The notes beneath the pieces were generated by a model. The model saw nothing but the letters and a program-made list of their open reading frames with translations, had not been told where the DNA came from and did not search any database. Positions 1 to 64,000 of a DNA stretch of 64,000 nt are shown here, one piece after another. The translations under genes and the position numbers were made by a program. Numbering within the stretch: the stretch's first letter is position 1; every line of letters starts with the position of its first letter. The stretch lies in assembly GCF_000716535.1 (NCBI RefSeq), contig NZ_JNWV01000020.1, positions 124,001 to 188,000 of the forward strand, written 5' to 3'. The stretch is from Streptomyces flaveolus. GTDB lineage: Bacteria > Actinomycetota > Actinomycetes > Streptomycetales > Streptomycetaceae.

Positions 1-44
1 GGCGTCCCGAAGCCGGGATGCCGGGCCCCCTTACCGGGGCGCGA

Positions 45-248
45 TCAGGCGGGGCGGATGTTCTCAGCCTGCGGGCCCTTCTGGCCCTGCGTGACGTCGA
101 ACTCGACCTTCTGGCCCTCCTGCAGCTCGCGGTAGCCCTGGCTGGCGATGTTGGAGTAGTGGGCGAAGACGTCGGGGCCGCCGCCCTCCTGCTCGATGAA
201 GCCGAAGCCCTTCTCGCTGTTGAACCACTTCACTGTGCCCTTGGCCAT
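45..248 (-). CDS. Cold-shock protein, CspA family (67 aa)
   Basis: Small single-domain cold-shock protein that binds single-stranded RNA or DNA and melts RNA structure in the cytoplasm. It begins [20 protein letters not shown], so RNP1 (KGFGFIEQ) is intact. RNP2 reads DVFAHYSNI, slightly off the usual VFVHFS form. The length of 67 residues is normal for the family. The start is set by AAAGGAGACAG just upstream of the ATG at 248; a longer reading to 281 has no ribosome site. It is transcribed leftward, as is the DEAD-box helicase downstream of it in the window, a common functional pairing in RNA chaperoning, although about 1 kb and one other gene lie between them. Confidence 0.96.
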
Positions 249-281
249 GACTGTCTCCTTTGAGGGAAACCGGGCACGCAC

Positions 282-784
282 GGTGCGCGACCGGGAGGTG
301 ATCGCCCTGGTCCGGAGAGGCGCTGAACAGCAAGAACGCCCGTGAGGCGATCACGGGCGAACGGAACTTCGGAACCACGACTGCTGATCACAACGCTATA
401 ACGGCATGACGGAAGCCGCTAGCGAAAACGCGCCAGCATCCGGCCCGGAACGAAGGGCTGGATCGCCCGTGAGGCTCGGCCGATGGTGATCAAGCAGCTT
501 CGCGCCCCTCTTTTCTGCACACGGCTGCGGCGAGGCATGGCCTCTCCCCGCCGCCGACTGTTCGCGGGTGGACCCCACCGATCATGCCCTCATCCCGGAA
601 TTCCAGTTCGGCGGCGCCACCGACCCGAGCCAACCGCATCTGGGCCATTCCCCCAGGCAAGTCCCCGGCTACGCCCCGCCCGCAACGCGCGCACGGGCAT
701 GCGCACGTCGCGGGCCACTGCACGGGACGCGCGAGTGGATAGCGCGAGTGCCGGTGAAGCGGTCAGATCGCGGGACTCATCGAC
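282..784. other. Intergenic region with csp leader
   Basis: I see no convincing gene here. The part next to the cold-shock gene probably forms its long 5' leader. An 8-bp perfect hairpin (gcccgtga/tcacgggc, 338 to 358) lies in it, and an AT-rich stretch near 390 to 405 could hold the promoter on the minus strand. The rest lacks codon bias in any frame. Confidence 0.35.
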
Positions 785-1027
785 TCAGCCGCCGCTCTTG
801 CGCCTGAACGACCGCTGGCTCGCAGCCGGGCCGTGCGCCGAACGCACCTTCGATGTATCGGACTTGGCGGCAACATCAGCGGCATCCGCCTGCGCACCGC
901 GCTTGCGCGCCAGGGCTTCGCGGAACTTGCGCTTGAGGTCGTAGTTGCCGTCGCTGTCCGGCTCCAGAGGGGACGTCTCGGGGGCAGCCGGCTCCGAACC
1001 TTCCGTAGATACGGGCTCTGCGGTCAT
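785..1027 (-). CDS. DUF5302 family protein (80 aa)
   Basis: Small, highly charged soluble protein of unknown function. The central stretch DGNYDLKRKFREALARKRG is the signature I recall for the streptomycete DUF5302 family. It is preceded by an acidic, Pro/Glu-rich N-terminus and followed by a Ser/Arg-rich tail ending SFRRKSGG. No membrane segment or signal peptide is visible. AGGAGGTCACC directly before the ATG at 1027 fixes the start; an in-frame ATG 33 bases further out lacks a ribosome site. It is alone, in the same direction as the helicase upstream. Confidence 0.85.
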   Translation of the reverse strand: MTAEPVSTEGSEPAAPETSPLEPDSDGNYDLKRKFREALARKRGAQADAADVAAKSDTSKVRSAHGPAASQRSFRRKSGG

Positions 1028-1232
1028 GGTGACCTCCTGGGTTCGGGGGTGGACAAGCACAGCTTGTCATGCCGGGCGCAGTGCCAGGCGCCGGCAACAT
1101 CATCTTGCTCCGTTTCGGCGGGCATCCCTCCCGCGGCCAAAGGCGTTGACTTCGTAGGTGAGGCACACAGGACGGCTTCGGGCCTGGCCGAGGGTTGTCG
1201 ATCCCGTGGCCAGGCTGCCAGGGCAACGGCTC

Positions 1233-2648
1233 TCAGCCGTTGCGACGCACGAGGGCGGCCCTGCGGGCCTCGGCGAGCTTGCGGACCTCGCCCGCCTTTC
1301 GGGACTTGCCGCCGGCGCCGCGGGAGGTGCCCTTGCTCGTGCCGAGGCCGCGGAAGGGAGCGTTGTTGTTCTTGGGGCGGGGGACGGTGGGCTCGCCGTC
1401 GAGCGGGATCCCGGAGGGAGTCTTGGCGCCGGTGATCCGGCTCAGCTCCGCCTCGCCCGAGCGCACCTTGGTGACGGTCGGCTCGATGCCGGCCTCGGCC
1501 ATCATGCGGCTCGTCTCACGGCGCTGGCCCGCCACCACGAGCGTGACCACGCTGCCGGACTCACCGGCGCGGGCGGTGCGGCCCGCCCGGTGCACATAGT
1601 CCTTGGCATCGGTGGGCGGGGCGACGTTGACCACGAGATCGAGGTCGTCGACGTGCAGGCCACGGGCCGCGACATTGGTCGCCACCAGAACGGTGATCTG
1701 GCTGTTCTTGAACTGCGCCAGGGTCCGTGTGCGCTGTGGCTGGGACTTGCCGCTGTGCAGGGCCCCGGCGTGCACCCCGCTGGCCCGCAGATGCCGGGTG
1801 AGCTGGTCGACGGCGTGCTTGGTGTCGAGGAACAGCAGTACGCGGCCGTCGCGGGCGGCGATCTCCGTGATGACGGCGTAGCGGTCAGGGCCGTGGACGA
1901 CCAGAACGTGGTGCTCCATCGTCGTGACCGTGCCCGCGGCCGGGTCGACCGAGTGGACGATGGGGTCGTGGAGGTAGCGGCGGACCAGTTGATCGACGTC
2001 GCGATCGAGAGTGGCCGAGAAAAGCATCCGCTGACCGTCGGGGTGCACCTGGTCGAGCACGTCGGCAACCTGCGGCAGGAATCCCAAGTCGCACATCTGG
2101 TCGGCCTCGTCCAGCACGGTGATTCTCACCCGTCCCAGGCGGCAGGCGTTGCGCTCGATCAGGTCGTGCAGGCGTCCGGGAGTGGCGACGACCACCTCGG
2201 CTCCCTGGCGCAGCGCGGCGATCTGCCGGCCGATCGACGTTCCGCCGACGACCGTGGCGATCCGCAGCCCCAGTGCCTGGGCGTACGGCGCCAGCGCCTG
2301 GGTGACCTGTTGGGCCAGCTCCCGGGTAGGCACCAGGATCAGAGCAAGGGGCTGCTTCGGTTCCGCACACCGCCCGGCCGTCCGTACGAGCAGCGGCAGG
2401 CCGAAAGCGAGCGTCTTGCCTGATCCGGTGCGCCCGCGTCCCAGGATGTCGCACCCCTCCAGAGCATCGGGCAGTGTGGCGGCCTGGATCGGAAAGGGTT
2501 CGCGCACCCCGAGTTCGCTCAGTGTCCGCAGCACCTCCGTCGGCAGTTCCAGACCGGCGAAGGTGACGGCCGGGAGCAGCGTCGGGGTCGTTGCCCCGGG
2601 CTGGGCGGGACTGCCGTGAGCGATACCGGAGTCATTGGGATGCTTCAT
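1233..2648 (-). CDS. DEAD-box ATP-dependent RNA helicase (471 aa)
   Basis: ATP-driven RNA unwinding, probably in ribosome assembly or mRNA turnover, and plausibly cold-induced. All motifs are visible in order: Q motif FPIQAATLP, motif I GRTGSGKT, Ia PTRELAQQ, Ib TPGRL, II DEAD (VLDEADQM, near residue 180), III SAT, V ATNVAARGLHVDDLDLVVN and VI HRAGRTARAG. The C-terminus is a basic, Gly/Ser/Lys-rich tail typical of the RhlE-like group in actinomycetes. The start MKHPNDSG at 2648 has a GGAAGG site upstream. Upstream, on the same strand, lies a truncated GNAT copy. Confidence 0.95.
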   Translation of the reverse strand: MKHPNDSGIAHGSPAQPGATTPTLLPAVTFAGLELPTEVLRTLSELGVREPFPIQAATLPDALEGCDILGRGRTGSGKTLAFGLPLLVRTAGRCAEPKQPLALILVPTRELAQQVTQALAPYAQALGLRIATVVGGTSIGRQIAALRQGAEVVVATPGRLHDLIERNACRLGRVRITVLDEADQMCDLGFLPQVADVLDQVHPDGQRMLFSATLDRDVDQLVRRYLHDPIVHSVDPAAGTVTTMEHHVLVVHGPDRYAVITEIAARDGRVLLFLDTKHAVDQLTRHLRASGVHAGALHSGKSQPQRTRTLAQFKNSQITVLVATNVAARGLHVDDLDLVVNVAPPTDAKDYVHRAGRTARAGESGSVVTLVVAGQRRETSRMMAEAGIEPTVTKVRSGEAELSRITGAKTPSGIPLDGEPTVPRPKNNNAPFRGLGTSKGTSRGAGGKSRKAGEVRKLAEARRAALVRRNG

Positions 2649-2766
2649 AAACAGCCTTCCGCAAGGGAACGTACCGAGGAAGGCCCGGCAGGTTTGGACA
2701 GCCCACGCACAAGCCGAACGGAACAGACAGAATCGCCCACCGCGACGACCACGCAAACGCGTGAGA

Positions 2767-3150
2767 CTAACACACGGCATAACCTCGCGCCGCTGATACC
2801 GATCGCCCCTGTGTACGGGGCTGGCAGCGGGTCGGCCTGGAACAACCGTTCCCTTGGAGAACGGCCCGACCCCACGGGGGAGCAACGAACAGCAGGTCGA
2901 GCTCCGGTGGAGCAAGGACGAGCGAGTAAAATGCGAGGACCCGGCCGCCATGCTCGTCGGCGCCGACGGCCACGAAGGCGCGGTGGGCCTCGATGTAATC
3001 CGGACCGACCCGGTAGCCCGCGACTGCGGCCGCGTACTTACCCTCGTAGGCGCCTGAGCCACGCACGAGCCGCGTGAGCCGTTTGGCATCCCGCGCGACG
3101 GCCCTCCGTATCATGACCGGCTGGCTGATCGGGGAAGTGCGTGAACTCAT
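2767..3150 (-). pseudogene. Truncated GNAT acetyltransferase copy
   Basis: The first 90 or so residues (MSSRTSPISQP through ELDLLFVA) nearly match the intact acetyltransferase at 12074 to 12562. At about position 2886 the homology stops and the frame runs into unrelated sequence, so the acetyl-CoA binding loop (GRGIGR in the intact copy) and the C-terminal half are missing. The product could not be a working acetyltransferase. The break coincides with the end of the large repeat, so this is a duplication or recombination scar rather than slow decay. Confidence 0.85.
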
Positions 3151-3390
3151 CGGGAGAGCATTTCGCACCGGAGCGTGCCGCCGTGCGGCGGGGTCGTGTG
3201 CTCGGGCAGGATTCCTGCACCGCTCCCGGGAACCGGCCTGCTCAGGCCCCGATCGACCAACTCACTGCCGCCGCATCTACCGCCGCCGACAGCAAACTGA
3301 GACGTCCGAACCGCAGCGGAGGAGCCGGAGAACGAGGTGGTCAACCGCGGCTTCCCCTGGGCCTGCCGCAGCGAGGGCCAGCCTGTGCAG
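2886..3390. repeat. Large direct repeat, copy A (about 500 bp)
   Basis: Diverged direct repeat of 12298 to 12798, same orientation, offset about 9.41 kb. Both carry the 5' half of a GNAT gene on the minus strand plus about 240 bp of upstream sequence. I estimate 85 to 90 percent identity by eye, with small indels in the upstream part. Copy A ends inside the gene. Confidence 0.9.
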
Positions 3391-3854
3391 GACGACTTCA
3401 GGCTGGCCTCGTGAACCGCATCAGAAGACGTCAGACTTTGCGCCAGCAAGCGGATGTGTTCCGGTTGATCGCATCAAGTCCCTGGTCGTGCGTTGCGCAT
3501 CGGCCGTAACGCGTGCCGTCGCTGTGTCCTTGCTTCGGGTGGCTCCCAAGAGGACAACCGAGAGCAACGGCGCCGGCGTTGTCACCCACATGTGCGGAAA
3601 CCCCGCCATGCCGCGCCCGCGGGGCTTCTCGTCGCACGCCGCTCTCACACCGCCCTATGACGGGGGTTACGACTGCACGTGGCTTGGGGGTGTCCGGGAA
3701 GAGGTGAAGGTGCTGGCGGACCCGACGCCTGGAGCGGGGCACGCGGTGGCGTCGGCTCCCCGCGGATCGGCAGGCCCTGCCGGTCCTGGCCCACCTTCGG
3801 TGCGGACACACAAACGCCCAGCTCGCCAGCCGGATTCGAGGTCCTGGCCGAATT
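3391..3854. other. Gene-free degenerate stretch
   Basis: No reading frame here has normal Streptomyces codon bias and I recognise no domain. It lies between the repeat and a hydrolase remnant, so it is probably decayed coding sequence. Confidence 0.4.
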
Positions 3855-4040
3855 CCCGGCGGCACCTCCGGGCCCCTGCTGACGATCGCCGGCACCGAGG
3901 TCGCCACCGCCCACTTCAGCCACGGGACCGTCGCACGTGCGGGCGAGCCGGAGGAGCTGTTCGAGGTGCCGGGCGCGAGCCATTTCGACGTGTACGACAA
4001 AGACCGGTGCCTCGCCCCCGTCCTCGCGAAACGACAGACC
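3855..4040 (+). pseudogene. Alpha/beta hydrolase C-terminal remnant
   Basis: In the plus frame the sequence reads GPLLTIAGTEVATAHFS and then ELFEVPGASHFDVYD. These are the conserved C-terminal strands of dienelactone-hydrolase-like alpha/beta hydrolases, with the catalytic His in GASHFD. There is no nucleophile elbow upstream, no start, and the frame runs on into unrelated sequence past about 4040. I read it as the tail of a lost gene. It lies 136 bp before the RNase J start, whose promoter may sit in or after it. Confidence 0.6.
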
Positions 4041-4176
4041 CTCGGCATCGGCGACGCACCCTCCCCGGCCAGCGGTCGACGAGCGCCGGTACGTCGTCGG
4101 CGCGGCGGGTCGTATCGAGCGCTCAGATCCCGCAGGCAATGGATCACCCGCCCCGCTCCCCGGGTACCGTCAGGGT

Positions 4177-5862
4177 ATGAGTCATCCACACCCCGAACTG
4201 AAAGCCGCCCCACCCCTTCCCGAAGGAGGGCTGCGGGTCATCGCCCTGGGCGGCCTGGGTGAGATCGGCCGCAACATGACCGTCTTCGAGCACGCGGGCA
4301 AGCTGCTGATCGTCGACTGCGGCGTGCTGTTCCCCGAGGAGACCCAACCCGGCGTGGACGTGATCCTGCCGGACTTCACCTCGATCCGGGACCGGCTGGA
4401 CGACATCGTGGCCGTGGTACTCACCCATGGCCACGAGGATCACATCGGCGGCGTGCCGTACCTGCTGCGCGAGCGGTCCGACATTCCCGTCGTCGGCTCC
4501 AAGCTGACGCTGGCGTTCCTGGAGGCCAAGCTCAAGGAACACGGCATCCGGCCGCGCACGGTTCGGGTGCGGGAGGGCGACCGGCGTGGCTTCGGGCCCT
4601 TCGACTGCGAGTTCGTGGCGGTCAACCACTCCATCCCGGACAGCCTCGCGGTCGCGATCCGCACCCGGGCCGGGCTGGTGCTGCACACCGGCGACTTCAA
4701 GATGGACCAGTTCCCCCTCGACGACCGCATCACCGATCTGCGCGCCTTCGCCCGCCTCGGCGAGGAGGGCGTGGACCTGTTCCTCACCGACTCCACCAAC
4801 GCCGAAGTACCCGGCTTCACCACCTCCGAGCGTGAGCTGAACCCGGCGATCGAGCAGGTGATGCGCACCGCGCCGCGCCGGGTCATCGTCTCCAGCTTCG
4901 CCAGCCATGTGCACCGCATCCAGCAGATCCTGGACGCCGCCCACCAGCACGGCCGCAAGGTCGCCTTCGTCGGCCGGTCGATGGTCCGCAACATGGGCAT
5001 CGCCCGTGACCTGGGGTATCTGAAGGTCCCCTCCGGTCTGGTCGTGAGCACGAGGGAGCTGGAGAAGCTCCCGGACCACAAGGTCACTCTGGTGTGCACC
5101 GGTTCCCAGGGCGAACCGATGGCCGCGCTGTCACGGATGGCCAACCGCGACCACATGATCCGCATCGGCAAGGGCGACACCGTCCTGCTCGCCAGCTCCC
5201 TCATCCCCGGCAACGAGAACGCCATCTACCGGGTGATCAACGGGCTCACCCGGTGGGGCGCCCACGTGGTCCACAAGGGCAACGCCAAGGTGCACGTCTC
5301 CGGGCACGCCAGCGCCGGCGAACTCGTCTACTGCTACAACATCGTCAAACCCCGCAACGTCATGCCCGTCCACGGCGAATGGCGCCACCTGCGGGCCAAC
5401 GGCGACCTCGCCATCCGTACCGGCGTCGACCCCGAACGGGTCGTCATCGCCGAGGACGGTGTCGTCGTCGACCTCGTCGACGGGCGCGCGTCCATCACCG
5501 GCAAGGTCCCGGCCGGCAACGTCTATGTGGACGGCATGGAAGTCGGCGGCGCCACCGAAGCGTCCCTCAAGGACCGTCTCACCCTCGCCTCCGAAGGCGT
5601 GCTCACGGTGGTGGCGATCGTCGACGCCGACACCGGCGCCCTCGCCGAGGCCCCCGACTTCCTGGCCCGCGGCTTCGTGCACGACGACACCACCTTCGAG
5701 CCGGTCATCCCCGTCATCGAGAAGACCCTGGCCACCGCCGCCGAGGAAGGCGTCGGGGACGCGCGCCAACTCGAACAGCTCCTCGCCCGCGCCGTGGCGA
5801 ACTGGGCGTTCCGCGCCCACCGCCGCAAGCCCCTCATCATCCCCGTCATCATCGACGCCTGA
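4177..5862 (+). CDS. rnj: Ribonuclease J paralogue (561 aa)
   Basis: Metallo-beta-lactamase/beta-CASP ribonuclease that matures rRNA and degrades mRNA with 5'-exonuclease and endonuclease activity. The zinc motif HGHEDHIGG is near residue 84, followed by NHSIPDS and HTGDFKMDQ. The beta-CASP part has SFASHVHRIQQ and the late histidine motifs GHASAGEL and PVHGEWRHL. Length equals that of the known streptomycete enzyme. The start MSHPHPELK at 4177 matches the family N-terminus, although the upstream site (CAGGGT) is weak. The sequence differs from the housekeeping RNase J as I remember it, especially in the last 120 residues, and the surroundings are an accessory region, so I infer a second copy. 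Confidence 0.93.
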   Translation: MSHPHPELKAAPPLPEGGLRVIALGGLGEIGRNMTVFEHAGKLLIVDCGVLFPEETQPGVDVILPDFTSIRDRLDDIVAVVLTHGHEDHIGGVPYLLRERSDIPVVGSKLTLAFLEAKLKEHGIRPRTVRVREGDRRGFGPFDCEFVAVNHSIPDSLAVAIRTRAGLVLHTGDFKMDQFPLDDRITDLRAFARLGEEGVDLFLTDSTNAEVPGFTTSERELNPAIEQVMRTAPRRVIVSSFASHVHRIQQILDAAHQHGRKVAFVGRSMVRNMGIARDLGYLKVPSGLVVSTRELEKLPDHKVTLVCTGSQGEPMAALSRMANRDHMIRIGKGDTVLLASSLIPGNENAIYRVINGLTRWGAHVVHKGNAKVHVSGHASAGELVYCYNIVKPRNVMPVHGEWRHLRANGDLAIRTGVDPERVVIAEDGVVVDLVDGRASITGKVPAGNVYVDGMEVGGATEASLKDRLTLASEGVLTVVAIVDADTGALAEAPDFLARGFVHDDTTFEPVIPVIEKTLATAAEEGVGDARQLEQLLARAVANWAFRAHRRKPLIIPVIIDA

Positions 5863-5863
5863 G

Positions 5864-6145
5864 TTACAGCCCGGCAGCACTGTCCCGTCCCGGCCGCGGG
5901 GGCCGCCGGCGTCGAGGTCCGGCACGGGGCTCGCCAGCCACCCCCGTAGGCCGGGGTGGCAACGCCTGGTGCACGAGTAGGAGTCCCGTGCCGCCGGGCT
6001 CCGGTGGATGGGGCGGGCGGCGACCGGCCAAGGGATCGTTCAGCTGTCCGACATCGTGGACCGCGCGGACGATCCGGTCGCTCTCGGCCCCGATCCGCTG
6101 CGAGCCGGCGCCGTGGACGACGCTGTTGGTGGGCAGCTCCGCCAC
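5864..6145 (-). pseudogene. RsbA-like anti-sigma kinase, C-terminal fragment
   Basis: The minus-strand frame starts MAELPTNSVVHG, matching the N box (ELxTNSxxHG) of GHKL ATPases. It continues with DRIVRAVHDVGQLNDPLAGRRPP and GGTGLLLVHQ, the G1/G2 part typical of RsbA-type MEDS/HATPase regulators. The N-terminal MEDS domain is absent, because another gene lies directly upstream. The last 30 or so codons are Pro/Arg-rich and look frameshifted. It therefore seems a remnant of another regulator of the neighbouring sigma system. Confidence 0.6.
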
Positions 6146-6150
6146 CGCGC

Positions 6151-6555
6151 TCAGGAGTCGAGGCTGAGTTCGGCCCAGACCGTTTTGCCGGGGTGACCCG
6201 GGGTGACGCCCCAGCGTCGGGAGAGTCGGTCGAGGAGTTGCATGCCAAAACCGCCGGGCTCGGTGTTCGCAGTGGGGCGTTTACGGGGCCAGCGGTCGCT
6301 GGAATCGCTGACGGCTATGCGCAGCCACCGCCCGTTCCAGGTGAGCCGGATCAGGGGCGGGCCTGAGCCGTGGCGGATGGCATTGGTGATCAGTTCCGAG
6401 ACGAGCAGTTCGGCGGTCTGGATCATCCGGTGCTGCCGCAGCGGGCCGCCGAAACCGTCCACGCAGTCGCGGACCCAGTGCCGGGCGGCCGTGATGCTCG
6501 CCGTGACTGCGGGGAAGCGCGTCTCGCAGGATGGGATGGTCGATTCGCCGTTCAC
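6151..6555 (-). CDS. RsbW-like ATP-binding anti-sigma/regulatory protein (134 aa)
   Basis: Single-domain GHKL (HATPase_c_2) protein of the kind that binds a sigma factor or phosphorylates a STAS antagonist. Visible motifs are ETRFPAV, then the N box SELITNAIRHG, a degenerate G1 (VSDSSDRWP) and G2 (GGFGMQLLDRLSRRWGV). Length is normal. GGAGGATTCTC in front of the GTG at 6555 fixes the start; the open frame runs on upstream to 6933 without support. It lies beside an RsbA-like fragment and near STAS, PP2C and sigma genes, so a partner-switching role is likely, but its target cannot be read from sequence. Confidence 0.85.
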   Translation of the reverse strand: MNGESTIPSCETRFPAVTASITAARHWVRDCVDGFGGPLRQHRMIQTAELLVSELITNAIRHGSGPPLIRLTWNGRWLRIAVSDSSDRWPRKRPTANTEPGGFGMQLLDRLSRRWGVTPGHPGKTVWAELSLDS

Positions 6556-6903
6556 GAGAATCCTCCAGCGCGGGTGGCTCTGGGCCGCCGCCGACCGGTG
6601 CGCTGCGCAGCCGGTGGGAGCCATCTGTCGGGTTACCCGTGCCTGCCCGGTGAACCATCCGTGTCTGCCGGGTGACCGGCGGATCCCGTGAAAGTCATCC
6701 GCCGGGAGTTCGACAGTGGCGGTGCGTGCTGGGTGCGTGCGCTGCAGCCCCCTCGCCCGACGGCGAAGCACAGCTGTGAGCGGGATTCCGTGAGCACGGT
6801 GGGTGAGGCGGCGTACGGCGTCGGTGCAGGCCAGCGCATTGACGCCTTTTGCGAGCGCGGTGTCCTGTTCGCCGAGAGCAAGGTCCGAACCGGCACACAC
6901 ACA
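6556..6903. other. Gene-free stretch
   Basis: No frame with coding bias was found. It should contain the promoter of the ATP-binding protein on the minus strand. I see no clear promoter or repeat. Confidence 0.4.
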
Positions 6904-6933
6904 GTGAAGGCCCGGTGGACACCGGGCCTTCAC
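6904..6933 (-). terminator. Terminator downstream of initiator tRNA
   Basis: Perfect 13-bp inverted repeat gtgaaggcccggt/accgggccttcac with a 4-base loop. It begins 8 bases beyond the 3' end of the tRNA on the minus strand and is followed there by a TGTGTGTG tract. Confidence 0.85.
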
Positions 6934-6940
6934 GTTTGAG

Positions 6941-7014
6941 TAGCGGGGACAGGATTTGAACCTGCGACCTCTGGGTTATGAGCCCAGCGAGCTACCGAGC
7001 TGCTCCACCCCGCG
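6941..7014 (-). tRNA. Initiator tRNA-fMet (CAT)
   Basis: The 74-base minus-strand sequence folds as a full cloverleaf with anticodon CAT in the loop CTCATAA. It shows initiator hallmarks: three consecutive G:C pairs in the anticodon stem (GGG/CCC) and an unpaired first base (C1 opposite T72, before discriminator A73). The T arm reads GGTTCAAATCC. The CCA end is not encoded. A strong hairpin terminator follows. Confidence 0.95.
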
Positions 7015-7174
7015 TCGGTACGGTGAACTGTACGGCACCGATCGGAATCGGCCCAATCGACTTCGAGGGGGCCTCGGCTGTATGCCGCGTGCTCCCGCCG
7101 TACCGTCACTCGCAAGGACCTGCTGGCGCACGTATTGCAGTGGTTCGGCGAGGCTGCGGTAGCCGACCGCATTC

Positions 7175-7663
7175 CTAGGGTTTGCCGCGGGGGCCGGCCA
7201 GGCCGGGGACGTCAGCGAGGGCAATGCGGGCGGCGATGCGTTTGCCGACCGGCTCGCGCCGGGCTTCCACGCCCTGCGCGACGGCCATCACGATCTCCAG
7301 GCCGTGCTGCCCGACGCGGCCGGCCTCCGAGACCCGCGCCACCGGCAGCACCGGGTCGGAGTCCCACACGACGACCTCCACCACTTCGCCCATGATCCGC
7401 AGTTCCATCAGTACGGGTCCGGGCGCGTACTTGCGGGCGTTGGTGACCAGCTCGCTGACCACCAGCTGGGTGAGGTCCACGGCACGCTGCGAGACCGGTA
7501 CGCCTTGCCCGCTCCGGGCACTGACGAGAAAATCCGCGGCCAGATGGCGAGCCTGGGCGATGCAACTGTCGTCCCCCGCCAGCGCCACGGCGGTCTGCAG
7601 AACACGGGCCTCAGGCGCGGTGTCGTCCTCCCCCACCGGGCCTGGCCCCATCACAGCCGCCAT
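7175..7663 (-). CDS. RsbW-like ATP-binding protein (162 aa)
   Basis: Second GHKL-type ATP-binding regulator of the cluster. The N box is SELVTNARKYAPGP, G1 is VWDSDPVLP and G2 is GQHGLEIVMAVAQGVEARREP. The N-terminal 30 residues (acidic, starting MAAVMGPGP) form an extra segment before the domain. The start at 7663 has GGGGAAAGA directly upstream. It is divergent from a STAS gene 147 bp away, so the two probably share a regulatory region. By family knowledge it would be an anti-sigma factor or kinase of STAS proteins; which sigma factor it controls is inference. Confidence 0.88.
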   Translation of the reverse strand: MAAVMGPGPVGEDDTAPEARVLQTAVALAGDDSCIAQARHLAADFLVSARSGQGVPVSQRAVDLTQLVVSELVTNARKYAPGPVLMELRIMGEVVEVVVWDSDPVLPVARVSEAGRVGQHGLEIVMAVAQGVEARREPVGKRIAARIALADVPGLAGPRGKP

Positions 7664-7810
7664 TCTTTCCCCATGTGAACGCCCCGCACATACCCCCGCA
7701 GCCGAGGTTCACGCCTTGCCCGCCTTGTTGACTGTGCCACACAAAGACCCCGCCCGTACCATGCCGGACGGCACTGCGTACGACGGTGTGAATATGCCAG
7801 GATCACCTAT

Positions 7811-8188
7811 ATGGCTGAGGCAGAGATGACCGACAACGGACCCACCGAGCCGCCAGGCCGACTATCGGTCGTGTCCACGACCGTCGACGGCATCCGCGTA
7901 GTGACCCCGGCCGGAGAGCTCGACCACCACACCGGCGACACGCTCCGCCAGGCCCTGGACGCCTCCGACACCCCCCGCCCCCGCGTCGTGGTCGACCTGC
8001 ACCAGGTCACCTTCATGGACTCCAGCGGCATCAACATCCTCATCGCCGCTCACCGCGCCCTCAGCGAGGCCGACGGCTGGCTGCGCCTGGCCGCACCCCG
8101 CGAATCCGTGATGCGCACCCTGAACATCGTCGGCGTCGACACCCTCATCGACTGCCGGGAAACGCTCCACCAGGCCCTCAGCAACTGA
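7811..8188 (+). CDS. STAS-domain anti-anti-sigma factor (125 aa)
   Basis: Anti-sigma factor antagonist of the RsbV/SpoIIAA/BldG type. The core DGIRVVTPAGELDHHTG and the phospho-site segment FMDSSGINILIAAH are intact, so the serine for reversible phosphorylation by an RsbW-like kinase is present. A C-terminal segment MRTLNIVGVDTLIDCRETL completes the fold. The start at 7811 has CAGGATC upstream; an alternative ATG five codons in has GAGG before it. It is divergent from an RsbW-like gene and next to a PP2C phosphatase that would dephosphorylate it: a full partner-switching set. Confidence 0.92.
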   Translation: MAEAEMTDNGPTEPPGRLSVVSTTVDGIRVVTPAGELDHHTGDTLRQALDASDTPRPRVVVDLHQVTFMDSSGINILIAAHRALSEADGWLRLAAPRESVMRTLNIVGVDTLIDCRETLHQALSN

Positions 8189-8599
8189 CGCTTCGGAACC
8201 GGCCTCTCCATCGGCGGGAAGAAAGCGGCCCGCAGAGGTGGTGGGGGTGTGGCCGGCCTCGACGGCACGGCTGACGGAACCGCCTCCGGGACCGAGTCGC
8301 GGTCCCGCTGCCCGAGCGGCCGGAGTACCACCCGGACCAGTCACCAGGTCGCCACCGTCCCCGCCTCACCGGCCGGATCTGCAGGCCGCGGATGCGCGGC
8401 GCGCCCCTGCCGTCGGCGCCGCCCACGGCAGGACTCTCGTCAACCTCCCGGAAGGCGCGTGATCAGCCTCCCGGCGGCCCTGACGGAAGGCTGCGGTAGA
8501 GGGAGCCCCGCCCCTTGGGAGACGGAATCCCGCCGCCTCATCAGCCCACTCCGCCGCCGTGGGGGAGCGAACCGTAGTGCTTGACCGGCGGACTGGGCT
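8189..8599. other. Gene-free stretch between convergent genes
   Basis: About 410 bases lie between the STAS gene and the phosphatase gene, which converge here. I see no frame with a ribosome site and no clear hairpin. Confidence 0.4.
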
Positions 8600-9775
8600 C
8601 TACCCGTCTTCGCTTTGCGAACCATGCCAGTCCAAGATGAGGACGGTGGCGTCGTCCCTGAGGTTTCCCCGACAGGCGTCCAGCACCGCGGTGGTCAGGC
8701 TGCGCACGGTCTCCCTGGGGTGCGAGGCGCGGGTGTCCCAGATGAGGGATGCCAGGTCGACTGCTCCGGCGCCGCGTTCCTGCATGCCGTCGGTGAGCAG
8801 GACCAGACGGTCGCCGGGGAGGAGCTGGAGTTGCTGGACACGGTAGGAGGCGGGGGCCGCCACGCCGAAGGGGAGGTTGGCCGCGAGCTGGACCTCTTCG
8901 ACCTCGCTGGCGCCTTTGCGCAGGCGGAGCGGCCGGGGATGCCCGGCGTTGACCAGTTCGCAGGTCCCCGTCGCGAGGCTGATGCACAGCAGTTGACCGG
9001 TGGCCAGGCCACGGCTGTGGGTCAGCAAGGCGTCATGGGCACGTTGGGCCTGCTGGAGCGCGTCACAACCGCTGCGGCGGGCGCCGCGCAACGCGCCGAC
9101 CAGGAGCGTGGCGAGCAGCGCGGAGTGGGTGTCGTGACCCATGGCGTCGGTGATGGACAGGTGCAGTGTGTCGTGATCGAGCGTGAAGTCGTATGTGTCC
9201 CCGCCGATGTCGTCGGCCGGCACCAGCCCCGCGGCGAGGGTGAACTGGGGAGCCTCGCAGCAGGAGGCCGAGGGAAGCAGTTGGTGCTGGATCTCGGCGG
9301 CCAGGCTGGTCCGGGTGGTGCGCCGGCCCGCCTGATACAGGTCGGTGAAGCGGCGGTCGGTGACGATGATGTAGGCCAGTGCGTGCGCCGCGTCCTCGAT
9401 CTGGGCGAGCACGGTGTCGTCGGCGTTCTGCAGCGTCGCCTCCAGCAGACCGATGCAGTCGCCGCGGTTGGTCACCGGCGAGATCACACGCCGCCCGCCC
9501 AGGCCGTCCGGTTCCACGTGCTGGCGCTGGCTGCGCAGGACGGCGTCGTAGACGCTGCCCTCCAGGTCGATCCGCTCGGCAGCGCCCCCGTCGTCGTCGG
9601 CCTGTGTGATCAGGCGCAGCAGCCGATGGCCCACGAGGTCGACGAACAGGAAGGACACGTGCTCCGCCCCGAAACGCTTGCGCAAGTCGTTCGCAACCAC
9701 CTCGACGGACTCCCCCGGCGGTGCCGCCTCCGCGGCGGCCAGAAGCTGCCCCAGTTCCAGATCCCCGCCACCCAT
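8600..9775 (-). CDS. GAF-PP2C (SpoIIE/RsbU-type) serine phosphatase (391 aa)
   Basis: Protein serine phosphatase that would dephosphorylate STAS antagonists and so release a sigma factor. Residues 20 to 150 look like a GAF sensor. The link TSLAAEIQHQLLPS leads into a PP2C domain with GGDTYDF, DAMGHDTHSALLATLL, VNAGHPRPLRL, LLTDGMQERG and the final RDDATVLILDW, so the metal-binding Asp residues are present. TAGGAGGTTGCC precedes the ATG at 9775. It follows the sigma gene in the same direction, but a hairpin and 355 bp separate them. Confidence 0.93.
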   Translation of the reverse strand: MGGGDLELGQLLAAAEAAPPGESVEVVANDLRKRFGAEHVSFLFVDLVGHRLLRLITQADDDGGAAERIDLEGSVYDAVLRSQRQHVEPDGLGGRRVISPVTNRGDCIGLLEATLQNADDTVLAQIEDAAHALAYIIVTDRRFTDLYQAGRRTTRTSLAAEIQHQLLPSASCCEAPQFTLAAGLVPADDIGGDTYDFTLDHDTLHLSITDAMGHDTHSALLATLLVGALRGARRSGCDALQQAQRAHDALLTHSRGLATGQLLCISLATGTCELVNAGHPRPLRLRKGASEVEEVQLAANLPFGVAAPASYRVQQLQLLPGDRLVLLTDGMQERGAGAVDLASLIWDTRASHPRETVRSLTTAVLDACRGNLRDDATVLILDWHGSQSEDG

Positions 9776-10079
9776 GGCAACCTCCTATCCGTTGCCGCTC
9801 CTTCTTCCCCGGGTTCGCCCGTCTTCACCCAGTACACGCATCGCGCCTGCTCGCGGGTGTCTCTGGCGTCGGGATCTGGTTGCCTCTCGGAGCGCAGCGG
9901 GGTGATCAGGCGGTGTTCGTCGAGAGGGGCGACGGGACGAGAACCGGCAGGGTTCCGCGGGGGCCGCCTGGGCAGGTGGGGCTGCGGGGATCTCGACGTC
10001 ATCGCCTGTCGCCCGGCTGTTCCGGACGCCTCGCCACCCTGGCCGCAGGGCCGTGGCGACTGATGAAGCCGACGCCGAT
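9776..10079. other. Promoter region of the phosphatase gene
   Basis: Gene-free stretch upstream of the phosphatase. It should contain its promoter on the minus strand; no consensus box stands out. Confidence 0.35.
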
Positions 10080-10107
10080 GATGCCCGCCACGGCTGCGGC
10101 GGGCATC
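10080..10107 (-). terminator. Hairpin after sigma factor gene
   Basis: Perfect 10-bp stem gatgcccgcc/ggcgggcatc with an 8-base loop, 24 bases beyond the sigma factor stop codon on the minus strand. No clear T-run follows, as is usual in Streptomyces. Confidence 0.6.
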
Positions 10108-10130
10108 AGCGGAGCGCGGACAGCCGACTG

Positions 10131-10970
10131 TCAGCCGGTAGTGAGCAGGCCCTCGCGCAGGCGGGCGAGGCAGCGGGACAGGAGTCGGGAAACGTGCATC
10201 TGGGAGACGCCGAGGCGTTCGCCGATCTGGGCCTGGGTGAGTTCCTCCACGAACCGCATGTGGATGATCTGCCGGTCCCGCTCGTCCAGGTCGGCGATCA
10301 GCGGGGCCAGGGAGTGGAAGTCCTCCACCAGCTCCAACGCGGCGTCCTCTACGCCGATGAAGTCCTGTAGGACGCTCTCGCCGTCCTCGCTGCCGCCGAT
10401 CGCGGCGTCCAGGGAGGAGGAGTTGTAGCCGTTGGAAGCCAGGCGGGCCTCGCGGACCTCGTCCTCGGACAGGCTCATCAGCTCGGACAGTTCCTTGACC
10501 GTCGGCGCGCGACCCAGCCGGCTACGCAGTTCCTCGGTGGCCCGGGCGAGCTGGACGCGGGCCTCCTGCAGCCGCCGGGGTACGTGCACGGCCCAGGTGG
10601 TGTCCCGGAAGAACCGCTTGATCTCCCCGACGACGTAAGGGATGGCGAAGGAGGTGAACTCCACCTCGCGGGAGAGCTCGAACCGGTCGATCGCCTTGAT
10701 CAGGCCGATCATCCCGACCTGGACGATGTCCTCCATCTCCTCCGGCCCGCGGCTGCGGAAGCGGCCGGCCGCGTAGCGGACCAGGGACATGTTCATCTCG
10801 ATCAGCGTGTTACGGGCGTAGCTGTATTCGGGCGTGCCCTCCTCCAGCACCGCAAGCTGCTCGAAGAACAAGCGGGAGAGTTCGCGGGCGTCCTTGGGCG
10901 CCACGCGGGACGCGTCGGCGACTTCGGGCAGCTCGGTGATCTGCGTGTCCAACCTGCTCATGAGCGGCAT
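10131..10970 (-). CDS. SigB/SigF-type RNA polymerase sigma factor (279 aa)
   Basis: Group 3 sigma-70 factor for stress or developmental genes. Region 2 is clear (MSLVRYAAGRFRSR, EEMEDIVQVGMIGLIKAIDR, EFTSFAIPYVVGEIKRFFRD), with the SigF-family link WAVHVPRRLQE. Region 3 (RAPTVKELSELM) and region 4 (LTQAQIGERLGVSQMHVSRLLSR) follow. GGGAGGGGACCTAC before the ATG at 10970 sets the start; a second ATG three codons in is less favoured. Neighbouring RsbW-like, STAS and PP2C genes argue for control by partner switching rather than by transcription alone. Confidence 0.96.
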   Translation of the reverse strand: MPLMSRLDTQITELPEVADASRVAPKDARELSRLFFEQLAVLEEGTPEYSYARNTLIEMNMSLVRYAAGRFRSRGPEEMEDIVQVGMIGLIKAIDRFELSREVEFTSFAIPYVVGEIKRFFRDTTWAVHVPRRLQEARVQLARATEELRSRLGRAPTVKELSELMSLSEDEVREARLASNGYNSSSLDAAIGGSEDGESVLQDFIGVEDAALELVEDFHSLAPLIADLDERDRQIIHMRFVEELTQAQIGERLGVSQMHVSRLLSRCLARLREGLLTTG

Positions 10971-11482
10971 GTAGGTCCCCTCCCGATTCGAACTCGTTCC
11001 ACGGCCCGCCGTGAAACGGCCGACAACGCCCCGGCTACCCCCTCACCCTCCACCCATGCCTGCCATCCCAGGGTCAATGGGCAGGCGTGAGCTCGGACGT
11101 CTCCCCTCCGGGAGGCCACAGACCCGACTGACCGGAGTGTCCGGCCGGTGTTCCGGTGTCGGCCCGTCTGCCGTCGCGCCGCGCGTGGAGCATCGGTTGC
11201 GACCGGAAACGGGCCAGCGCCGCGTCGGCACAGACCCGTAAGCGGGCTACGGCTGCGGCGGCGCCGCGGATCGGACCCCGCACGAGGGCATCCCGGCGCG
11301 GCCCACCACCAGCTAGTACTGCAACGGTATTCGCCGTGACTTGTGGCCAGGTCAGGGGCTACGGACCGGCCCACCGGCCAGGTCATCTGCCGCTACGAAC
11401 GCGCCCGCCCCGGCACACGTGTCGTGTCCCGAGCGAGCACGCCAACTGCTGCCCGGGGCAACGCGGCCTCGGGCACTCGACT
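10971..11482. other. Gene-free region upstream of sigma factor
   Basis: About 510 bases contain the sigma gene promoter on the minus strand and the 3' flank of the HNH gene. The short string agtactgcaacggtattcgc near 11313 reminds me of flanks of actinomycete insertion sequences, but no transposase sequence is present. Confidence 0.35.
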
Positions 11483-12067
11483 TCAGTCCCGGCCCTTGCC
11501 GCGCAGCGCTTGGTGACACCGCAGGGCCACCACGCGGAGCCGCTCCCTCAGCTCATCGTGGTCTGCGCCACGTGTCTTGTTGGCGTGGCAATCGGGGCAG
11601 AGGGCAACCATCGCGCTCGGGTAGTCGCGCCCACCTGCCGCGTGGTCGTCGACGTGATCGACTTCGAGGAGCGGTTCCCCGGTCGTCGTGCGATACGGCA
11701 GGTCTGGCAGAAGACACTCCGGGCTCTCACAGCGGCCTTCGCTGCGCCTGAGAACCGCCCGTCTCGCGGCGTCGTCCCGGTCTCGGCGCCCTGTCGTCGT
11801 CGCACGGCGGACCTCGTGCCTGCCCGCTGCCTCACGCTCCCACAGGGCCTCGCATGCGGCGTTGTAGGCAGCCTCATCCGAGACGACCCGCACACGCATC
11901 CGCCGAAGTGCGTACGGCACTGGTTCAAGCCAGGCGAGCCGGACATCATCTCCAGTGACAGATGCCGCTCCGCGCGATTGAGCTGGCGGAACTCCTGGCC
12001 ACTCAGTCGTCCTGCACAGGGCACTGACATTGTCCCCGGGCTGCACACACGGAGCGCGCGGCGTCAC
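11483..12067 (-). CDS. HNH endonuclease-family protein (up to 194 aa)
   Basis: The C-terminal half is a clear HNH nuclease with a Cys4 zinc site: C-x4-C in GRCESPECLLP, the catalytic LEVDHVDDHAAGGRDYP, then ALCPDCHANKTRG. The N-terminal 55 or so codons have weak codon bias and no recognisable domain, and no ribosome site supports any start, so the gene may be 5'-truncated. The ATG in RRMRVRVVS (about 11899) is a possible inner start. It begins 6 bases after the GNAT stop on the same strand. Role unknown; a nuclease tied to mobile or defence DNA is possible. Confidence 0.7.
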   Translation of the reverse strand: MTPRAPCVQPGDNVSALCRTTEWPGVPPAQSRGAASVTGDDVRLAWLEPVPYALRRMRVRVVSDEAAYNAACEALWEREAAGRHEVRRATTTGRRDRDDAARRAVLRRSEGRCESPECLLPDLPYRTTTGEPLLEVDHVDDHAAGGRDYPSAMVALCPDCHANKTRGADHDELRERLRVVALRCHQALRGKGRD

Positions 12068-12073
12068 ACCGCG

Positions 12074-12562
12074 TCATTCCGGAGAAACGCGAAACTCGAA
12101 TTCGGGGCGGTCCCACGGCACGGCGGGCGGGTTCGCGAGCGCGGTCCCGATCCGTACTGCGCCAACGCGGTGGTAGAAGTCCTCGGCGGGAAGATGCGAC
12201 ACGACCTTGACACGGTCGAGCCCGGCGGCACGGGCCTCGGACTGCATGTGTGCGACGAGCAGCCGTCCGATACCCCGTCCTTGCGCTTCGTCGGCGACGA
12301 ACAGCAGGTCGAGCTCCGGTGGGGAGAGGACGAGTGAGTAGAAGCCGAGGACCCGGCCGCCATGCTCGTCGGCGCCGACGGCCACGAAGGCGCGGTGGGC
12401 CTCGATGTAATCAGGCCCGACCCGGTAGCCCGCGACTGCGGCCGCGTACTTGCCCGCGTAGGCGCCTGAGCCACGCACGAGCCGCGTGAGCCGTTTGGCA
12501 TCCCGCGCGGCGGCCCTCCGTATCGTGATCGGCTGGCTGATCGGGGAAGTGCGTGAACTCAT
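12074..12562 (-). CDS. GNAT family N-acetyltransferase (162 aa)
   Basis: Acetyl-CoA-dependent acetyltransferase; substrate unknown. The GNAT fold is complete: N-terminal TIRRAAARDAKRLTRLVR, central FVAVGADEHGGRVLGFYSL, the LDLLFVADEAQGRGIGRLLV strand-loop that binds acetyl-CoA, and a C-terminal FYHRVGAVRIG. The start MSSRTSPIS at 12562 is chosen by alignment with the broken copy. A GTG 18 bases upstream is also open and neither has a good ribosome site, so a leaderless message is possible. This is the intact version of the gene truncated near 2.9 kb, and it is followed closely by the HNH gene. Confidence 0.88.
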   Translation of the reverse strand: MSSRTSPISQPITIRRAAARDAKRLTRLVRGSGAYAGKYAAAVAGYRVGPDYIEAHRAFVAVGADEHGGRVLGFYSLVLSPPELDLLFVADEAQGRGIGRLLVAHMQSEARAAGLDRVKVVSHLPAEDFYHRVGAVRIGTALANPPAVPWDRPEFEFRVSPE

Positions 12563-12798
12563 CGGGAGAGTATTTCGCACCGGGGCGTGCCGTCATGCGG
12601 CGGGTCGGCTGCTCGGGCAGGATTCCAGCGCCACTTCCGGGAACCGGCCTGCCCAGGCCCCGATCGACCAACTCGCGGCCGCCGCGTCGGCCGCCTGCCG
12701 ACAGCAGCTGAGACGCCCCAAACGCTGCGGAGGAGCCGGAGGACGGGGTCGTCAACCGCTGCTTCTCCTGGGTCTGCATCAGCGAGGCCCGGCCTGTG
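12298..12798. repeat. Large direct repeat, copy B (about 500 bp)
   Basis: Partner of 2886 to 3390. It covers the 5' part of the intact GNAT gene and about 240 bp of its upstream region. The gene-free bases 12563 to 12899 hold the rest of this repeat and the downstream flank of the immunity gene; I see no other gene there. Confidence 0.9.
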
Positions 12799-12899
12799 CG
12801 CGCGGGACCTCGGTATCAAGACCGTGGACACCGCAGCCGGTCGCTACAACCTGTGCCGGGTCGTGCCCAGTGAGGGACCTATCCACGCGTCAGACCGTC

Positions 12900-13352
12900 T
12901 CACGTATCGCGGACGCCCCTGTCGCGGGGGCTTGCGGGAAGGCTCTCTCCGACGAAGCGGGCAAGCTGGTCTGCGGCACCGCGTGGCAGGTCGGCGACCG
13001 CGGTCTCCGGCAATGTCGTGATGACGGTCCGCAGGCGCGCTCCGAGCTCTGGCAGCACGGTCCAGGCCGATGCGGGGGCTTCGACGGTGGCGAGCAGCAG
13101 GTCGCCCTCGTAGAAACGGGCGTCGAGCAGCGGCTCCTCGATCAGCAAGCGCACGGCGAGTGGAAGAACGTAGGGCAGTGCCACCTGCTGCGCGATGAGG
13201 GTGCGCAGATCCGCGGGGCCGAGTTCGCCCAGGGGCACGCTCCGCAGCCCATGGACTCGGCGCACCAAATGGGTCGCGTCAGCGTCAGGAGGCGTCCAGC
13301 GGGGTGGGTCCAGCTCGTCGAGCGTGCGGTCGAGGTGCAACAGAGGGTCCAT
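12900..13352 (-). CDS. CdiI-like contact-dependent inhibition immunity protein (150 aa)
   Basis: The N-terminus MDPLLHLDRTLDELDPPRW, with ATHLVRRVHGLRSVPLGEL and DLRTLIAQQVALPYVLPLAV, matches the immunity family annotated as contact-dependent growth inhibition immunity (CdiI_2 type) that is common in actinomycetes. It is alpha-helical, cytoplasmic, without signal or membrane segment. The start at 13352 has GAGG within the upstream codons; an ATG three codons earlier is possible. No polymorphic toxin or CdiA-like gene lies next to it, so it is an orphan. The family assignment is from remembered pattern, and its protective function is inferred only. Confidence 0.75.
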   Translation of the reverse strand: MDPLLHLDRTLDELDPPRWTPPDADATHLVRRVHGLRSVPLGELGPADLRTLIAQQVALPYVLPLAVRLLIEEPLLDARFYEGDLLLATVEAPASAWTVLPELGARLRTVITTLPETAVADLPRGAADQLARFVGESLPASPRDRGVRDT

Positions 13353-13366
13353 GAGCCTCATTCTCG

Positions 13367-13648
13367 TCAGGCCGCTGTGCACAGGTCGGCACGCCCCAGG
13401 ACTTGGTGCGACTCGTGGGTGGCGGCACCCAGGTGGTGCGAGCGCGGTCCGGCGCCGCCGGTGAAGGCGACGCTCTGGACGATCTGCCTGCCGTACATCC
13501 AGGCCGCGTACAGCTCGTGCTCATCACCCTCGATGGTCTCCGAGCAGCCGAAGCCGAGGGACTTTTGGTGGGCGTGGGCCGCCGGGACATCGGGAGTGCG
13601 GATGTTGCAGTGGTCCAGGTGGGCGACCTCCGCGCCGGGGCGCAGGTC
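13367..13648 (-). pseudogene. Extradiol ring-cleavage dioxygenase fragment (VOC fold)
   Basis: The minus frame reads VAHLDHCNIRTPDVPAAH, DEHELYAAWMYGRQIV, VAFTGGAGPRSHHLGAATH and ESHQVLGRADL. This is the metal-binding core of class I extradiol dioxygenases such as homoprotocatechuate 2,3-dioxygenase; the HLDH histidine and the HHLG region are kept. Upstream the frame is Pro/Gly-rich noise, and downstream it stops before the third metal ligand. Only about 85 of roughly 330 residues remain, so this is a gene fragment. Confidence 0.7.
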
Positions 13649-13686
13649 ACAGCGCCGGCTGAGGCGACCGGAGCCGCCGGATCTGG

Positions 13687-13735
13687 GCAGGGGCGTGGGG
13701 GTCGGGGTTTGCTGCCCCGGCCCCCACGCCCCTGC
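13687..13735 (-). terminator. Strong hairpin terminator
   Basis: About 21-bp stem (gcaggggcgtggggg and tcgggg pairing with gccccgg and cccccacgcccctgc, one T-G wobble) around a 6-base loop. It starts 2 bases beyond the stop of the small gene on the minus strand. Confidence 0.8.
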
Positions 13736-13737
13736 CG

Positions 13738-13947
13738 TCACCGCCTCCGGCGGCGGCCCCGCCGGGGCCTGTGCACGGCCGCGAGGGCCAGCGCCCGCTC
13801 GCGCGGGGTGCAGCCCCGGGTCATCCACAGGACCGCGCCGTAGCTGACGATGTCGCGGGCAAGGCGCAGCCCCTGGTTGACGCCCGTCCACGGGGCCACG
13901 GTCTCCGCCAGGTCCGCCGCCTGGTCGAGCAGTTCATCGAGAAACAT
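13738..13947 (-). CDS. Small hypothetical protein (69 aa)
   Basis: Unrecognised small protein. It starts MFLDELLDQAADLAETVAPW, has a mildly hydrophobic middle (LARDIVSYGAVLWM) and ends in an extremely basic tail (RPRRGRRRRR) that could bind nucleic acid or anchor at the membrane. A good site (GAGGAG, 7 bases before ATG) and a strong terminator right after the stop support a real gene. It is divergent from the large NTPase gene, 140 bp away, so the two may share a control region. A functional link is speculation. Confidence 0.6.
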   Translation of the reverse strand: MFLDELLDQAADLAETVAPWTGVNQGLRLARDIVSYGAVLWMTRGCTPRERALALAAVHRPRRGRRRRR

Positions 13948-14087
13948 GGGTCACTCCTCATCATGTCGGTCGTCGGTCGCCGGCTGCTTCCGACATGAAC
14001 GAGGCTGCTCTCAGGGGAAGTTGTACAGAACGCCGGCGAATACGGGCGACCGCCCACGCAATCGGCGTACGCTTCCGGACTGCTCGG

Positions 14088-17000
14088 ATGACAGCGAGTA
14101 GTCGTTTTTCAAAGGCTCCGGGGGTTGAAGAATTGGCCCGTGAAGAACAGCGGTGGCATCCCGCGGGTCCAGGCCGGCAGATCTCGTGGCCGCAGGACAC
14201 CGACGGCTGGGGCGAGGACCGGCTCTGGATCCTGAACGCGCTCAAGCACTGGATGTGGGGCGTGGCGCACGGCTACGAAGGACGCCGGATGCTCGCTGGC
14301 GACCTGCGCCCGGTGTTCGGCGTGAAGTCCGCCGGGACCGTCTCGTCGTGGATCGCCCAGGGCGGCGTCCGCGGCGACGAGGGCCTGAAGTACTGCGAGA
14401 CGGTCCGGGAACGCGCCGGTTGCACAGCCTCGTGCGAGAGCGGCTACGGAGACCTCGCGGAACTGCGGAAGCGGTACGCGCGAGCCCGCCACCACAGCGA
14501 GGAGCAGAAGAGGGCGGCACGGCAGCGCTCCCGCCGGCGAACCGTCGTACCCGCCCCCCTCAAGCTCACCCCACGGGAGATCGACCGCCGGCTGTCGGTC
14601 CTGGCAGAGGCGCGGGAGGGCGCTCTGCGGTCCCTGGAGACGGTCACCGTCAACCAGTTCGGGCCGGCCGGCGACCGTGTGACGCTCGCTCAGGTCCGTG
14701 TCGAACGGACCGCCGAGCGGCAGATGCTGAAGCACATCGAGCGTCAGTTGAACGGAGCCGCGGCCGGACAGGCCGCCGCTCTCGTCGGGGAGCCCGGCGT
14801 CGGCAAGAGCTGCTCCCTGTGGGGGGTGCACCGAACTCTGTCCCGGCGCGAGGACATCTGCCTGGTCCTGCTCTCCGCAACCTCCCTGCTCGCCGGCCCC
14901 GGCGGTCCCGCCGACCTGCGGCCCCACGAACTGCCCGCGCTGCTGCACGAACACCGCGGACGGACCTCGGGCGTCAGGCGCCCCCTCGTCCTGCTGCTGG
15001 ACACCGCCGACCTCCTGCTGCATCAGCCGGAGACCGCGAACGACTTCGTCGAACTCATCACCGATCTGCGCTCCGCGGGCACCGCGGTCGCCCTGGCCTG
15101 CCGGAGAGGCGAAGCCGGTCTGCTCAAGCAGAGCTGGGACACCGCCCGCGGACCCGGCGCGTACGCCTCGCTGCTCTCCGACATCCTCCTCGACCTGTAC
15201 GACACCGGCACGGACGACGACCGTCGCGGCGGATGGGCCCCGGGATCCGAACTGGCCCGGGCCGTCGACGCCTACGCCAAGGCGTACGCGCCGCGGCGCA
15301 CCGAGGGCTCCCTGCCGCAGATGCGGCGGGCCCTGGCGGACGCCTCCGCACGCGGGCTGCCGCTCGGCGAGCTGATCCGCCACCCGCTGCATCTGCGCAT
15401 GGTGTTCGACCTCTACGCCCCCGAAGGGCCGAGCGGGTCGGACCTCGATGTCGCCGGCCTCTTCCACGACTTCTGGGTCAGGCGCGTCGACCGCGACATG
15501 CGGCACTCGACGCCGGCGCCCGGCACCGAGCCCGGGGAACAGACCATGCCCCTCGGTCCGGTCGCCGCCGAGATCGGCCTGGTCACCTTGCGCGAGGGCA
15601 CCATCGAGCTGCGGCAGGAGGCCGTCCGCGATCTCGTCGCCTCCCGCCTCGGCCTGTCCGGGCAGGAGGCAGCCCACTCCATCGGAGTACTGCGGCGCCG
15701 GGGAGTGCTCAGCGAACCCTTCGCCGGCCGGCTGCGCTTCCACCACCAGGCGATCGGCGAGTACGCCGCCGGGCGCGGTCTCGCCGACTCCCCCGCGGGA
15801 CTCGACGCGGCCGTACGACGGATCGCCGAGCATCCCCAGGACCTCTATCTCGCCGAAGCCGCCCGGCACGCCTTCCACCACAGCGACCGGACACGCGCAC
15901 ACCGGGCGACGCACTGGTATCCCCTGCTGGCGCCGCTCGCCCGGGCCTCGTCGCCGGTGGCCCGGGAGACGTTCCTGCGCATCCTCGCCGGACTCGGCCA
16001 CGCTCCCGCCACCGCCCTGGAGCACGCCGGCCCGCTCGTCGAAGACGCCGACGACGGCCGGCTCCTCGCCGCGCACTACCTGGCCCGTCTGAAGGCCACC
16101 GGCCGGCCCGCCGAGCACATCTGGCCGACGATGCTGAAGAGGATCTGGGCCGTGGCCGACGGCCCCCAGCGCCGCGAGGTCCTGCGCATCCTGACCGTCC
16201 TGCTCCGGCAGCAACGCGCCACCGCCGCGGCCTTCCTGCACGGCCTGCCCGCCCAGGACCTGCCCCGGTGCACCCCCGCCCCCCAGCTGACCACCCTGAT
16301 GCGCCATCTCCACGAGGCCGGCGAGGCGGTCCCCGACGGCTCCCGCCGTGCCACCGCCGCCTCTCCGAAGCACCCCGTGGCCGCCATGATCGAAGCGATG
16401 CTCGACGACGGTTTCGTGCGGCTCGGCGCGCCTCTTGAGCACGCCCTTGCCACGCTCGCCGAACTCGGCGCCACCTGGCCCGACCGGTACGGCGATCTGT
16501 GCCGCGGCGTACCGGCCCGCGTCGCCGCCATTCCCGGGAAGGTCCCCAAGGACGTCGACAAGATCATCGCCCTGGCCGCGGCCTGCTGGGCCGCCGTACA
16601 GGTCCATGAAGGCACCGCCGACACCTTGCGGGCCCTGCGCGCCTGTCTGAGCGAACTCGCCGACGGAGCCCTGCCCGTCGCCCCCCACCCGGTCGTCCTG
16701 CACGGTGTGGCGAAGACCCTGTGCGATCCCGGCGTGCGGATCGCACCGCCGGCGCTGCGCGAGGCACTGGCGCTCGCCGCCGCGTCCGCACCCGCCGGCG
16801 ACACCCGCAAGGTCATCGCCCGTTACTTCCTGCGCCCGCTGCTCATGGCCGGCGAGGCGCCGGCAGGGCGGGCGGCACGGGAGTGGTGCCGTGCGCAGAC
16901 GTCGCACGAGCGGGTAGGGCAGGTCCCCCAGCCGCCCGCCACGACCCTGGTTCTGACCGCCCTGGCACAGCGGATGCCCGCCGCCGTGGTCGCCGCGTCA

Positions 17001-18437
17001 CTGCCCGACGACCGCAGATCGGCGAAGCCGCGGGCGACGACGCTCCTGCCGTGGACCACGGCTCCCTGGGACCCGGAGCTGACCGTCGCCGCCGCGGCCG
17101 GCGGCCATCACCTCGCCACCCACGCCCTCGACCGCCTCACCGGTGTCACCCCCGGTCCGGAGGCGGCCCGGGAGGTGTCCGAGAAGGAGCGGGAGAGCGA
17201 GGAGGGCCACACCGAGGACCGCGTCGGCGATGACAGGGCCCCGGAGACGGGCACGGAGACGAGCACAGAGAAGAACACGGAGCGGGGCACCGGGAAGCGC
17301 CGGAGCAGGGGGCGGCAGGCGCGCAAGCGGCTGCCGTCACCACGCGAAGAGGTCGTCGTACGCGTCCCCGAGGCCCCGGACCTCCTGCTCCCCTGGCTCC
17401 TCGAGGACGCGCGGCTCCGCTCCAGCAGCGACGCCCTCATCGCCTTCGTCCATGCCCACGAGGCACGACAACTGCCCGCCGAGCACACCCGGCAGCTCTC
17501 CCTCATCGCCTCTCACCTGCGGGAACAGAGGAAGGATCCCCTGGCCTGGGCGGCGGCACACCGGCTGACCGCCCGCATGATCAGCCGGGGTCTCACACCG
17601 CTCGGCACCCCCGCCGACGTGGCGGAGCAACTCGACGCGTTGCGCACGAGCGCCGGCGCGCAGACCGCACTGCTGGAGGCGGCGACGCAGGCCATCACCG
17701 CCGACCCCGCTCAGTGGGATCTCTCCGCCGCGCGGACCACCCTGACCCCCGTCCTCGCGGAACTCGTCGCACGTGCCTCGGAGATCGCCGCCACCGTCAC
17801 CCGGCCGCAGAAAGGGCACGACGCCTACATGCTGGCCGGAAACGCCGCCCATCTGCTGAGAGTCCGTCTCGCCGTGCTCGACGCACGCCGGAGACTCGCC
17901 GACGGCAGTCGTGACATCGGGCTGGAGGTCCTCCGCTCCCTCGTCTTCGTGCCAGGGAACCCGTGCGTACCGCGCGGTCATCGCCTCGCGGAGCCGGCCA
18001 ACGTGTGGCCGCACCGGTTCCAGACCATGCCCCGGCTGTGCATCGACCTTCACGAGGCCGGACGTCCCCAGGACGCCGAAGAGCTACTGGGGTCGGCGGT
18101 GGAGGTCGTGACCGCGGGCTCCGGTCCTCACGCCCGCTGGCGACAGTTCGCGTGGAACCCGTGGCGCCCCTACCTGCGTGTCCTCGTCGGCGAGCGTTCC
18201 AACCTCTACGACCTGCTCATCGACTACGGCACCCGCGACCACCAGCTCGGCCGCCACTTGCTGGAAGTCGCCGGACAGGCCCTGAGCAACATCTCGGAGG
18301 AACTGCACCGGCTGCTCACCGATCCGCGGTGGCCCGCCGGACTGCGCGACGCCGCCCGCCGGACCGCGTCGTGGGCCGGTCGGGACGGCGCCAACCTGCG
18401 GTGGGAGACGGTCTACGACGAGATCGAGAAGCGGTGA
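14088..18437 (+). CDS. STAND/NLR-like NTPase, large (about 1449 aa)
   Basis: Large multidomain protein of unknown function. A P-loop GEPGVGKS (residues about 234 to 241) and a Walker B segment RPLVLLLDTADLLL (Asp about 305) mark a STAND/NACHT-like NTPase. RFHHQAIGEYAAGRGL near residue 551 is the FxHQxxxEYxAA signature that ends the winged-helix part of NLR-like proteins. The N-terminus has a possible helix-turn-helix (FGVKSAGTVSSWIAQGG) and a basic stretch. The C-terminal 850 residues are Ala/Leu-rich helical repeats, split by an acidic/basic disordered linker (DNA 17160 to 17345). The start is uncertain: 13995 is also open, without a ribosome site or codon bias. No partner gene is obvious. 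A sensor for phage or stress signals is inference from the family. Confidence 0.85.
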   Translation: MTASSRFSKAPGVEELAREEQRWHPAGPGRQISWPQDTDGWGEDRLWILNALKHWMWGVAHGYEGRRMLAGDLRPVFGVKSAGTVSSWIAQGGVRGDEGLKYCETVRERAGCTASCESGYGDLAELRKRYARARHHSEEQKRAARQRSRRRTVVPAPLKLTPREIDRRLSVLAEAREGALRSLETVTVNQFGPAGDRVTLAQVRVERTAERQMLKHIERQLNGAAAGQAAALVGEPGVGKSCSLWGVHRTLSRREDICLVLLSATSLLAGPGGPADLRPHELPALLHEHRGRTSGVRRPLVLLLDTADLLLHQPETANDFVELITDLRSAGTAVALACRRGEAGLLKQSWDTARGPGAYASLLSDILLDLYDTGTDDDRRGGWAPGSELARAVDAYAKAYAPRRTEGSLPQMRRALADASARGLPLGELIRHPLHLRMVFDLYAPEGPSGSDLDVAGLFHDFWVRRVDRDMRHSTPAPGTEPGEQTMPLGPVAAEIGLVTLREGTIELRQEAVRDLVASRLGLSGQEAAHSIGVLRRRGVLSEPFAGRLRFHHQAIGEYAAGRGLADSPAGLDAAVRRIAEHPQDLYLAEAARHAFHHSDRTRAHRATHWYPLLAPLARASSPVARETFLRILAGLGHAPATALEHAGPLVEDADDGRLLAAHYLARLKATGRPAEHIWPTMLKRIWAVADGPQRREVLRILTVLLRQQRATAAAFLHGLPAQDLPRCTPAPQLTTLMRHLHEAGEAVPDGSRRATAASPKHPVAAMIEAMLDDGFVRLGAPLEHALATLAELGATWPDRYGDLCRGVPARVAAIPGKVPKDVDKIIALAAACWAAVQVHEGTADTLRALRACLSELADGALPVAPHPVVLHGVAKTLCDPGVRIAPPALREALALAAASAPAGDTRKVIARYFLRPLLMAGEAPAGRAAREWCRAQTSHERVGQVPQPPATTLVLTALAQRMPAAVVAASLPDDRRSAKPRATTLLPWTTAPWDPELTVAAAAGGHHLATHALDRLTGVTPGPEAAREVSEKERESEEGHTEDRVGDDRAPETGTETSTEKNTERGTGKRRSRGRQARKRLPSPREEVVVRVPEAPDLLLPWLLEDARLRSSSDALIAFVHAHEARQLPAEHTRQLSLIASHLREQRKDPLAWAAAHRLTARMISRGLTPLGTPADVAEQLDALRTSAGAQTALLEAATQAITADPAQWDLSAARTTLTPVLAELVARASEIAATVTRPQKGHDAYMLAGNAAHLLRVRLAVLDARRRLADGSRDIGLEVLRSLVFVPGNPCVPRGHRLAEPANVWPHRFQTMPRLCIDLHEAGRPQDAEELLGSAVEVVTAGSGPHARWRQFAWNPWRPYLRVLVGERSNLYDLLIDYGTRDHQLGRHLLEVAGQALSNISEELHRLLTDPRWPAGLRDAARRTASWAGRDGANLRWETVYDEIEKR

Positions 18438-18486
18438 ACACGAGCGCGGGACCATGCCGACCGGCAGGGCATCCACCACCGGTGCA

Positions 18487-18507
18487 CATACCCTACGGGG
18501 GTATAGT
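18487..18507 (+). promoter_or_regulatory. CsoR-type copper operator with -10 box
   Basis: The pseudo-palindrome ataccctacgggggtat fits the known CsoR pattern TACCC-N-GGGGTA. It overlaps a good -10 box, tatagt (18502 to 18507), in front of the copper chaperone gene, so Cu(I)-relieved repression is likely. No csoR gene is in the window. Confidence 0.8.
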
Positions 18508-18579
18508 GTTCGATTGTGAGGGGCGCGAAATCCGGCCCCTCCCGCGGATCGACCCACGCTCACACACGAGGAAGAAGCC

Positions 18580-18876
18580 ATGACGGATCAGACGAACTCC
18601 GGCTCCTCCTGCTGCGGCTCCTGCGGCACCGGCGCGGCGACCGACGTCCAGGTCCACGGCGTCGGCGTCACGACCACGTACAAGGTCTCCGGTATGACCT
18701 GCGGTCACTGCGAGACCGCCGTCTCGAAGGAGATATCCGCCCTGGACGGCGTCACCGCGGTCACGGCCGTCGCCGAGACCGGCGAGGTCAAGGTCACGTC
18801 CACGGCCCCGCTCGACCAGGAGGCCGTCCGCGCCGCCGTGGACGAGGCCGGTTACGAGCTCGTCGGCCGGGACTGA
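18580..18876 (+). CDS. copZ: CopZ-like copper chaperone, HMA domain (98 aa)
   Basis: Cytoplasmic Cu(I) chaperone that hands copper to the export ATPase. The heavy-metal-associated domain reads [15 protein letters not shown], with the CxxC ligand pair intact, and ends [11 protein letters not shown]. The N-terminal 30 residues carry an additional Cys cluster ([10 protein letters not shown]) that could bind another copper ion; it is unusual compared with plain 68-residue CopZ. GAGGAAG precedes the ATG at 18580. It is the first gene after the CsoR-type operator and forms an operon with the ATPase gene 110 bp downstream. Confidence 0.93.
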
Positions 18877-18986
18877 CGGCTCCCGCGGGGTTCCGACCCG
18901 GTGCGCCGCTCATTCGCTCCCGCGTCGGGACGTACCGCTCCGCTGATACGGACGCCGTACGCCCCGGCCTACACCAGGAGATTCGC

Positions 18987-20870
18987 ATGACCAGCACGGC
19001 TCCCGAGAAGACGCTCAGCAGTCCGACGCCCTCGCCCCCCTCCGAGGTGGAGCTCTCCATCGGCGGTATGACGTGCGCCTCGTGCGCCGCCCGGGTGGAG
19101 AAGAAGCTCAACCGGATGGACGGCGTCACGGCGACCGTGAACTTCGCCACCGAGAAGGCCAAGGTCACCTACGGCCCGGACGTCGAGGTCGCCGACCTCA
19201 TCGCGACCGTCGTGAAGACCGGCTACACCGCCGAGGAGCCTCCTCCTCCGGCGGTCGCGAAGACGCTGGGCGCCGCCGAGACCCCCGCCGCGCCGGACGG
19301 TGAACTTCTCTCCCTGCGCCAGCGCCTGTTCGTGTCGCTGGCACTGTCCGTGCCCGTCGTCCTGATGGCGATGGTCCCGGCCCTGCAGTTCGACAACTGG
19401 CAGTGGCTCTCGCTCACCCTCGCCTCCCCTGTCGTGGTCTGGGGCGCCTTCCCCTTCCACAAGGCGGCCTTCACCAACGCCCGACACGGTGCCGCCACCA
19501 TGGACACGCTCGTATCCATCGGCACACTCGCGACCCTCGGCTGGTCCTTGTGGGCGCTGTTCTTCGGGCACGCCGGTATGCCGGGCATGCGGCACGGTTT
19601 CGAGTTCACGGTCTCCCGCACGGACGGCTCCTCCTCCATCTACCTGGAGGCCGCGGCCGGAGTGACCGCCTTCATCCTGGCCGGCCGCTACCTGGAGGCG
19701 AAGTCCAAGCGCAAGGCGGGCGCGGCCCTGCGGGCCCTGATCGAGCTGGGCGCGAAGGACGTCTCCGTGCTGCGCGGCGGCAAGGAGGTCCGCGTCCCCG
19801 TCGCACAGCTGGCGGTCGGCGACCGGTTCGTCGTCCGGCCCGGCGAGAAGATCGCCACCGACGGCACGGTGGTCGAGGGCTCCTCCGCGGTGGACGCCTC
19901 CATGCTCACCGGTGAGTCCGTCCCGGTGGACGTGACCGTCGGTGACGCGGTCACCGGCGCCACCGTCAACGCGGGCGGCCGGCTGGTCGTCGAGGCGACC
20001 CGCGTCGGCGCCGACACCCAGCTCGCCCGGATGGCCAGGCTCGTCGAGGACGCGCAGAACGGCAAGGCGGCCGTGCAGCGCCTCGCCGACCGGATCTCCG
20101 CCGTCTTCGTGCCGGTGGTGATCCTGATCGCCCTCGGCACGCTGGCGACGTGGCTCCTCGTCACCGGCGACGCCACCGCCGCGTTCACGGCCGCCGTCGC
20201 CGTCCTGATCATCGCCTGCCCGTGCGCGCTGGGCCTGGCCACCCCGACCGCGCTGATGGTCGGCACCGGGCGCGGCGCCCAGCTCGGCGCGGTCGCGGTC
20301 GCCTGGGACGGGCAGGCGCGCGGTGTGCTCACCGTGGCCGACGCCGTCAAGGAGACGAGCGCTGAGGCCGTCGCCGAACTCCGTCGGCTGGGGCTCACGC
20401 CCGTACTGCTGACCGGCGACAACACGCGCGTCGCGGAGTCGGTCGCGCGCTCCGTCGGCATCGAGGAGGTGATCGCGGAGGTCCTGCCCCAGGACAAGGT
20501 CGACGTGGTCAGGCGGCTCCAGTCCGAGGGACGCACGGTCGCGATGGTCGGGGACGGGGTCAACGACGCGGCCGCCCTCGCCACCGCCGATCTCGGCCTC
20601 GCCATGGGCACCGGCACCGACGCGGCGATCGAGGCCGGCGACCTCACGCTGGTACGCGGTGACCTGCGGGTGGCGGCCGACGCCATCCGCCTGTCCCGCA
20701 GGACGCTCGCCACCATCAAGGGCAACCTCTTCTGGGCCTTCGGCTACAACGTCGCCGCCCTGCCCCTGGCCGCGTTCGGCATGCTCAACCCGATGATCGC
20801 GGGAGCGGCGATGGCCTTCTCGTCGGTCTTCGTCGTCACCAACAGCCTCCGGCTGCGCGCCTTCACGTAG
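18987..20870 (+). CDS. copA: CopA-type P1B copper ATPase lacking its phosphorylation segment (627 aa)
   Basis: Cu(I)-exporting P-type ATPase by family. An N-terminal HMA domain ([14 protein letters not shown]), membrane helices, the actuator motif MLTGESVPV (near residue 307), the transmembrane CPC ([15 protein letters not shown], near 410), GDGVND and the final helices are present. Directly after [10 protein letters not shown] (near 434) the frame jumps to [20 protein letters not shown]. The DKTGT aspartyl-phosphate motif and the nucleotide-binding SEHP region, roughly 110 to 125 residues, are gone without a frameshift. As written the pump cannot form its phospho-intermediate. AGGAGA precedes the ATG. 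Either a true in-frame deletion or an assembly error. Confidence 0.88.
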
Positions 20871-20895
20871 CCGCCGGCCCGACGAGATGCGCACG

Positions 20896-20924
20896 AGGCG
20901 CCCGGTCCGGACGACCGGGCGCCT
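20896..20924 (+). terminator. Terminator after copA
   Basis: Perfect 12-bp stem aggcgcccggtc/gaccgggcgcct with a 5-base loop, 25 bases after the ATPase stop. Confidence 0.85.
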
Positions 20925-21007
20925 TGTGGCAAGGGGAGACAGCCGGGCCCTGACGGCCTCGGGAGTCCGCCCGGCGCCGACGGCACCCCCCGGCGGTGCG
21001 ACGGAGG

Positions 21008-21466
21008 TCAGCCGCCGACGTGGTACCGGCTGGTGATCGCGACGCGGTTGAAGGCGTTCATCACGGTCGCCAGCCACGCGATCGCCGAGACCTGGTCGGC
21101 GGTGAGGACGGCCGCGGCGGCGTCGTAGTCCTCGTCGCTGACGTGTCCGTCCGGCACGCGTGTGATCGCCTCGGTCAGGCGGAGGGCGGCGCGGTCGGTC
21201 TCGGAGAAGTAGCCGGTCTCCGCCCATGCGGGCAGCACGGCGATCCGGTCGGGGTTCTCGCCCTTCCTGAGGGCGTCGCGGGTGTGCATGCGCAGGCAGA
21301 ACGCGCAGCCGTTGATCTGGGAGGTGCGGATCCTCAGCAGTTCGACCAGGAGGGGGTCGAGGCCCGCTGCGGCGGCGGCCTCTCCCACCTCCGACGACAG
21401 GGCGATGAGGGTCTTGTAGGCGGCAGGGTGCTGCTCGCCGATGTTGACGCGCTGGGTGTCGGTCAT
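21008..21466 (-). CDS. Carboxymuconolactone decarboxylase/AhpD-like protein (152 aa)
   Basis: Alkylhydroperoxidase-like helical protein. The redox/proton-relay motif INGCAFCLRMHTRDALRKG has the CxxC and the following His of AhpD. Full length for the family (about 150 residues). Start MTDTQRVNIG. It follows a cupin lipoprotein and a quinone oxidoreductase on the same strand, next to an ECF41 sigma factor. From published work on ECF41 sigma factors, this class of enzyme (carboxymuconolactone decarboxylase, oxidoreductase or epimerase) is their usual genomic partner and target, so expression is probably driven by that sigma factor. Substrate unknown. Confidence 0.92.
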   Translation of the reverse strand: MTDTQRVNIGEQHPAAYKTLIALSSEVGEAAAAAGLDPLLVELLRIRTSQINGCAFCLRMHTRDALRKGENPDRIAVLPAWAETGYFSETDRAALRLTEAITRVPDGHVSDEDYDAAAAVLTADQVSAIAWLATVMNAFNRVAITSRYHVGG

Positions 21467-21517
21467 GTCGTCCTTCGCTTCTTTCGTGTGGTGCGTGCCC
21501 CGCCCTCCGGGGGGCGG

Positions 21518-22000
21518 CTATGACGCGGGGTCGTCGATCTTGAGCTTGTCTCCGGTGTTGGAGACGAAGACGACCAGGAGCTTGGCCCGCTCGGTCGGGC
21601 TGGTGTTCTCGGTGAGGACGTGGTGGGCACCCGGCTCCTCGACCCAGTTCTCGCCCTGGTGGTAGGTGCGCACGGGCTTGTCGTCGAGCCGGCTGCGCAC
21701 GGTGCCTTCGAGGACGTAGGCGTAGACGAACGCCTGGCCGTGCCGGTGCGGCATCGCGCGTGCGTTGGGCGGGAAGTCGACGATCACCGAGGTGAACGTC
21801 TTCCCCTTCACGTTCGGAAGTGCCTGCTGGAGCAGCGGCTTGAGGGTTTCGGCGGGGTGCGTCGACGCCATGGCCGCGGGCGATGCCACGGCCTCGGTCG
21901 GCCTCTGGGCGGCTGCGGGCTGGTCGGAGGTCGAGCAGGCGGTGGCCGCGCCCAGCGTGGCGACGGCCAGCAAGCCGCCGGCGATCCGCATTCCGATCAT
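21518..22000 (-). CDS. Cupin-domain lipoprotein (160 aa)
   Basis: Predicted exported lipoprotein with one cupin barrel. The N-terminus MIGMRIAGGLLAVATLGAAT is a signal sequence ending at a lipobox-like Cys (AATAC). Cupin motif 1 is MPHRHGQAFVYAYVLEG, giving metal-binding His residues, and motif 2 contains EEPGAHHVLTENT. CAGGAGACCGATC precedes the ATG at 22000. It overlaps the oxidoreductase stop by 4 bases (ATGA), so the two are translationally coupled. It probably senses or modifies a small molecule outside the membrane. Metal and substrate cannot be told from sequence. Confidence 0.9.
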   Translation of the reverse strand: MIGMRIAGGLLAVATLGAATACSTSDQPAAAQRPTEAVASPAAMASTHPAETLKPLLQQALPNVKGKTFTSVIVDFPPNARAMPHRHGQAFVYAYVLEGTVRSRLDDKPVRTYHQGENWVEEPGAHHVLTENTSPTERAKLLVVFVSNTGDKLKIDDPAS

Positions 22001-22935
22001 GATCGGTCTCCTGTTCGGTCTTCCGTGACGCGGATGATCGTTCTGCCCGGGGTGCGCGTGCCGGGGGCGAACGCGGAGGGTGCTTCGGCGAGCGGCCGCA
22101 CGGCACCGACGAGCGGCTTGAGCCGGCCGTCCCTCAGCCGCGCGGCGAGCTCGGTGAGCCGGGCGCGGTCGGGTTCGACGACGAAGAAGACCGCCCGCCC
22201 GTCCTTGGGCCGGACCTTGGGCGGCATGGCGATGGAGACGAGGGTGCCGCCGGGGCGGACCAGGGCGGCCGAGCGGTCGAGGATGTCGCCGCCGATCACG
22301 TCGAACACGACGTCGGCCTCGCCGGCCTCCTCCAGCTTCTCGGTCTCCAGGTCGATGAAGGTGTCGACGCCCAGGGCGAGGGCCCTGTCCCGGGCGGAGG
22401 TCCGGCCGGTGCCGATGACGCGGGCGCCGGCCTCGTGGGCGAGCTGCACCGCGATCGAGCCGACGCCGCCCGCGGCACCGTGGATGAGGACGGTCTGGCC
22501 GGTGGTGAGACGGCCGTGGTCGAACAGCCCCTGCCAGGCGGTGAGCCCGGAGATCGGCAGTGCGGCGGCCAGGGTGTGGTCGATGCCCGCCGGCAGCGGG
22601 GCGAGGTTGCGGGCCTCCACCGCGGTGTACTCGGCGAGCGTGCCGTCACGGGTCCAGTCGGCCAGGCCGAACACCCGCTGTCCGACGCTCAGGCCGGTGG
22701 TGCCGTACCCCAGCTCCACGACGACACCCGAGAGTTCGTGTCCGGGCACGCTGGGCGTCCGGTCGCGGCCGGCGCGATCGGTCCACGTGGCGGGCCAGTC
22801 CAGCTCTCCGGGGGTGAAGCCCGCGGCGTGCACCCGCACGATGACGTCGTTCTCGGCCGCATGCGGGTAGGGGATGTCCGCCAGGGACATCCCGGCGACC
22901 CCGGCGTCACGGTCTCGAACTGTGATGGCTTGCAT
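21997..22935 (-). CDS. NADP-dependent quinone-type oxidoreductase, MDR family (312 aa)
   Basis: Zinc-independent medium-chain dehydrogenase/reductase. The GroES-like part has GFTPGELDW and VPGHELSGVV. The Rossmann part has the nucleotide-binding HGAAGGVGSIAVQLA. The structural zinc cysteines are absent, as in quinone oxidoreductases. Start MQAITVRDRD at 22935 with AAGGA seven bases upstream. First gene of a three-gene operon with the cupin and AhpD-like genes. A likely role is reducing quinones or enones during oxidative or electrophile stress, under the nearby ECF41 sigma factor; the latter is inferred from context. Confidence 0.92.
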   Translation of the reverse strand: MQAITVRDRDAGVAGMSLADIPYPHAAENDVIVRVHAAGFTPGELDWPATWTDRAGRDRTPSVPGHELSGVVVELGYGTTGLSVGQRVFGLADWTRDGTLAEYTAVEARNLAPLPAGIDHTLAAALPISGLTAWQGLFDHGRLTTGQTVLIHGAAGGVGSIAVQLAHEAGARVIGTGRTSARDRALALGVDTFIDLETEKLEEAGEADVVFDVIGGDILDRSAALVRPGGTLVSIAMPPKVRPKDGRAVFFVVEPDRARLTELAARLRDGRLKPLVGAVRPLAEAPSAFAPGTRTPGRTIIRVTEDRTGDRS

Positions 22936-22954
22936 ACAGGTCCTTACTGGGAGG

Positions 22955-22982
22955 GGCGACCCGAGCGCGCGGCCCGGTCACA
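22955..22982 (-). promoter_or_regulatory. Candidate ECF41-type promoter
   Basis: On the minus strand TGTGACC is followed about 16 bases later by GGTCG, 20 bases before the oxidoreductase start codon. This approximates the published ECF41 promoter (TGTCACA, spacer of about 16, CGTC) with mismatches. A tentative match from memory. Confidence 0.35.
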
Positions 22983-23099
22983 TTCAGGGCCGGCGGCGGC
23001 TCGTCGTCGGGAAGACGCAGCAGGTGGATGTATGCCGTTCCGCATGATCGATCTCACCTGCCGGCGCGTTCCTCCGTCGCCCGTCTTGCGTACTACTCG

Positions 23100-24026
23100 T
23101 CAGGGAGACGAGGCAGCACCTCCGGGTGTGACAGCCCGGACGCGCACGAGTTTCTCCGGGTTGATGACCCGGCGGTACGCGGTGATCAGACCGTCCGTGA
23201 TCTGGACCGTGTCGACGGAGTAGACCCGGCCTGCCCGGTGGAACACGAGGGCCGGCTCACCGCCGACCTCGGCGAAGTCGATGCGGTCCGGGTGCCACTG
23301 GCGCCCCGTGCGCACCATGACCTCGGCGACGCGCTGGCCGCCGTGTATGAGCTTGCGTGCCGCGGGGACCTTGCCGCCTCCGTCGGTGACGTAGACCGCG
23401 TCCGGATGAAGGAGCCTGACCAGGCCGGCCAGGTCCCCGGCCTCGTAGGCGGCGCGGAAGACCGTGAGGATGCGTTGGCGCTCCGTCTTCGACGCCTGCG
23501 GCGTGGACTGCCTCGCTCTGGCCACCCGCCGTCGTGCCCGCGAGGCGAGCTGCCGGGCACCCGGCGCGGAGACGCCCAGGACGTCGGCGATCCGGCCGAA
23601 CTCGAGGCCGAAGACATCGTGCAGGACGAGGGCCACCCGCTCCGGCGGGCTCAGCTCTTCCATGATCAGGAGCATGGCGGAACTGACGGACTCGTCGACG
23701 AGGACCGGCTGTGCCGCGTCCGCCCCTGTCAGCAGCGGCTCTGGCAACCACGGCCCGACGTAGGTCTCCCGGCGGAAACGGGCGCTCTTGAGGATGTCGT
23801 ACGACCGTCGCGCGGCCACCGTCACCAGCCAGGCCCGCAGATCGCCGATGTCCCGCAGATCGGCTCCGGCCGCCCGCAGCCACACGTCCTGGGCGACGTC
23901 TTCGGCGTCGGCGACACTCCCCAGCAGCCGGTAGGCCACACCGAAGACCGCGGGCTGGTGCCTCTCCCATTCGGCTGCGAGCGGGTCCTCCTGCTCGGAC
24001 CGTCCGGGCTCGTGCCGGTCACCCAT
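23100..24026 (-). CDS. ECF41-family RNA polymerase sigma factor (308 aa)
   Basis: Extracytoplasmic-function sigma factor with a SnoaL-like C-terminal regulatory domain. Region 2 is FGVAYRLLGSVADAEDVAQDVWLRA and region 4 is ERVALVLHDVFGLEFGRIADVLGVS. The extension carries YVTDGGGKVPAARK and INPEKLVRV, matching the DGGGK and NPxKL signatures that define ECF41. In this group the extension acts as a built-in anti-sigma switch instead of a separate anti-sigma factor, and none is present here. It is transcribed in the same direction as the AhpD/cupin/oxidoreductase operon, its expected target. Confidence 0.94.
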   Translation of the reverse strand: MGDRHEPGRSEQEDPLAAEWERHQPAVFGVAYRLLGSVADAEDVAQDVWLRAAGADLRDIGDLRAWLVTVAARRSYDILKSARFRRETYVGPWLPEPLLTGADAAQPVLVDESVSSAMLLIMEELSPPERVALVLHDVFGLEFGRIADVLGVSAPGARQLASRARRRVARARQSTPQASKTERQRILTVFRAAYEAGDLAGLVRLLHPDAVYVTDGGGKVPAARKLIHGGQRVAEVMVRTGRQWHPDRIDFAEVGGEPALVFHRAGRVYSVDTVQITDGLITAYRRVINPEKLVRVRAVTPGGAASSP

Positions 24027-24273
24027 GCGACGTGGCTCGGGTGACCGCCGCCGTTCCGGGAATCCCGACCCCCACGATGATCTCGCTCATGACCTCTGAA
24101 ACTTCCGGTATCAGTGCGCTACGACCGGACGGTGCGTCCGTCTTCCACGGTGCCGGTCACCCGGTGTCCGGCACCGCCTCGGTCCGGCCATGAGTCACCC
24201 GTATCCGGACAGGCGGGCAGCGGGGTGCGGGGCTACGCCGCGCACCGGGTCGGCGGTGCGACGGCGTGGCCGG

Positions 24274-25101
24274 TCAGCCCCGGACGAATTCCAGCAGGTC
24301 GGCGTCGAACCGTTCCGCGAACTCGGGGACCATCGACAACCCGTGCGGAGCACCTGGGTAGACCTTGAGGATCGCGTCCTTGACGATCTTCGACGACTTG
24401 TTGGCGGATGCCACGATGGGGACGATCTGGTCGTCGTCGCCGTGGATGATCAGCGTGGGAACGTCGAACTTCTGGAGATCCTCGGTGAGGTCGGTCTCGG
24501 AGAAGGCCTTGACGCAGTCGTGGGCGCCCTTGATGCCCACGGACATGCTCCAGAGCCAGAACTGGTCGCGGGTCCCCTGCGAGACGGTCGATCCCTCGCG
24601 GTTGGCGCCGTAGAAGGGAGCGCTGAGGTCCTCGTAGTACTGGGAGCGGTCCGTCAGCACACCGTTGCGGATCTCGTCGAAGACGTCGACCGGCAGCCCC
24701 TCGGGGTTCGCCTCCGTCTTGAGCATCAACGGGGGGATCGCCCCGAGCAGGACCGCCTTGGCGACACGGTCCGATCCGTGCCGGCCGATGTAGCGGGTGA
24801 CCTCTCCCCCACCGGTCGAGTGACCGACCAGGATGGCGTCGCGGAGGTCGAGGGTCTCGATCACCGAGGCCAGATCGTCGGCGTACGTGTCGAGGTCGTT
24901 GCCCTGCCAGGGCTGGCCCGAGCGTCCGCCCCCGCGCCGGTCGTGGGCGATGGCCCGGAAGCCGTTGTCCGCCATCAGCTTCAGCTGCGGATCCCACGCG
25001 TCCGCGGTCAGTGGCCAGCCGTGGGAGAAGACCACCGGTTGGCCCGACCCCCAGTCCTTGAAATAGATCTGTGTGCCGTCCTTGGCAGTGGCGAAGGCCA
25101 T
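24274..25101 (-). CDS. Non-heme chloroperoxidase-like alpha/beta hydrolase (275 aa)
   Basis: Cofactor-free haloperoxidase/esterase family. N-terminus [20 protein letters not shown] and oxyanion segment [15 protein letters not shown] are typical. The nucleophile elbow is VGHSTGGGE, the acid lies in [11 protein letters not shown], and the catalytic His is in [11 protein letters not shown]. Full length. GGAGGGGCGCTC precedes the ATG at 25101. Real substrates are usually esters or lactones; halogenation is often a laboratory activity. It lies downstream of a divergent phosphatase gene; no operon partner. Confidence 0.93.
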
Positions 25102-25416
25102 GAGCGCCCCTCCAGCCCTGTTCGGAATGCGCGTGCATGAGGGTTCGGTGCCCGAGCCGCAGGGGGCGTGTCACGCCGCGGGGGACGACGGACGGGCCCG
25201 CGCAGGAAGGCGGCCGATGAGCACGTCAGTGGGTCCCACGCTACTAGGGAGCCCCCGCTTCAGCGCGCCGGGCGGTCCGCGGCGCAGCCCCATGCTCTTG
25301 TCCGGAGGCCGCCGTTGTCACCAGGCGCCGGCGGCCTCTCGCCTCTCGCGGTCACAGGAATCCGCTGCTCCGCCCTGCCGTGGCAGGTACCGCCGCACGC
25401 GCGGCATAGTTGCAGT
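25102..25416. promoter_or_regulatory. Divergent promoter region
   Basis: Shared upstream region of the hydrolase (leftward) and the phosphatase (rightward). For the phosphatase, catagt at 25405 to 25410 lies seven bases before its ATG, the spacing of a leaderless transcript. This fits the lack of a ribosome site. Confidence 0.45.
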
Positions 25417-27453
25417 ATGTCGACTGATCGCGCTAGGGGATCACCGGCTGGAGAGCGGGCTGTGGAACCGGGTGAGGTCCTGGCAGTGCTCAGTGCCGAC
25501 ATGACGGTCTCCGTGTGGACCGGGGCCGCCGAGCGCCTGTGGGGCTATTCGGCCGGGCAAGTGCTCCATGGTCCCGCCAAGAGGCTGCTGGTTGCGAGCG
25601 CCTCGGACATTCCCTGCGTCTTCGCCGGCAGTCCTTGGTCGGGGCGGGTGTGGATCCGCCGCCGCGACGGCCATGAGACACCCGCGTACCTGCGGGTCAC
25701 ACCTCTGGACACCGACGGCGGCGCTGGATGGCTCGTGTGGGGGCCGAGCGTCCTCGGGCGACCGGGCCTGGATCCGGCCGCGGTGGACGCGTTCCTCCAC
25801 CACTCGCCGGTCAGTCTGGCCATCTGGGACCGGGACCTGCGCTCCGTCTGGTTCAACGACAGCGTGCACCATCAGGACCTCTACGGCTCCGAGCCGGAGC
25901 TGGGCGGCCATGTCACCGACGTGGTCCGTGCTCGTCACCCGGAGTTCCTGGAACGAGCCATGGCGCGCGTCCTCCGCAACGGCGAGCCGCTCCTCGGGCA
26001 GGAACTGTGGCCGGCCGGGGCTCGGGCCCCCGACCGTCACTACCGTGTCGCCCTGATCCGTCTCGACGGGCCGGACGGTCGGCCCCTGGGCGTCTGTTCC
26101 GTTGCCGTGCTGGCCGGCAGCGGGCAGGAGGGCGGGCGACTCCATCTGCTCAACGAGGCCAAAAGCCGCATCGGCACGGATCTGGACCCGTTGGTCACCA
26201 GTCAGACTCTGGCGGAGACGGCGGTACCGGACCTCGCCGACTACGTCACCATCGACCTCGTCCAGGCCGTGCCGCTGGACAAGGAGCCCTTGAGACGCCT
26301 CAAGTCCACCGACATGAGCATCCCCGGCTTCTACCGGGCCGGCGCCGCTTCCATCCACGACGATCTCCGCGAGTCCCTCTGGGCACGCGGAACGCCGGTG
26401 TACGTTCCGCCGGCATCGCCCTTCACCACCGTGCTCGAAGAGCGCCGGTCCCACTTCGAGCCCGTTCTCGACACCTCCCCCGGCACCTGGCTCGACAACG
26501 ACCCGGATCGGGCCCGGGTCATCCACCGGACCGGAATGCACTCCCTCATGATCGTCCCCCTGCAGGCCCGCGGTGCGACGCTCGGCATCGCCGTCTTCGT
26601 GCGCAGCGAGAACCCGGTCCCCTTCAGCAGGGCGGATCTCGCTCTCGCGGAGGAACTCGCGGCCCGGGCCGCACTGATCATCGACAACGCCCTGCGCTAC
26701 ACGCGAGGGCGGACGGCGGCGCTCGCCATACAACGCGACCTGATGCCGCACCGCTTGTCCGGGGGCAGCACGGTCGAGGTGGCCACCCGTTACCTGCCCG
26801 CGGACACACATGGCGGCGTCAGCGGCGACTGGTTCGACGTCATACGACTGACCGATGCCCGGGTGGCCCTGGTACTGGGGGACGTCGTCGGTCACGGCAT
26901 GCACGCGGCCGTGACCATGGGACGCCTGCGCGCCACGACCCGTGCGCTGAGCAAGTTGGCGTTGCCGCCCGCCGAATTGCTGCGTCTCATGGACGAACTC
27001 GCCCTCGACGTCACCCGGGACCGTTTCGACGACGATCCCTCCGCTGCACCGGCTTTCGGAGCCACCTGCTTCTACGGTGTGTACGACCCGGCAACCCGGC
27101 GCTGCACCATGTCCAGTGCCGGCCATCCCCCGCCCGCCATCATCTCCCCGGACGGATCGGTCGACTTCGCCGACGTACCCCCAGGCGCACCCATCGGGGT
27201 GGGACTGGGCTCCTACGAATCGACCGAGGTGGAACTGCCGGACAACAGCGTGATCGGGCTGTACAGCGACGGTCTGATCGAGACGGACCATGACGTCGAC
27301 CGCGGCCTGCGGCGGCTGCGCACGGCGCTCGCCGGCCCCTTTTCCAGTCTGGACGACCTGTGCGCGTCGGTCATCGACACCGTGGTCCCCGACGGACCGC
27401 TGGACGACGACATCACTCTCCTGCTGGCCCGCCCCCGCCCTGCCGCCGGCTGA
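25417..27453 (+). CDS. PAS-GAF-PP2C sensor phosphatase (678 aa)
   Basis: SpoIIE/RsbU-type serine phosphatase with sensor modules. Two PAS-like regions (residues about 20 to 110 and 125 to 230, the second with SPVSLAIWDRDLRSVWFND) are followed by a GAF domain (about 245 to 430). The PP2C core has DTHGGVSGDWFDVI, VLGDVVGHGMHAAVTMGRLR, MSSAGHPPPAI, GLYSDGLIE and DDDITLLLARP. The linker AIQRDLMPH is the usual phosphatase entry helix. No membrane segment. It stands alone, so its STAS target is elsewhere, possibly the one at 7.8 kb. The start ATG at 25417 is probably leaderless. Confidence 0.92.
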   Translation: MSTDRARGSPAGERAVEPGEVLAVLSADMTVSVWTGAAERLWGYSAGQVLHGPAKRLLVASASDIPCVFAGSPWSGRVWIRRRDGHETPAYLRVTPLDTDGGAGWLVWGPSVLGRPGLDPAAVDAFLHHSPVSLAIWDRDLRSVWFNDSVHHQDLYGSEPELGGHVTDVVRARHPEFLERAMARVLRNGEPLLGQELWPAGARAPDRHYRVALIRLDGPDGRPLGVCSVAVLAGSGQEGGRLHLLNEAKSRIGTDLDPLVTSQTLAETAVPDLADYVTIDLVQAVPLDKEPLRRLKSTDMSIPGFYRAGAASIHDDLRESLWARGTPVYVPPASPFTTVLEERRSHFEPVLDTSPGTWLDNDPDRARVIHRTGMHSLMIVPLQARGATLGIAVFVRSENPVPFSRADLALAEELAARAALIIDNALRYTRGRTAALAIQRDLMPHRLSGGSTVEVATRYLPADTHGGVSGDWFDVIRLTDARVALVLGDVVGHGMHAAVTMGRLRATTRALSKLALPPAELLRLMDELALDVTRDRFDDDPSAAPAFGATCFYGVYDPATRRCTMSSAGHPPPAIISPDGSVDFADVPPGAPIGVGLGSYESTEVELPDNSVIGLYSDGLIETDHDVDRGLRRLRTALAGPFSSLDDLCASVIDTVVPDGPLDDDITLLLARPRPAAG

Positions 27454-27486
27454 CGACGGCTGAACGGACGTCCGCGCTCCGCCACG

Positions 27487-28476
27487 TCACGCTCCGGCCG
27501 CCCCCGACCCGCCACTGGGGGTTCCCGCCGTCTGCGTCGGCACGCCCGCGTCCCAGAGCTCGGCGAACCGCTGGGTCCTCAGTCTGACGTGGTTCTCCTG
27601 CGCCCTGACCCGTGTCGAGGTGTTGACGTGACGCTGGTCCTGTTCGATCTCGTAGCAGGTCACCTGGTCGAAGACGACGAATTCGTCCACCAGGCCCCGC
27701 CTGACGGCCGGGGGTAGCTGGCTCCGGACGACCACACGCGTCTGGATGCCCAACTCCTCCTGCTCCCGGCTGATGTGGCGCAGGTCGTCGTCGAGGTCCG
27801 TCGGGTCGGCCACCAGAAACAGCCGTCGTACCGTCACCCCCCTCGCTATCGCCTCGCGTTGCGCCTGAAGATAGCGGCCGGCGGGCTCGCTGTCCCAGAA
27901 GTCCCGGTCCACCAACGACAGCGTGCTCGTGGTGTCGATGGAATCCGTGGCGCAGTCGGTGAGGGCCAGCAGCCAGTCGTGGTTCTCCCCTGCGCAATCG
28001 ACGGTCCCGCTCTTGAGTGCCTCCATGTCGACGGCGAGGCGCCGGATCAGCTCCTCGGCGAAGCGCCTCATGATGTCGGGACCCCTGGAGACGACCTCCA
28101 CCGCGCTGGTGGCCAACGCGGCCACCCCGTCGGAAGGCAGCCTCTCCATCTCGCTGTGGAACCTGGTCGCCTCGCTGATCCGGGCGAAGCTCCGCACGAC
28201 CGTTTCCTGTGTCTGCGCCTGGTGCCGGGGCAGCGCGGCCTTGAAGTCCCTCACCTGATTGATCAGGTCGCCGAGGAGCTGAAGGACCAGGAGGCAGCCA
28301 CCGACGAAGATGCCGACGCCGATCTGCCACTTGGTCTCCGCGTCGGCGACCTCGGTGACGACGGACGCCAGGCCGCCCGCCGCGAGGGAGACGAGCACCT
28401 TCCACCACATCCGCCATGCGCCGGATGCGTCTCTCCACGGTGTGCCGTTCGGTTCCGGACTCGGCCCCGTCGCCAT
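27487..28476 (-). CDS. Membrane protein with possible PLD-like cytosolic domain (329 aa)
   Basis: Unrecognised protein. Two adjacent hydrophobic segments (WWKVLVSLAAGGLASVV and GVGIFVGGCLLVLQLLGDLI, residues about 35 to 80) form a hairpin anchor. A long helical region follows. The C-terminal domain, about residues 190 to 300 (SIDTTSTLSLVDRDFW, ARGVTVRRLFLVADP, EELGIQTRVVV, DEFVVFDQ), resembles phospholipase-D-superfamily sensor domains that lack the HKD motif; this is low-confidence fold recognition. Start ATG at 28476 with GGGGGGAC upstream. The gene is convergent with the phosphatase gene 33 bases away. Function unknown. Confidence 0.75.
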   Translation of the reverse strand: MATGPSPEPNGTPWRDASGAWRMWWKVLVSLAAGGLASVVTEVADAETKWQIGVGIFVGGCLLVLQLLGDLINQVRDFKAALPRHQAQTQETVVRSFARISEATRFHSEMERLPSDGVAALATSAVEVVSRGPDIMRRFAEELIRRLAVDMEALKSGTVDCAGENHDWLLALTDCATDSIDTTSTLSLVDRDFWDSEPAGRYLQAQREAIARGVTVRRLFLVADPTDLDDDLRHISREQEELGIQTRVVVRSQLPPAVRRGLVDEFVVFDQVTCYEIEQDQRHVNTSTRVRAQENHVRLRTQRFAELWDAGVPTQTAGTPSGGSGAAGA

Positions 28477-28698
28477 CGTGTGTCCCCCCACCAGTACGCG
28501 TGCCGGTTTCATCCTCGGGGCGCCGCGACGTCCCCCACGACAACCGGACAGCGTGAAGGGACAGTCGGTCGCGGATGCGCTGTACCAAGGTCTGCCACTG
28601 CCGGGTGAGGCCCGGCGTCTCCTCAAGTGTGCCCCGCGGGCTCCTGGATCACTCGGGCACGCGGCGTCCACGGGTGCGACCGGGCATGGCCGCGCCTG

Positions 28699-29451
28699 TC
28701 AGCGGTCCCGCGCCACCTCGTCGTCGTGGTCGGGGTCGCTCGGGCCCAGTCGGACGCAGCACTCCCCGGGCTCCGGAGCGAGGACGGCCTGGACCCCGTT
28801 GACTTCCAGGCCGCTGAGGTAGCCGGAGAGGAAGGCCTGGTTCATGCCGCAGACCAGCTCCGGCGCCTTCGCGGCCAGCGGGTGGAAGGGGCAGTTGCGC
28901 AGCCGGAGCCGGGTCGGGGTGTCCCGGACGGGTTCGTAGCCGTACTGGTCCAGCAGCCGCTCGCAGGCGGTCAGCCCGCGCTCCGGGCCCAGGCGGCCCG
29001 GACGGGTCTCGTCGCGGGCCGCCTCGCCCAGCCGCCGGCCGCGGTGTTCGGCGGTGCGCATGGCGGCCTGGGCGGCGTTCTCGTCGGCGCCCTCGGTGAG
29101 GACGGCGTCGAGGAGCAGGTCGGCCAGGAGTTCGTGGCGCCGGTCGGGGATGCTCACGGTGATCTGGGCGTCGGCGGGCTCGTACACCTTGGGCTGCCTG
29201 CCGACCTTGCGGACCCCGCCGGGCGTTTCGTAGCGCGCGCGCAGCAGGCCGGCGTCGACGAGCTTGTCGAGGTGGAAGGCGGCGAGCTTGCGGGAGATGC
29301 CGACGCTGGCGGCGGCCTCGTCGCGGGTGACGGCGCGGCGGGCGCGGCGGATGAAGGTGAACATGCGCCGGCGCGAGTCCTCGCTCAGGACGCTCACGGA
29401 GTCGATGGCGCGGTCGGTCGCGTCGGCCCGCGCGCTGGGATCGGAAGCCAC
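28699..29451 (-). CDS. ArsR/SufR-like HTH regulator with Cys-rich C-terminus (250 aa)
   Basis: Winged-helix repressor. The helix-turn-helix lies in MFTFIRRARRAVTRDEAAASV and KLAAFHLDKLVDAGLL, followed by a wing RARYETPGGVRKVGRQPK. The C-terminal region reads NCPFHPLAAKAPELVC, then about 29 residues to CC, close to the Cys spacing of SufR-type iron-sulphur sensors, though one expected middle Cys is missing. The GTG at 29451 is chosen by start of homology; no clear ribosome site. Divergent from the DUF2231/folE operon by 121 bp, so it most likely controls that operon and itself. Confidence 0.85.
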   Translation of the reverse strand: MASDPSARADATDRAIDSVSVLSEDSRRRMFTFIRRARRAVTRDEAAASVGISRKLAAFHLDKLVDAGLLRARYETPGGVRKVGRQPKVYEPADAQITVSIPDRRHELLADLLLDAVLTEGADENAAQAAMRTAEHRGRRLGEAARDETRPGRLGPERGLTACERLLDQYGYEPVRDTPTRLRLRNCPFHPLAAKAPELVCGMNQAFLSGYLSGLEVNGVQAVLAPEPGECCVRLGPSDPDHDDEVARDR

Positions 29452-29481
29452 ACGACCACGGTAACGCCCAACCGCGTGGGC

Positions 29482-29551
29482 ACAAGTGTTCTTCCCTTGT
29501 CGTGTGCTGTACGTCTTGACGCATCCCCGGAATAAGACCAAGACTTGTTGG
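29482..29551. promoter_or_regulatory. Candidate operators for the divergent SufR-like regulator
   Basis: Between the regulator and the operon lie two related inverted repeats: ACAAG-N9-CTTGT (29482 to 29500) and CCAA-N6-TTGG containing CAAGACTTG (29538 to 29551). Shared CAAG/CTTG half-sites in a 121-bp divergent promoter suggest repressor binding. Inferred only. Confidence 0.45.
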
Positions 29552-29572
29552 TGAAACCACCAGGAGGTTGCG

Positions 29573-30121
29573 ATGGCCAGTGATTCACAGCTTCAGGCGA
29601 AGCGCCCGGTCAGCGCCGCGCTCGCCGGCCCGTACGGCCACCCGTTCCACCCGATCCTGGTGACCGTGCCGATCGGCGCCTGGGTGACCAGCCTGGTGTT
29701 CGACATCGCGAGCCACGTCGTGCACCGCCCGGGTTTCCTGACCCAGTCCTCGCAGTGGCTGATCGCGGTCGGTGTGATCGGTGCCCTGCTGGCGGCCATG
29801 GTCGGATTCCTCGACCTGTTCGCGATTCCGGCCGGCACCCCGGCCTTCCGCACCGCCCTGGTCCACATGACGCTGAACCTGCTGGTGACCGCCGCTTACG
29901 TCGTCAACTTCCTCTGGCGCCAAGGCGGCCACGCCGACGGCGGAAGCGTCGGCATCGGCAGGCTCGTCCTGTCCGCACTCAGCGTCGCGGTCCTTGCGGT
30001 CTCGGGATTCCTCGGCGGCAAACTCGCCTACCGCTACGGCGTACGCGTCGCCGACGAGACAACGCAGGCCGAGGGATACGCACCCGGCCGCGGCCGGAGC
30101 GGCGCCCGCTCGGCCGGGTGA
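29573..30121 (+). CDS. DUF2231 integral membrane protein (182 aa)
   Basis: Four-helix membrane protein of the DUF2231 family, often found with heme or redox genes. GPYGHPFHPILVTVPIGAWV is the typical entry with the conserved HPxHP-like histidines (HPFHP), followed by hydrophobic segments near residues 60 to 80, 95 to 115 and 128 to 150. Ends in a basic, Gly-rich tail. CAGGAGGTTGCG before the ATG is a near-perfect ribosome site. First gene of a three-gene unit with a second membrane protein and folE. Function unknown; the conserved His residues hint at cofactor binding. Confidence 0.88.
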   Translation: MASDSQLQAKRPVSAALAGPYGHPFHPILVTVPIGAWVTSLVFDIASHVVHRPGFLTQSSQWLIAVGVIGALLAAMVGFLDLFAIPAGTPAFRTALVHMTLNLLVTAAYVVNFLWRQGGHADGGSVGIGRLVLSALSVAVLAVSGFLGGKLAYRYGVRVADETTQAEGYAPGRGRSGARSAG

Positions 30122-30192
30122 CCCGGCCCCCGTCCACCCTGCCGGCCGGTGCCCTCCGGTCGCCTTCGCCACCGTCCCCCTCTGGAGTTCCC

Positions 30193-30648
30193 ATGGACAT
30201 CGCCGCGCTGATCACCTGGGTGATCACCGCTCTCGGCGGTTTCTACATGCTCGGCACCTGGATCCAACGCGGCGGGATCCGCCAGCAGCGAACCGGTACC
30301 AGCCGCCTGCCCGCACCCGTCGTCTTCGGGCACTTCGCCCTGGCCACGATCGGACTGGTGGTGTGGATCATCTACGTCGTGGCCGACAGGAGTGCGCTGG
30401 CCTGGACCGCGTTCGGCCTGCTGCTGCCCGTCGCCCTGCTGGGCTTCGTAATGCTGGCACGCTGGATCCCCGTCCACCGCGAGCGTGCCACGGTCGGCGC
30501 GGCAGCGGCCGCGGGAGGTCCGGGAGCCGAAGGCACCGTCCCCGCCGAGCGCCACTTCCCGGTGCCGGTCGTGGTGGCCCACGGCCTGCTCGCCGTGGTC
30601 ACCCTCGTCCTGGTCCTGCTCACCGCCCTCGGCGTCGGGGGTAGCTGA
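30193..30648 (+). CDS. Integral membrane protein, unknown (151 aa)
   Basis: Four predicted helices: IAALITWVITALGGFYMLGTW, FGHFALATIGLVVWIIYVV, AFGLLLPVALLGFVMLARW and VVVAHGLLAVVTLVLVLLTAL. Conserved-looking His residues sit before helix 2 (VFGHFAL) and helix 4 (VVVAHGLL), a pattern that could ligate heme. TCTGGAG precedes the ATG at 30193. The stop is one base before the folE start, so folE is co-translated. I do not recognise the family by name. Confidence 0.85.
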   Translation: MDIAALITWVITALGGFYMLGTWIQRGGIRQQRTGTSRLPAPVVFGHFALATIGLVVWIIYVVADRSALAWTAFGLLLPVALLGFVMLARWIPVHRERATVGAAAAAGGPGAEGTVPAERHFPVPVVVAHGLLAVVTLVLVLLTALGVGGS

Positions 30649-30649
30649 C

Positions 30650-31306
30650 ATGACCGAGCGCCTGGACCGCACCAGCGCCCGAAGGGACCCCCTCGACGAG
30701 GAAGGGGCGATACCCGGGCGGCCCGCCCTGCGGGTCGTCCACGAGCGCGACGGGATCGACCTCGCCGCGGCGGAGGCCGCGGCCGGCCAGTTCCTCGCCG
30801 CGCTCGGCGTCTCCACCGCCTCGGAGAGTCTGCGCGGCACACCGGGCCGGATGGCCCGCGCCTACGCCGAACTCTTCACCCCGCGCCCCTTCGACCTGAC
30901 CACCTTCCCCAACGACGAGGGCTACGACGAACTCGTCCTGGCCCGTCGCATACCGGTCCGGTCGGTGTGCGAACACCACCTGCTGCCGTTCGTGGGCACC
31001 GCCCATGTCGGCTACCTGCCCGGCGCCCGGATCCTGGGCCTGTCCAAGCTGGCGCGCGTCGTCGAGCACTTCGCCTGCCGCCCGCAGGTCCAGGAACGCC
31101 TCACGAAGCAGGTCGCCGACTGGCTTCAGGACCACCTGGAGCCCAAGGGTGTCGGTGTGGTGATCGAGGCGGAACACTCCTGCATGACCCTGCGCGGGGT
31201 GCAGGCGACCGGCTCCAGCACCATGACCTCCACCCTCCTCGGCCTGCTGCGCTCCGACGCCCGCTCCCGCAGTGAATTCCTCGGCCTGACGGGAGCGGCC
31301 TCCTGA
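30650..31306 (+). CDS. folE: GTP cyclohydrolase I (218 aa)
   Basis: Opens and rearranges GTP to dihydroneopterin triphosphate, the first step to folate and pterin cofactors. Zinc ligands are present: Cys107 and His110 in VCEHHLLPFVG and Cys178 in HSCMTLRGVQ, equivalent to Cys110, His113 and Cys181 of the E. coli enzyme. The middle has GYLPGARILGLSKLARVVE. The N-terminus is about 25 residues longer than the core. It lies in an operon with two membrane proteins rather than folate genes, so I infer a second, conditionally expressed copy, controlled by the divergent Cys-rich regulator. Confidence 0.94.
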   Translation: MTERLDRTSARRDPLDEEGAIPGRPALRVVHERDGIDLAAAEAAAGQFLAALGVSTASESLRGTPGRMARAYAELFTPRPFDLTTFPNDEGYDELVLARRIPVRSVCEHHLLPFVGTAHVGYLPGARILGLSKLARVVEHFACRPQVQERLTKQVADWLQDHLEPKGVGVVIEAEHSCMTLRGVQATGSSTMTSTLLGLLRSDARSRSEFLGLTGAAS

Positions 31307-31434
31307 CGACCGCCGGATCTTTGGACAGGCCCGATGCACCGGGCGGCGTATCGCCCCTTTTATCCAAGATTGCACGCCCGGATCGGGGTACTCGCGGAAG
31401 TACGGACGTACTACACCCCCCGAAGGTGAAGACC

Positions 31435-31923
31435 ATGACCACTTCCCCCAGGCCGTCCATGGAGACGCACCCCGACATCGTCGACATGCGCCTTCGGCAC
31501 GAGATGGCCGAGCGCGCCACGAGCACGCCCAAAGGCCAGGCCATCGAGACCATGGCGCTGCTCACCGGTCTGTACCTGGCGGCATCGCCCTGGATCACGG
31601 GCTTCAACAACCTGTCCACCCTGGCCGTCACCAACCTGCTCACCGGTATCGCCTACGCGGTCCTGATGAGCGGCGGATTCGGCCGTGCCTACGAACGCAC
31701 CCACAGCATGGCGTGGGCGTCCTGCGCTCTGGGTGTGTGGGCGATCATCGCGCCGTGGGTGGTCGCCGGCAACGTCAGCACCACGAAGACGATCGTGAAC
31801 AACGTCATCGTCGGCGCGCTGGCCCTCCTGCTGGCCCTGGCCGCCAGCGCGGCAGCCCGAGCGGCGGAGTCGTCCGAGGCACGGCGCGGCATGTCGACGT
31901 CGTACGCGCCCGGTCGCGGCTGA
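31435..31923 (+). CDS. SPW-repeat membrane protein (162 aa)
   Basis: Membrane protein with two SPW-type repeats: LTGLYLAASPWITGF and LGVWAIIAPWVVAGN, each beginning a helix pair. This is the hallmark of the family. Start MTTSPRPSME with GAAGGTGAAG upstream; the reading from 31321 lacks a site. It follows folE by 128 bp with an imperfect inverted repeat (atctttgga/tccaagat, 31317 to 31370) in between, so it may be a separate unit. It ends before a strong terminator. Function unknown. Confidence 0.9.
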   Translation: MTTSPRPSMETHPDIVDMRLRHEMAERATSTPKGQAIETMALLTGLYLAASPWITGFNNLSTLAVTNLLTGIAYAVLMSGGFGRAYERTHSMAWASCALGVWAIIAPWVVAGNVSTTKTIVNNVIVGALALLLALAASAAARAAESSEARRGMSTSYAPGRG

Positions 31924-31944
31924 CCTTTTACGCGATCCGACGTG

Positions 31945-31983
31945 CTCGCGGGATCACCGGGCCGGAGCCGGTGATCCCGCGAG
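31945..31983 (+). terminator. Terminator after SPW gene
   Basis: Perfect 16-bp stem ctcgcgggatcaccgg/ccggtgatcccgcgag with a 7-base loop. Confidence 0.88.
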
Positions 31984-32318
31984 GCGATGCTGTACGGTCT
32001 CGGCCGCTCAGTCCTCGCGCATCGCCTGCGGACGGCGCGGACTTGCCGCCGGGGTGGGGGCGATGGTCTCGGCGGCCTCGACGGCTTTGCCATGGTGGCG
32101 AGGTCGGTGACGTCGGTGCTGCGGGTGCGCCTCGTGATCAACGCGGTGGCTCTGGACCGGCACGTGCTGCTTCTGACGTACGTCCGGCGGCGAGAAGCCG
32201 GGCCTGCGGCTATGGAGCTCGGGGTGGTGGCGCGAGGGCGGTGGTGCTCGCGGCCGGTATGGCCTCGCGGCAACGCCCTTGGTACTGGCGGGGGTCGCTT
32301 GGTACTGGCGGGGGGCGC
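31984..32318. other. Intergenic region between convergent units
   Basis: Contains a short tandem repeat, ttggtactggcggggg, twice (about 32278 to 32314), just past the SWIM gene stop. A plus-strand open frame over 31987 to 32424 has no ribosome site and overlaps the SWIM gene, so I do not call it. Nothing else is recognised. Confidence 0.4.
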
Positions 32319-35021
32319 TCAGACCGCGTCGTCGGGTGTGCCCAGGCCGGTCAGGGCGCCGACCGGGTCGAGGTCCGGGGTGCCGCGGGGCCACCAGTCG
32401 TCCTGGCCGGGGTCCGACTCGTAGGCGTACCACAGGCCGTCCCGGCCCAGGCGGAGCTGGACGTGGCCGCGTGGGTGGGTGAGGCGGTTGCGCCAGGGGC
32501 GGAACGCCGGCAGGTCGGCGGCGAGCAGCAACGGGCGGGCCCGGTCGAAGCGGCCGGCCGGCGGGTCCCACGGCTCCTCCAGCGCGGCCAGGCCCGCCAA
32601 GCCGCCCTGCCGCCAGGCCGCGACGGCACGCGCGAGGTCGGCCGGGGTGCGATGGGCCGCGTCGGCCAGCGTGGCATACAGCGTGCGGGTGGCCGCGGTC
32701 AGCCCGGAACCGGGGCGGGCCGCGGCGAGCCGTACCGCGTCCTGCCACAGGGTCAGCTCGCCGACCGGGTCGCGTCCGGAGACGAGCAGGGCGTGCGCGC
32801 GGGCGGCGGCGTCGGTCGCCAACTGGTCCAGCGCGAAGGGGTCTGGGCCGCCCGGTGCCGACGGGTACGCCGGGGGCTGCTCGGGGTGCGGGGGCACCGG
32901 CAACGGCGGCGGCAGCGGCGGCAGCTCGCGCGGAGCGAGGGCGTCGGCGGCACGGACGCCCGGCAGGGTCTGCGGCTGTCGTTCCTGGGCGGCGCGGGCG
33001 GCTCGGGCGGCGCTGCGCCGGGACAGCGCGTCGAGCAGTTCCTTCTCGCCCCGGCCGCGCAGCAGGAGCAGCACGAAGGGGTCGGCGTCCAGCAGGCGGG
33101 CGGTCTGGTAGCAGAGGGCGGCCGCGTGTTTGCAGGGGTGGCCGGAGTCGGGGCAGCTGCATCGGGGGGCGAGGTCGCCGGGGCCGGGCAGCAGGGGCAC
33201 CCCGCAGTCGGCGAGCGACTGGGGCAACTCCTTGTCGAGCAGCGCCGCAATGTGCCCCGGCCGGTCGGCCGCGGCGTCCAGGAACCTCTCCCAGTCCTCG
33301 TCCTCCAGCGTCCGCACCCGCACCTGCACGCGGTACGGCCGGGGCCGGCTTCCGCGCACGTACGCCAGCACGAGTCCCGGGGTGACGGTGATCGCGTCCA
33401 CATGCCCCTGGTCCGCGTACCCCCGCCCCCGCGCCAGCCGCTTCGCGTCCAACGCGCCCTGCTCCAACGCCCCGACCCAGGCGTTGCCCCACCAGGTCCC
33501 GGCGAACGACCCGATCCCCCCGGCGGTCTCACGCGGCACGAACGCCGGGAAGGTACGGCGGAGTTCGGTGTCACGGTGGGGGGTGGCCATGGTCGGCGGT
33601 ACGTGCGGGACGGCGGGAGCGGGAGGGGTGCCGGGGCCGGGGTCGGGGTGCGCGGAGGGAGTAACCGAGTCCCGGGAGCCGGAGGGCTCGGTCGGGCCGG
33701 CCTGCGCCGAGGCACGCCCGGCCGGGGTCCAACGGGCGAACGGCTCGGCCCGGTCAGGGAGGGCGGCGGACGTGTGTGCCGAGGGGGTGGTTCGGGACGC
33801 CTCGGAGCAAGGACCGGACACCGCAGGCGCGGAGGGTGCGGAGGCCCCCGGCTCGGAGGCGGGGTCCGGGGGTGCAGGGTCGGTCAACGGGTTCTTGGCG
33901 GTGACGCCGGGGGCTTCAGGGGAAACGGCGGGGGCCGAGGGCTCGGGTGCGGCAGCCGAAGGCTCTGCCGGGGGGGCCGGGGCCTGCGCCGAGGGTGACG
34001 ATGCCGACGCCGGTGTCGACGGGATCGGCTCGGCCGGCGTGGGCGAGACGTGCTCATCCGGCTCCTCGGCGGTCTCCGTCCACGTGGGCATGCGGAAGGC
34101 GGTCGCCAAGTAGTGCCGCATGTCCTGCGCGGCCTTGGCCTTGGCGGCCGAGGTCTCCTGTCCCGGTGGGGGCGGTGTGGCGGTATCCGAACGCCCCGGT
34201 GTCCGCCGCTCAAGCCGGGGTTCCGCCGCCCGCGCGCGCAGCGCTTCCGCTTCCCTCCGGGCCGCACGCAGCGCCTCCCGGGCGACATCACCTGGACGCC
34301 CGCCCGTGGCACCGGCCGGCCGCACGCCCTCCGCACGAGCACCGGCCGGCCCCGGACCCTCCGTACCGGCATCAACCGAGCCCACTCCCCGCCCGGACCC
34401 CGCTCCAGGACGTGAGGCCTCCTCGCGGCCTCCATCCGCCACCGGGCCGTCGGCGTCGGACACCGCTGCCTGCCCAGCAGCCGGCATCGGCCCGCCCTGA
34501 CCCCGGCGCGTGGCGACGGCGGCCCTGAGAGCTGCGCGCGCCACATCGCCGGGCTTGGCCCCAGGCGCGCCGGAAAGCCCGGCCGACCCCCCATCACCCG
34601 GCTCGCCCTCACCCCCGGACGGCACCGCACCACCCAGCTCGCCCTGACCACCAGCGACAAGCCCCGCCCGCGACACGCCCCCCGGCGCGGTATCCCCACC
34701 GGACGGCACCGCACCACCCAGCTCGCCCCGGCCACCAGCGACAAGCCCCGCCCGCGACACGCCCCCGGAAGGCACCCCGTCGCCAGGCCTCGCCCCGCCG
34801 GCGGAAAGTTCCGCTCCCGCCCAGGGCTCGGTCCCGTCCGCGCTGTCCGGGTGAGCCGTGGTCTCGACGGTGGAGTCCTGCGGTCCCTCGGTCGGCTCGG
34901 ACGCCGTTTCCTCCCGGGTGTCCCGCGGCGCCGCCGTCCACGCCCGCTCGGTCTCCGCTCGTTCGCGGGCCGCGCGGAGGGCCCGGCGGGCGACGTCGCC
35001 GGGGCGGGGCGGGGGCGTCAT
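32319..35021 (-). CDS. SWIM zinc-finger protein (900 aa)
   Basis: Large protein with a SWIM zinc finger: RCSCPDSGHPCKHAAALCY (residues about 617 to 635), giving the CxC-xn-CxH ligands. The first 300 residues are disordered and rich in Gly/Ala/Pro. They contain a motif PGDVAR-x-ALRAA at residues 7, 157 and 243, and an 84-bp duplicated stretch. The rest is a soluble helical domain with Leu/Arg. SWIM domains bind DNA or protein in chromatin and repair helicase complexes. The start overlaps the helicase stop (ATGA), with GGAGGACCCC upstream, so the two are translated together and probably form a complex. Confidence 0.9.
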   Translation of the reverse strand: MTPPPRPGDVARRALRAARERAETERAWTAAPRDTREETASEPTEGPQDSTVETTAHPDSADGTEPWAGAELSAGGARPGDGVPSGGVSRAGLVAGGRGELGGAVPSGGDTAPGGVSRAGLVAGGQGELGGAVPSGGEGEPGDGGSAGLSGAPGAKPGDVARAALRAAVATRRGQGGPMPAAGQAAVSDADGPVADGGREEASRPGAGSGRGVGSVDAGTEGPGPAGARAEGVRPAGATGGRPGDVAREALRAARREAEALRARAAEPRLERRTPGRSDTATPPPPGQETSAAKAKAAQDMRHYLATAFRMPTWTETAEEPDEHVSPTPAEPIPSTPASASSPSAQAPAPPAEPSAAAPEPSAPAVSPEAPGVTAKNPLTDPAPPDPASEPGASAPSAPAVSGPCSEASRTTPSAHTSAALPDRAEPFARWTPAGRASAQAGPTEPSGSRDSVTPSAHPDPGPGTPPAPAVPHVPPTMATPHRDTELRRTFPAFVPRETAGGIGSFAGTWWGNAWVGALEQGALDAKRLARGRGYADQGHVDAITVTPGLVLAYVRGSRPRPYRVQVRVRTLEDEDWERFLDAAADRPGHIAALLDKELPQSLADCGVPLLPGPGDLAPRCSCPDSGHPCKHAAALCYQTARLLDADPFVLLLLRGRGEKELLDALSRRSAARAARAAQERQPQTLPGVRAADALAPRELPPLPPPLPVPPHPEQPPAYPSAPGGPDPFALDQLATDAAARAHALLVSGRDPVGELTLWQDAVRLAAARPGSGLTAATRTLYATLADAAHRTPADLARAVAAWRQGGLAGLAALEEPWDPPAGRFDRARPLLLAADLPAFRPWRNRLTHPRGHVQLRLGRDGLWYAYESDPGQDDWWPRGTPDLDPVGALTGLGTPDDAV
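34621..34788. repeat. 84-bp in-gene tandem duplication
   Basis: Two head-to-tail copies with a period of 84 bp (28 codons), about 66 bases of each nearly identical, encode repeats of GGVSRAGLVAGG and GELGGAVPSGG in the disordered N-terminus of the SWIM protein. Confidence 0.75.
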
Positions 35022-37873
35022 GGGGTCCTCCGCAGGGAGACGAGGTCGGACAGCTCGCGGTCCGTCAGCTCAGTGAGGGCCGCCTCGCCGGAGCCGAGGA
35101 TCGCGTCGGCGAGGGCGCGCTTGGACGCGAGCATCTCGGCGATGCGGTCCTCCACCGTGCCCTCGGTGACCAGGCGGTGGACCTGCACCGGCTGGGTCTG
35201 GCCGATGCGGTACGCGCGGTCGGTGGCCTGCTCCTCCACGGCCGGGTTCCACCAGCGGTCGAAGTGGATGACGTGGCCCGCGCGGGTGAGGTTCAGGCCG
35301 GTGCCGGCGGCCTTCAGGGACAGCACCAGCACCGGTGTCCCGCCGTCCTGGAAGCGATCGACCATGCGCTCGCGCTCCGGCACCGGCGTGCCGCCGTGCA
35401 GCAGGTCGACGGGGATCGCGCGGGCGGACAGGTGGGCGGTGAGGAGGCGGGCCATGCCGACGTACTGGGTGAAGACGAGCGCCGAGCCGTCCTCGGCGAG
35501 CAGGGTGTCCAGCAGCTCGTCCAGGAGGGCGAGTTTGCCGGAGCGGGCGGCCAGGCGGTCGGGACGCGCGTCCTCCTTCAGGTAGAGCGCCGGGTGGTCG
35601 CAGATCTGCTTCAGGGCGCCGAGGAGCTTCAGCACCAGGCCCCGGCGGGCCATGCCCTGCGCCGTCTCGATGGCCAGCATCGACTCGCGCACCACCGCCT
35701 CGTACAGCGCGGCCTGTTCCCGGGTGAGCGGCACCGGGTGGTCCGTCTCCGTCTTGGGCGGCAGCTCGGGCACGATGCCGGGGTCGGACTTCTTGCGCCG
35801 CAGGAGGAAGGGGCGGACCAGCCGGGCCAGCCGCTGCACCGCTTCCTCGTCCTCCCCGTTCTCCACCGCCCGCGCGTGCCGCGCGCGGAAGGACTTCAGC
35901 GGGCCGAGGAGCCCGGGGGTGGTCCAGTCGAGCAGGGCCCACAGTTCGGAGAGGTTGTTCTCCACCGGGGTGCCCGTCAGTGCCACGCGCGCGGGGGACG
36001 GGATCGTGCGCAGCGCCTTGGCGGTGGCCGAGTAGGGGTTCTTCACGTGCTGGGCCTCGTCGGCGACGACCATGCCCCAGGGCTGTTCGGCGAGGCGGGC
36101 CGCGGTGGAGCGCATGGTGCCGTACGTGGTGAGGACGAAGCCGCCGTCCACGCCGTCCAGTGTGCGCTCGGGGCCGTGGAAGCGGCGGACGGGGACGCCG
36201 GGCGCGAACCGGGTGATCTCGCGCTGCCAGTTGCCGAGGAGGCTGGCCGGGCAGACGACGAGGGTCGGCTCGGTGCGGGCCCGCTTCAGGTGCAGGGCGA
36301 TGAGGGTGACGGTCTTGCCGAGGCCCATGTCGTCGGCGAGGCAGCCGCCGAGGCCGAGCGAGGTCATCAGGTCGAGCCAGGCCAGGCCGCGCAACTGGTA
36401 GTCGCGGAGGGTGGCGCGCAGGCCGGGGGGTGGGTCTGCGGGGCGCAGGCCGGCGGTGAGCCGGTCGCGGAGGGCGGCCAGCGCGCCGGCGGGGACGGCT
36501 TCGACGGTCTCGCCGTCGACCTCGGCGGTGCCGGTGAGGGCGACGGCCAGCGCGTCGACCGGGTCGAGCAGGCCCAGTTCGCGTTTGCGGGCCTTGCGGA
36601 CCAGGGCGGGGTCGACCAGCACCCAGCGGTCCCGGAGCCGTACGACCGGGCGGTGGGCCTCGGCGAGGGCGTCCATCTCGGCCTCGCTGAGCGGGTCCCC
36701 GCCGAGGGCGAGCTGCCAGCGGAACCGGAGCAGGTCCTCGCTCTCGAAGAAACCGGTGCCGTCGGTCGCCGAGCCGGGGGCCGGGCGGACCTCGGCGGTG
36801 GCGGTCAGGTCGCGGGCGAGGTCCCGGGGCCAGTGCACGGCGACCCCGGCGGCGGCGAGCCGGGAGGCGGCCACACCGAGCAGCTCGCCCAGCTCCTCCT
36901 CGGACAGGGCGAGGACGTCGGGGACGTCCTGCTCGGCGAGGCGGTCCAGGGGCGCCCACACCCGTGCGGCGCGCCGCACGGCGAGGGCCGCGTCGACACG
37001 CGCGCGGGGCCCGAACGCCTCGTCGGCCTCGCCCGCCCACAGGGCCGCCGCGTCGGCCACCAGGGTGGGGTCGGCGAGGCTGTGGACCTGGACGACGGCC
37101 GCTCCGGCGGCGCGGGCGCCCTCGCTCGCGCCGGCGTCGAAGACGTCGTACGCGGACAGGTCCAGGCGGAGTGAGATCCGCACGCCCGCGTCCATCCCGG
37201 CGGCGACCTCGGCCGCCCACTCATGGGCCGCGGGCAGGGTCTGGGGTTCGCGGGCGGCGAAGGGCCGGCCGACGGTGCAGGGGGCCGCGGGGGTGCGGGG
37301 CAGGGTGTCGGCGACCGCGTCCAGGAAGGAGCGGATCAGGGCCTCGGGCTCGGGCAGCCGGAGCGCGCCCGGGCCGGGGAGGGGCACGGCGTGGCCCTCG
37401 GGGGGCAGGGCGGCGGCGATGGCGCGCAGGTGGGCGATGTCGTCGGGGTCCAGCGGGCCGGCCCGCCAGGCGTCGTGGCCGGCCGGGGTCAGGCCCGGCA
37501 GCAGCCGGCCGCGGGCGACGAGCCGCAGCGCGTGCAGGGCGGCGGCGCCCCAGCAGGCGGTGGCCGGGTGGGCGGCCGGGTCGCGCCGGGCGCTGACCAG
37601 CAGCGGCAGGGCCTCGGCGAGCGGCAGGGTCAGCGCGGGCACCTGCCGGCGGCGCACACCGGCGCCGTGCCGTCGTACGACCGTCAGTTCCTCGGAATCG
37701 GCCCCGCTCGCGGTGGGCAGCGGGTCGCCGTCGGGGGCCCAGAAGGCGAGGCGGCCCTGGCGCGGCAGGGGCGCGGGCAGGTAGACGGACGCGAGGCGCA
37801 CCGGGACCGGGAGCCCGGTCCCCGTCTCCCGGGAAACACCCGTGCGCTCGGCCACCGCAGCCGTGCCGCTCAT
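35018..37873 (-). CDS. SNF2-family DEAD/DEAH helicase (951 aa)
   Basis: Swi2/Snf2-type ATPase/translocase on double-stranded DNA. Motifs: GGCLADDMGLGKT (Walker A), VVCPASLLGNW, VVADEAQHVKN (Walker B), LTGTPVENNLSELW, LVFTQYVGMARLL, LVLSLKAAGTGLNLTRA and DRWWNPAVEEQATDRAYRIGQ. The N-terminal 470 residues form the accessory domain usual in bacterial SNF2 proteins. The start MSGTAAVAER at 37873 has AGGA close by; a GTG four codons earlier is equally open. Translationally coupled to the SWIM gene, a conserved actinomycete pair. A role in repair or restriction of foreign DNA is inferred. Confidence 0.94.
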   Translation of the reverse strand: MSGTAAVAERTGVSRETGTGLPVPVRLASVYLPAPLPRQGRLAFWAPDGDPLPTASGADSEELTVVRRHGAGVRRRQVPALTLPLAEALPLLVSARRDPAAHPATACWGAAALHALRLVARGRLLPGLTPAGHDAWRAGPLDPDDIAHLRAIAAALPPEGHAVPLPGPGALRLPEPEALIRSFLDAVADTLPRTPAAPCTVGRPFAAREPQTLPAAHEWAAEVAAGMDAGVRISLRLDLSAYDVFDAGASEGARAAGAAVVQVHSLADPTLVADAAALWAGEADEAFGPRARVDAALAVRRAARVWAPLDRLAEQDVPDVLALSEEELGELLGVAASRLAAAGVAVHWPRDLARDLTATAEVRPAPGSATDGTGFFESEDLLRFRWQLALGGDPLSEAEMDALAEAHRPVVRLRDRWVLVDPALVRKARKRELGLLDPVDALAVALTGTAEVDGETVEAVPAGALAALRDRLTAGLRPADPPPGLRATLRDYQLRGLAWLDLMTSLGLGGCLADDMGLGKTVTLIALHLKRARTEPTLVVCPASLLGNWQREITRFAPGVPVRRFHGPERTLDGVDGGFVLTTYGTMRSTAARLAEQPWGMVVADEAQHVKNPYSATAKALRTIPSPARVALTGTPVENNLSELWALLDWTTPGLLGPLKSFRARHARAVENGEDEEAVQRLARLVRPFLLRRKKSDPGIVPELPPKTETDHPVPLTREQAALYEAVVRESMLAIETAQGMARRGLVLKLLGALKQICDHPALYLKEDARPDRLAARSGKLALLDELLDTLLAEDGSALVFTQYVGMARLLTAHLSARAIPVDLLHGGTPVPERERMVDRFQDGGTPVLVLSLKAAGTGLNLTRAGHVIHFDRWWNPAVEEQATDRAYRIGQTQPVQVHRLVTEGTVEDRIAEMLASKRALADAILGSGEAALTELTDRELSDLVSLRRTP

Positions 37874-37969
37874 ACGTCCTGCCACCTCCCGCCCGTGCGT
37901 CGGATCAGACGTCTTCGACTCTACGGGCGGGGTCTGACAATCGGCTCCGGAGGCGGGTCACGGCCCCGG

Positions 37970-38551
37970 CTACGGGACCGTGCGGGAGACCACGAACACC
38001 ATCGGATACTCCGGGTCGGACAGGTTGACGACCACGTCCTGGGTGGGTGCCGGGTTCTTCTGCTCGTGGGTCAGGCCCCACCAGGGGCCGGGGCCGTCGA
38101 AGGTCCAGCCGCTGACCTTCCGGTCGCGTTCGCCTACGGTGACGTCGTCCTTCTTCAGCTGGTCCCGGCGCACGCCCATGGCCTCCAGGAAGCTGTCCAG
38201 GCCGGCGGGGTTGGTGCGGAACTGCACGTAGAGGCGGCTGGTCTTCCAGTTGTTCGTCTCGTAGTAGGCGACCTCGTCGGCGGGGTGCGGGACGGTCACC
38301 TGGTAGAGGCGGCGCTGCACCTTCGACGGCCACCCCGAGGTGAGGCCGGTCGCCGAGTACTTCGCCTCCTTGTCCTTGCCGCTGTTGCGGCTCTGGTTCG
38401 CGGAGATCACCAGGTAGCCGGCCGGGACGCCGATGAGCAGCACGATGATCAACAGGGTGAGCGCCCGGCGCTTGGCCTTGTGGCGCGGGTCCTCGGCGGG
38501 CCGCTGTGGCTCGTCGGGCGGGCCGCCCTGGTGGGGCAGCGACGGCGTCAT
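37970..38551 (-). CDS. Single-pass membrane protein, unknown (193 aa)
   Basis: The N-terminal cytosolic part is Pro/Arg-rich; one transmembrane helix follows (LTLLIIVLLIGVPAGYLVI, residues about 31 to 50). A 140-residue extracellular domain contains YYETNNWKTSRLYVQF, LDSFLEAMGV and WTFDGPGPWWGLTHEQ. It overlaps the ROK kinase stop by 4 bases (ATGA), so it is coupled to that gene. I do not recognise the domain; the aromatic-rich motif could bind a ligand at the cell surface. Confidence 0.85.
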   Translation of the reverse strand: MTPSLPHQGGPPDEPQRPAEDPRHKAKRRALTLLIIVLLIGVPAGYLVISANQSRNSGKDKEAKYSATGLTSGWPSKVQRRLYQVTVPHPADEVAYYETNNWKTSRLYVQFRTNPAGLDSFLEAMGVRRDQLKKDDVTVGERDRKVSGWTFDGPGPWWGLTHEQKNPAPTQDVVVNLSDPEYPMVFVVSRTVP

Positions 38552-39693
38552 GCGGTGTCCTGGTCGCGGCGGGCCTGGGCGTACCGCTCGTACCGCTCGT
38601 ACCGCTCCACCCGGCGCCGCTTGGCCCGCCGGAACCGGCGGGCGACCAGCCGGGCCAGGTCGGCGGCGCCCACCATGCCCGCCTCGGGGCCGAGCTGGGC
38701 ACGGGTGATGCGGGCCTCGGGGCGGTAGCCGCGGCCGGTGAGGTGCCGCTTGAAGGCGTCCCGGGCGGGGCCGATGAGCAGGTCGTCGGCTGCCGAGACA
38801 CCGCCGCCGATCACGAAGCAGGAAGGGTCGAGGGCGGCGGCGAGGTTGGCGATGCCGACGCCGAGCCACTGGCCGATGTCCTGGAGGAGCTCCACGCACA
38901 TCGCGTCGCCCTCGCGGGCCAGCTCGGTGATCATCGGGCCGGTGATGTCGCCGATGTTGCCCTTGACGTGCTCGATGATCCCGTAGGCGACCGGCGAGTC
39001 GGCGGCGGCCAGCTCGCGCGCCTCCCGGACCAGCGCGTTGCCGGAGCTGTACTGCTCCCAGCAGCCGCGGTTGCCGCACGGGCAGCGGTGTCCGCCGGGG
39101 ACGACCTGCATGTGGCCGAACTCGCCGGCGACGCCGAACTTGCCGCGCTTGACCTGGCCGTCCTCCAGGATGGCGCCGCCGATGCCGGTACCGAGGGTGA
39201 TCATGACGAGGTGGTCCTCGCCGCGGCCGGCGCCGAAGCGCCACTCCGCCCAGGCGGCCGTGTTGGCGTCGTTGTCCACGAGGACCGGTACGGAGAGCCG
39301 GCTGGCGAGGCGGTCGCGCAGCGGTTCGTTGCGCCAGGACAGGTGGGGGGCGAACAGCACGCGGTTGCGGTCGGCGTCGACCCAGCCGGCGGCGCCGATG
39401 CCGACCGCGTGCACGTCGTGCCGGTCGGACAGGTCCAGCACCAGCTCGACGATGGTGTCCTCGACGACCTTGGGGCTCTTGGACTTGTCCGGGGTCTCCG
39501 TGCGGAGCTTCTCCAGGATGTTGCCGTCGGCGTCCACGACGCCCGCCATGACCTTGGTGCCGCCGATGTCGATGCCGACGGTGGGCACACGGGGTGCGGT
39601 CAGGTGTGACCGGCGCTCTCGTGTGCCCACGGTGCGCAGGACCGGGGCTCGGCGGGAGCCGATGGGGGCGGTGAGGTCGCGGTAGGTGCTCAT
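38548..39693 (-). CDS. ROK-family sugar kinase, glucokinase-like (381 aa)
   Basis: ATP-dependent sugar kinase. Phosphate-binding VGIDIGGTKVMAGVVD, catalytic DNDANTAAWAEWRFGAG and the ROK zinc motif GHRCPCGNRGCWEQYSSG are all intact, and there is no N-terminal HTH, so it is an enzyme rather than a repressor. The first 35 residues extend beyond the core, and the C-terminus has a short Arg/Tyr repeat (ERYERYERYAQ) caused by a 9-base tandem repeat. It lies downstream of the sugar ABC genes in the same direction, 112 bp away, and would phosphorylate the imported sugar. Confidence 0.93.
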   Translation of the reverse strand: MSTYRDLTAPIGSRRAPVLRTVGTRERRSHLTAPRVPTVGIDIGGTKVMAGVVDADGNILEKLRTETPDKSKSPKVVEDTIVELVLDLSDRHDVHAVGIGAAGWVDADRNRVLFAPHLSWRNEPLRDRLASRLSVPVLVDNDANTAAWAEWRFGAGRGEDHLVMITLGTGIGGAILEDGQVKRGKFGVAGEFGHMQVVPGGHRCPCGNRGCWEQYSSGNALVREARELAAADSPVAYGIIEHVKGNIGDITGPMITELAREGDAMCVELLQDIGQWLGVGIANLAAALDPSCFVIGGGVSAADDLLIGPARDAFKRHLTGRGYRPEARITRAQLGPEAGMVGAADLARLVARRFRRAKRRRVERYERYERYAQARRDQDTA

Positions 39694-39805
39694 CGGCCTT
39701 GATTCTGCCTCACCGCGCGGGCGGGTGCCGTGCGGGGCGGGGGGACTGCGTGATCAACGCCGGGTGCGGGTCCGTCGTGGTCGGTCACGCAGTTCCTCGC
39801 GCCCC

Positions 39806-40576
39806 TCAGCCTCGTTGCAGTTCGTGGCGGAGGGCGTCGAGGTCGGATCCTCCGGCCATCTGCTGCGTCAGCTCGTCCAGGGTGATCTCGTCCCGTGTGT
39901 GATTGCCCACCATTGTGCCGCGCCTCAACAACACGAACCTGTCCCCCACCAGGTACGCGTGATGCGGGTTGTGGGTGATCAAGACAACGCCCAGGCCCTC
40001 GTCCCGTGCGGCCGCCACATATTTGAGGACCACACCGGACTGCTTGACTCCCAGTGCGGCCGTCGGCTCGTCCAGGACCAGCACCTTCGCACCGAAGTGG
40101 ACCGCCCGCGCGATGGCGACACACTGGCGCTCGCCACCCGACAGCGTGCCGATGGGCTGGTCGACGTCCCGCAGGTCGATGCCCATGCGGAGCAGCGCCT
40201 CGCGGGTGGTGCGGCGCATGAAGTCGGTGTCCAGGCGCTTGAAGGGACCGGCGCCCTTGCGGGGCTCGGAGCCGAGGAAGAAGTTGCGCCAGACCGGCAT
40301 GAGGGGGACGACGGCCAGGTCCTGGTAGACCGTGGCGATGCCCCGGTCCAGGGCCTCGCGCGGGGAGGAGAGGGTCGTCTCCTCGCCCTCGACGCGCAGG
40401 ATGCCGCCGTCGTGCCGGTGCAGGCCCGCGATGATCTTGATCAGGGTGGACTTGCCCGCGCCGTTGTCGCCGAGGACGCAGGTGATCTCACCCGCGTGCA
40501 CCTCCAGCGAGACCCCTTCGAGGGCGCGGACGGTGCCGTAGTGCTTGCTGACGTCGGTCAGTTCGACGAGTGTCAC
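39806..40576 (-). CDS. Sugar ABC transporter ATP-binding protein (256 aa)
   Basis: Single ABC domain: Walker [19 protein letters not shown]-loop [15 protein letters not shown], signature [15 protein letters not shown], Walker [13 protein letters not shown] and His-loop [11 protein letters not shown]2 importers often use a double-domain RbsA of about 500 residues; this is the single-domain FrcA-like type, so it works as a dimer. The GTG start at 40576 overlaps the permease stop (GTGA) with GGAGG upstream. Third gene of the operon. Confidence 0.95.
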
Positions 40577-41616
40577 TTGGTGGCCTCCGCGCGCTTGCGG
40601 ACCCAGGCGTTGAGCAGGGTCGCGAGGAGCAGCATCGCTCCGAGGAAGAACTTGAACCAGTCCGGGTTCCACTCGGCGAAGACGATGCCCTTGCTGGTCA
40701 TGCCGAACAGCAGCGCGCCGACGGCCGAGCCGACCGCGCTGCCGTGGCCGCCGGTGATCAGACAGCCGCCGATGACGGCCGCGATGATGTAGATCAGCTC
40801 GTTGCCGACGCCCTCGCCGGACTGGACGGCGTCGAAGGAGAAGAGCAGGTGCTGGCCGGAGATCCAGGCGCCGAACGCGACGCCCATGTAGAGGCCGATC
40901 TTGGTCCGGGCGACCGGGACGCCGACCGCGCGGGCCGCGTCCTCGTTGCCGCCGACGGCGAAGATCCAGTTGCCGGTGCGGGTGCGCAGCAGGATCCAGG
41001 AGGCGAGGGCGACGAGGCCCAGCCACCACAGGATGGTGACCTTGATGTCGACGCCGCCGACGTCGATCGTCGAGGCGAACACGGCGTGGGCGCTCGTGAA
41101 GCCCTCCATGTCGGCGATGGTCTTGGTGGAGACCGTGCCGTCGATCAGCTTGGTGAAGCCGAGGTTCATGCCGGTCAGCATCAGGAAGGTGCCCAGCGTG
41201 ATGATGAAGCTGGGCAGCTTGGTGCGGGTGAGCATGAAGCCGTTGAAGGCGCCGACGGCCAGCGTGACCAGCAGGGACACGCCCACGCCGACCCAGGTGT
41301 TCGCCGTCATCTGGTAGCTGAACATCGAGGAGACCAGCGCGGACGACGTCACGAGGACGCCCGCCGAGAGGTCGAACTCGCCACCGATCATCAGCAGGGC
41401 CACGGGTACGGCCATGATCCCGATGGTCGAGGAGGCGTACAGGACCGTGCTGAGGCTGGTGGCGCGCAGGAAGCCGTCGGCGGCGAAGGCGAAGAAGACG
41501 AAGACGGCGAGGGCGCCGACGACCGAGCCCAGTTCCGGGCGGGCCAGCAGCTTCCGCAGCGGGGAGGTCTGCAGAATCCTTTCGTCAAGCAGTTTCTCGT
41601 CCGTGACCGCGCTCAT
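40573..41616 (-). CDS. Sugar ABC transporter permease, CUT2 type (347 aa)
   Basis: Polytopic inner-membrane permease of the RbsC/FrcB group, with 8 to 10 hydrophobic segments. Family motifs are seen: [39 protein letters not shown] and [19 protein letters not shown], the cytosolic EAA-like loop that contacts the ATPase. Start ATG at 41616 overlaps the binding-protein stop (ATGA), so translation is coupled. Substrate probably a pentose, hexose or cyclitol. Confidence 0.95.
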
Positions 41617-42617
41617 CGGGTGCCCCGCTCGGTGTACTCCGCGAGGGCGGACGCCTGGTCCTTGGTGATGATCTGCGGGCCGGTCAGCACCGGCCGGCCG
41701 CCGCCGAGGACATCGCCGTTGTACTTGTACAGCCACAGCAGGTCGACGGCCTGGTAGCCCTGGAGGTACGGCTGCTGGTCCACGGCGAAGCCGAGGGTGC
41801 CGTTCTTCAGCGAGGCCGCCACCTTGGCGTTGAGGTCGAAGGTGTCGATCTCGGCCTTGCTGCCCGCGTCCGTCCGCGCCTTCACGGCGGTGTCGGCGTA
41901 GGGCGCGCCGAGGGTGACCACGGAGTCGATGGACGTGTCGGCCTGGAGCTTGGCCTCGATCGCGGACTGCACGTCGGGCATGTTGGTGCCGTTGACGTAG
42001 AGCTTGCGCAGCGTGCCGTGGAAGGTCTTCGCGACGCCGTCGCAGCGCTGCTCGTGGCCGACGTTGCCCTGCTCGTGGAGCACGCACAGGGCCTTCTTCC
42101 TGCCCCGCTTGTTCAGCTCCTCGCCGACGGCCTCGCCGGCGACGGTCTCGTCCTGGCCGATGTGGGTGAGGGCGCCGAAGGCCTTCGACTCCTCCGAGCC
42201 GGAGTTCACGGTGATCACCGGGATGCCGGCCTTCTCCGCACGGGCCACGGCGGCCTTCATGGCGTCCGGCTTGGCGAGGGTGACGATGATGCCGTCGACC
42301 TTCTTGTCCACGGCAGCGTCCACGAGCTGGGCCTGCTGCTGGGCCTCGTCGTCGTGCGAGTAGAGGAAGTTGATGTTGTCCTTGACGGCGGCCTGCTTGG
42401 CGCCGCTCTGGACGATGTCCCAGAAGGTGTCGCCGTCCCCCGAGTGGGTGATCATCGCGAAGGTCCAGCGCGGAGTGTTCACCGCCGCCCTGCCCTGGGC
42501 GGCGGCGGCCTTGCGGGCGTCCTCCGCCCGCTTGCCTCCGGTGCTGCTGCATCCCGCCAGGGACACGGAGAGTGCCCCCGCCAGCGCTATGCCTACCCAG
42601 GTCCGAAACCGTGCCAC
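41613..42617 (-). CDS. Sugar-binding lipoprotein of ABC importer (334 aa)
   Basis: Periplasmic-binding-protein type 1 (RbsB-like) extracellular lipoprotein. The signal peptide ends at the lipobox LAGC (residues 20 to 23). The core reads WTFAMITHSGDGDTFWDIVQ, DKKVDGIIVTLAKPDAM, GIPVITVNSG, HIGQDE and the hinge-proximal FAVDQQPYLQGYQAVDLL, all typical of CUT2 sugar receptors. GTG start at 42617 with AAGGG upstream. First gene of the transporter operon, behind a palindrome that I take to be the GntR operator. Confidence 0.94.
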   Translation of the reverse strand: MARFRTWVGIALAGALSVSLAGCSSTGGKRAEDARKAAAAQGRAAVNTPRWTFAMITHSGDGDTFWDIVQSGAKQAAVKDNINFLYSHDDEAQQQAQLVDAAVDKKVDGIIVTLAKPDAMKAAVARAEKAGIPVITVNSGSEESKAFGALTHIGQDETVAGEAVGEELNKRGRKKALCVLHEQGNVGHEQRCDGVAKTFHGTLRKLYVNGTNMPDVQSAIEAKLQADTSIDSVVTLGAPYADTAVKARTDAGSKAEIDTFDLNAKVAASLKNGTLGFAVDQQPYLQGYQAVDLLWLYKYNGDVLGGGRPVLTGPQIITKDQASALAEYTERGTR

Positions 42618-42741
42618 GAGGCCGTGCCCTTCTTGCCGTGTTCGTACATACGCGAGGGGCCGTCGATCGCGTCAGCGGCCCCAAACGCTCCAGTATCGAA
42701 CACGCGGAACACCCATGACATGACCGGGGAGCCCCCACGGG

Positions 42742-42763
42742 TCGCATTGTCCGGACATTGCGA
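42742..42763. promoter_or_regulatory. Palindromic operator upstream of ABC operon
   Basis: tcgcat-tgtccggaca-ttgcga is a 22-bp palindrome with one mismatched pair. The core TGTCCGGACA recurs exactly before the dehydrogenase gene at 43597. On the minus strand a weak promoter (ATGTCA about 42721, GATACT about 42697) lies downstream of it, ahead of the sugar-binding protein gene. Confidence 0.6.
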
Positions 42764-42780
42764 CGAAGGCGGTCGGTCGG

Positions 42781-43545
42781 TCAGGGGCGTACGAGGAGCT
42801 GGAACTCGAAGGAGTAGCGGCTCGGACGGTAGGTGTGGTCGCCGAACTCCACCGCGCGGCCGGTGTCGTCGAAGGTGGTGCGCTGCATGGTGAGCAGCGG
42901 GGCACCCTCGGCCTCGCCGAGCCGCTCGGCCTCGCTGGCCGTCGCGCTGCGGGCGCCGATGGACTGGCGGGCGCTGTGCAGGGTGATCCCGGCGGAGCGC
43001 ATCAGCCGGTACAGGCCGGTGGCCTCCAGTTGGCCGGTGTCCAGGTCGAGCAGGCCGGGCGGCAGGTGGTTGATCAGGTACGCCATCGGCTCGCCGTGCG
43101 CGAGGCGCAGCCGCTCGATGCGGTGGACGTCACCGCCCTCCGCGACCCCCAGCGCGGCGGCGACCGCGGCGGAGGCCGGGACGACCGTGTTGACCAGCAC
43201 CTTCGTCGCGGGGCGCTGGCCGGCCGCCTCCAGGTCGTCGTAGAGGCTGCTCAGTTCCAGCGGGCGCTTGACCTGGCTGTGCACGACCTGGGTGCCCACG
43301 CCCCGGCGCCGCACGAGGAGGCCCTTGTCGACGAGGGACTGGATGGCCTGGCGGACGGTCGGCCGGGACAGCCCGAGCCGCGCGGCCAGCTCGATCTCGT
43401 TGCCGAGCAGGCTGCCCGGGGTGAGGCTGCCGTGCTCGATGGCGGCCTCCAGCTGCTGGGAGAGCTGGAAGTACAGCGGCACCGGGGAGCTACGGTCCAC
43501 GCGGAGGTCGAGCGACACGGTCGGGTCCACATCTGGTTTCGGCAC
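42781..43545 (-). CDS. GntR/HutC-family transcriptional regulator (254 aa)
   Basis: Winged-helix repressor with a UTRA effector domain. N-terminal PLYFQLSQQLEAAIEHGSL, then LGNEIELAARLGLSRPTVRQAIQSLVDKGLLVRRRGVGTQV is the GntR helix-turn-helix. The C-terminal UTRA part includes GDVHRIERLRLAHGEPMAY and YSFEFQLLVRP. The GTG at 43545 has CGGGG upstream. Placed between the ABC operon (same direction) and the divergent dehydrogenase gene, each preceded by the same palindrome, so it very likely controls both, with the sugar or its phosphate as inducer. Confidence 0.93.
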   Translation of the reverse strand: MPKPDVDPTVSLDLRVDRSSPVPLYFQLSQQLEAAIEHGSLTPGSLLGNEIELAARLGLSRPTVRQAIQSLVDKGLLVRRRGVGTQVVHSQVKRPLELSSLYDDLEAAGQRPATKVLVNTVVPASAAVAAALGVAEGGDVHRIERLRLAHGEPMAYLINHLPPGLLDLDTGQLEATGLYRLMRSAGITLHSARQSIGARSATASEAERLGEAEGAPLLTMQRTTFDDTGRAVEFGDHTYRPSRYSFEFQLLVRP

Positions 43546-43596
43546 GGCCCCGAGCGTAGCCCTGTGCCCGGTTGACGGGAAGTCGTGTAGTCCGGT

Positions 43597-43642
43597 TGTC
43601 CGGACATATGCATTGACAGCGTACGGGGTCCGCCCTCACTTT
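43597..43642 (+). promoter_or_regulatory. Operator and promoter of the dehydrogenase gene
   Basis: TGTCCGGACA (43597 to 43606) lies just ahead of a consensus -35, TTGACA (43613 to 43618). A weak -10, cacttt, follows after 18 bases. Transcription would start at about the ATG (43649), so the message is probably leaderless. Placing the operator upstream of -35, between divergent genes, fits repression of both. Confidence 0.6.
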
Positions 43643-43648
43643 GTTTCC

Positions 43649-44665
43649 ATGCGCATCGGGGTCATCGGTACGGGCCGCATCGGCACCCTTCACGCGAGGA
43701 CGCTCAGCCGCCACCGCGAGGTCGGATCCCTGATCCTGACGGACACGGACCCGGCGCGGGCGCAGTCGCTGGCGCACCGGCTGGGCGAGACGGCGGCGCC
43801 GGGCGTGGACGAGATCTTCCGGTGGGGCGTGGACGCGGTGGTGATCACCACGGCGACGGCGGCCCACGCCGAACTCATCGGCCGGGCGGCCCGCTCGGGC
43901 CTGCCGGTCTTCTGCGAGAAGCCCATCGCGCTGGACCTGCCGGGCACGTTGCACGCGCTCGCCGAGGTGGAGACGGCCGGGACGGTTCTGCAGATGGGCT
44001 TCCAGCGGCGGTTCGACGCGGGGTACGCCGGCGCCCGTGAGGCGGTCCGCGCGGGCCGGCTCGGCCGGCTGCACACCGTCCGGGCCCTGACCTGCGACCA
44101 GTCCCCGCCGCCGGTGGAGTGGCTGCCGCTGTCCGGCGGGCTGTTCCGGGACACGCTGATCCACGACTTCGACGTGCTGCGCTGGGTGACGGGCCGCGAG
44201 GTGACCGACGTGTACGCCGCCGGCTCGGACCGCGGTCCCGCGATGTTCCGGGAGGCCGGGGACGTCGACACGGGCGCGGCGCTGCTCACGCTGGACGACG
44301 GCACCCTGGCCACGGCGACGGCGACCCGGCTGAACGGCGCCGGCTACGACGTCCGCATGGAACTGGCCGGGGAGCGCGACACGGTGGTGGTGGGCCTGGA
44401 CGACCGTACGCCCCTCGCGTCCACCGAGCCGACCGGTCCGCCGCCCGCGGACAAGCCGTGGACGGGCTTCCTGGAGCGGTTCGGCCCCGCCTACGAGGCA
44501 GAACTGAACGCCTTCGTGGACGTGGTGCGCGGCGAACGGCCCAACCCGTGCGACGGCCGGGAGGCGCTCCAGGCACTGCGCATCGCCGAGGCCTGCGAAC
44601 GCTCTCGCCACGAGCGCCGTCCGGTGGCACTCGCCGAGGTGCCGGGTGGGGCGGGGACGCTGTAG
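43649..44665 (+). CDS. Gfo/Idh/MocA-family oxidoreductase (338 aa)
   Basis: NAD(P)-dependent sugar or inositol dehydrogenase. N-terminal Rossmann motif IGVIGTGRIGTLHARTL, the catalytic-lysine segment FCEKPIALDL (EKP) and the later LIHDFDVLRWVTG, with the conserved His and Asp near the active site. Length is normal. The start has no ribosome site but the correct distance from a promoter for a leaderless message. Divergent from the GntR gene, with the shared palindrome in between. Together with the ABC importer and ROK kinase it suggests a sugar or inositol use pathway; the substrate is not decided. Confidence 0.93.
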   Translation: MRIGVIGTGRIGTLHARTLSRHREVGSLILTDTDPARAQSLAHRLGETAAPGVDEIFRWGVDAVVITTATAAHAELIGRAARSGLPVFCEKPIALDLPGTLHALAEVETAGTVLQMGFQRRFDAGYAGAREAVRAGRLGRLHTVRALTCDQSPPPVEWLPLSGGLFRDTLIHDFDVLRWVTGREVTDVYAAGSDRGPAMFREAGDVDTGAALLTLDDGTLATATATRLNGAGYDVRMELAGERDTVVVGLDDRTPLASTEPTGPPPADKPWTGFLERFGPAYEAELNAFVDVVRGERPNPCDGREALQALRIAEACERSRHERRPVALAEVPGGAGTL

Positions 44666-45110
44666 GGCCGAGCGGTACGACGCCGACGCCCGGGCGGGCG
44701 AGCTGGGCACGCTGTACGGCCGAGCGGTACAACGCCGACGCCGGGGCGGGCGAGCTGGGCACAGCGCTCGGCCGGCGGGGGCGCGTACGCCGTCGCGGGG
44801 GGGGCAGCCCTGATGCGGCTGAGGGCCGCACGCCTTCGCCGCCGGGCGGAGCCTTGGTACGGCCGAGAGCCCCCGCGCCGTCACCGCGAGGAGGCACCGG
44901 CATGAGCGAGACCCACGCCGTCACCCCAGGCAGCCCCCGGCACGACCGAACGCCCACGCCGTCACTCCCAGGCAGCCCCCTGACATCGCCGACAGTACGA
45001 CGCCGCCACCGCCAGGCAGAGCCCGGTACGACTGAAGGCCGCACGCCGTCACCCCCCAGGCAGAGCCCCGGTACAACCAAGGTCCCTGCACCGGTTGCGG
45101 TCGGCGCGTG
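44666..45110. repeat. Degenerate tandem repeat array between convergent genes
   Basis: About nine or ten imperfect units of 40 to 55 bases fill the gap. The first two are near-identical 52-bp copies (gagcggtac-acgccgacgcc, gcgggcgagctgggcac). Later units share the pattern cgaaggcc-cacgccgtcacc-ccaggcag-gccccggtacga. Units are contiguous without unique spacers. No protein is supported on either strand. It lies between the stops of the dehydrogenase and P450 genes. Confidence 0.8.
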
Positions 45111-45120
45111 GTGCGGGCCG

Positions 45121-46305
45121 TCACCAGCGGACCGGCAGGGTTCTCACGCCTCGTATGAGCATGCCCGGCAGCCACTCCCCCGGCTCGCCGTCCAGGGTGA
45201 GGCCGGGAGCGCGGTCCAGGAGGGTGCCGAGGGCGATGCCGGCCTCCAGGCGGGCCAGGGGTGCGCCCAGGCAGTAGTGGATGCCGTGGCCGAAGGCGAG
45301 GTGGCCGCGGGTGTCGCGGCGGATGTCGAAGCGGTCCGGGTCGGCGTATCGGGCGCCGTCGCGCTGGGCGGCGGTGAGGCCGATCAGCACGTCGTCGCCC
45401 CGTCCGATCCTGGTGCCCGCGATCTCCAGCGGCTCGGCGGCGAACCGGTACGTCGCGTTCTCCACCGGCCCCTCCCAGCGCAGGGTCTCCTCCACCGCGC
45501 CGTCGAGGAGGGTCATGTCGGCGCGCAGGGCCGCCAGTTGGGCGGGATGGGTGAGCAGCGCGAGGACGGCGTTGCCGATGAGGTTGACCGTGGTCTCGTG
45601 GCCCGCGATGAGCAGCAGGTAGGCCATGCCGCGCAGCTCGTCCATCGAGAGCCGGTCGCCGTCCTCGGCGGTGGTGCGGATCAGGTCGCTGAGCAGATCG
45701 CCCGTGGGGCCCGCGCAGCGCTTGTCCTCGATCAGCTCGGTGAGGTACTCGGCGAGGCGGACGGTCGCCGCGTGTTCGGAGTCCGCGCCGCTCGGCGCGA
45801 CCACCTCCGTGGAGATCTTCCGGAACTCCGCGCGGTCCATCTCGGGCACGCCGAGCAGCTCGCAGATGACCGTGATGGGCAGCGGGTAGGCGAGGGAATC
45901 GATGAGGTCGGCGCGGCCCCGCGGCAGCATGTCGTCGAGCAGCTCGTCGGTGATCTGCTGGATCCGCGGGCGCAGCCGCTCGACCCGGCGCATGGTGAAG
46001 GCGCGCGCGACGAGGCCGCGCAGGCGCGTGTGCTGCGGCGGGTCGGCGACGAGCAGGTACTTGCCGATGAGCTGCTCGTCCAGGGGGACGAAGCCCGTCT
46101 TGGCGCTGTCCTTGGCCAGCCGTTGGTCGGCGAGGGCGGCCCGGGCCTCCTCGTACCCCACGACCAGCCAGGTCTCCCAGGCTCCGCCCGGCATGGCGAG
46201 GCGGACCCGGTGGACGGGGCCCCGCTCGCGCAGCCGCGCGTACACCGGGTGCGGGTCCCGGCGGAGCGCGTCGCCGAACTCCGTCAGGTCGATCACTCGT
46301 TCCAT
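45121..46305 (-). CDS. Cytochrome P450 (394 aa)
   Basis: Soluble bacterial P450 mono-oxygenase. I-helix LLIAGHETTVNLIG (oxygen-binding Thr), K-helix EETLRW (ExxR) and the heme loop FGHGIHYCLGAPLAR with the thiolate Cys near residue 344. The start MERVIDLTEF has GGGGGAGAC upstream. Resembles the CYP107/CYP105-type macrolide and xenobiotic hydroxylases. No ferredoxin gene is adjacent, so electron donors are shared. It lies 85 bp downstream of a response regulator gene in the same direction, possibly in one transcript. Substrate unknown. Confidence 0.95.
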   Translation of the reverse strand: MERVIDLTEFGDALRRDPHPVYARLRERGPVHRVRLAMPGGAWETWLVVGYEEARAALADQRLAKDSAKTGFVPLDEQLIGKYLLVADPPQHTRLRGLVARAFTMRRVERLRPRIQQITDELLDDMLPRGRADLIDSLAYPLPITVICELLGVPEMDRAEFRKISTEVVAPSGADSEHAATVRLAEYLTELIEDKRCAGPTGDLLSDLIRTTAEDGDRLSMDELRGMAYLLLIAGHETTVNLIGNAVLALLTHPAQLAALRADMTLLDGAVEETLRWEGPVENATYRFAAEPLEIAGTRIGRGDDVLIGLTAAQRDGARYADPDRFDIRRDTRGHLAFGHGIHYCLGAPLARLEAGIALGTLLDRAPGLTLDGEPGEWLPGMLIRGVRTLPVRW

Positions 46306-46390
46306 GTCTCCCCCTGTGGACTGCCCCGAGGTCCCGGACAGCGGCCGGTACCCGGAACAACGCGCACGGTGCCCGAGTAGTGCCCGCCGA

Positions 46391-47101
46391 TCAGTACGTG
46401 TCGCCCGTGCCCGCCGCCCGGTGCCCGTCGTCGGCGTCCTCCAACAGCCCCGCGTCATAGGCGAGCAGGGCGATCTGGACCCGGTTGTCCAGGCCGAGCT
46501 TGGCGAGGACGCGGGAGACGTGGGCCTTGACGGTGGCCACGCTGAGGAAGAGCTCTGCGGCGATCCGGGCGTTGGCGAGGCCGCGGCCGACGGCGACGGC
46601 GACCTCGCGTTCGCGGTCGTTGAGGACGGCGAGCCGTTCGCGTGCGCGGGTCTGCCGGGCGTCGGCTGCGGTACCGGCCGCGTGCCGCATCAACTGCCGG
46701 GTGACGGCGGGCGACAGCACCGGGTCGCCGGCCGCGACCCGGCGCACGGCGTCGACGATCTCGGCGGGCGGGGTGTCCTTCAGCACGAAGCCGGCGGCTC
46801 CGGCGCGCAGTGCGTGCAGCACCTGTTCGTCGGCGTGGAAGGTGGTGAGCACGACCACCTGCGGCGCGTCCGGCCGCGCGCGCAGCCGTCGCGTCGCGGT
46901 GATCCCGTCCACCGCCGGCATGCGCAGGTCCATCAGGACGACGTCCGGCCGGGCCCGTCGCACCAGTTCCTCGGCCTCCGCGCCGTCGGCGGCCTCCCCG
47001 ACGATCTCGATGTCCTCGGCCCCGCCGATCATCAGCGCCAGACCGGCGCGCACCAGGGGGTCGTCGTCCACGAGGAGGAGTCTGATCGGCGTCGCAGTCA
47101 T
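46391..47101 (-). CDS. NarL/LuxR-type response regulator (236 aa)
   Basis: Receiver domain with LLLVDDDPLVRAG (acidic pocket), the phospho-acceptor Asp in VVLMDLRMP and the Lys in FVLKDTPP. The C-terminal LuxR helix-turn-helix is LNDREREVAVAVGRGLANARIAAEL plus SVATVKAHVSRVLAKL (HTH slightly off the usual T-P-x-T-V form). It follows its kinase gene by 84 bp on the same strand and is followed by the P450 gene. Cognate pairing is certain by position; target genes are not. Confidence 0.95.
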   Translation of the reverse strand: MTATPIRLLLVDDDPLVRAGLALMIGGAEDIEIVGEAADGAEAEELVRRARPDVVLMDLRMPAVDGITATRRLRARPDAPQVVVLTTFHADEQVLHALRAGAAGFVLKDTPPAEIVDAVRRVAAGDPVLSPAVTRQLMRHAAGTAADARQTRARERLAVLNDREREVAVAVGRGLANARIAAELFLSVATVKAHVSRVLAKLGLDNRVQIALLAYDAGLLEDADDGHRAAGTGDTY

Positions 47102-47185
47102 GGGGTCACGTAATCACGGGTGGGGAGTCGGGGCGGCGGGAACGGCCGGGAGTCAGGGGCACGCGCGCGCGTACGCCGGCATCCC

Positions 47186-48448
47186 TCAGCCCCGCGGCCA
47201 CGGCAGCCACCCCCGCACCGCGAACCCCCCGTCAGGGCGCGTGCCGTGTTCCAGGTGTCCGCCCGCCAGCGTGGCCCGTTCCCGCAGGCCGATCAGGCCC
47301 TGGCCGGAGCCGGGGACGGGCGGGACCTCGGCGGGTGGGGCGGGGTTGGCGACCGTGATCGTCAGGCCGTCGCCGGGCGTGCCGGTGAGGCGGACGGTGA
47401 CCTCGGTGCCGGGGGCGTGCTTGCGGGCGTTGGTGAGGGCCTCCTGGGCGATGCGGTACGCGGTGCGGCCGACGGAGGCGGGGACGACGGCCGGCTCGGC
47501 GACACGGTGGTCGAGGGTGACCTTCATGCCGGCCTCGCGGCACTCGGCGACGAGGGCGTCCAGCGCGGCCAGCGTCGGCTGGGGACGCCCGCCGGACGGC
47601 TCCTCGGTCTCCCCGGCCCGCAGGACGCCGATGATCTCGCGCAGGTCCTGCAGGGCCTCGTGGGCGCTCTCCCGGATCACCCCGGCGGCCCGCGCTATCT
47701 CCTCGCGGGGCGCGTCCGGCCGGAACTCCAGGGCGCCCGCGTGCACGCTGAGGAGGGTGAGCCGGTGGGCGAGCACGTCGTGCATCTCCCGGGCGATGGC
47801 CTCGCGGGCCAGCCGCTGCGCCTGCTCGGCGCGGAGCCGGGCCTCGGTCTCCGCCCGGTGCGCCCGGTCCCTGAGGCTCAGCATCAGCATCCGCTTGGAG
47901 CGGACGAACATGCCCCAGCCGGTGACGGACACGGTCAGCAGCGTGGTGAACGCGACGACGCCGGCGTAGGGCAGGTCGGGGTCGGGCCGCACCCAGTAGA
48001 ACAGCGGGATGAGCGCGAGGTCGACGCCGCCGATCCAGGCGACGTACCGGAAGGGCCGGTGGACGGCGAGCGTGAACAGGGCGACCATCGCGGCGCCGCC
48101 CGAGCTGTTGGACAGCAGACCGACCGGGATCATCGCGACGGCGAGCCCGACGGGCCACCGGCGGCGCAGCCAGACCGCGCCGCAGGAGAGGGCGCCCAGC
48201 GTCTGGTCGAGGACGGCGAGGGAGTGCGGCAGGCCGGGTTCCTCGGACAGCCCCTGGGCGGCCGCCAGGCCGAGGACGACGGCCAGGAGGAAGCAGGAGA
48301 AGTCGACGACCCAGTCGCGCGCCGTGCGCCGCGGCCGTCGGCCCGGGGCCCCGGCATCCGGGTCCAGCTCGTGGACGAGGGCGGAGGGGAACAGCCACCG
48401 GCGGCCGGTGAACCCCCTCGGCGCCCAGGCCTGTTCGTCTTCGGTCAC
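47186..48448 (-). CDS. Sensor histidine kinase, HisKA_3 type (420 aa)
   Basis: Membrane sensor kinase. Four to five hydrophobic helices (residues about 55 to 190, such as FSCFLLAVVLGLAAAQGL and VVAFTTLLTVSVTGWGM) form a sensor with little extracellular loop. The dimer/phosphoacceptor helix is REAIAREMHDVLAHRLTLLS, with His in MHDV. The HATPase domain has AYRIAQEALTNARKHAPG and GQGLIGLRERATLAGG. The GTG start at 48448 (VTEDEQAW) lacks a strong ribosome site. Upstream of its response regulator. Confidence 0.94.
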   Translation of the reverse strand: MTEDEQAWAPRGFTGRRWLFPSALVHELDPDAGAPGRRPRRTARDWVVDFSCFLLAVVLGLAAAQGLSEEPGLPHSLAVLDQTLGALSCGAVWLRRRWPVGLAVAMIPVGLLSNSSGGAAMVALFTLAVHRPFRYVAWIGGVDLALIPLFYWVRPDPDLPYAGVVAFTTLLTVSVTGWGMFVRSKRMLMLSLRDRAHRAETEARLRAEQAQRLAREAIAREMHDVLAHRLTLLSVHAGALEFRPDAPREEIARAAGVIRESAHEALQDLREIIGVLRAGETEEPSGGRPQPTLAALDALVAECREAGMKVTLDHRVAEPAVVPASVGRTAYRIAQEALTNARKHAPGTEVTVRLTGTPGDGLTITVANPAPPAEVPPVPGSGQGLIGLRERATLAGGHLEHGTRPDGGFAVRGWLPWPRG

Positions 48449-48649
48449 GGTCGGCAAATCTACGCACGGAACGCGCCCCGCCGCCGTCCCGCGCCCGGAT
48501 CGCCGACCGAACGACCGGGAACCGTCGACCGAAGTCGCACCCCGAAGGACTTTCGGTGCCGCCCACCCGGTGCGGGCACAGTCTTTCGACGCCGTGTGCC
48601 CGCCCTGCGGCCGATGCGCGGGGAGGGGCCGCGCGGCAACAGTCGTAGC

Positions 48650-48847
48650 GTGAAACAGGTACTGGAATTCCTCGGATTCATCGCCCTGGTGCAGGGCGCA
48701 CTGGGCCTGGTGCACGAGTTCACCGACTGGCATGTGGGTCTCGTGCAGCGGATCGGCTTCCTCGACGGTTACGAGGTCTACGCGAGCGTCGCGCTCCTGC
48801 TGCTGGCGTTCGCCCTGTTCGCCGCCGCGGAGAGCCAGGGGGACTGA
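48650..48847 (+). CDS. Small membrane protein (65 aa)
   Basis: Two hydrophobic segments: VLEFLGFIALVQGALGLVHEF and VYASVALLLLAFALFAAAE, with a polar turn (TDWHVGLVQRIGFLDGYE) between them. GTG start at 48650, without a good ribosome site but with high GC at third codon positions. Divergent from the kinase gene, about 200 bp away. Family not recognised; it may modulate a membrane complex. Confidence 0.6.
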   Translation: MKQVLEFLGFIALVQGALGLVHEFTDWHVGLVQRIGFLDGYEVYASVALLLLAFALFAAAESQGD

Positions 48848-48952
48848 GACGCCGGGCGCCAGGTCAACTCCCCGAAAGCTCCCCCGACTTCACGGGAAAT
48901 TCTCCAGAGTTGTCATTGACATGCCACCTTCTACGCGCGTCATCATGAGGCC

Positions 48953-49339
48953 ATGAGATTCCCCCCACGGATCACACGCGTCGGCGCCGCGGCCGCTGTC
49001 CTGTCCGCCCTCCTCGTCGGCGGCACCGTCACCGCCACCCCGGCGGCCGCCGCGGTCGGCAGCATCTGCTACAGCGACCTGCCGTCACAGGCGTACGACA
49101 CGCTCGACCTGATCGAGCGGGGCGGGCCGTTCCCGTACGCGCAGGACGGCACCGTCTTCCAGAACCGGGAAGGCGTCCTGCCCAGCCGGTCGTCCGGCTA
49201 TTACCACGAGTACACGGTGATCACCCCGGGCTCGTCCACGCGCGGCGCCCGACGCATCGTCACCGGCGACGAGTACCAGGAGGACTACTACACCTCCGAC
49301 CACTACGCCACGTTCGACCTGGTCGATTTCGGCTGCTGA
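48953..49339 (+). CDS. Secreted guanyl-specific ribonuclease, RNase Sa family (128 aa)
   Basis: Extracellular RNase cleaving after G. A signal peptide (AAAVLSALLVGGTVTATPAAA) precedes a mature domain aligned to RNase Sa: ICYSDLPSQAYDTLDLIERG, DGTVFQNREGVLP and YYHEYTVITPG. Catalytic Glu86, Arg101 and His117 correspond to Glu54, Arg69 and His85 of RNase Sa, and the two disulphide Cys residues are kept. No barstar-like inhibitor is adjacent. Convergent with the MFS gene and followed by a hairpin terminator. Confidence 0.95.
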   Translation: MRFPPRITRVGAAAAVLSALLVGGTVTATPAAAAVGSICYSDLPSQAYDTLDLIERGGPFPYAQDGTVFQNREGVLPSRSSGYYHEYTVITPGSSTRGARRIVTGDEYQEDYYTSDHYATFDLVDFGC

Positions 49340-49348
49340 CGTCCGACC

Positions 49349-49406
49349 CGGCCGCCTCGCCCCGTGTACCCCCCACGGAGAACCGGGACGCGGGGCGAGG
49401 CGGCCG
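49349..49406. terminator. Bidirectional terminator hairpin
   Basis: Perfect 16-bp inverted repeat cggccgcctcgccccg/cggggcgaggcggccg with a 26-base loop, between the convergent ribonuclease and transporter genes. Confidence 0.8.
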
Positions 49407-49436
49407 ACGAGTTCGCGCGGACGCCGTTCCTCGGGA

Positions 49437-51851
49437 CTACGCCTCCTTGTGGCTGAGCAGGATGTCCACTCCGGCCTGGCCGCCGTCCACGGTGACCTGC
49501 GTGGCCACCGGCGCGTAGCCGGAGGCGATCACGGTGTACTGCTCGCCGGCGAGGTCGGTGAAGGAGTAGCCGCCGTCGACGCTCGTGGTGCGTGTCCCGA
49601 CGACGTTTCCCGCCGCGTCGATCAGGGTCACCCGGGCGTCCTCCAGCGCCCGTCCGTCCTGCGTGTGCACCGTCCCCCACAGGGTCGCCGCGGTGGACAG
49701 CCGGACGTCGCAGCGGGTGTTCTCGGCGGAGACGGTGGCCGGCACGGCGGCCGGGCGGTGGCCGGGCGCGCTGACGCTGAGCGTGTAGTCCCCGGGCGGC
49801 AGATCGTCGATCCGGTAGCCGCCGCCCGTACCGGTGGTCGCGGAAGCCGCCACGTCACCGTGCTGATCGGTGGCCACCACCAGTGCGCCGGAAAGCACCT
49901 GCCCGTCCCCGCCGCGCACCGTGCCGGCCACGCCGCCCGGGCTGGGCAGGAGCACGAGGTCGTGGAGGGCGGGTGTGCCGTCCAGGGTCAGCGTGGCGAC
50001 CTGCGGCTGGTATCCGGACGCCGAGCCGATCAGGACCAGGCTGCCGCGCTCGGGAACGTCCACCGTGTCCACCGCGTACGAGCCGTCCTCCCGGGAGGCG
50101 GTCCGGGCCAGTTGGTGACCCGCCGTGTCCAGCACGGTGATCGCGGTACGGGGGACGGGTACGCCCGCACGGTCCCGCACCTGTCCGCGGATGGCGGCCT
50201 CGACGGCGGGCGCCGGCAGGGGCGCGGCCGTCGCCTCGGCACCGGCGCCGGGTACGGTCTCGGTGGCAGGCACGGCCTCGGCGCCGGGTACGGTCTCGGT
50301 GGCAGGCACGGCCTCGGCGCCGGGTACGGTCTCGGTGGCAGGCGGCGCCTCGGCCTGGGCCCGCCCCTCGGCGTCCTCCGTGCGCAGGGCCGCCCTCTTC
50401 CTGGCGCGGAACAGCAGCACGGTGACGAGCACGGCGAAGGCGAAGAAGCCGGCCGACCACCAGTAGGCGACGGTGTAGCTGTGCAGCGCCGCGTTCGCCT
50501 TGACCAGGGGGTCGGTCAGGTGGTGCTTCGCGTAGTCGGTGGCCGCGCTGGTGGCCAGGGTGTTCAGCAGCGCGGTGCTGATCGAACCGCCGACCTGCTG
50601 GGTGGTGTTGACGGCTGCCGAGGCCACGCCCTGGTCGCTCGCCCGCACTCCCAGGGTGGCGTAGCTCATCGCCGCGGGCATCGACATGCCGAGGCCCGCG
50701 CCCAGCAGCAGCAGCGGCGGCAGCACATGCGGCGCGTAGCTGCTGTGCAGGCCGAGGCGTGTCAGCCAGACCATGCCGCCCACGGCCAGCAGCAAGCCGG
50801 TGGGTACGACGATCTTGGGCCCGATCCTCGGCACCAGCCAGTTGGTGGAGAGCTGCGCCATCACCATCAGCGCGGCGACCATCGGCAGGAAGGCCACGCC
50901 GTTCTTCACCGGCGAGTAGCCCAGCGTCGACTGGAGGTAGTAGGTGAGGAAGAGGAAGACGCCGAACATCCCGGCGGAGGAGATGAGCACGGTCGACAGG
51001 GCGGCGGCGCGGTCGCGGTCGGCCAGGACGCGCAGGGGCAGGACGGGGTGCTTCGCACGGGTCTGCCAGAGGAAGAACGCCACCAGCAGGAGGCCACCCG
51101 CCGCGAGGAAGCCCCAGGTCATCCAGTTGTCCCAGTCGTGCGTCTCGGCGTTGGCGAAGCCGTAGACGACACCGAACAGGCCGCCGGAGACCAGGACGGC
51201 GCCTAGGATGTCGAGCTTGGGCCGCTCGGCCGGGACGGACCGGCCGATGAGGACGGCCGCGCCGATCAGCGCGGGAATCGCGATGACGTCGTTGACGTAC
51301 AGCGTCCAGCGCCAGTCGAGGTACTCGGTGAGCAGGCCGCCGAGGACCAGGCCGACGGCGGCGCCGGAGCCGGCGATGGCACCGAATATGCCGAACGCCT
51401 TGGCGCGTTCCTTCGGCTCGGTGAACGTCGTCGTCAGCAGGGAGAGCGCCGCCGGCGCGAGCAGGGCGCCGAACAGCCCCTGCACGGCACGCGCGACGAC
51501 CAGCATGGTGAAGCCGTTGGCCGCGCCACCGACGGCGGAGGCGGCGGCGAAGCCGGCGATGCCGATGATGAAGGTCGTCTTGCGGCCGAAGAGGTCGGCG
51601 AGCCGGCCGCCGAGCAGCAGCAGGCTGCCGAAGGCCAGGGAGTAGGCGGTGACGATCCACTGCCGCCCGTTGTTGTCGAAGCCCAGGTCATGCTGGGCGG
51701 ACGGCAGCGCGATGTTCACGATCGTGGCGTCGAGCACGACCATGAGCTGGGCGAGGCCGATCACGGCCAGTGCCCACCAGCGGTGCTTCGGTGAGGCATG
51801 GGTCTGGCCGGACGGCCCGGCCTGGACGGGGGCGACCGGGATGGCTTCCAC
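49437..51851 (-). CDS. DHA2-type MFS exporter fused to beta-sandwich domains (804 aa)
   Basis: Residues about 25 to 500 form a 14-helix drug:H+ antiporter of the EmrB/QacA group, with DATIVNIALPSAQHDL (motif D1), GGRLADLFGRKTTF (motif A) and FGAIAGSGAAVGLVLGG (motif C). A final helix ends in the basic RARKRAA. A linker with three 12-residue repeats (PATETVPGAEAV) leads to three carboxypeptidase-regulatory-like domains of about 80 residues, each with DGSYAVDTV, GGYRIDDLPPGDY or GGYSFTDLAGEQY. By the positive-inside rule these would be cytosolic, unusual for such folds. GTG start at 51851 with GAGGGAG. Confidence 0.93.
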   Translation of the reverse strand: MEAIPVAPVQAGPSGQTHASPKHRWWALAVIGLAQLMVVLDATIVNIALPSAQHDLGFDNNGRQWIVTAYSLAFGSLLLLGGRLADLFGRKTTFIIGIAGFAAASAVGGAANGFTMLVVARAVQGLFGALLAPAALSLLTTTFTEPKERAKAFGIFGAIAGSGAAVGLVLGGLLTEYLDWRWTLYVNDVIAIPALIGAAVLIGRSVPAERPKLDILGAVLVSGGLFGVVYGFANAETHDWDNWMTWGFLAAGGLLLVAFFLWQTRAKHPVLPLRVLADRDRAAALSTVLISSAGMFGVFLFLTYYLQSTLGYSPVKNGVAFLPMVAALMVMAQLSTNWLVPRIGPKIVVPTGLLLAVGGMVWLTRLGLHSSYAPHVLPPLLLLGAGLGMSMPAAMSYATLGVRASDQGVASAAVNTTQQVGGSISTALLNTLATSAATDYAKHHLTDPLVKANAALHSYTVAYWWSAGFFAFAVLVTVLLFRARKRAALRTEDAEGRAQAEAPPATETVPGAEAVPATETVPGAEAVPATETVPGAGAEATAAPLPAPAVEAAIRGQVRDRAGVPVPRTAITVLDTAGHQLARTASREDGSYAVDTVDVPERGSLVLIGSASGYQPQVATLTLDGTPALHDLVLLPSPGGVAGTVRGGDGQVLSGALVVATDQHGDVAASATTGTGGGYRIDDLPPGDYTLSVSAPGHRPAAVPATVSAENTRCDVRLSTAATLWGTVHTQDGRALEDARVTLIDAAGNVVGTRTTSVDGGYSFTDLAGEQYTVIASGYAPVATQVTVDGGQAGVDILLSHKEA
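50245..50352. repeat. Three 36-bp in-gene repeats
   Basis: Three head-to-tail copies of a 36-bp unit (period 36, starting gcgccgggtacggtctcggt) encode the Pro/Glu-rich linker between transporter and beta-sandwich domains. Copies are nearly identical, so copy number could vary. Confidence 0.85.
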
Positions 51852-52331
51852 GATGGAACTCCCTCGAGGGGCTCGGATTGCTCGGTTGTGCGTCAGCGCC
51901 GGCGGGACGACCGTGTCCCCGCGGCCATCGGTCCGAAACGGTTTCGTTCTGCAAAGGTAGGCAATCGCCCAGCGAAACTCAAACGTTTCGATCAACCCCT
52001 GGGAGATGTGTGACAGGTCACAGACCAGGGAATCGACCAGGCTTTCGGATCGGCGGCGCTCCAGTCGTTGACGGACGGGCCGGCTTCGCGGCAGTCGCAG
52101 ACTCGATGCTGTTCCCCCGCCTCGGCCACATGGCCACCGACCCGGACCCGCGGCGGCTCCTCGCGCGGATCGGGCCCATGCCCGCCGGACCGGCCGTCCA
52201 GGCCACGACGGACGTGCGCCACCTGCCCGGTGGCGGTGGGCGCGCTGGTCATCGGCGGGGCGGGGCTGTGATGCCGTGACACGTGAGCGCTCATGCGGCA
52301 CGCGGTGGGCGACGGCCGAGCCGTGCTCGTG
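51852..52331. other. Gene-free region upstream of MFS gene
   Basis: The part next to the transporter (51850 to 52000) is AT-richer, with gaaacggtttcgttctgc and caaacgtttcgatc. The two AAACG.TTTCG motifs look like TetR-type half-sites and are probably the promoter/operator. The remainder has no supported gene. Confidence 0.45.
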
Positions 52332-53240
52332 TCAGTCTGCCGCCCCGCGTCCCCACGCCGTCCCCACGAGCACCAGCGCGCCGCCCGCCAGACCGAGTGC
52401 GCCGAGCCGGTCGCCGCCCAGCGCGATGCCGGCGCCGGCGGCCCACAGCGGCTCGGTGCCGAGCAGCAGGCTGACCCGGGAGGGGGAGGTGCGGCGGACG
52501 GCCCACATCTGCACGAAGAAGGCGAACACCGTGCACAGGGCCGACAGGAACAGCAGCCCCGCCCACTCCCGCGCGCCGAAGTCCCTCGCGGCCGTCCACG
52601 GCGCCGGTCCGCCGCCGGCGGCCGACAGCAAGGCGAAGACGGCGACGGCGGTGCCGAGCTGGACCGTCGTCAGGGGCAGCGCGTCGGCGTCCTGTACGGC
52701 CCTGATCCGGGACATGGCCAGGACGTGCACGGTGCGGGCGCACGCGGCGAGCAGCATCAGCAGGTCGCCGAGGGAGGGCCGGGTGAAGCCGGCGCCCTGG
52801 GTGAGCAGGACGACGCCCAGCACCGACAGGGCCGCCGCGCCGAGGAAGGACGGCGTGGGCCGGGTGCGGGTGACGGCGGCCTCGGCGAGCGGGGTGAGGA
52901 CCATGGTGAGGCTGATGATCAGACCCGCGTTGGTCGCCGAGGTGTGCACCACCCCGTACGTCTCCAGCAGGAAGATCCCGGCGAGGATCAGCCCGAGCAG
53001 GGCCGCACCGCGCCACTGCGCGCCGGTGAGCGCGCGCAGGGCCCGGCGGCCGGCGACGGCCAGGGCGGGCAGCGCGAGGGCGAACCTCAGCACCAGGACG
53101 GCGAGCACCGTCCCGGCGGTGGTGATCTCCTTCGCCGCGAGGTAGCTGGCGCCCCAGCAGACCGCGACGAGCAGCACGGGAAGATCGGTGTGCCAGGCCC
53201 GGCGGGGCACGAGCGCGGCGGGCACGGCGAGCGAGGACAT
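52332..53240 (-). CDS. EamA/DMT-family transporter (302 aa)
   Basis: Ten-helix drug/metabolite transporter with the two EamA halves. The first starts LLVAVCWGASYLAAKEITTAG (the WGxxY entry motif) and the second LGDLLMLLAACARTVHVLAMS. It ends GGALVLVGTAWGRG. The start MSSLAVPAAL at 53240 is chosen over an upstream ATG at 53309. Divergent from the truncated LuxR gene. Substrate unknown; many relatives export amino acids or other metabolites. Confidence 0.92.
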   Translation of the reverse strand: MSSLAVPAALVPRRAWHTDLPVLLVAVCWGASYLAAKEITTAGTVLAVLVLRFALALPALAVAGRRALRALTGAQWRGAALLGLILAGIFLLETYGVVHTSATNAGLIISLTMVLTPLAEAAVTRTRPTPSFLGAAALSVLGVVLLTQGAGFTRPSLGDLLMLLAACARTVHVLAMSRIRAVQDADALPLTTVQLGTAVAVFALLSAAGGGPAPWTAARDFGAREWAGLLFLSALCTVFAFFVQMWAVRRTSPSRVSLLLGTEPLWAAGAGIALGGDRLGALGLAGGALVLVGTAWGRGAAD

Positions 53241-53344
53241 CGGTGCGGCTCTCCCGGTCTCCGGACATGGGGTGCGGAGACATCGGCGGCTCGCACGGGA
53301 CGCGCCCACCGTACCGACGCCGACGATCTTCGGCCAGGTCTTTC

Positions 53345-54223
53345 GGGCCCGGACAGAACGAGGCGGCGGCCCGGCGAGGCAGCCACCGGCGGGAGTCGGC
53401 GTGGGTGTGGCACCACCACGGGATCCTCGCCGTCTGGCGCGAGGACTTCGCGAGCGCCGCCGAGCTGCTCGCGCGGGCGCGCACCGAGTTCCGCGCGCAG
53501 GGCTGCCTCGACGCGGCCTACGAATGCCGGGTCAAGTCCGCCATCGCGCATGCCTACGGAGGTGAGGCCGCCGCGGCCGACGAGGCGTGCGGCGAGGTCG
53601 AGGCGGCCGCCCGAGCCCACAAGGAGTCTTGGCTGCACGGCATGGCCCTGCTCGCCCGCGCCCTGCCGGCCCGGCGCGCGGACGCGCCCGCCGACGCTAT
53701 CGCGCACGCCAGGGCGGCCATCGCCCGGCTGCGCCCGTTCCAGGACTGGTGGGACGTGGCCATGTGCGGGGAGGTCATCGCGTGGAGCACCCAGGACGCC
53801 CCGCGACGCGCGGCCCGGCTCCTGGGCGTGCTGCACATGTTGCGGGAGTCACTGGGCGGGCGGCTCGGCTCGGCACCGTTCATGCGCGCGCAGCATCTGC
53901 GCTTCGAAGCCGCGGTACGAAAGGCGCTGCCCGCCGCCTTCGACCGGGAGTTCCGCCGCGGAGCACGCGCCAGCGTGGACGAGGCGATGGCCTACGTCCT
54001 GGATGACGCGGCCGGGGCGCCGGGCCTGACGCAGCGCGAGAGCCAAGTCGCGGAGCTGGTCGCCGGGGGCCTCACCAATAAGGACATCGCCGCGCGCCTG
54101 ACGATCGCTCAGCGCACCGCGGAGAACCACGTCGAACGCATCCTGGACAAGCTGGGGTTCACCTCGCGCACGCAGCTGGCGGTGTGGACATACGAGCAGC
54201 GCGACGAACCCGCCGGGAGCTGA
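53345..54223 (+). pseudogene. LuxR-family regulator, N-terminally truncated
   Basis: The frame carries only the helical TPR-like tail (WHHHGILAVWREDFASAAEL, YECRVKSAIAHAYGGEAAAA) and a complete LuxR helix-turn-helix (GLTQRESQVAELVAGGLTNKD, TAENHVERILDKLGF). The P-loop AAA part of these large regulators (usually 700 to 900 residues) is missing. No ribosome site precedes any start, and the first 30 or so codons of the open frame are Arg-rich noise. It is a remnant, or at most a small HTH protein. Confidence 0.7.
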
Positions 54224-54707
54224 GGGCGGTCAGGGCTCACAGGGCAAGCGCCACGAGGCTCAACGGCGTCCGGCAGGCGCCCCGCACCCCGGCACGCCGA
54301 CACGTGCGGGCGAGTGCGCCCGGGGAGCTGCCCACGCTGCACAAGATCACGTGAAGGGCGGGAACCGGTGGCGCCGGGCCGTCGGGGCGGTGCCAACTGG
54401 GGCCGTCCGCTCGATCAGAACGAGCACGGCGTACGGAAGAAGAGCCACCGGCCAGGGCCACGGCCACCGCGCCGGGGCCATGGGGTGGGTCGTGCACGTG
54501 AGGGGAAGTCGTCCTCCACCGCGGCCGCTCAGGCCCCTCCCGGGCTCGTGTCCAGTGCAGTCGGCCCGTGCGGGGGCGTCGTCGAGTAGCCACCCGAACG
54601 GTCCCGCCACGATTGGGCACAGGTACGGCGTGCCGCAGGCGGCGGGGGAACCGACGTGCTGGTGAAGACAGCCGTGGGGAGGCAGTTTCCGGGCGCCGGC
54701 CGGGGCG
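54224..54707. other. Gene-free stretch
   Basis: About 480 bases lie between a truncated regulator and the GNAT gene. Short open frames exist on both strands, including a hydrophobic 44-codon one on the minus strand near 54350 to 54480, but none has a ribosome site. Confidence 0.4.
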
Positions 54708-55199
54708 TCATTTCAGTTCCATGAGGACGTCGGCGCGGGCGTAGTAGTCGGTCACCGGGAGACGGTTGCGGGTGATCGTGACAAACCCGGCTTCCTCGTA
54801 GAGGTGGATGGCGGGAGCCAGTTTGCTGTTCGTGCCGAGGAACAGCCTGGTCCCACCGAGCGCCCGGGCGCGGTCGATCGCTGCGGTTATGAGTTGGCGG
54901 CCGATGCCGCGTCCCTGCGCGGCGGGGGCCACGGCCATCTTCGCCAGCTCGAACACGGCGTGCGGGTAGGCCAGGAGGGCGACGCATCCGACGACGGTGC
55001 CGCTGCCCGGCTCGCGCGCCAGGAGCACGTCGCCGCCCGGGCCCACGATGCGGCCGAACGGATCTCCGAGAACCGCCCGGTCCTCGTCCTCCAGGGTGAA
55101 CAGGCGCGAGATCCACTCCTCGTTCAACGCGCGGAACGCGTCGGCATCACGCTGTGAGGCGATCGAGGAGACCACGGTCGGGGCAGAGGTGTACGGCAT
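54708..55199 (-). CDS. GNAT family N-acetyltransferase (163 aa)
   Basis: Acetyltransferase with the core MAVAPAAQGRGIGRQLITAAI (acetyl-CoA loop Q/RGxGxG) and the C-terminal FLGTNSKLAPAIHLYEEAGF. It resembles the YjgM/MarR-linked group acting on small metabolites. Start MPYTSAPTVV at 55199 with AAAGGG ten bases upstream. Divergent from a LysR regulator, 101 bp away, and probably under its control. Confidence 0.92.
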   Translation of the reverse strand: MPYTSAPTVVSSIASQRDADAFRALNEEWISRLFTLEDEDRAVLGDPFGRIVGPGGDVLLAREPGSGTVVGCVALLAYPHAVFELAKMAVAPAAQGRGIGRQLITAAIDRARALGGTRLFLGTNSKLAPAIHLYEEAGFVTITRNRLPVTDYYARADVLMELK

Positions 55200-55272
55200 G
55201 AGGCGGGTTCCCTTTCCGGTGAGCTTCCCGTCAGTAGCCTCCGCTCCTACCGACCCATACGTCCAATACAAG

Positions 55273-55287
55273 CGATAGCGTGCATCG
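55273..55287. promoter_or_regulatory. Candidate LysR binding site
   Basis: CGAT-N7-ATCG lies in the divergent GNAT/lysR intergenic region, 14 bases before the lysR start. LysR sites are usually T-N11-A; this one has a shorter spacing, so it is tentative. Confidence 0.3.
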
Positions 55288-55300
55288 ATAAGCTTGACCT

Positions 55301-56191
55301 ATGGATCAGCGTATCGACCTCCGACATCTGCGGTACTTTCTGGCTGTAGCTGAGGAACTCCACTTCGGCCGTGCCGCCCAGCGGCTGAACATCGCCCAGC
55401 CGGCGCTGTCCCAGCAGATCAGGCAGCTTGAGAAGATTGTCGGTGTTGAACTGTTCCGGCGGACCTCCCGAAGCGTCCGCCTCACAGACGCGGGAGCGAC
55501 GTTCCAGCCACGGGCGAGGGACCTTCTGGGCCGTCTGGCGGCCGACCTCGACGAGGCCGGCCGTGTCGGGCGCGGTGAGGCCGGTCGCCTGGACGTCGCC
55601 TTCATCACCTCCGCCACCGCGATCGTCAGCGAACGGCTCCGTGAGTTCTCCCGCCGCCGCCCAGACGTGCAGATCAAGCTGCACGACGGCTTCACGGCCG
55701 ACGTCCTGGCGGCCCTGGAGCGGGGCACAGCCGACATCGGGATCGTGCGCGATGCCGAGGAGCGAGACGATATCGACCTTTCCCCGCTGACGACGGAACG
55801 GTTTGTCGCCGTCATCCCCACCGAGCACCCCGCCGCAAAGGGTGACCATGTGGAAGCAACCACGCTGGCCGCTGACCCGCTGATCCTGTTCCCACGCACA
55901 GCAGGAGCTCATGCGTTCGACGTGAACACACAGCCACTGCGCAACGCCGGCATCGACGTCCAGGTCGCGCAGGAGTGCTCGAACTGGCACACCATCATCA
56001 TGTTCGTCGCCGCCGGCCTTGGCGTCACCATCGCCCCCTACAGCGTCACGACGCTACTCCCCCCAGGCGCCCGGCGTCTCGAACTCGACGGGCCTCCCGC
56101 AGTGAGCCGGATCTTCATGGCCACCCGCCGAGGAGACAACCGTCCCCTCGTACAAGCCTTCATCGCTGCATCTGAGTCCGTGACGGGTTGA
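55301..56191 (+). CDS. LysR-family transcriptional regulator (296 aa)
   Basis: N-terminal winged helix RHLRYFLAVAEELHFGRAAQRLNIAQPALSQQIRQLEK is textbook LysR. A LysR_substrate domain follows with LDVAFITSATAIVSERL and LAADPLILFPRTAG. Full length. Divergently placed with the GNAT gene, the classical arrangement for control of the neighbour plus autoregulation. Effector unknown. Confidence 0.95.
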   Translation: MDQRIDLRHLRYFLAVAEELHFGRAAQRLNIAQPALSQQIRQLEKIVGVELFRRTSRSVRLTDAGATFQPRARDLLGRLAADLDEAGRVGRGEAGRLDVAFITSATAIVSERLREFSRRRPDVQIKLHDGFTADVLAALERGTADIGIVRDAEERDDIDLSPLTTERFVAVIPTEHPAAKGDHVEATTLAADPLILFPRTAGAHAFDVNTQPLRNAGIDVQVAQECSNWHTIIMFVAAGLGVTIAPYSVTTLLPPGARRLELDGPPAVSRIFMATRRGDNRPLVQAFIAASESVTG

Positions 56192-56348
56192 TGCCACGGC
56201 CGGACGGCGAGAGCACGTTGACCTGCCGAGCGAGCACCTCCAAGTGCCATGGCCGCTTGAAGGCGGTGCGTAGCCCCACCCGCCGCACCCATCGCTGGGA
56301 CAACAGCCCGAACCGACCATCCTGAAACCGCCCTATCCGCGCAGCCTC

Positions 56349-57164
56349 TCAGCCGGCGTGCGTGGAGAACAGTCCGCCGGTCGGGCCCTGCTTGTCGCCG
56401 CCCTGGGCCTTCTTCAGGGCGTTGGCGAGGCTCTCGATGGTGAGGGACTGGAGGATCACCCGGCCGTTGCCCTCCAGCGTGGCCAGGGACAGGCCCTCGC
56501 CGCCGAACACGGCGTTCATCAGGCCCTGGCGGTTGAGGCCGCCGACGCGCTGGACGCCGTACTGGATGCCCTCCTCGAAGGCGACCACACAGCCGGTGTC
56601 GACCTCGATGCGGCCGCCGAAGTCCGCCGGGTTCAGATCGATGAAGTTGCCCGCGCCGGCGATGATCACCGTGCCGTGCCCGGTGAACTTCTCCAGGATG
56701 AAGCCCTCGCCGCCGCTCATGCCGGTGCGGCCGCCGGCGAAGGCGATGCCGAAGTCGACGGTGGACTCGGCGGCCACGAAGGCGTCCTTCTCGGCGAACC
56801 ACGCGCGCGTGCCGTCCAGCTCCAGGGCGCGCATCTCACCGGGGAGCACGCCCGCGAAGCCGACCGTGCCCTCGCCGCCCTGGGCGGTGAAGTACTGGAA
56901 GGCCAGCGACTCACCGGCGAGCATGCGCTGGCCGACCTGCATGGCGGTGCCCATGGCCTGGCGGAGCAGGCCGCCCATGCCGCCACCCGAGCCGCCCTGC
57001 TGCTGCCCGCCGCTGCCGGACGGGCCGGACAGCCGCGTCTCCATGGTCACGTTCACCGTCTTGAACAGGAACTTCCCGGCCTCGCAGTACACGGTCTGGC
57101 CGGGGTGCAGGTTGACGACCGCCATCTGCATGGCGTTGCCGACGATCTCTTGCTTCAGGGTCAC
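56349..57164 (-). CDS. AIM24 family protein (271 aa)
   Basis: Double-stranded beta-helix protein of the AIM24/TIGR00266 family. EIVGNAMQMAVVNLHPGQTV and EAGKFLFKT at the N-terminus, then a Gly/Gln-rich insert (residues about 46 to 65), then GFILEKFTGHGTVIIAGAGNF and VDTGCVVAFEEGIQYGV. No signal peptide. The GTG start at 57164 has no strong ribosome site. It lies downstream of the allantoicase gene past a strong terminator, so it is a separate unit. Role unknown in bacteria. Confidence 0.9.
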   Translation of the reverse strand: MTLKQEIVGNAMQMAVVNLHPGQTVYCEAGKFLFKTVNVTMETRLSGPSGSGGQQQGGSGGGMGGLLRQAMGTAMQVGQRMLAGESLAFQYFTAQGGEGTVGFAGVLPGEMRALELDGTRAWFAEKDAFVAAESTVDFGIAFAGGRTGMSGGEGFILEKFTGHGTVIIAGAGNFIDLNPADFGGRIEVDTGCVVAFEEGIQYGVQRVGGLNRQGLMNAVFGGEGLSLATLEGNGRVILQSLTIESLANALKKAQGGDKQGPTGGLFSTHAG

Positions 57165-57230
57165 GAGGGGAGAACGCGATAGGAGGGGGGAAGAGTTCCG
57201 GCAGCCCGGAGCTGGGGTCCGCGAGGGTGA

Positions 57231-57274
57231 CGCGTGGGGCGCCCCGGTGCTGTCCCGCCGGGGCGCCCCACGCG
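57231..57274 (-). terminator. Terminator after allantoicase gene
   Basis: Perfect 17-bp stem cgcgtggggcgccccgg/ccggggcgccccacgcg with a 10-base loop, 26 bases beyond the stop codon. Confidence 0.88.
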
Positions 57275-57299
57275 CGCGTGGAGGGCGTCAGCGGCGGGG

Positions 57300-58415
57300 T
57301 CAGCCGCCGAGTTCCTGGTGGCGGGCGGCGAGGCCGCTCGCGCCCTGCTCGGTCAGGGAGCCGAACAGACGCAGCCGGGAGATGCCGCCGTCGGGGAAGA
57401 TGTCGATCCGCGCGTGGGTGCCGACCGCCGGCTCGGGCAGCACGAAGCGGTGGCTGGTGTCGGGCTGGAGGCGCGTGCGCGGCAGGATCCGCGTCCACTC
57501 GCCGTTCTCGCCGTCCTTGACGGAGACCGAGGCCCAGCCGGCGCTGTTGCCCTTGAGGTAGGCGGTGTCGATCTCGATCGCGCGGATCTGGGACTGGGCG
57601 GCGAGCCGGTAGCTGATCCAGTCGTTGCCCTGGTCGCGGCGGCGGCGGGTCTCCCAGCCGTCGTCCATCTTGCGGGAGCGGCCCGGCTGGATGGTGTTGG
57701 TGGCCGGGGAGTAGAAGAGGTCGGAGGCGTCCTCGACCTGGCCGCCGTTCTCCAGGGCGACCACGTCGAAGGTGCCGAGGACCGCCAGCCACTCGGGATC
57801 GGGGACCACCTCGCCGTACACGCGCAGCCGGGCGATGCCGCCGTCGGGGTGCTGGTTGACCCGCAGGTGCGTGAAGCGCTGCTCGACGGAGACGGCGAAG
57901 CCGTTCGCCGCGTGGCCGCCGACGGCGGTGCGCGGGACGATCGTCGTCCACTTCACGTCGTCGCCCAGCAGTTCCTCCGGGGACGGGGAGCCGGGTACGG
58001 ACGTGGCCTCGGCCGAGACGGCCTGCGGGTAGTTGCCGCGGAAGTGGGCGGTGTCGACGACGATCCCGCGGATCACCCCGGGCGCGCCGAGGCGGACCAG
58101 CGCCCAGTCGTGGTCCTCGGCGGTCGGCCACGGGTGCTCGGCGGAGGTGCCGCGCCGACGGCGGGTCTCCCAGCCGTCCATGATCTTCCCCTTGTGCCCG
58201 AAGTGCTCGGGGTCGAACTCGGCCCGCTCGGGCACCAGCAGGTTCTCCCGCTGGGCGAAGAACTCGTCGTTGGCGGCGATGACACCGGCGCCGAGTCGCC
58301 GGTCGGCGAGGTTGGCGTACTGGGTGAAGGGGAAGTCGGCGGTGCGGTAGTCCGCGTACGGGTCGCCGCCTCCGTAGGGGTTCGCGTCGCCGGTGAAGCT
58401 CGGTATCGCCGTCAC
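57300..58415 (-). CDS. alc: Allantoicase (371 aa)
   Basis: Hydrolyses allantoate to ureidoglycolate and urea. Two related allantoicase domains are visible: one with GKIMDGWETRRRRGTS, RLGAPGVIRGIVVDTAHFRGNYP and HLRVNQHPDGGIARLRVYGE, the second with RKMDDGWETRRRRDQGNDW, IRAIEIDTAYLKGNSAG and ARIDIFPDGGISRLRLFG. The repeated MDGWETRRRR and PDGGIxRLR motifs are diagnostic. GTG start at 58415; AAAGGA lies 13 bases upstream, slightly far. 53 bp downstream of allB, same strand, so an allB-alc operon. Confidence 0.96.
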   Translation of the reverse strand: MTAIPSFTGDANPYGGGDPYADYRTADFPFTQYANLADRRLGAGVIAANDEFFAQRENLLVPERAEFDPEHFGHKGKIMDGWETRRRRGTSAEHPWPTAEDHDWALVRLGAPGVIRGIVVDTAHFRGNYPQAVSAEATSVPGSPSPEELLGDDVKWTTIVPRTAVGGHAANGFAVSVEQRFTHLRVNQHPDGGIARLRVYGEVVPDPEWLAVLGTFDVVALENGGQVEDASDLFYSPATNTIQPGRSRKMDDGWETRRRRDQGNDWISYRLAAQSQIRAIEIDTAYLKGNSAGWASVSVKDGENGEWTRILPRTRLQPDTSHRFVLPEPAVGTHARIDIFPDGGISRLRLFGSLTEQGASGLAARHQELGG

Positions 58416-58468
58416 GGTGATCAGGGGGTCCTTTCTGGAGTCGGCCGGTGCGGGTTGGGGGGGGTGGC

Positions 58469-59809
58469 TCACTGGGCGCGGGCGAGCAGCCTGCCCTTCG
58501 GCGCGGTGAACTCGCCGTCCGCGACGATGCGTTCGCCGCGCAGCCAGGTGGACTTGACGACGCCGTACAGGGTCCTGCCGGCGTAGGCGGTGACCCGGTT
58601 GCGGTGCTGGAGGCCGGCCGGGTCGACGGTGAAGGTCTCGTCGGGGGCGAGGACGGCGAAGTCGGCGTCGTGGCCCGGGGCGATGGCACCCTTGGAGGCG
58701 CCGAGGCCGACGAGGGCGGCGGTCCGCGTGGACATCCAGCGCACCACGTCCTCCAGGCCGTGGCCGCGTTCGCGGGCCTCGGTCCAGACGGCGGACAGGC
58801 TGAGCTGGAGGCCGGAGATGCCGCCCCACGCGGTGGCGAAGTCGTCCGTCTTCAGATCGGCGGTGGACGGCGAGTGGTCGGTGACCACGCAGTCGATGGT
58901 GCCGTCGGCGAGCGCCTCCCAGAGCAGGTCCTGGTTGGCGGCCTCGCGGATGGGCGGGCAGCACTTGAACTCGCTGGCGCCGTCCGGGACTTCCTCGGCG
59001 GTCAGGGTGAGGTAGTGCGGGCAGGTCTCCACGGTGATCCGGACGCCCTCGGCGCGGGCGGCGCGGATCAGCGGCAGCGCGTCGCCGGAGGACAGGTGCA
59101 GCACGTGCACGCGCGCGTTCAGACGCCTGGCCTGCGCGATCAGGTTCGCGATGGCGGTGTCCTCGGCGTCGCGCGGGCGGGAGGCGAGGAAGTCGGCGTA
59201 CCTCGGGCCGCCCTGCTGCGGGGCCGCGGCCAGGTGGTGCGGGTCCTCGGCGTGCACGATGAGCAGCCCGTCGAACCCGGCGATCTCGGCCAGGGACCGG
59301 GCGAGCTGCTCCTGGTCGAGGTGCGGGAACTCGTCCACGCCGGACGGGGACAGGAAGGCCTTGAAGCCGAAGACGCCGGCGTCGTGCAGCGGGCGCAGGT
59401 CCTTGACGTTGTCGGGCAGGGCGCCGCCCCAGAAGCCGACGTCGATGTGCGCCTTGTTCCGGGCGACGTCCTGCTTGATCCGCAGGTGCTCGACCGTGGT
59501 GGTCGGCGGCAGGGAGTTGAGCGGCATGTCGACCAGGGTGGTGATGCCGCCGGCCGCCGCCGCGCGGGTGGCGGTCCAGAAGCCCTCCCACTCGGTGCGG
59601 CCCGGGTCGTTGACGTGCACGTGGGTGTCGACCAGGCCGGGCAGCAGGACGTGGTCGCCGACGTCCTCCAGCCGCGCGGTGGCCGGGACCTCGGCGTCGT
59701 ACGGCAGGACGGCCGTGATCGTCCCGGCGGACACGGTGACGGTGGCGGCCCGCGTCCCTTCCGGAGTGATCACGCGCGTGGAGCGCAGCACCAGTTCAGC
59801 GTCGGACAC
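58469..59809 (-). CDS. allB: Allantoinase (446 aa)
   Basis: Opens the hydantoin ring of allantoin to allantoate. Amidohydrolase motifs: [17 protein letters not shown] (metal-binding HxH), [13 protein letters not shown] (Lys that is carboxylated), [21 protein letters not shown] and [14 protein letters not shown] (catalytic Asp). N-terminal [18 protein letters not shown] and C-terminal strands complete the composite beta-domain. GTG start at 59809. Head of the ureide operon, divergent from the IclR-type regulator by 274 bp. Confidence 0.96.
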
Positions 59810-59873
59810 CCGAACCCCTCTCTCTACCGCCGTTTTACGTCCAGGAAACGGGATTTACACCCACGTAACGGAT

Positions 59874-59890
59874 TTCAACGTTCTGTTGAA
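59874..59890. promoter_or_regulatory. Palindrome in allB-allR intergenic region
   Basis: TTCAAC-GTTCT-GTTGAA is a perfect 6-bp inverted repeat on a 5-base spacer, about 65 bases before allB. Likely regulator or promoter site; sequence differs from the TTCC/GGAA elements. Confidence 0.5.
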
Positions 59891-59967
59891 GGAGTCTTCA
59901 CTCCCGCTTCCGCGTCGTCAAGAGGCGCACTTCTGAGCATCACGGAAGCGGTGACAGCTCTGGACGT

Positions 59968-59992
59968 TTCCACAAAGCGGAATTAGAATTCC
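59968..59992. promoter_or_regulatory. Candidate AllR operator (TTCCACAAAGCGGAA) plus overlapping palindrome
   Basis: TTCC-ACAAAGC-GGAA (59968 to 59982) overlaps a second palindrome, GGAATT-AG-AATTCC (59979 to 59992). The same TTCCAC-N5-GGAA pattern occurs before the malate synthase gene at 62999. IclR-type proteins bind short TTCCA/TGGAA-like palindromes, so this is probably where the adjacent regulator acts. Confidence 0.6.
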
Positions 59993-60083
59993 AGCAAGCA
60001 GAACGTAGCTATGTACAAGCAGGGAGTCAACCGACTGCCGGGTAGGCTTCTGCTCTCCCCGCCAGTCCCGAAAGGAACGCGCC

Positions 60084-60881
60084 GTGCCGACGTCCAGCGC
60101 CAGCACCACCGACTCCGCCAAGCCCTCCGCCGCCGGCGGGGTGCAGTCCCTGGAGCGCGCCTTCGACCTGCTCGAGCGGATGGCGGACGCGGGCGGCGAG
60201 GTGGGTCTGAGCGAGCTGTCCGCGGCGAGCGGGCTGCCCCTGCCGACCATCCACCGGCTCATGCGCACGCTGGTCGCCTGCGGCTACGTCCGCCAGCAGG
60301 CCAACCGGCGCTACGCCCTCGGGCCCCGCCTGATCCGCCTCGGCGAGTCCGCGTCCCGGCTGCTCGGCACCTGGGCGCGGCCGTACCTGGCCCGGCTGGT
60401 GGAGGAGACCGGCGAGACGGCGAACATGGCGCTGCTCGACGGGGACGAGATCGTGTACGTGGCCCAGGTGCCGTCGAAGCACTCGATGCGGATGTTCACC
60501 GAGGTCGGCCGCCGGGTGCTGCCGCACTCGACCGGCGTGGGCAAGGCGCTGCTGGCCGGGGTGCCGGACGACGAGGTGCGGGCGCTGCTGGCCCGGACGG
60601 GCATGCCGGCCGCCACGGAGAAGACCATCACCACGCCTGAGGGGTTCCTGGCGGCGCTGGAGGAGGTGCGGCGGATGGGCTACGCGGTGGACGACAACGA
60701 GCAGGAGGTCGGGGTGCGGTGCCTCGCGGTGTCCGTGCCGGACTCCCCCACGGCGGCCGCCATCTCCATCTCCGGACCGGCGGGACGCGTCACGGAAGCG
60801 GCCACCGACAAGATCGTGCCGGTGCTCCAGCAGATCGCCGGCGAACTGTCGGCGGCACTGATCAGCCAGAACCAGGGCTGA
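60084..60881 (+). CDS. allR: IclR-family regulator, AllR-like (265 aa)
   Basis: Winged helix in QSLERAFDLLERMADAGGEVGLSELSAASG and PTIHRLMRTLVACGYVRQ. The effector domain has the IclR signature RVLPHSTGVGKALLAG and a C-terminal VDDNEQEVGVRCLAVSVPD. Allantoin or glyoxylate effectors are known for AllR-type members. GTG start at 60084 with AAAGGAACGCGCC. Divergent from the allB-alc operon; the shared intergenic palindromes support direct control of that operon and perhaps of malate synthase. Confidence 0.93.
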   Translation: MPTSSASTTDSAKPSAAGGVQSLERAFDLLERMADAGGEVGLSELSAASGLPLPTIHRLMRTLVACGYVRQQANRRYALGPRLIRLGESASRLLGTWARPYLARLVEETGETANMALLDGDEIVYVAQVPSKHSMRMFTEVGRRVLPHSTGVGKALLAGVPDDEVRALLARTGMPAATEKTITTPEGFLAALEEVRRMGYAVDDNEQEVGVRCLAVSVPDSPTAAAISISGPAGRVTEAATDKIVPVLQQIAGELSAALISQNQG

Positions 60882-60995
60882 CGGGGGCGCCGGTACGACG
60901 GCCGGCCCGACGGCGATGGTCATAACTCGGCCCGACGGCCAGGGCAGATCAGCACGCCGGTGCGAGCTGATCCCTACGGCGCCCGGGAAGTCAGG

Positions 60996-61189
60996 GACGT
61001 CCCCTTCGAGGGCGACGAGGAGATCACCGTCCAGCCCGACAGTCGGGGCAGCTCAACACGACACCGGGAGCTTCACCACGACGCCCCGGGACCCCGAGAC
61101 GTCCCCTTCAAGGGCGACGAAGAGATCACCGTCCAGCCCGACAGTCGGGGCAGCTCAACACGACACCGGGAGCTTCACCACGACGACCG
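60996..61189. repeat. 102-bp tandem duplication in a gene-free stretch
   Basis: Two head-to-tail copies of a 102-bp unit (gacgtccccttc-agggcgacg through cttcaccacgac; period 102), with only about three differences in the first 90 bases. The stretch 60882 to 61436 has no supported gene. The unit is a multiple of 3 but the open frame across it (60960 to 61322) lacks a ribosome site and ordinary codon bias. Confidence 0.8.
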
Positions 61190-61436
61190 CCAGGGAGTCG
61201 GAGGTGCCCGATTCGAGGGCGGCAGCCATCTGGGGCCGCTCGGCTCGCTCGGCCATGGTGGAACCCGGGCCGACTCCGAGGACGCCCTGCACGACGTCCA
61301 GCGCCACACCTGCCGCCGGTGACCGGCGCCGGACCACCCGGCCATGCCCCTGCCACGGGGCCACCGGGCCGGGCTCACGCGCGGATGAGTAGCCGTACTC
61401 ATGCGCCCCTTCCGCCCGCCCGGACAGGGTGGCGGC

Positions 61437-61856
61437 ATGGACCTGCCCGTCGCCCCGCCGGCCTTCGACGCCACCGCCGGTCCCGGGCCGCGCCGCCGTG
61501 CCGACCCTGGTGCCGATGTCGGAGCCGGGTGCGGGCTGGTGTTCCTGGAACTGGTCGCCCTGGTGGTGATCTTCGGGCTCTGGGCGTTGTCCGGGTGGAA
61601 TCTCGACCCGGCCAGGACCGTCACGACCGACCCGTTGTGGAACTACCTGGCCGCGGCCGGCGGAGTCGGCGTCCTCGCCCTCGTGGCGGGCCTGATCGCC
61701 GCGCGGGCCGGGGCCGTCGTCACGGTGGCCACCCAGGCCGTCATGGCCACCCTGGTGTGCCTCATCGTCTTCGGCGGGGCCGCGGCGCAGTCCCACGAGG
61801 ACCAGTTCTGCCGTGACATGCCGTCGGCCTCGGGCTGCCGGGACGCGCGGCCGTAG
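61437..61856 (+). CDS. Membrane protein, unknown (139 aa)
   Basis: Three hydrophobic segments: CGLVFLELVALVVIFGLWAL, YLAAAGGVGVLALVAGLIAA and VVTVATQAVMATLVCLIVFG, then a Cys-containing tail (FCRDMPSASGCRD) that might be disulphide-bonded outside. Start ATG at 61437 with AGGGTGG upstream; an ATG at 61401 is also open. Convergent with the DUF5955 gene, 8 bases from its stop. Family not recognised. Confidence 0.75.
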   Translation: MDLPVAPPAFDATAGPGPRRRADPGADVGAGCGLVFLELVALVVIFGLWALSGWNLDPARTVTTDPLWNYLAAAGGVGVLALVAGLIAARAGAVVTVATQAVMATLVCLIVFGGAAAQSHEDQFCRDMPSASGCRDARP

Positions 61857-61863
61857 CGGGCGG

Positions 61864-62178
61864 CTAGGCGCGGGGCGGTTCGCCGAACAGGTCCACGGCG
61901 TCGCGCACCTGGGACAGCCCTCGGGCCAGCGCGCTCATCGAGCCGATCGCGCCGGCGATCAGTAACAGGGAGTTGCGCAGGCGCGGGATCTCCGGCAGAC
62001 CGTTGGCGGCCATCGCGGCCATCGCCGCGAGCTCGTCCTCGGCTATCGCCCGGTCGGGGAAGTCCGCGGGCAACGCGGCGAGTTCGCGGCGCAAACGGGA
62101 CACCGCGGTCCGCAGTTCCGCCACCCTCGGCTCCTCGTCGCTGCCGGTCACTGGCCTCTGCCCCAAGCTCCGCAACAC
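61864..62178 (-). CDS. DUF5955 family protein (104 aa)
   Basis: Small soluble helical protein. The text RVAELRTAVSRLRRELA, ADFPDRAIAEDELAAM and the ending ARGLSQVRDAVDLFGEPP match what I recall of the streptomycete DUF5955 family. The GTG at 62178 has GGGGGGAGGG just upstream. Adjacent TTG and inner GTG codons are possible starts. Function unknown; a coiled-coil-like first half suggests self-association. Confidence 0.82.
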   Translation of the reverse strand: MLRSLGQRPVTGSDEEPRVAELRTAVSRLRRELAALPADFPDRAIAEDELAAMAAMAANGLPEIPRLRNSLLLIAGAIGSMSALARGLSQVRDAVDLFGEPPRA

Positions 62179-62322
62179 AGCCCTCCCCCCTGACACGCCG
62201 TCGTGCGCGGGCCAGTAAACGCCACCCCGTGCGGGAGCGCCACAGCGCGGACCGAAATTCAGCCCAACGGAACCGGCACCGGAAAACCGGCCGATTCGAC
62301 GGCCGTCGGGTATGCAGGACCC

Positions 62323-62931
62323 ATGACGGACATCCAGGATCTCCAGGGGGACGTCGCGGGGCTGCTGCTCGCCGCCGGCGGCGGCAGACGGCTCGGCGGA
62401 CGCCCCAAGGCACTGCTGCCGCACCGGGGCCGGCCCCTGGTCGAGCACGCGGTCGGGGTGCTGCGCACGGCCGGGTGCGAGCGGATCCACGTGGTGCTGG
62501 GCGCCGCGGCGGACGAGGTGCGGGACCGCGCCCGACTCGACGGCTGTGTGCTGGTCGACAACCCGGACTGGGCGGCGGGCATGGGCTCCTCGCTGCGCGC
62601 CGGGCTGGCCTCCCTCGCCGGTACGGGCGTCCGCGCGGCCCTGGTGAGCCTGGTCGACCAGCCCGGCATCGGGCCGGCCGCGACAGCCCGGGTGCTGGGC
62701 GCCTACGGGGACGAGACCTCGCTGGTCTCGGCCGCCTACGCGGGGGTACGCGGGCACCCGGTGCTGTTCGGTGCCGCGCACTGGGCGGGCATCGCGGAGA
62801 CGGCCACCGGGGACCGCGGGGCGCGGGCCTATCTGAAGGCGCACGAGGGGGAGATACGGCTCGTGGAGTGCGCGGACGTCGCCGAGCCGTACGACATCGA
62901 CACGGAGGCCGACCTGAACCACCTTCGGTGA
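62323..62931 (+). CDS. MobA/MocA-like nucleotidyltransferase (202 aa)
   Basis: NTP transferase-like enzyme, probably molybdenum cofactor cytidylyl- or guanylyltransferase for xanthine dehydrogenase-type enzymes. N-terminal VAGLLLAAGGGRRLGGRPKALLP is the nucleotide-binding loop of MobA/MocA, followed by LVDQPGI (metal-binding Asp), and RGHPVLFG with the conserved His. AGGA lies close to the ATG at 62323. Beside the allantoin genes; purine breakdown needs xanthine dehydrogenase, whose cofactor such a protein would supply, a link that fits but is inferred. Confidence 0.9.
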   Translation: MTDIQDLQGDVAGLLLAAGGGRRLGGRPKALLPHRGRPLVEHAVGVLRTAGCERIHVVLGAAADEVRDRARLDGCVLVDNPDWAAGMGSSLRAGLASLAGTGVRAALVSLVDQPGIGPAATARVLGAYGDETSLVSAAYAGVRGHPVLFGAAHWAGIAETATGDRGARAYLKAHEGEIRLVECADVAEPYDIDTEADLNHLR

Positions 62932-62998
62932 ACGGGGGTGGCACCGGGCGCCACCTTGCCTCGACTCGGAGAATCTCGACATCAACAAACCATTGAAC

Positions 62999-63013
62999 TT
63001 CCACGATGAGGAA
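62999..63013. promoter_or_regulatory. Candidate AllR operator upstream of aceB
   Basis: TTCC-ACGATGA-GGAA has the same arms, spacing and leading AC as the site in the allB-allR region (TTCCAC-N5-GGAA). It lies in an AT-richer stretch about 105 bases before the malate synthase start. Confidence 0.6.
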
Positions 63014-63116
63014 ACTACTATCCACTGATCAGAAGCGCCTGTCCGCACAGTCGGCGCTCACTGTCCTGTTCGTGCCACTTGGCACCCGGTGCCACCGCTG
63101 AAGGAAGTGACAGCTC

Positions 63117-64000
<884 letters not shown>

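What the first reader, a model, noticed from the sequence alone, without database searches (positions are those of the whole stretch)
14088..18437. Large STAND/NLR-like NTPase with HTH-like N-terminus: candidate defence or sensing system
Seen: P-loop GEPGVGKS, Walker B LVLLLDTAD, and FHHQAIGEYAAG, which is the end-of-winged-helix signature of NLR-like proteins. Long helical-repeat C-terminus with a disordered charged linker, plus an N-terminal helix-turn-helix-like part instead of a common nuclease, TIR or protease effector. Known: many bacterial STAND and NACHT proteins are antiphage sensors. Context: an orphan CdiI-like gene, gene fragments and a divergent 69-aa basic protein next door mark a gene-turnover spot. 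Inference: a single-gene or two-gene defence system, or a large signalling regulator.
Basis: partly seen in the sequence, partly recalled or inferred. Interest (0 to 1): 0.75.

Follow-up and report, generated by a model that had tools for sequence, protein, structure and literature searches.

The report
Mobile NLR with small divergent partner
This is a large bacterial relative of plant and animal immune sensors that carries a DNA-binding-like head instead of a killer enzyme and appears to move between Streptomyces genomes together with one tiny, positively charged protein gene; it may be an immune switch that works by turning on its neighbour, but that has not been tested.

Summary
Window 14088-18437 (+) encodes a 1449-aa STAND/NLR-type protein: an HTH-like N-terminal domain, a P-loop NTPase, a winged helix with FHHQAIGEYAAG, and an all-helical solenoid with a disordered linker. 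It is not a core gene.

The new point is the partner. The 69-aa basic neighbour (13738-13947, minus) is a conserved gene. It lies divergently beside the NLR in 9 of 9 loci seen that have an intact HTH-type N-terminus (3 of the 9 were found through the small gene). DNA similarity between loci is essentially confined to the two genes. In one genome the pair sits between two near-identical IS4-type copies. A sister branch has other small divergent genes in 4 of 4 loci; 7 relatives with enzyme-type N-termini show no clear one.

Best reading: a mobile two-gene NLR module whose output is carried by the small gene, probably switched through the HTH at the shared promoter. AfsR, which activates afsS, is the nearest worked-out example. 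An antiphage role is plausible from the relatives' effectors; it is not shown. The small protein could equally be an inhibitor or adaptor, and some cluster records hint at small genes without an NLR.

The parts
13738..13947 (-). 69-aa basic partner gene (P0019), divergent from the NLR; GAGGAG Shine-Dalgarno-like sequence 6 nt before the ATG (sequence); no Pfam match
   Evidence: no Pfam; 34 clusters in all, query included; those with an organism name are Streptomyces or Kitasatospora; same place beside the NLR in 9 of 9 HTH-type loci seen; alignment, codon positions
13948..14132 (.). Shared divergent intergenic region; blocks conserved with L009 and L057: AGTTGTACAGAACG 14019-14032 (one base differs), GCGTACGCT 14065-14073, GGATGAC 14086-14092, GTTTTTCA 14104-14111. 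From 14088 on it may be coding if ATG 14088 is the start
   Evidence: the palindrome of the sister subfamily is not convincingly present here
14088..18437 (+). STAND/NLR-type protein, 1449 aa (start ATG 14088 or TTG 14133)
14214..14417 (+). HTH-like N-terminal domain (residues 43-110), conserved Cys 112 and 116 just behind it, then a long helix (123-149)
   Evidence: (HTH_23 in 2 of 8 members, best E 0.023; none for the window's own)
14709..15296 (+). P-loop NTPase (residues 208-403); Walker A 14787-14810, Walker B 14985-15011
15555..15785 (+). Winged-helix region (residues 490-566) with FHHQAIGEYAAG at 15738-15773
15795..18431 (+). All-helical solenoid, putative sensor (residues 570-1448), with disordered charged linker 17148-17327 (residues 1021-1080)

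Best explanation
A mobile two-gene STAND/NLR module. SHOWN by comparison: the NLR gene and the divergent small basic gene form one conserved cassette found in different surroundings; the position filled by effector enzymes in relatives is filled here by an HTH-like domain. INFERRED: the solenoid keeps the protein off until it binds a trigger, perhaps a phage or other foreign protein; the NTPase then exchanges nucleotide and opens or oligomerises; the HTH acts on the shared divergent promoter and raises expression of the small amphipathic, arginine-rich protein, which is the working arm (toxin, abortive-infection effector or downstream regulator). The most likely biological setting is defence against phages or other mobile elements.
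For: Cassette. NLR to small gene: the small gene lies divergently upstream in 6 of 6 HTH-type loci found through the NLR with an intact N-terminus (window, L009-L013); L014, whose NLR lacks its 5' part, has none. That is 9 distinct loci. Consecutive locus tags in two more genomes: ACH4M4_32120/32125 and AB0E83_18880/18885. DNA similarity between loci runs from about the small gene's stop to the NLR's stop, e.g. L009 vs window 73% over 9665-14382, with almost no shared flanks. In L057 the pair lies between two direct 1492-bp copies, 99.7% identical, encoding an IS4-type transposase (one copy tested). Output logic: the sister branch has divergent small ORFs in 4 of 4 loci; 7 relatives with enzyme-type N-termini show no clear one; in the tree a TCAD9-type protein falls inside the HTH clade and HNH occurs in two places, so the N-terminal slot is exchanged. 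Promoter: an inverted repeat GGCCGGTCG-G-CGACCGGCC is perfect in 4 of 6 sister-subfamily loci (two of these, L011 and L037, are 94% identical), shortened or imperfect in 2. Precedent: AfsR, a STAND protein, is held to activate afsS from a promoter box (PMC10936776, passages). Defence: relatives carry N-termini like SAVED-HNH/CBASS endonuclease effectors (P0016, E 9.5e-21), weakly like LmuA (L021, E 8e-4), and a phosphorylase (L072, E 8e-31); Avs4 is the first Foldseek match.
Against: The HTH call rests on the sequence pattern, a moderate-confidence model and sub-threshold Pfam hits; the window's own member has no Pfam HTH hit and no solved relative was found by sequence. The palindrome is not significant in the window or L009 (25 and 170 of 500 shuffles reach it) and is matched only in L057 of that subfamily. 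The branch-B N-terminus and small protein show no detectable homology to ours. Some small-protein clusters lie on more or longer contigs than any listed NLR cluster (P0019: 14 contigs, longest 9.78 Mb, against 3 contigs, longest 0.35 Mb, for P0001; also P0023, P0049, P0052), so small genes without an intact NLR may exist. Nothing shows that the small protein is toxic or that the NLR binds DNA. Flanks tested are not defence islands. The module was not found in viral contigs, nor its HTH type on plasmids (four of the five plasmid hits inspected).
Confidence: 0.45

Rival explanations
1. Same cassette, but coupling is at the protein level: the small protein binds the NLR as an inhibitor, guard or adaptor (or is an effector recruited by the N-terminal domain, as proposed for HET-S and the fungal NLR NWD2), and the HTH-like fold is a protein-interaction domain or only autoregulates the pair.
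For: Tight linkage fits any partner role. HET-S/NWD2 is an adjacent NLR/effector pair (PMC3321046, abstract). HTH weakly supported by sequence. The nine small proteins computed are amphipathic, pI 9.9-12.0, without a clear transmembrane stretch (highest 19-residue mean hydropathy 1.62), so nucleic acid, membrane or protein binding are all possible.
Against: Divergent orientation with conserved intergenic blocks and, in the sister subfamily, an inverted repeat suggest regulation at the promoter; the HTH pattern (LAxWxGVSxxTVxxW type) is typical of DNA binding (pattern recalled).
Confidence: 0.3
2. An AfsR-like physiological regulator: an HTH-STAND transcription factor and a small regulatory protein controlling development or secondary metabolism, with no defence role.
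For: AfsR in Streptomyces is a STAND protein that activates the gene of AfsS (PMC10936776, passages); MalT and GutR are further STAND activators (same passages). No clear defence genes among the flank proteins tested from the HTH-type loci.
Against: Patchy occurrence, cassette limits and composite-transposon-like setting are unlike a housekeeping regulator; no SARP/BTAD domain was found; relatives carry conflict-system effector domains.
Confidence: 0.2
3. A selfish toxin-antitoxin-like cassette: the small protein is a toxin held down by the NLR, kept for its own maintenance rather than for defence.
For: Two-gene mobile unit with a small basic protein.
Against: A 1449-aa NLR with a conserved large sensor is costly for an antitoxin. 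Cluster records hint at small genes on contigs without a listed NLR, which would be hard for an unchecked toxin, though this was not resolved.
Confidence: 0.1

Closest known systems
AfsR-AfsS of Streptomyces (STAND transcription factor and its small target gene)
   Same: STAND NTPase with an N-terminal DNA-binding domain, helical-repeat C-terminus, and the gene of a regulator (AfsS; its small size is recalled) as direct target (PMC10936776, passages)
   Different: AfsR has a SARP head (not found here), is a widespread regulator, and afsS lies downstream in tandem (recalled); here the small gene is divergent and the pair is rare and mobile
Avs (antiviral STAND), Avs4 in particular
   Different: Characterised Avs proteins act through fused N-terminal effectors (PMC10907252, passages); no Avs profile matched here; unrelated AAA+ rows score about as high
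nSTAND5/NACHT-type conflict NLRs with swappable N-termini (Kaur et al. 2020, 2021)
   Same: Core relatives P0013-P0017 hit nSTAND_NTPase5 below cut-off; HTH domains are noted among effector-module domains and a transcriptional response is suggested for some TRADD-N proteins (PMC7159879, PMC8195603, passages)
   Different: No paired divergent small gene described in the passages seen
HET-S/NWD2 fungal NLR-effector pair
   Same: NLR and separate effector encoded side by side (PMC3321046, abstract)
   Different: Amyloid templating is proposed to link those two; no shared motif was looked for here

Membership tests
STAND/NLR NTPase | Walker A and hhhhD Walker B of a P-loop NTPase | tested here: met
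   GEPGVGKS and LVLLLDTAD; G234, P236, G237, G239, K240, S241 and LLLDTAD (302-308) invariant over 12 sequences, the window's included
STAND/NLR NTPase | Winged helix after the NTPase with the F-H-x-x-x-E-x-A-A type motif | tested here: met
   FHHQAIGEYAAG conserved; helix/strand order of a winged helix at 490-566; motif meaning recalled
STAND/NLR NTPase | C-terminal superstructure-forming repeats | tested here: met
   812-residue all-helical model, pLDDT 80.5; HEAT-type importins are the first Foldseek rows, E 1.2e-4, low TM-scores
STAND/NLR NTPase | STAND rather than generic AAA+ fold | tested here: inconclusive
   First Foldseek match Avs4, CED-4 and a wheat resistosome in the list, but TnsC, ORC, NSF, ClpC score alike
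NACHT (PF05729) / nSTAND_NTPase5 (PF25199) | Score over the curated Pfam cut-off | tested here: not met
   Window protein has no hit to either; relatives reach nSTAND5 below cut-off; L016 passes NACHT, 26.9 against 26.7
Avs / other PADLOC defence families | Match to a profile of a known system | tested here: not met
   Only PDC-M54A, a candidate, E 4e-4 and 0.011; none for P0002 at E 0.01
Antiphage system | Protects against phage | not testable with these tools
   Needs plaque assays
HTH DNA-binding regulator | HTH fold by profile or structure | tested here: inconclusive
   HTH spacing in the model; HTH_23 in 2 of 8 members, best E 0.023; no PDB sequence relative; domain not searched alone by fold
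AfsR/SARP | SARP (Trans_reg_C + BTAD) head | tested here: not met
   No such Pfam hit
AfsR/SARP | Direct activation of an adjacent small gene | not tested
   Small gene adjacent in 9 of 9 HTH-type loci seen, activation unknown

The most novel reading that the evidence does not exclude
A bacterial NLR immune receptor whose killing arm is transcriptional: the sensor, once triggered, uses an HTH head to switch on a divergently encoded small cationic effector, and sensor plus effector move as one two-gene cassette. More than one branch of the same NLR family would have replaced the fused effector enzyme by this arrangement.
Probability: 0.3. Interest if true: 0.8.

Novelty: new variant of a known kind. 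Interest (0 to 1): 0.6.

Why it matters
Characterised antiviral STAND proteins act through fused effectors (PMC10907252, passages); known HTH-STAND proteins such as AfsR, MalT and GutR are physiological regulators (PMC10936776, passages). This family seems to bridge the two in one mobile cassette, with a small protein that matches no Pfam family as the likely output, and so gives a two-gene, easily cloned system in which to ask whether an NLR can fight infection by transcription.

Tried and rejected
Core-gene explanation: rejected; sporadic. Antisense ORF 14109-16907 (minus, 932 aa): rejected as frame mirror, it does not pass the codon-position filter. ATG 13995 as start: unlikely, since homology starts later.

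Downstream copper ATPase as operon partner: rejected; it is a copper gene with an internal gap and no similarity continues past the NLR's stop in the other loci.

Viral contigs: no relative of the small protein or of alignment A2 (172 and 74 pattern matches, none confirmed). Plasmids: no small protein; five weak NLR relatives, four inspected (H1, H2, H4, H5): three branch B, one trypsin type; H3 not inspected.

Homology of the branch-B N-terminus and small protein with ours: not found. Homology of the C-terminal HTH-like domain of Rhodococcus-type relatives with our N-terminus: suggestive only (hhalign probability 9.7, P 0.003). Operator shared by both subfamilies: only L057 supports it, 0 of 500 plain shuffles, score 12.3; but 40 strand-hits above score 8 (about 20 sites, up to 16.2) occur in the 64-kb window. 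Defence-island context: 10 neighbour proteins from 7 loci chosen by eye; one clear hit (type I restriction, L071, which is not a locus of this module) and two weak ones (L011, L009).

Enzyme-type control: 7 loci, L015, L021, L072, L073, L076, L077, L081, judged by eye on codon-position G+C; L077 has an ambiguous 76-aa divergent ORF overlapping the NLR's own start, L073 and L081 have longer antisense ORFs that do not look coding. L077 is a doubtful relative (E 9.3e-4, 19.4 bits; no phmmer hit), so its SEFIR domain counts for little. L073 is called trypsin type by likeness to L081, L081 by its annotation. L070, L036, L071 and L018 (other N-termini) also showed no small divergent gene of this kind.

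Orphan small genes: weak hits G135 and G173 have no NLR in the fetched regions (L039, L034); G454 and G103 (its own NLR lies about 1 Mb away by coordinates) were not examined further. Cluster records hint at more (see evidence against); not resolved. L077 and L021 dropped out of the tree because the P-loop pattern did not match.

No paper describing this gene pair appeared in the listings (no paper; 15 of 93 listed; 3; 3; 2; 8 of 358; 8 of 13); the terms could not name the small gene, which has no name. Papers seen: passages of PMC7159879, PMC8195603, PMC13236601, PMC10907252 and PMC10936776; outline and abstract of PMC3321046.

Full report
What is there. The ORF ending at 18437 encodes a 1449-aa protein from ATG 14088. 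TTG 14133 behind GGGGG is the likelier start, since relatives P0006, P0007, P0009, P0010 and P0011 begin at that point. The window lies in contig C20 of a 10.35-Mb genome; S. cellulosae (contig of 388,534 bases, L013 and G184) is listed as the same genus, so this is Streptomyces. Pfam gives nothing over cut-off (AAA_22 at E 0.007), PADLOC only a weak candidate family, NCBIfam nothing.

Relatives show an exchangeable N-terminus. Around the same core, P0014 has a TCAD9-like N-terminus (E 3.2e-9, 36.9 bits against a cut-off of 40), P0016 an HNH-type domain that matches CBASS SAVED-HNH effectors (E 9.5e-21), L021 a weakly LmuA-like one (E 8e-4), L072 a purine phosphorylase domain (E 8e-31; L076 looks the same by eye), L081 a trypsin-like peptidase (annotation), L071 an XRE-type HTH (HTH_31, E 1.5e-4, below cut-off). 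L077 has a SEFIR domain (E 5.5e-10) but is a doubtful relative (E 9.3e-4). In a tree of the cores the HTH type of the window groups with L009-L013, L037, L038, L057 and P0013, with the TCAD9 protein P0014 nested inside (clade support 1.0; P0014 with L010-L013, L037, L038 0.95; P0013's place 0.25); HNH types fall in two places (L077 and L021 dropped because the P-loop pattern did not match). The N-terminal slot therefore changes even within the clade.

The partner. The 69-aa ORF 13738-13947 (minus) has no Pfam match but belongs to a family of 34 protein clusters over, those with an organism name from Streptomyces or Kitasatospora. A profile of seven members run over all reading frames of the loci fetched by then finds it divergently upstream of the NLR in window, L009, L010, L011, L012 and L013, all found through the NLR; L014, whose NLR lacks its N-terminal part, has none. 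Searches that started from the small protein (199, 392 and 394 genomes, overlapping samples) gave six strong hits: G000, G184 (=L013), G388 (L037), G394 (L038), G607 (=L012), G614 (L057). All six are beside an NLR. Weak hits G135 and G173 had no NLR in the regions fetched; G454 was not examined. So 9 distinct HTH-type loci with an intact N-terminus were seen and 9 have the small gene; L037, L038 and L057 were found through it. Identity of the small protein between the two subfamilies is 42-49%; invariant residues include W41, R44, G45, P48, E50, R51, A52. Window against L009 differ at 10, 5 and 19 first, second and third codon positions, 14 codons synonymous and 14 not. The nine small proteins computed, three of branch B included, are basic (pI 9.9-12.0) and amphipathic, without a clear membrane span; those of the window's family end in an arginine-rich tail. 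Against strict pairing: cluster records place P0019-like proteins on 14 contigs (longest 9.78 Mb) but P0001-like NLRs on 3 (longest 0.35 Mb), and P0023, P0049 and P0052 name long contigs that no listed NLR cluster names; this may mean decayed or missing NLRs and was not resolved.

A mobile unit. Pairwise blastn of nine loci (L014 included) shows similarity confined to small gene plus NLR: 73% over the whole pair between L009 and window, 83% between L010 and L037, 94% between L011 and L037 (there reaching about 135 bp past the small gene), while flanks share nothing at E 1e-10 except one 359-bp 70% match. L057 (contig length equal to that of P0002, Streptomyces sp. NBC_01363) has the pair between two direct copies of a 1492-bp element, 99.7% identical; one copy was scanned and encodes an IS4-type transposase. 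L011 lies near a phage-type integrase gene.

Second branch. L035, L078, L079 and L080 (the last three plasmid records) have related NLRs with a different helical N-terminus and, in 4 of 4, a divergent ORF of 61-100 aa upstream, annotated as a gene in the three plasmid records. In 295 genomes the profile of these small proteins hits strongly only G009 and G045, the two genomes from which L035 and L078 come; G103 is a weak hit. No homology to the window's small protein or N-terminus was detectable. In the same scan none of seven enzyme-type relatives (L015, L021, L072, L073, L076, L077, L081) had a clear small divergent coding-like ORF; this was judged by eye, and L077 has an ambiguous 76-aa ORF over its NLR's start. 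Rhodococcus-type L016, L017 and L019 instead have a same-strand gene of 421-429 aa upstream in 3 of 3, TetR-like in the one tested, L016 (E 2e-8), and an HTH-like C-terminus.

Promoter region. In the sister subfamily (L010-L013, L037, L038) the intergenic DNA holds an inverted repeat GGCCGGTCG-G-CGACCGGCC: perfect 9-bp arms in four loci (0-2 of 200 plain shuffles as good; L011 and L037 are close kin), 7-bp arms in L038 (40 of 200), imperfect in L012 (149 of 200). In the window's subfamily other blocks are conserved over three loci and only L057 carries a similar repeat. The window has a 9-bp inverted repeat at 13961-13998 (6 of 200 shuffles) that is not found in L009 or L057.

Mechanism. Shown by comparison: a two-gene NLR cassette that is conserved, sporadic and found in different surroundings. 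Inferred: the HTH acts on the shared promoter; the small protein is the output. AfsR is the nearest worked case: its NOD and TPR domains inhibit the DNA-binding head, ATP binding lifts the block, and afsS is the target (PMC10936776, passages). Kaur and co-workers listed HTH domains among effector modules of conflict systems and proposed a transcriptional response for some (PMC7159879 and PMC8195603, passages). The defence role is argued only from relatives' effectors, mobility and the fold. Against it stand the lack of a defence-island context in the proteins tested and of any test.

Verdict. New variant of a known kind, interest 0.6.

Noticed in passing
window 18516-20870 (+): Copper P-type ATPase gene lacks an internal piece that relatives have: blastn of 18600-20900 breaks at query base 1689 (about window 20288), where a relative has roughly 400 bp more; the phosphorylation loop seems to be missing. 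A similar region exists in the same genome at C35.
   Followed up: partly
window 12900-13382 (-): Orphan CDI immunity-like gene (Pfam CdiI_3, E 3e-24); no toxin gene was noticed beside it, but none was searched for.
   Followed up: partly
L016, L017, L019 (Rhodococcus and Rhodococcoides): Related NLRs carry an HTH-like domain at the C-terminus and have a same-strand gene of 421-429 aa directly upstream in 3 of 3 loci (TetR-like in L016, the one tested): a possible further transcription-coupled branch.
   Followed up: partly
L071 (unnamed Streptomyces genome G037): NLR of the same wider family with an XRE-type HTH next to a type I restriction enzyme gene (PADLOC REase_I, E 2.6e-23) and, by eye, a serine/threonine kinase-like gene.
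   Followed up: partly
L035, L078, L079, L080: A sister branch of NLRs, three of them on Streptomyces plasmid records, has its own divergent small basic genes (61-100 aa) in 4 of 4 loci, not detectably homologous to the window's.
   Followed up: partly
L057 3080-11984 of the reverse complement: Composite-transposon-like arrangement: two direct 1492-bp copies of an IS4-type element, 99.7% identical, enclosing the NLR pair and a gene that looks GNAT-like by eye.
   Followed up: partly
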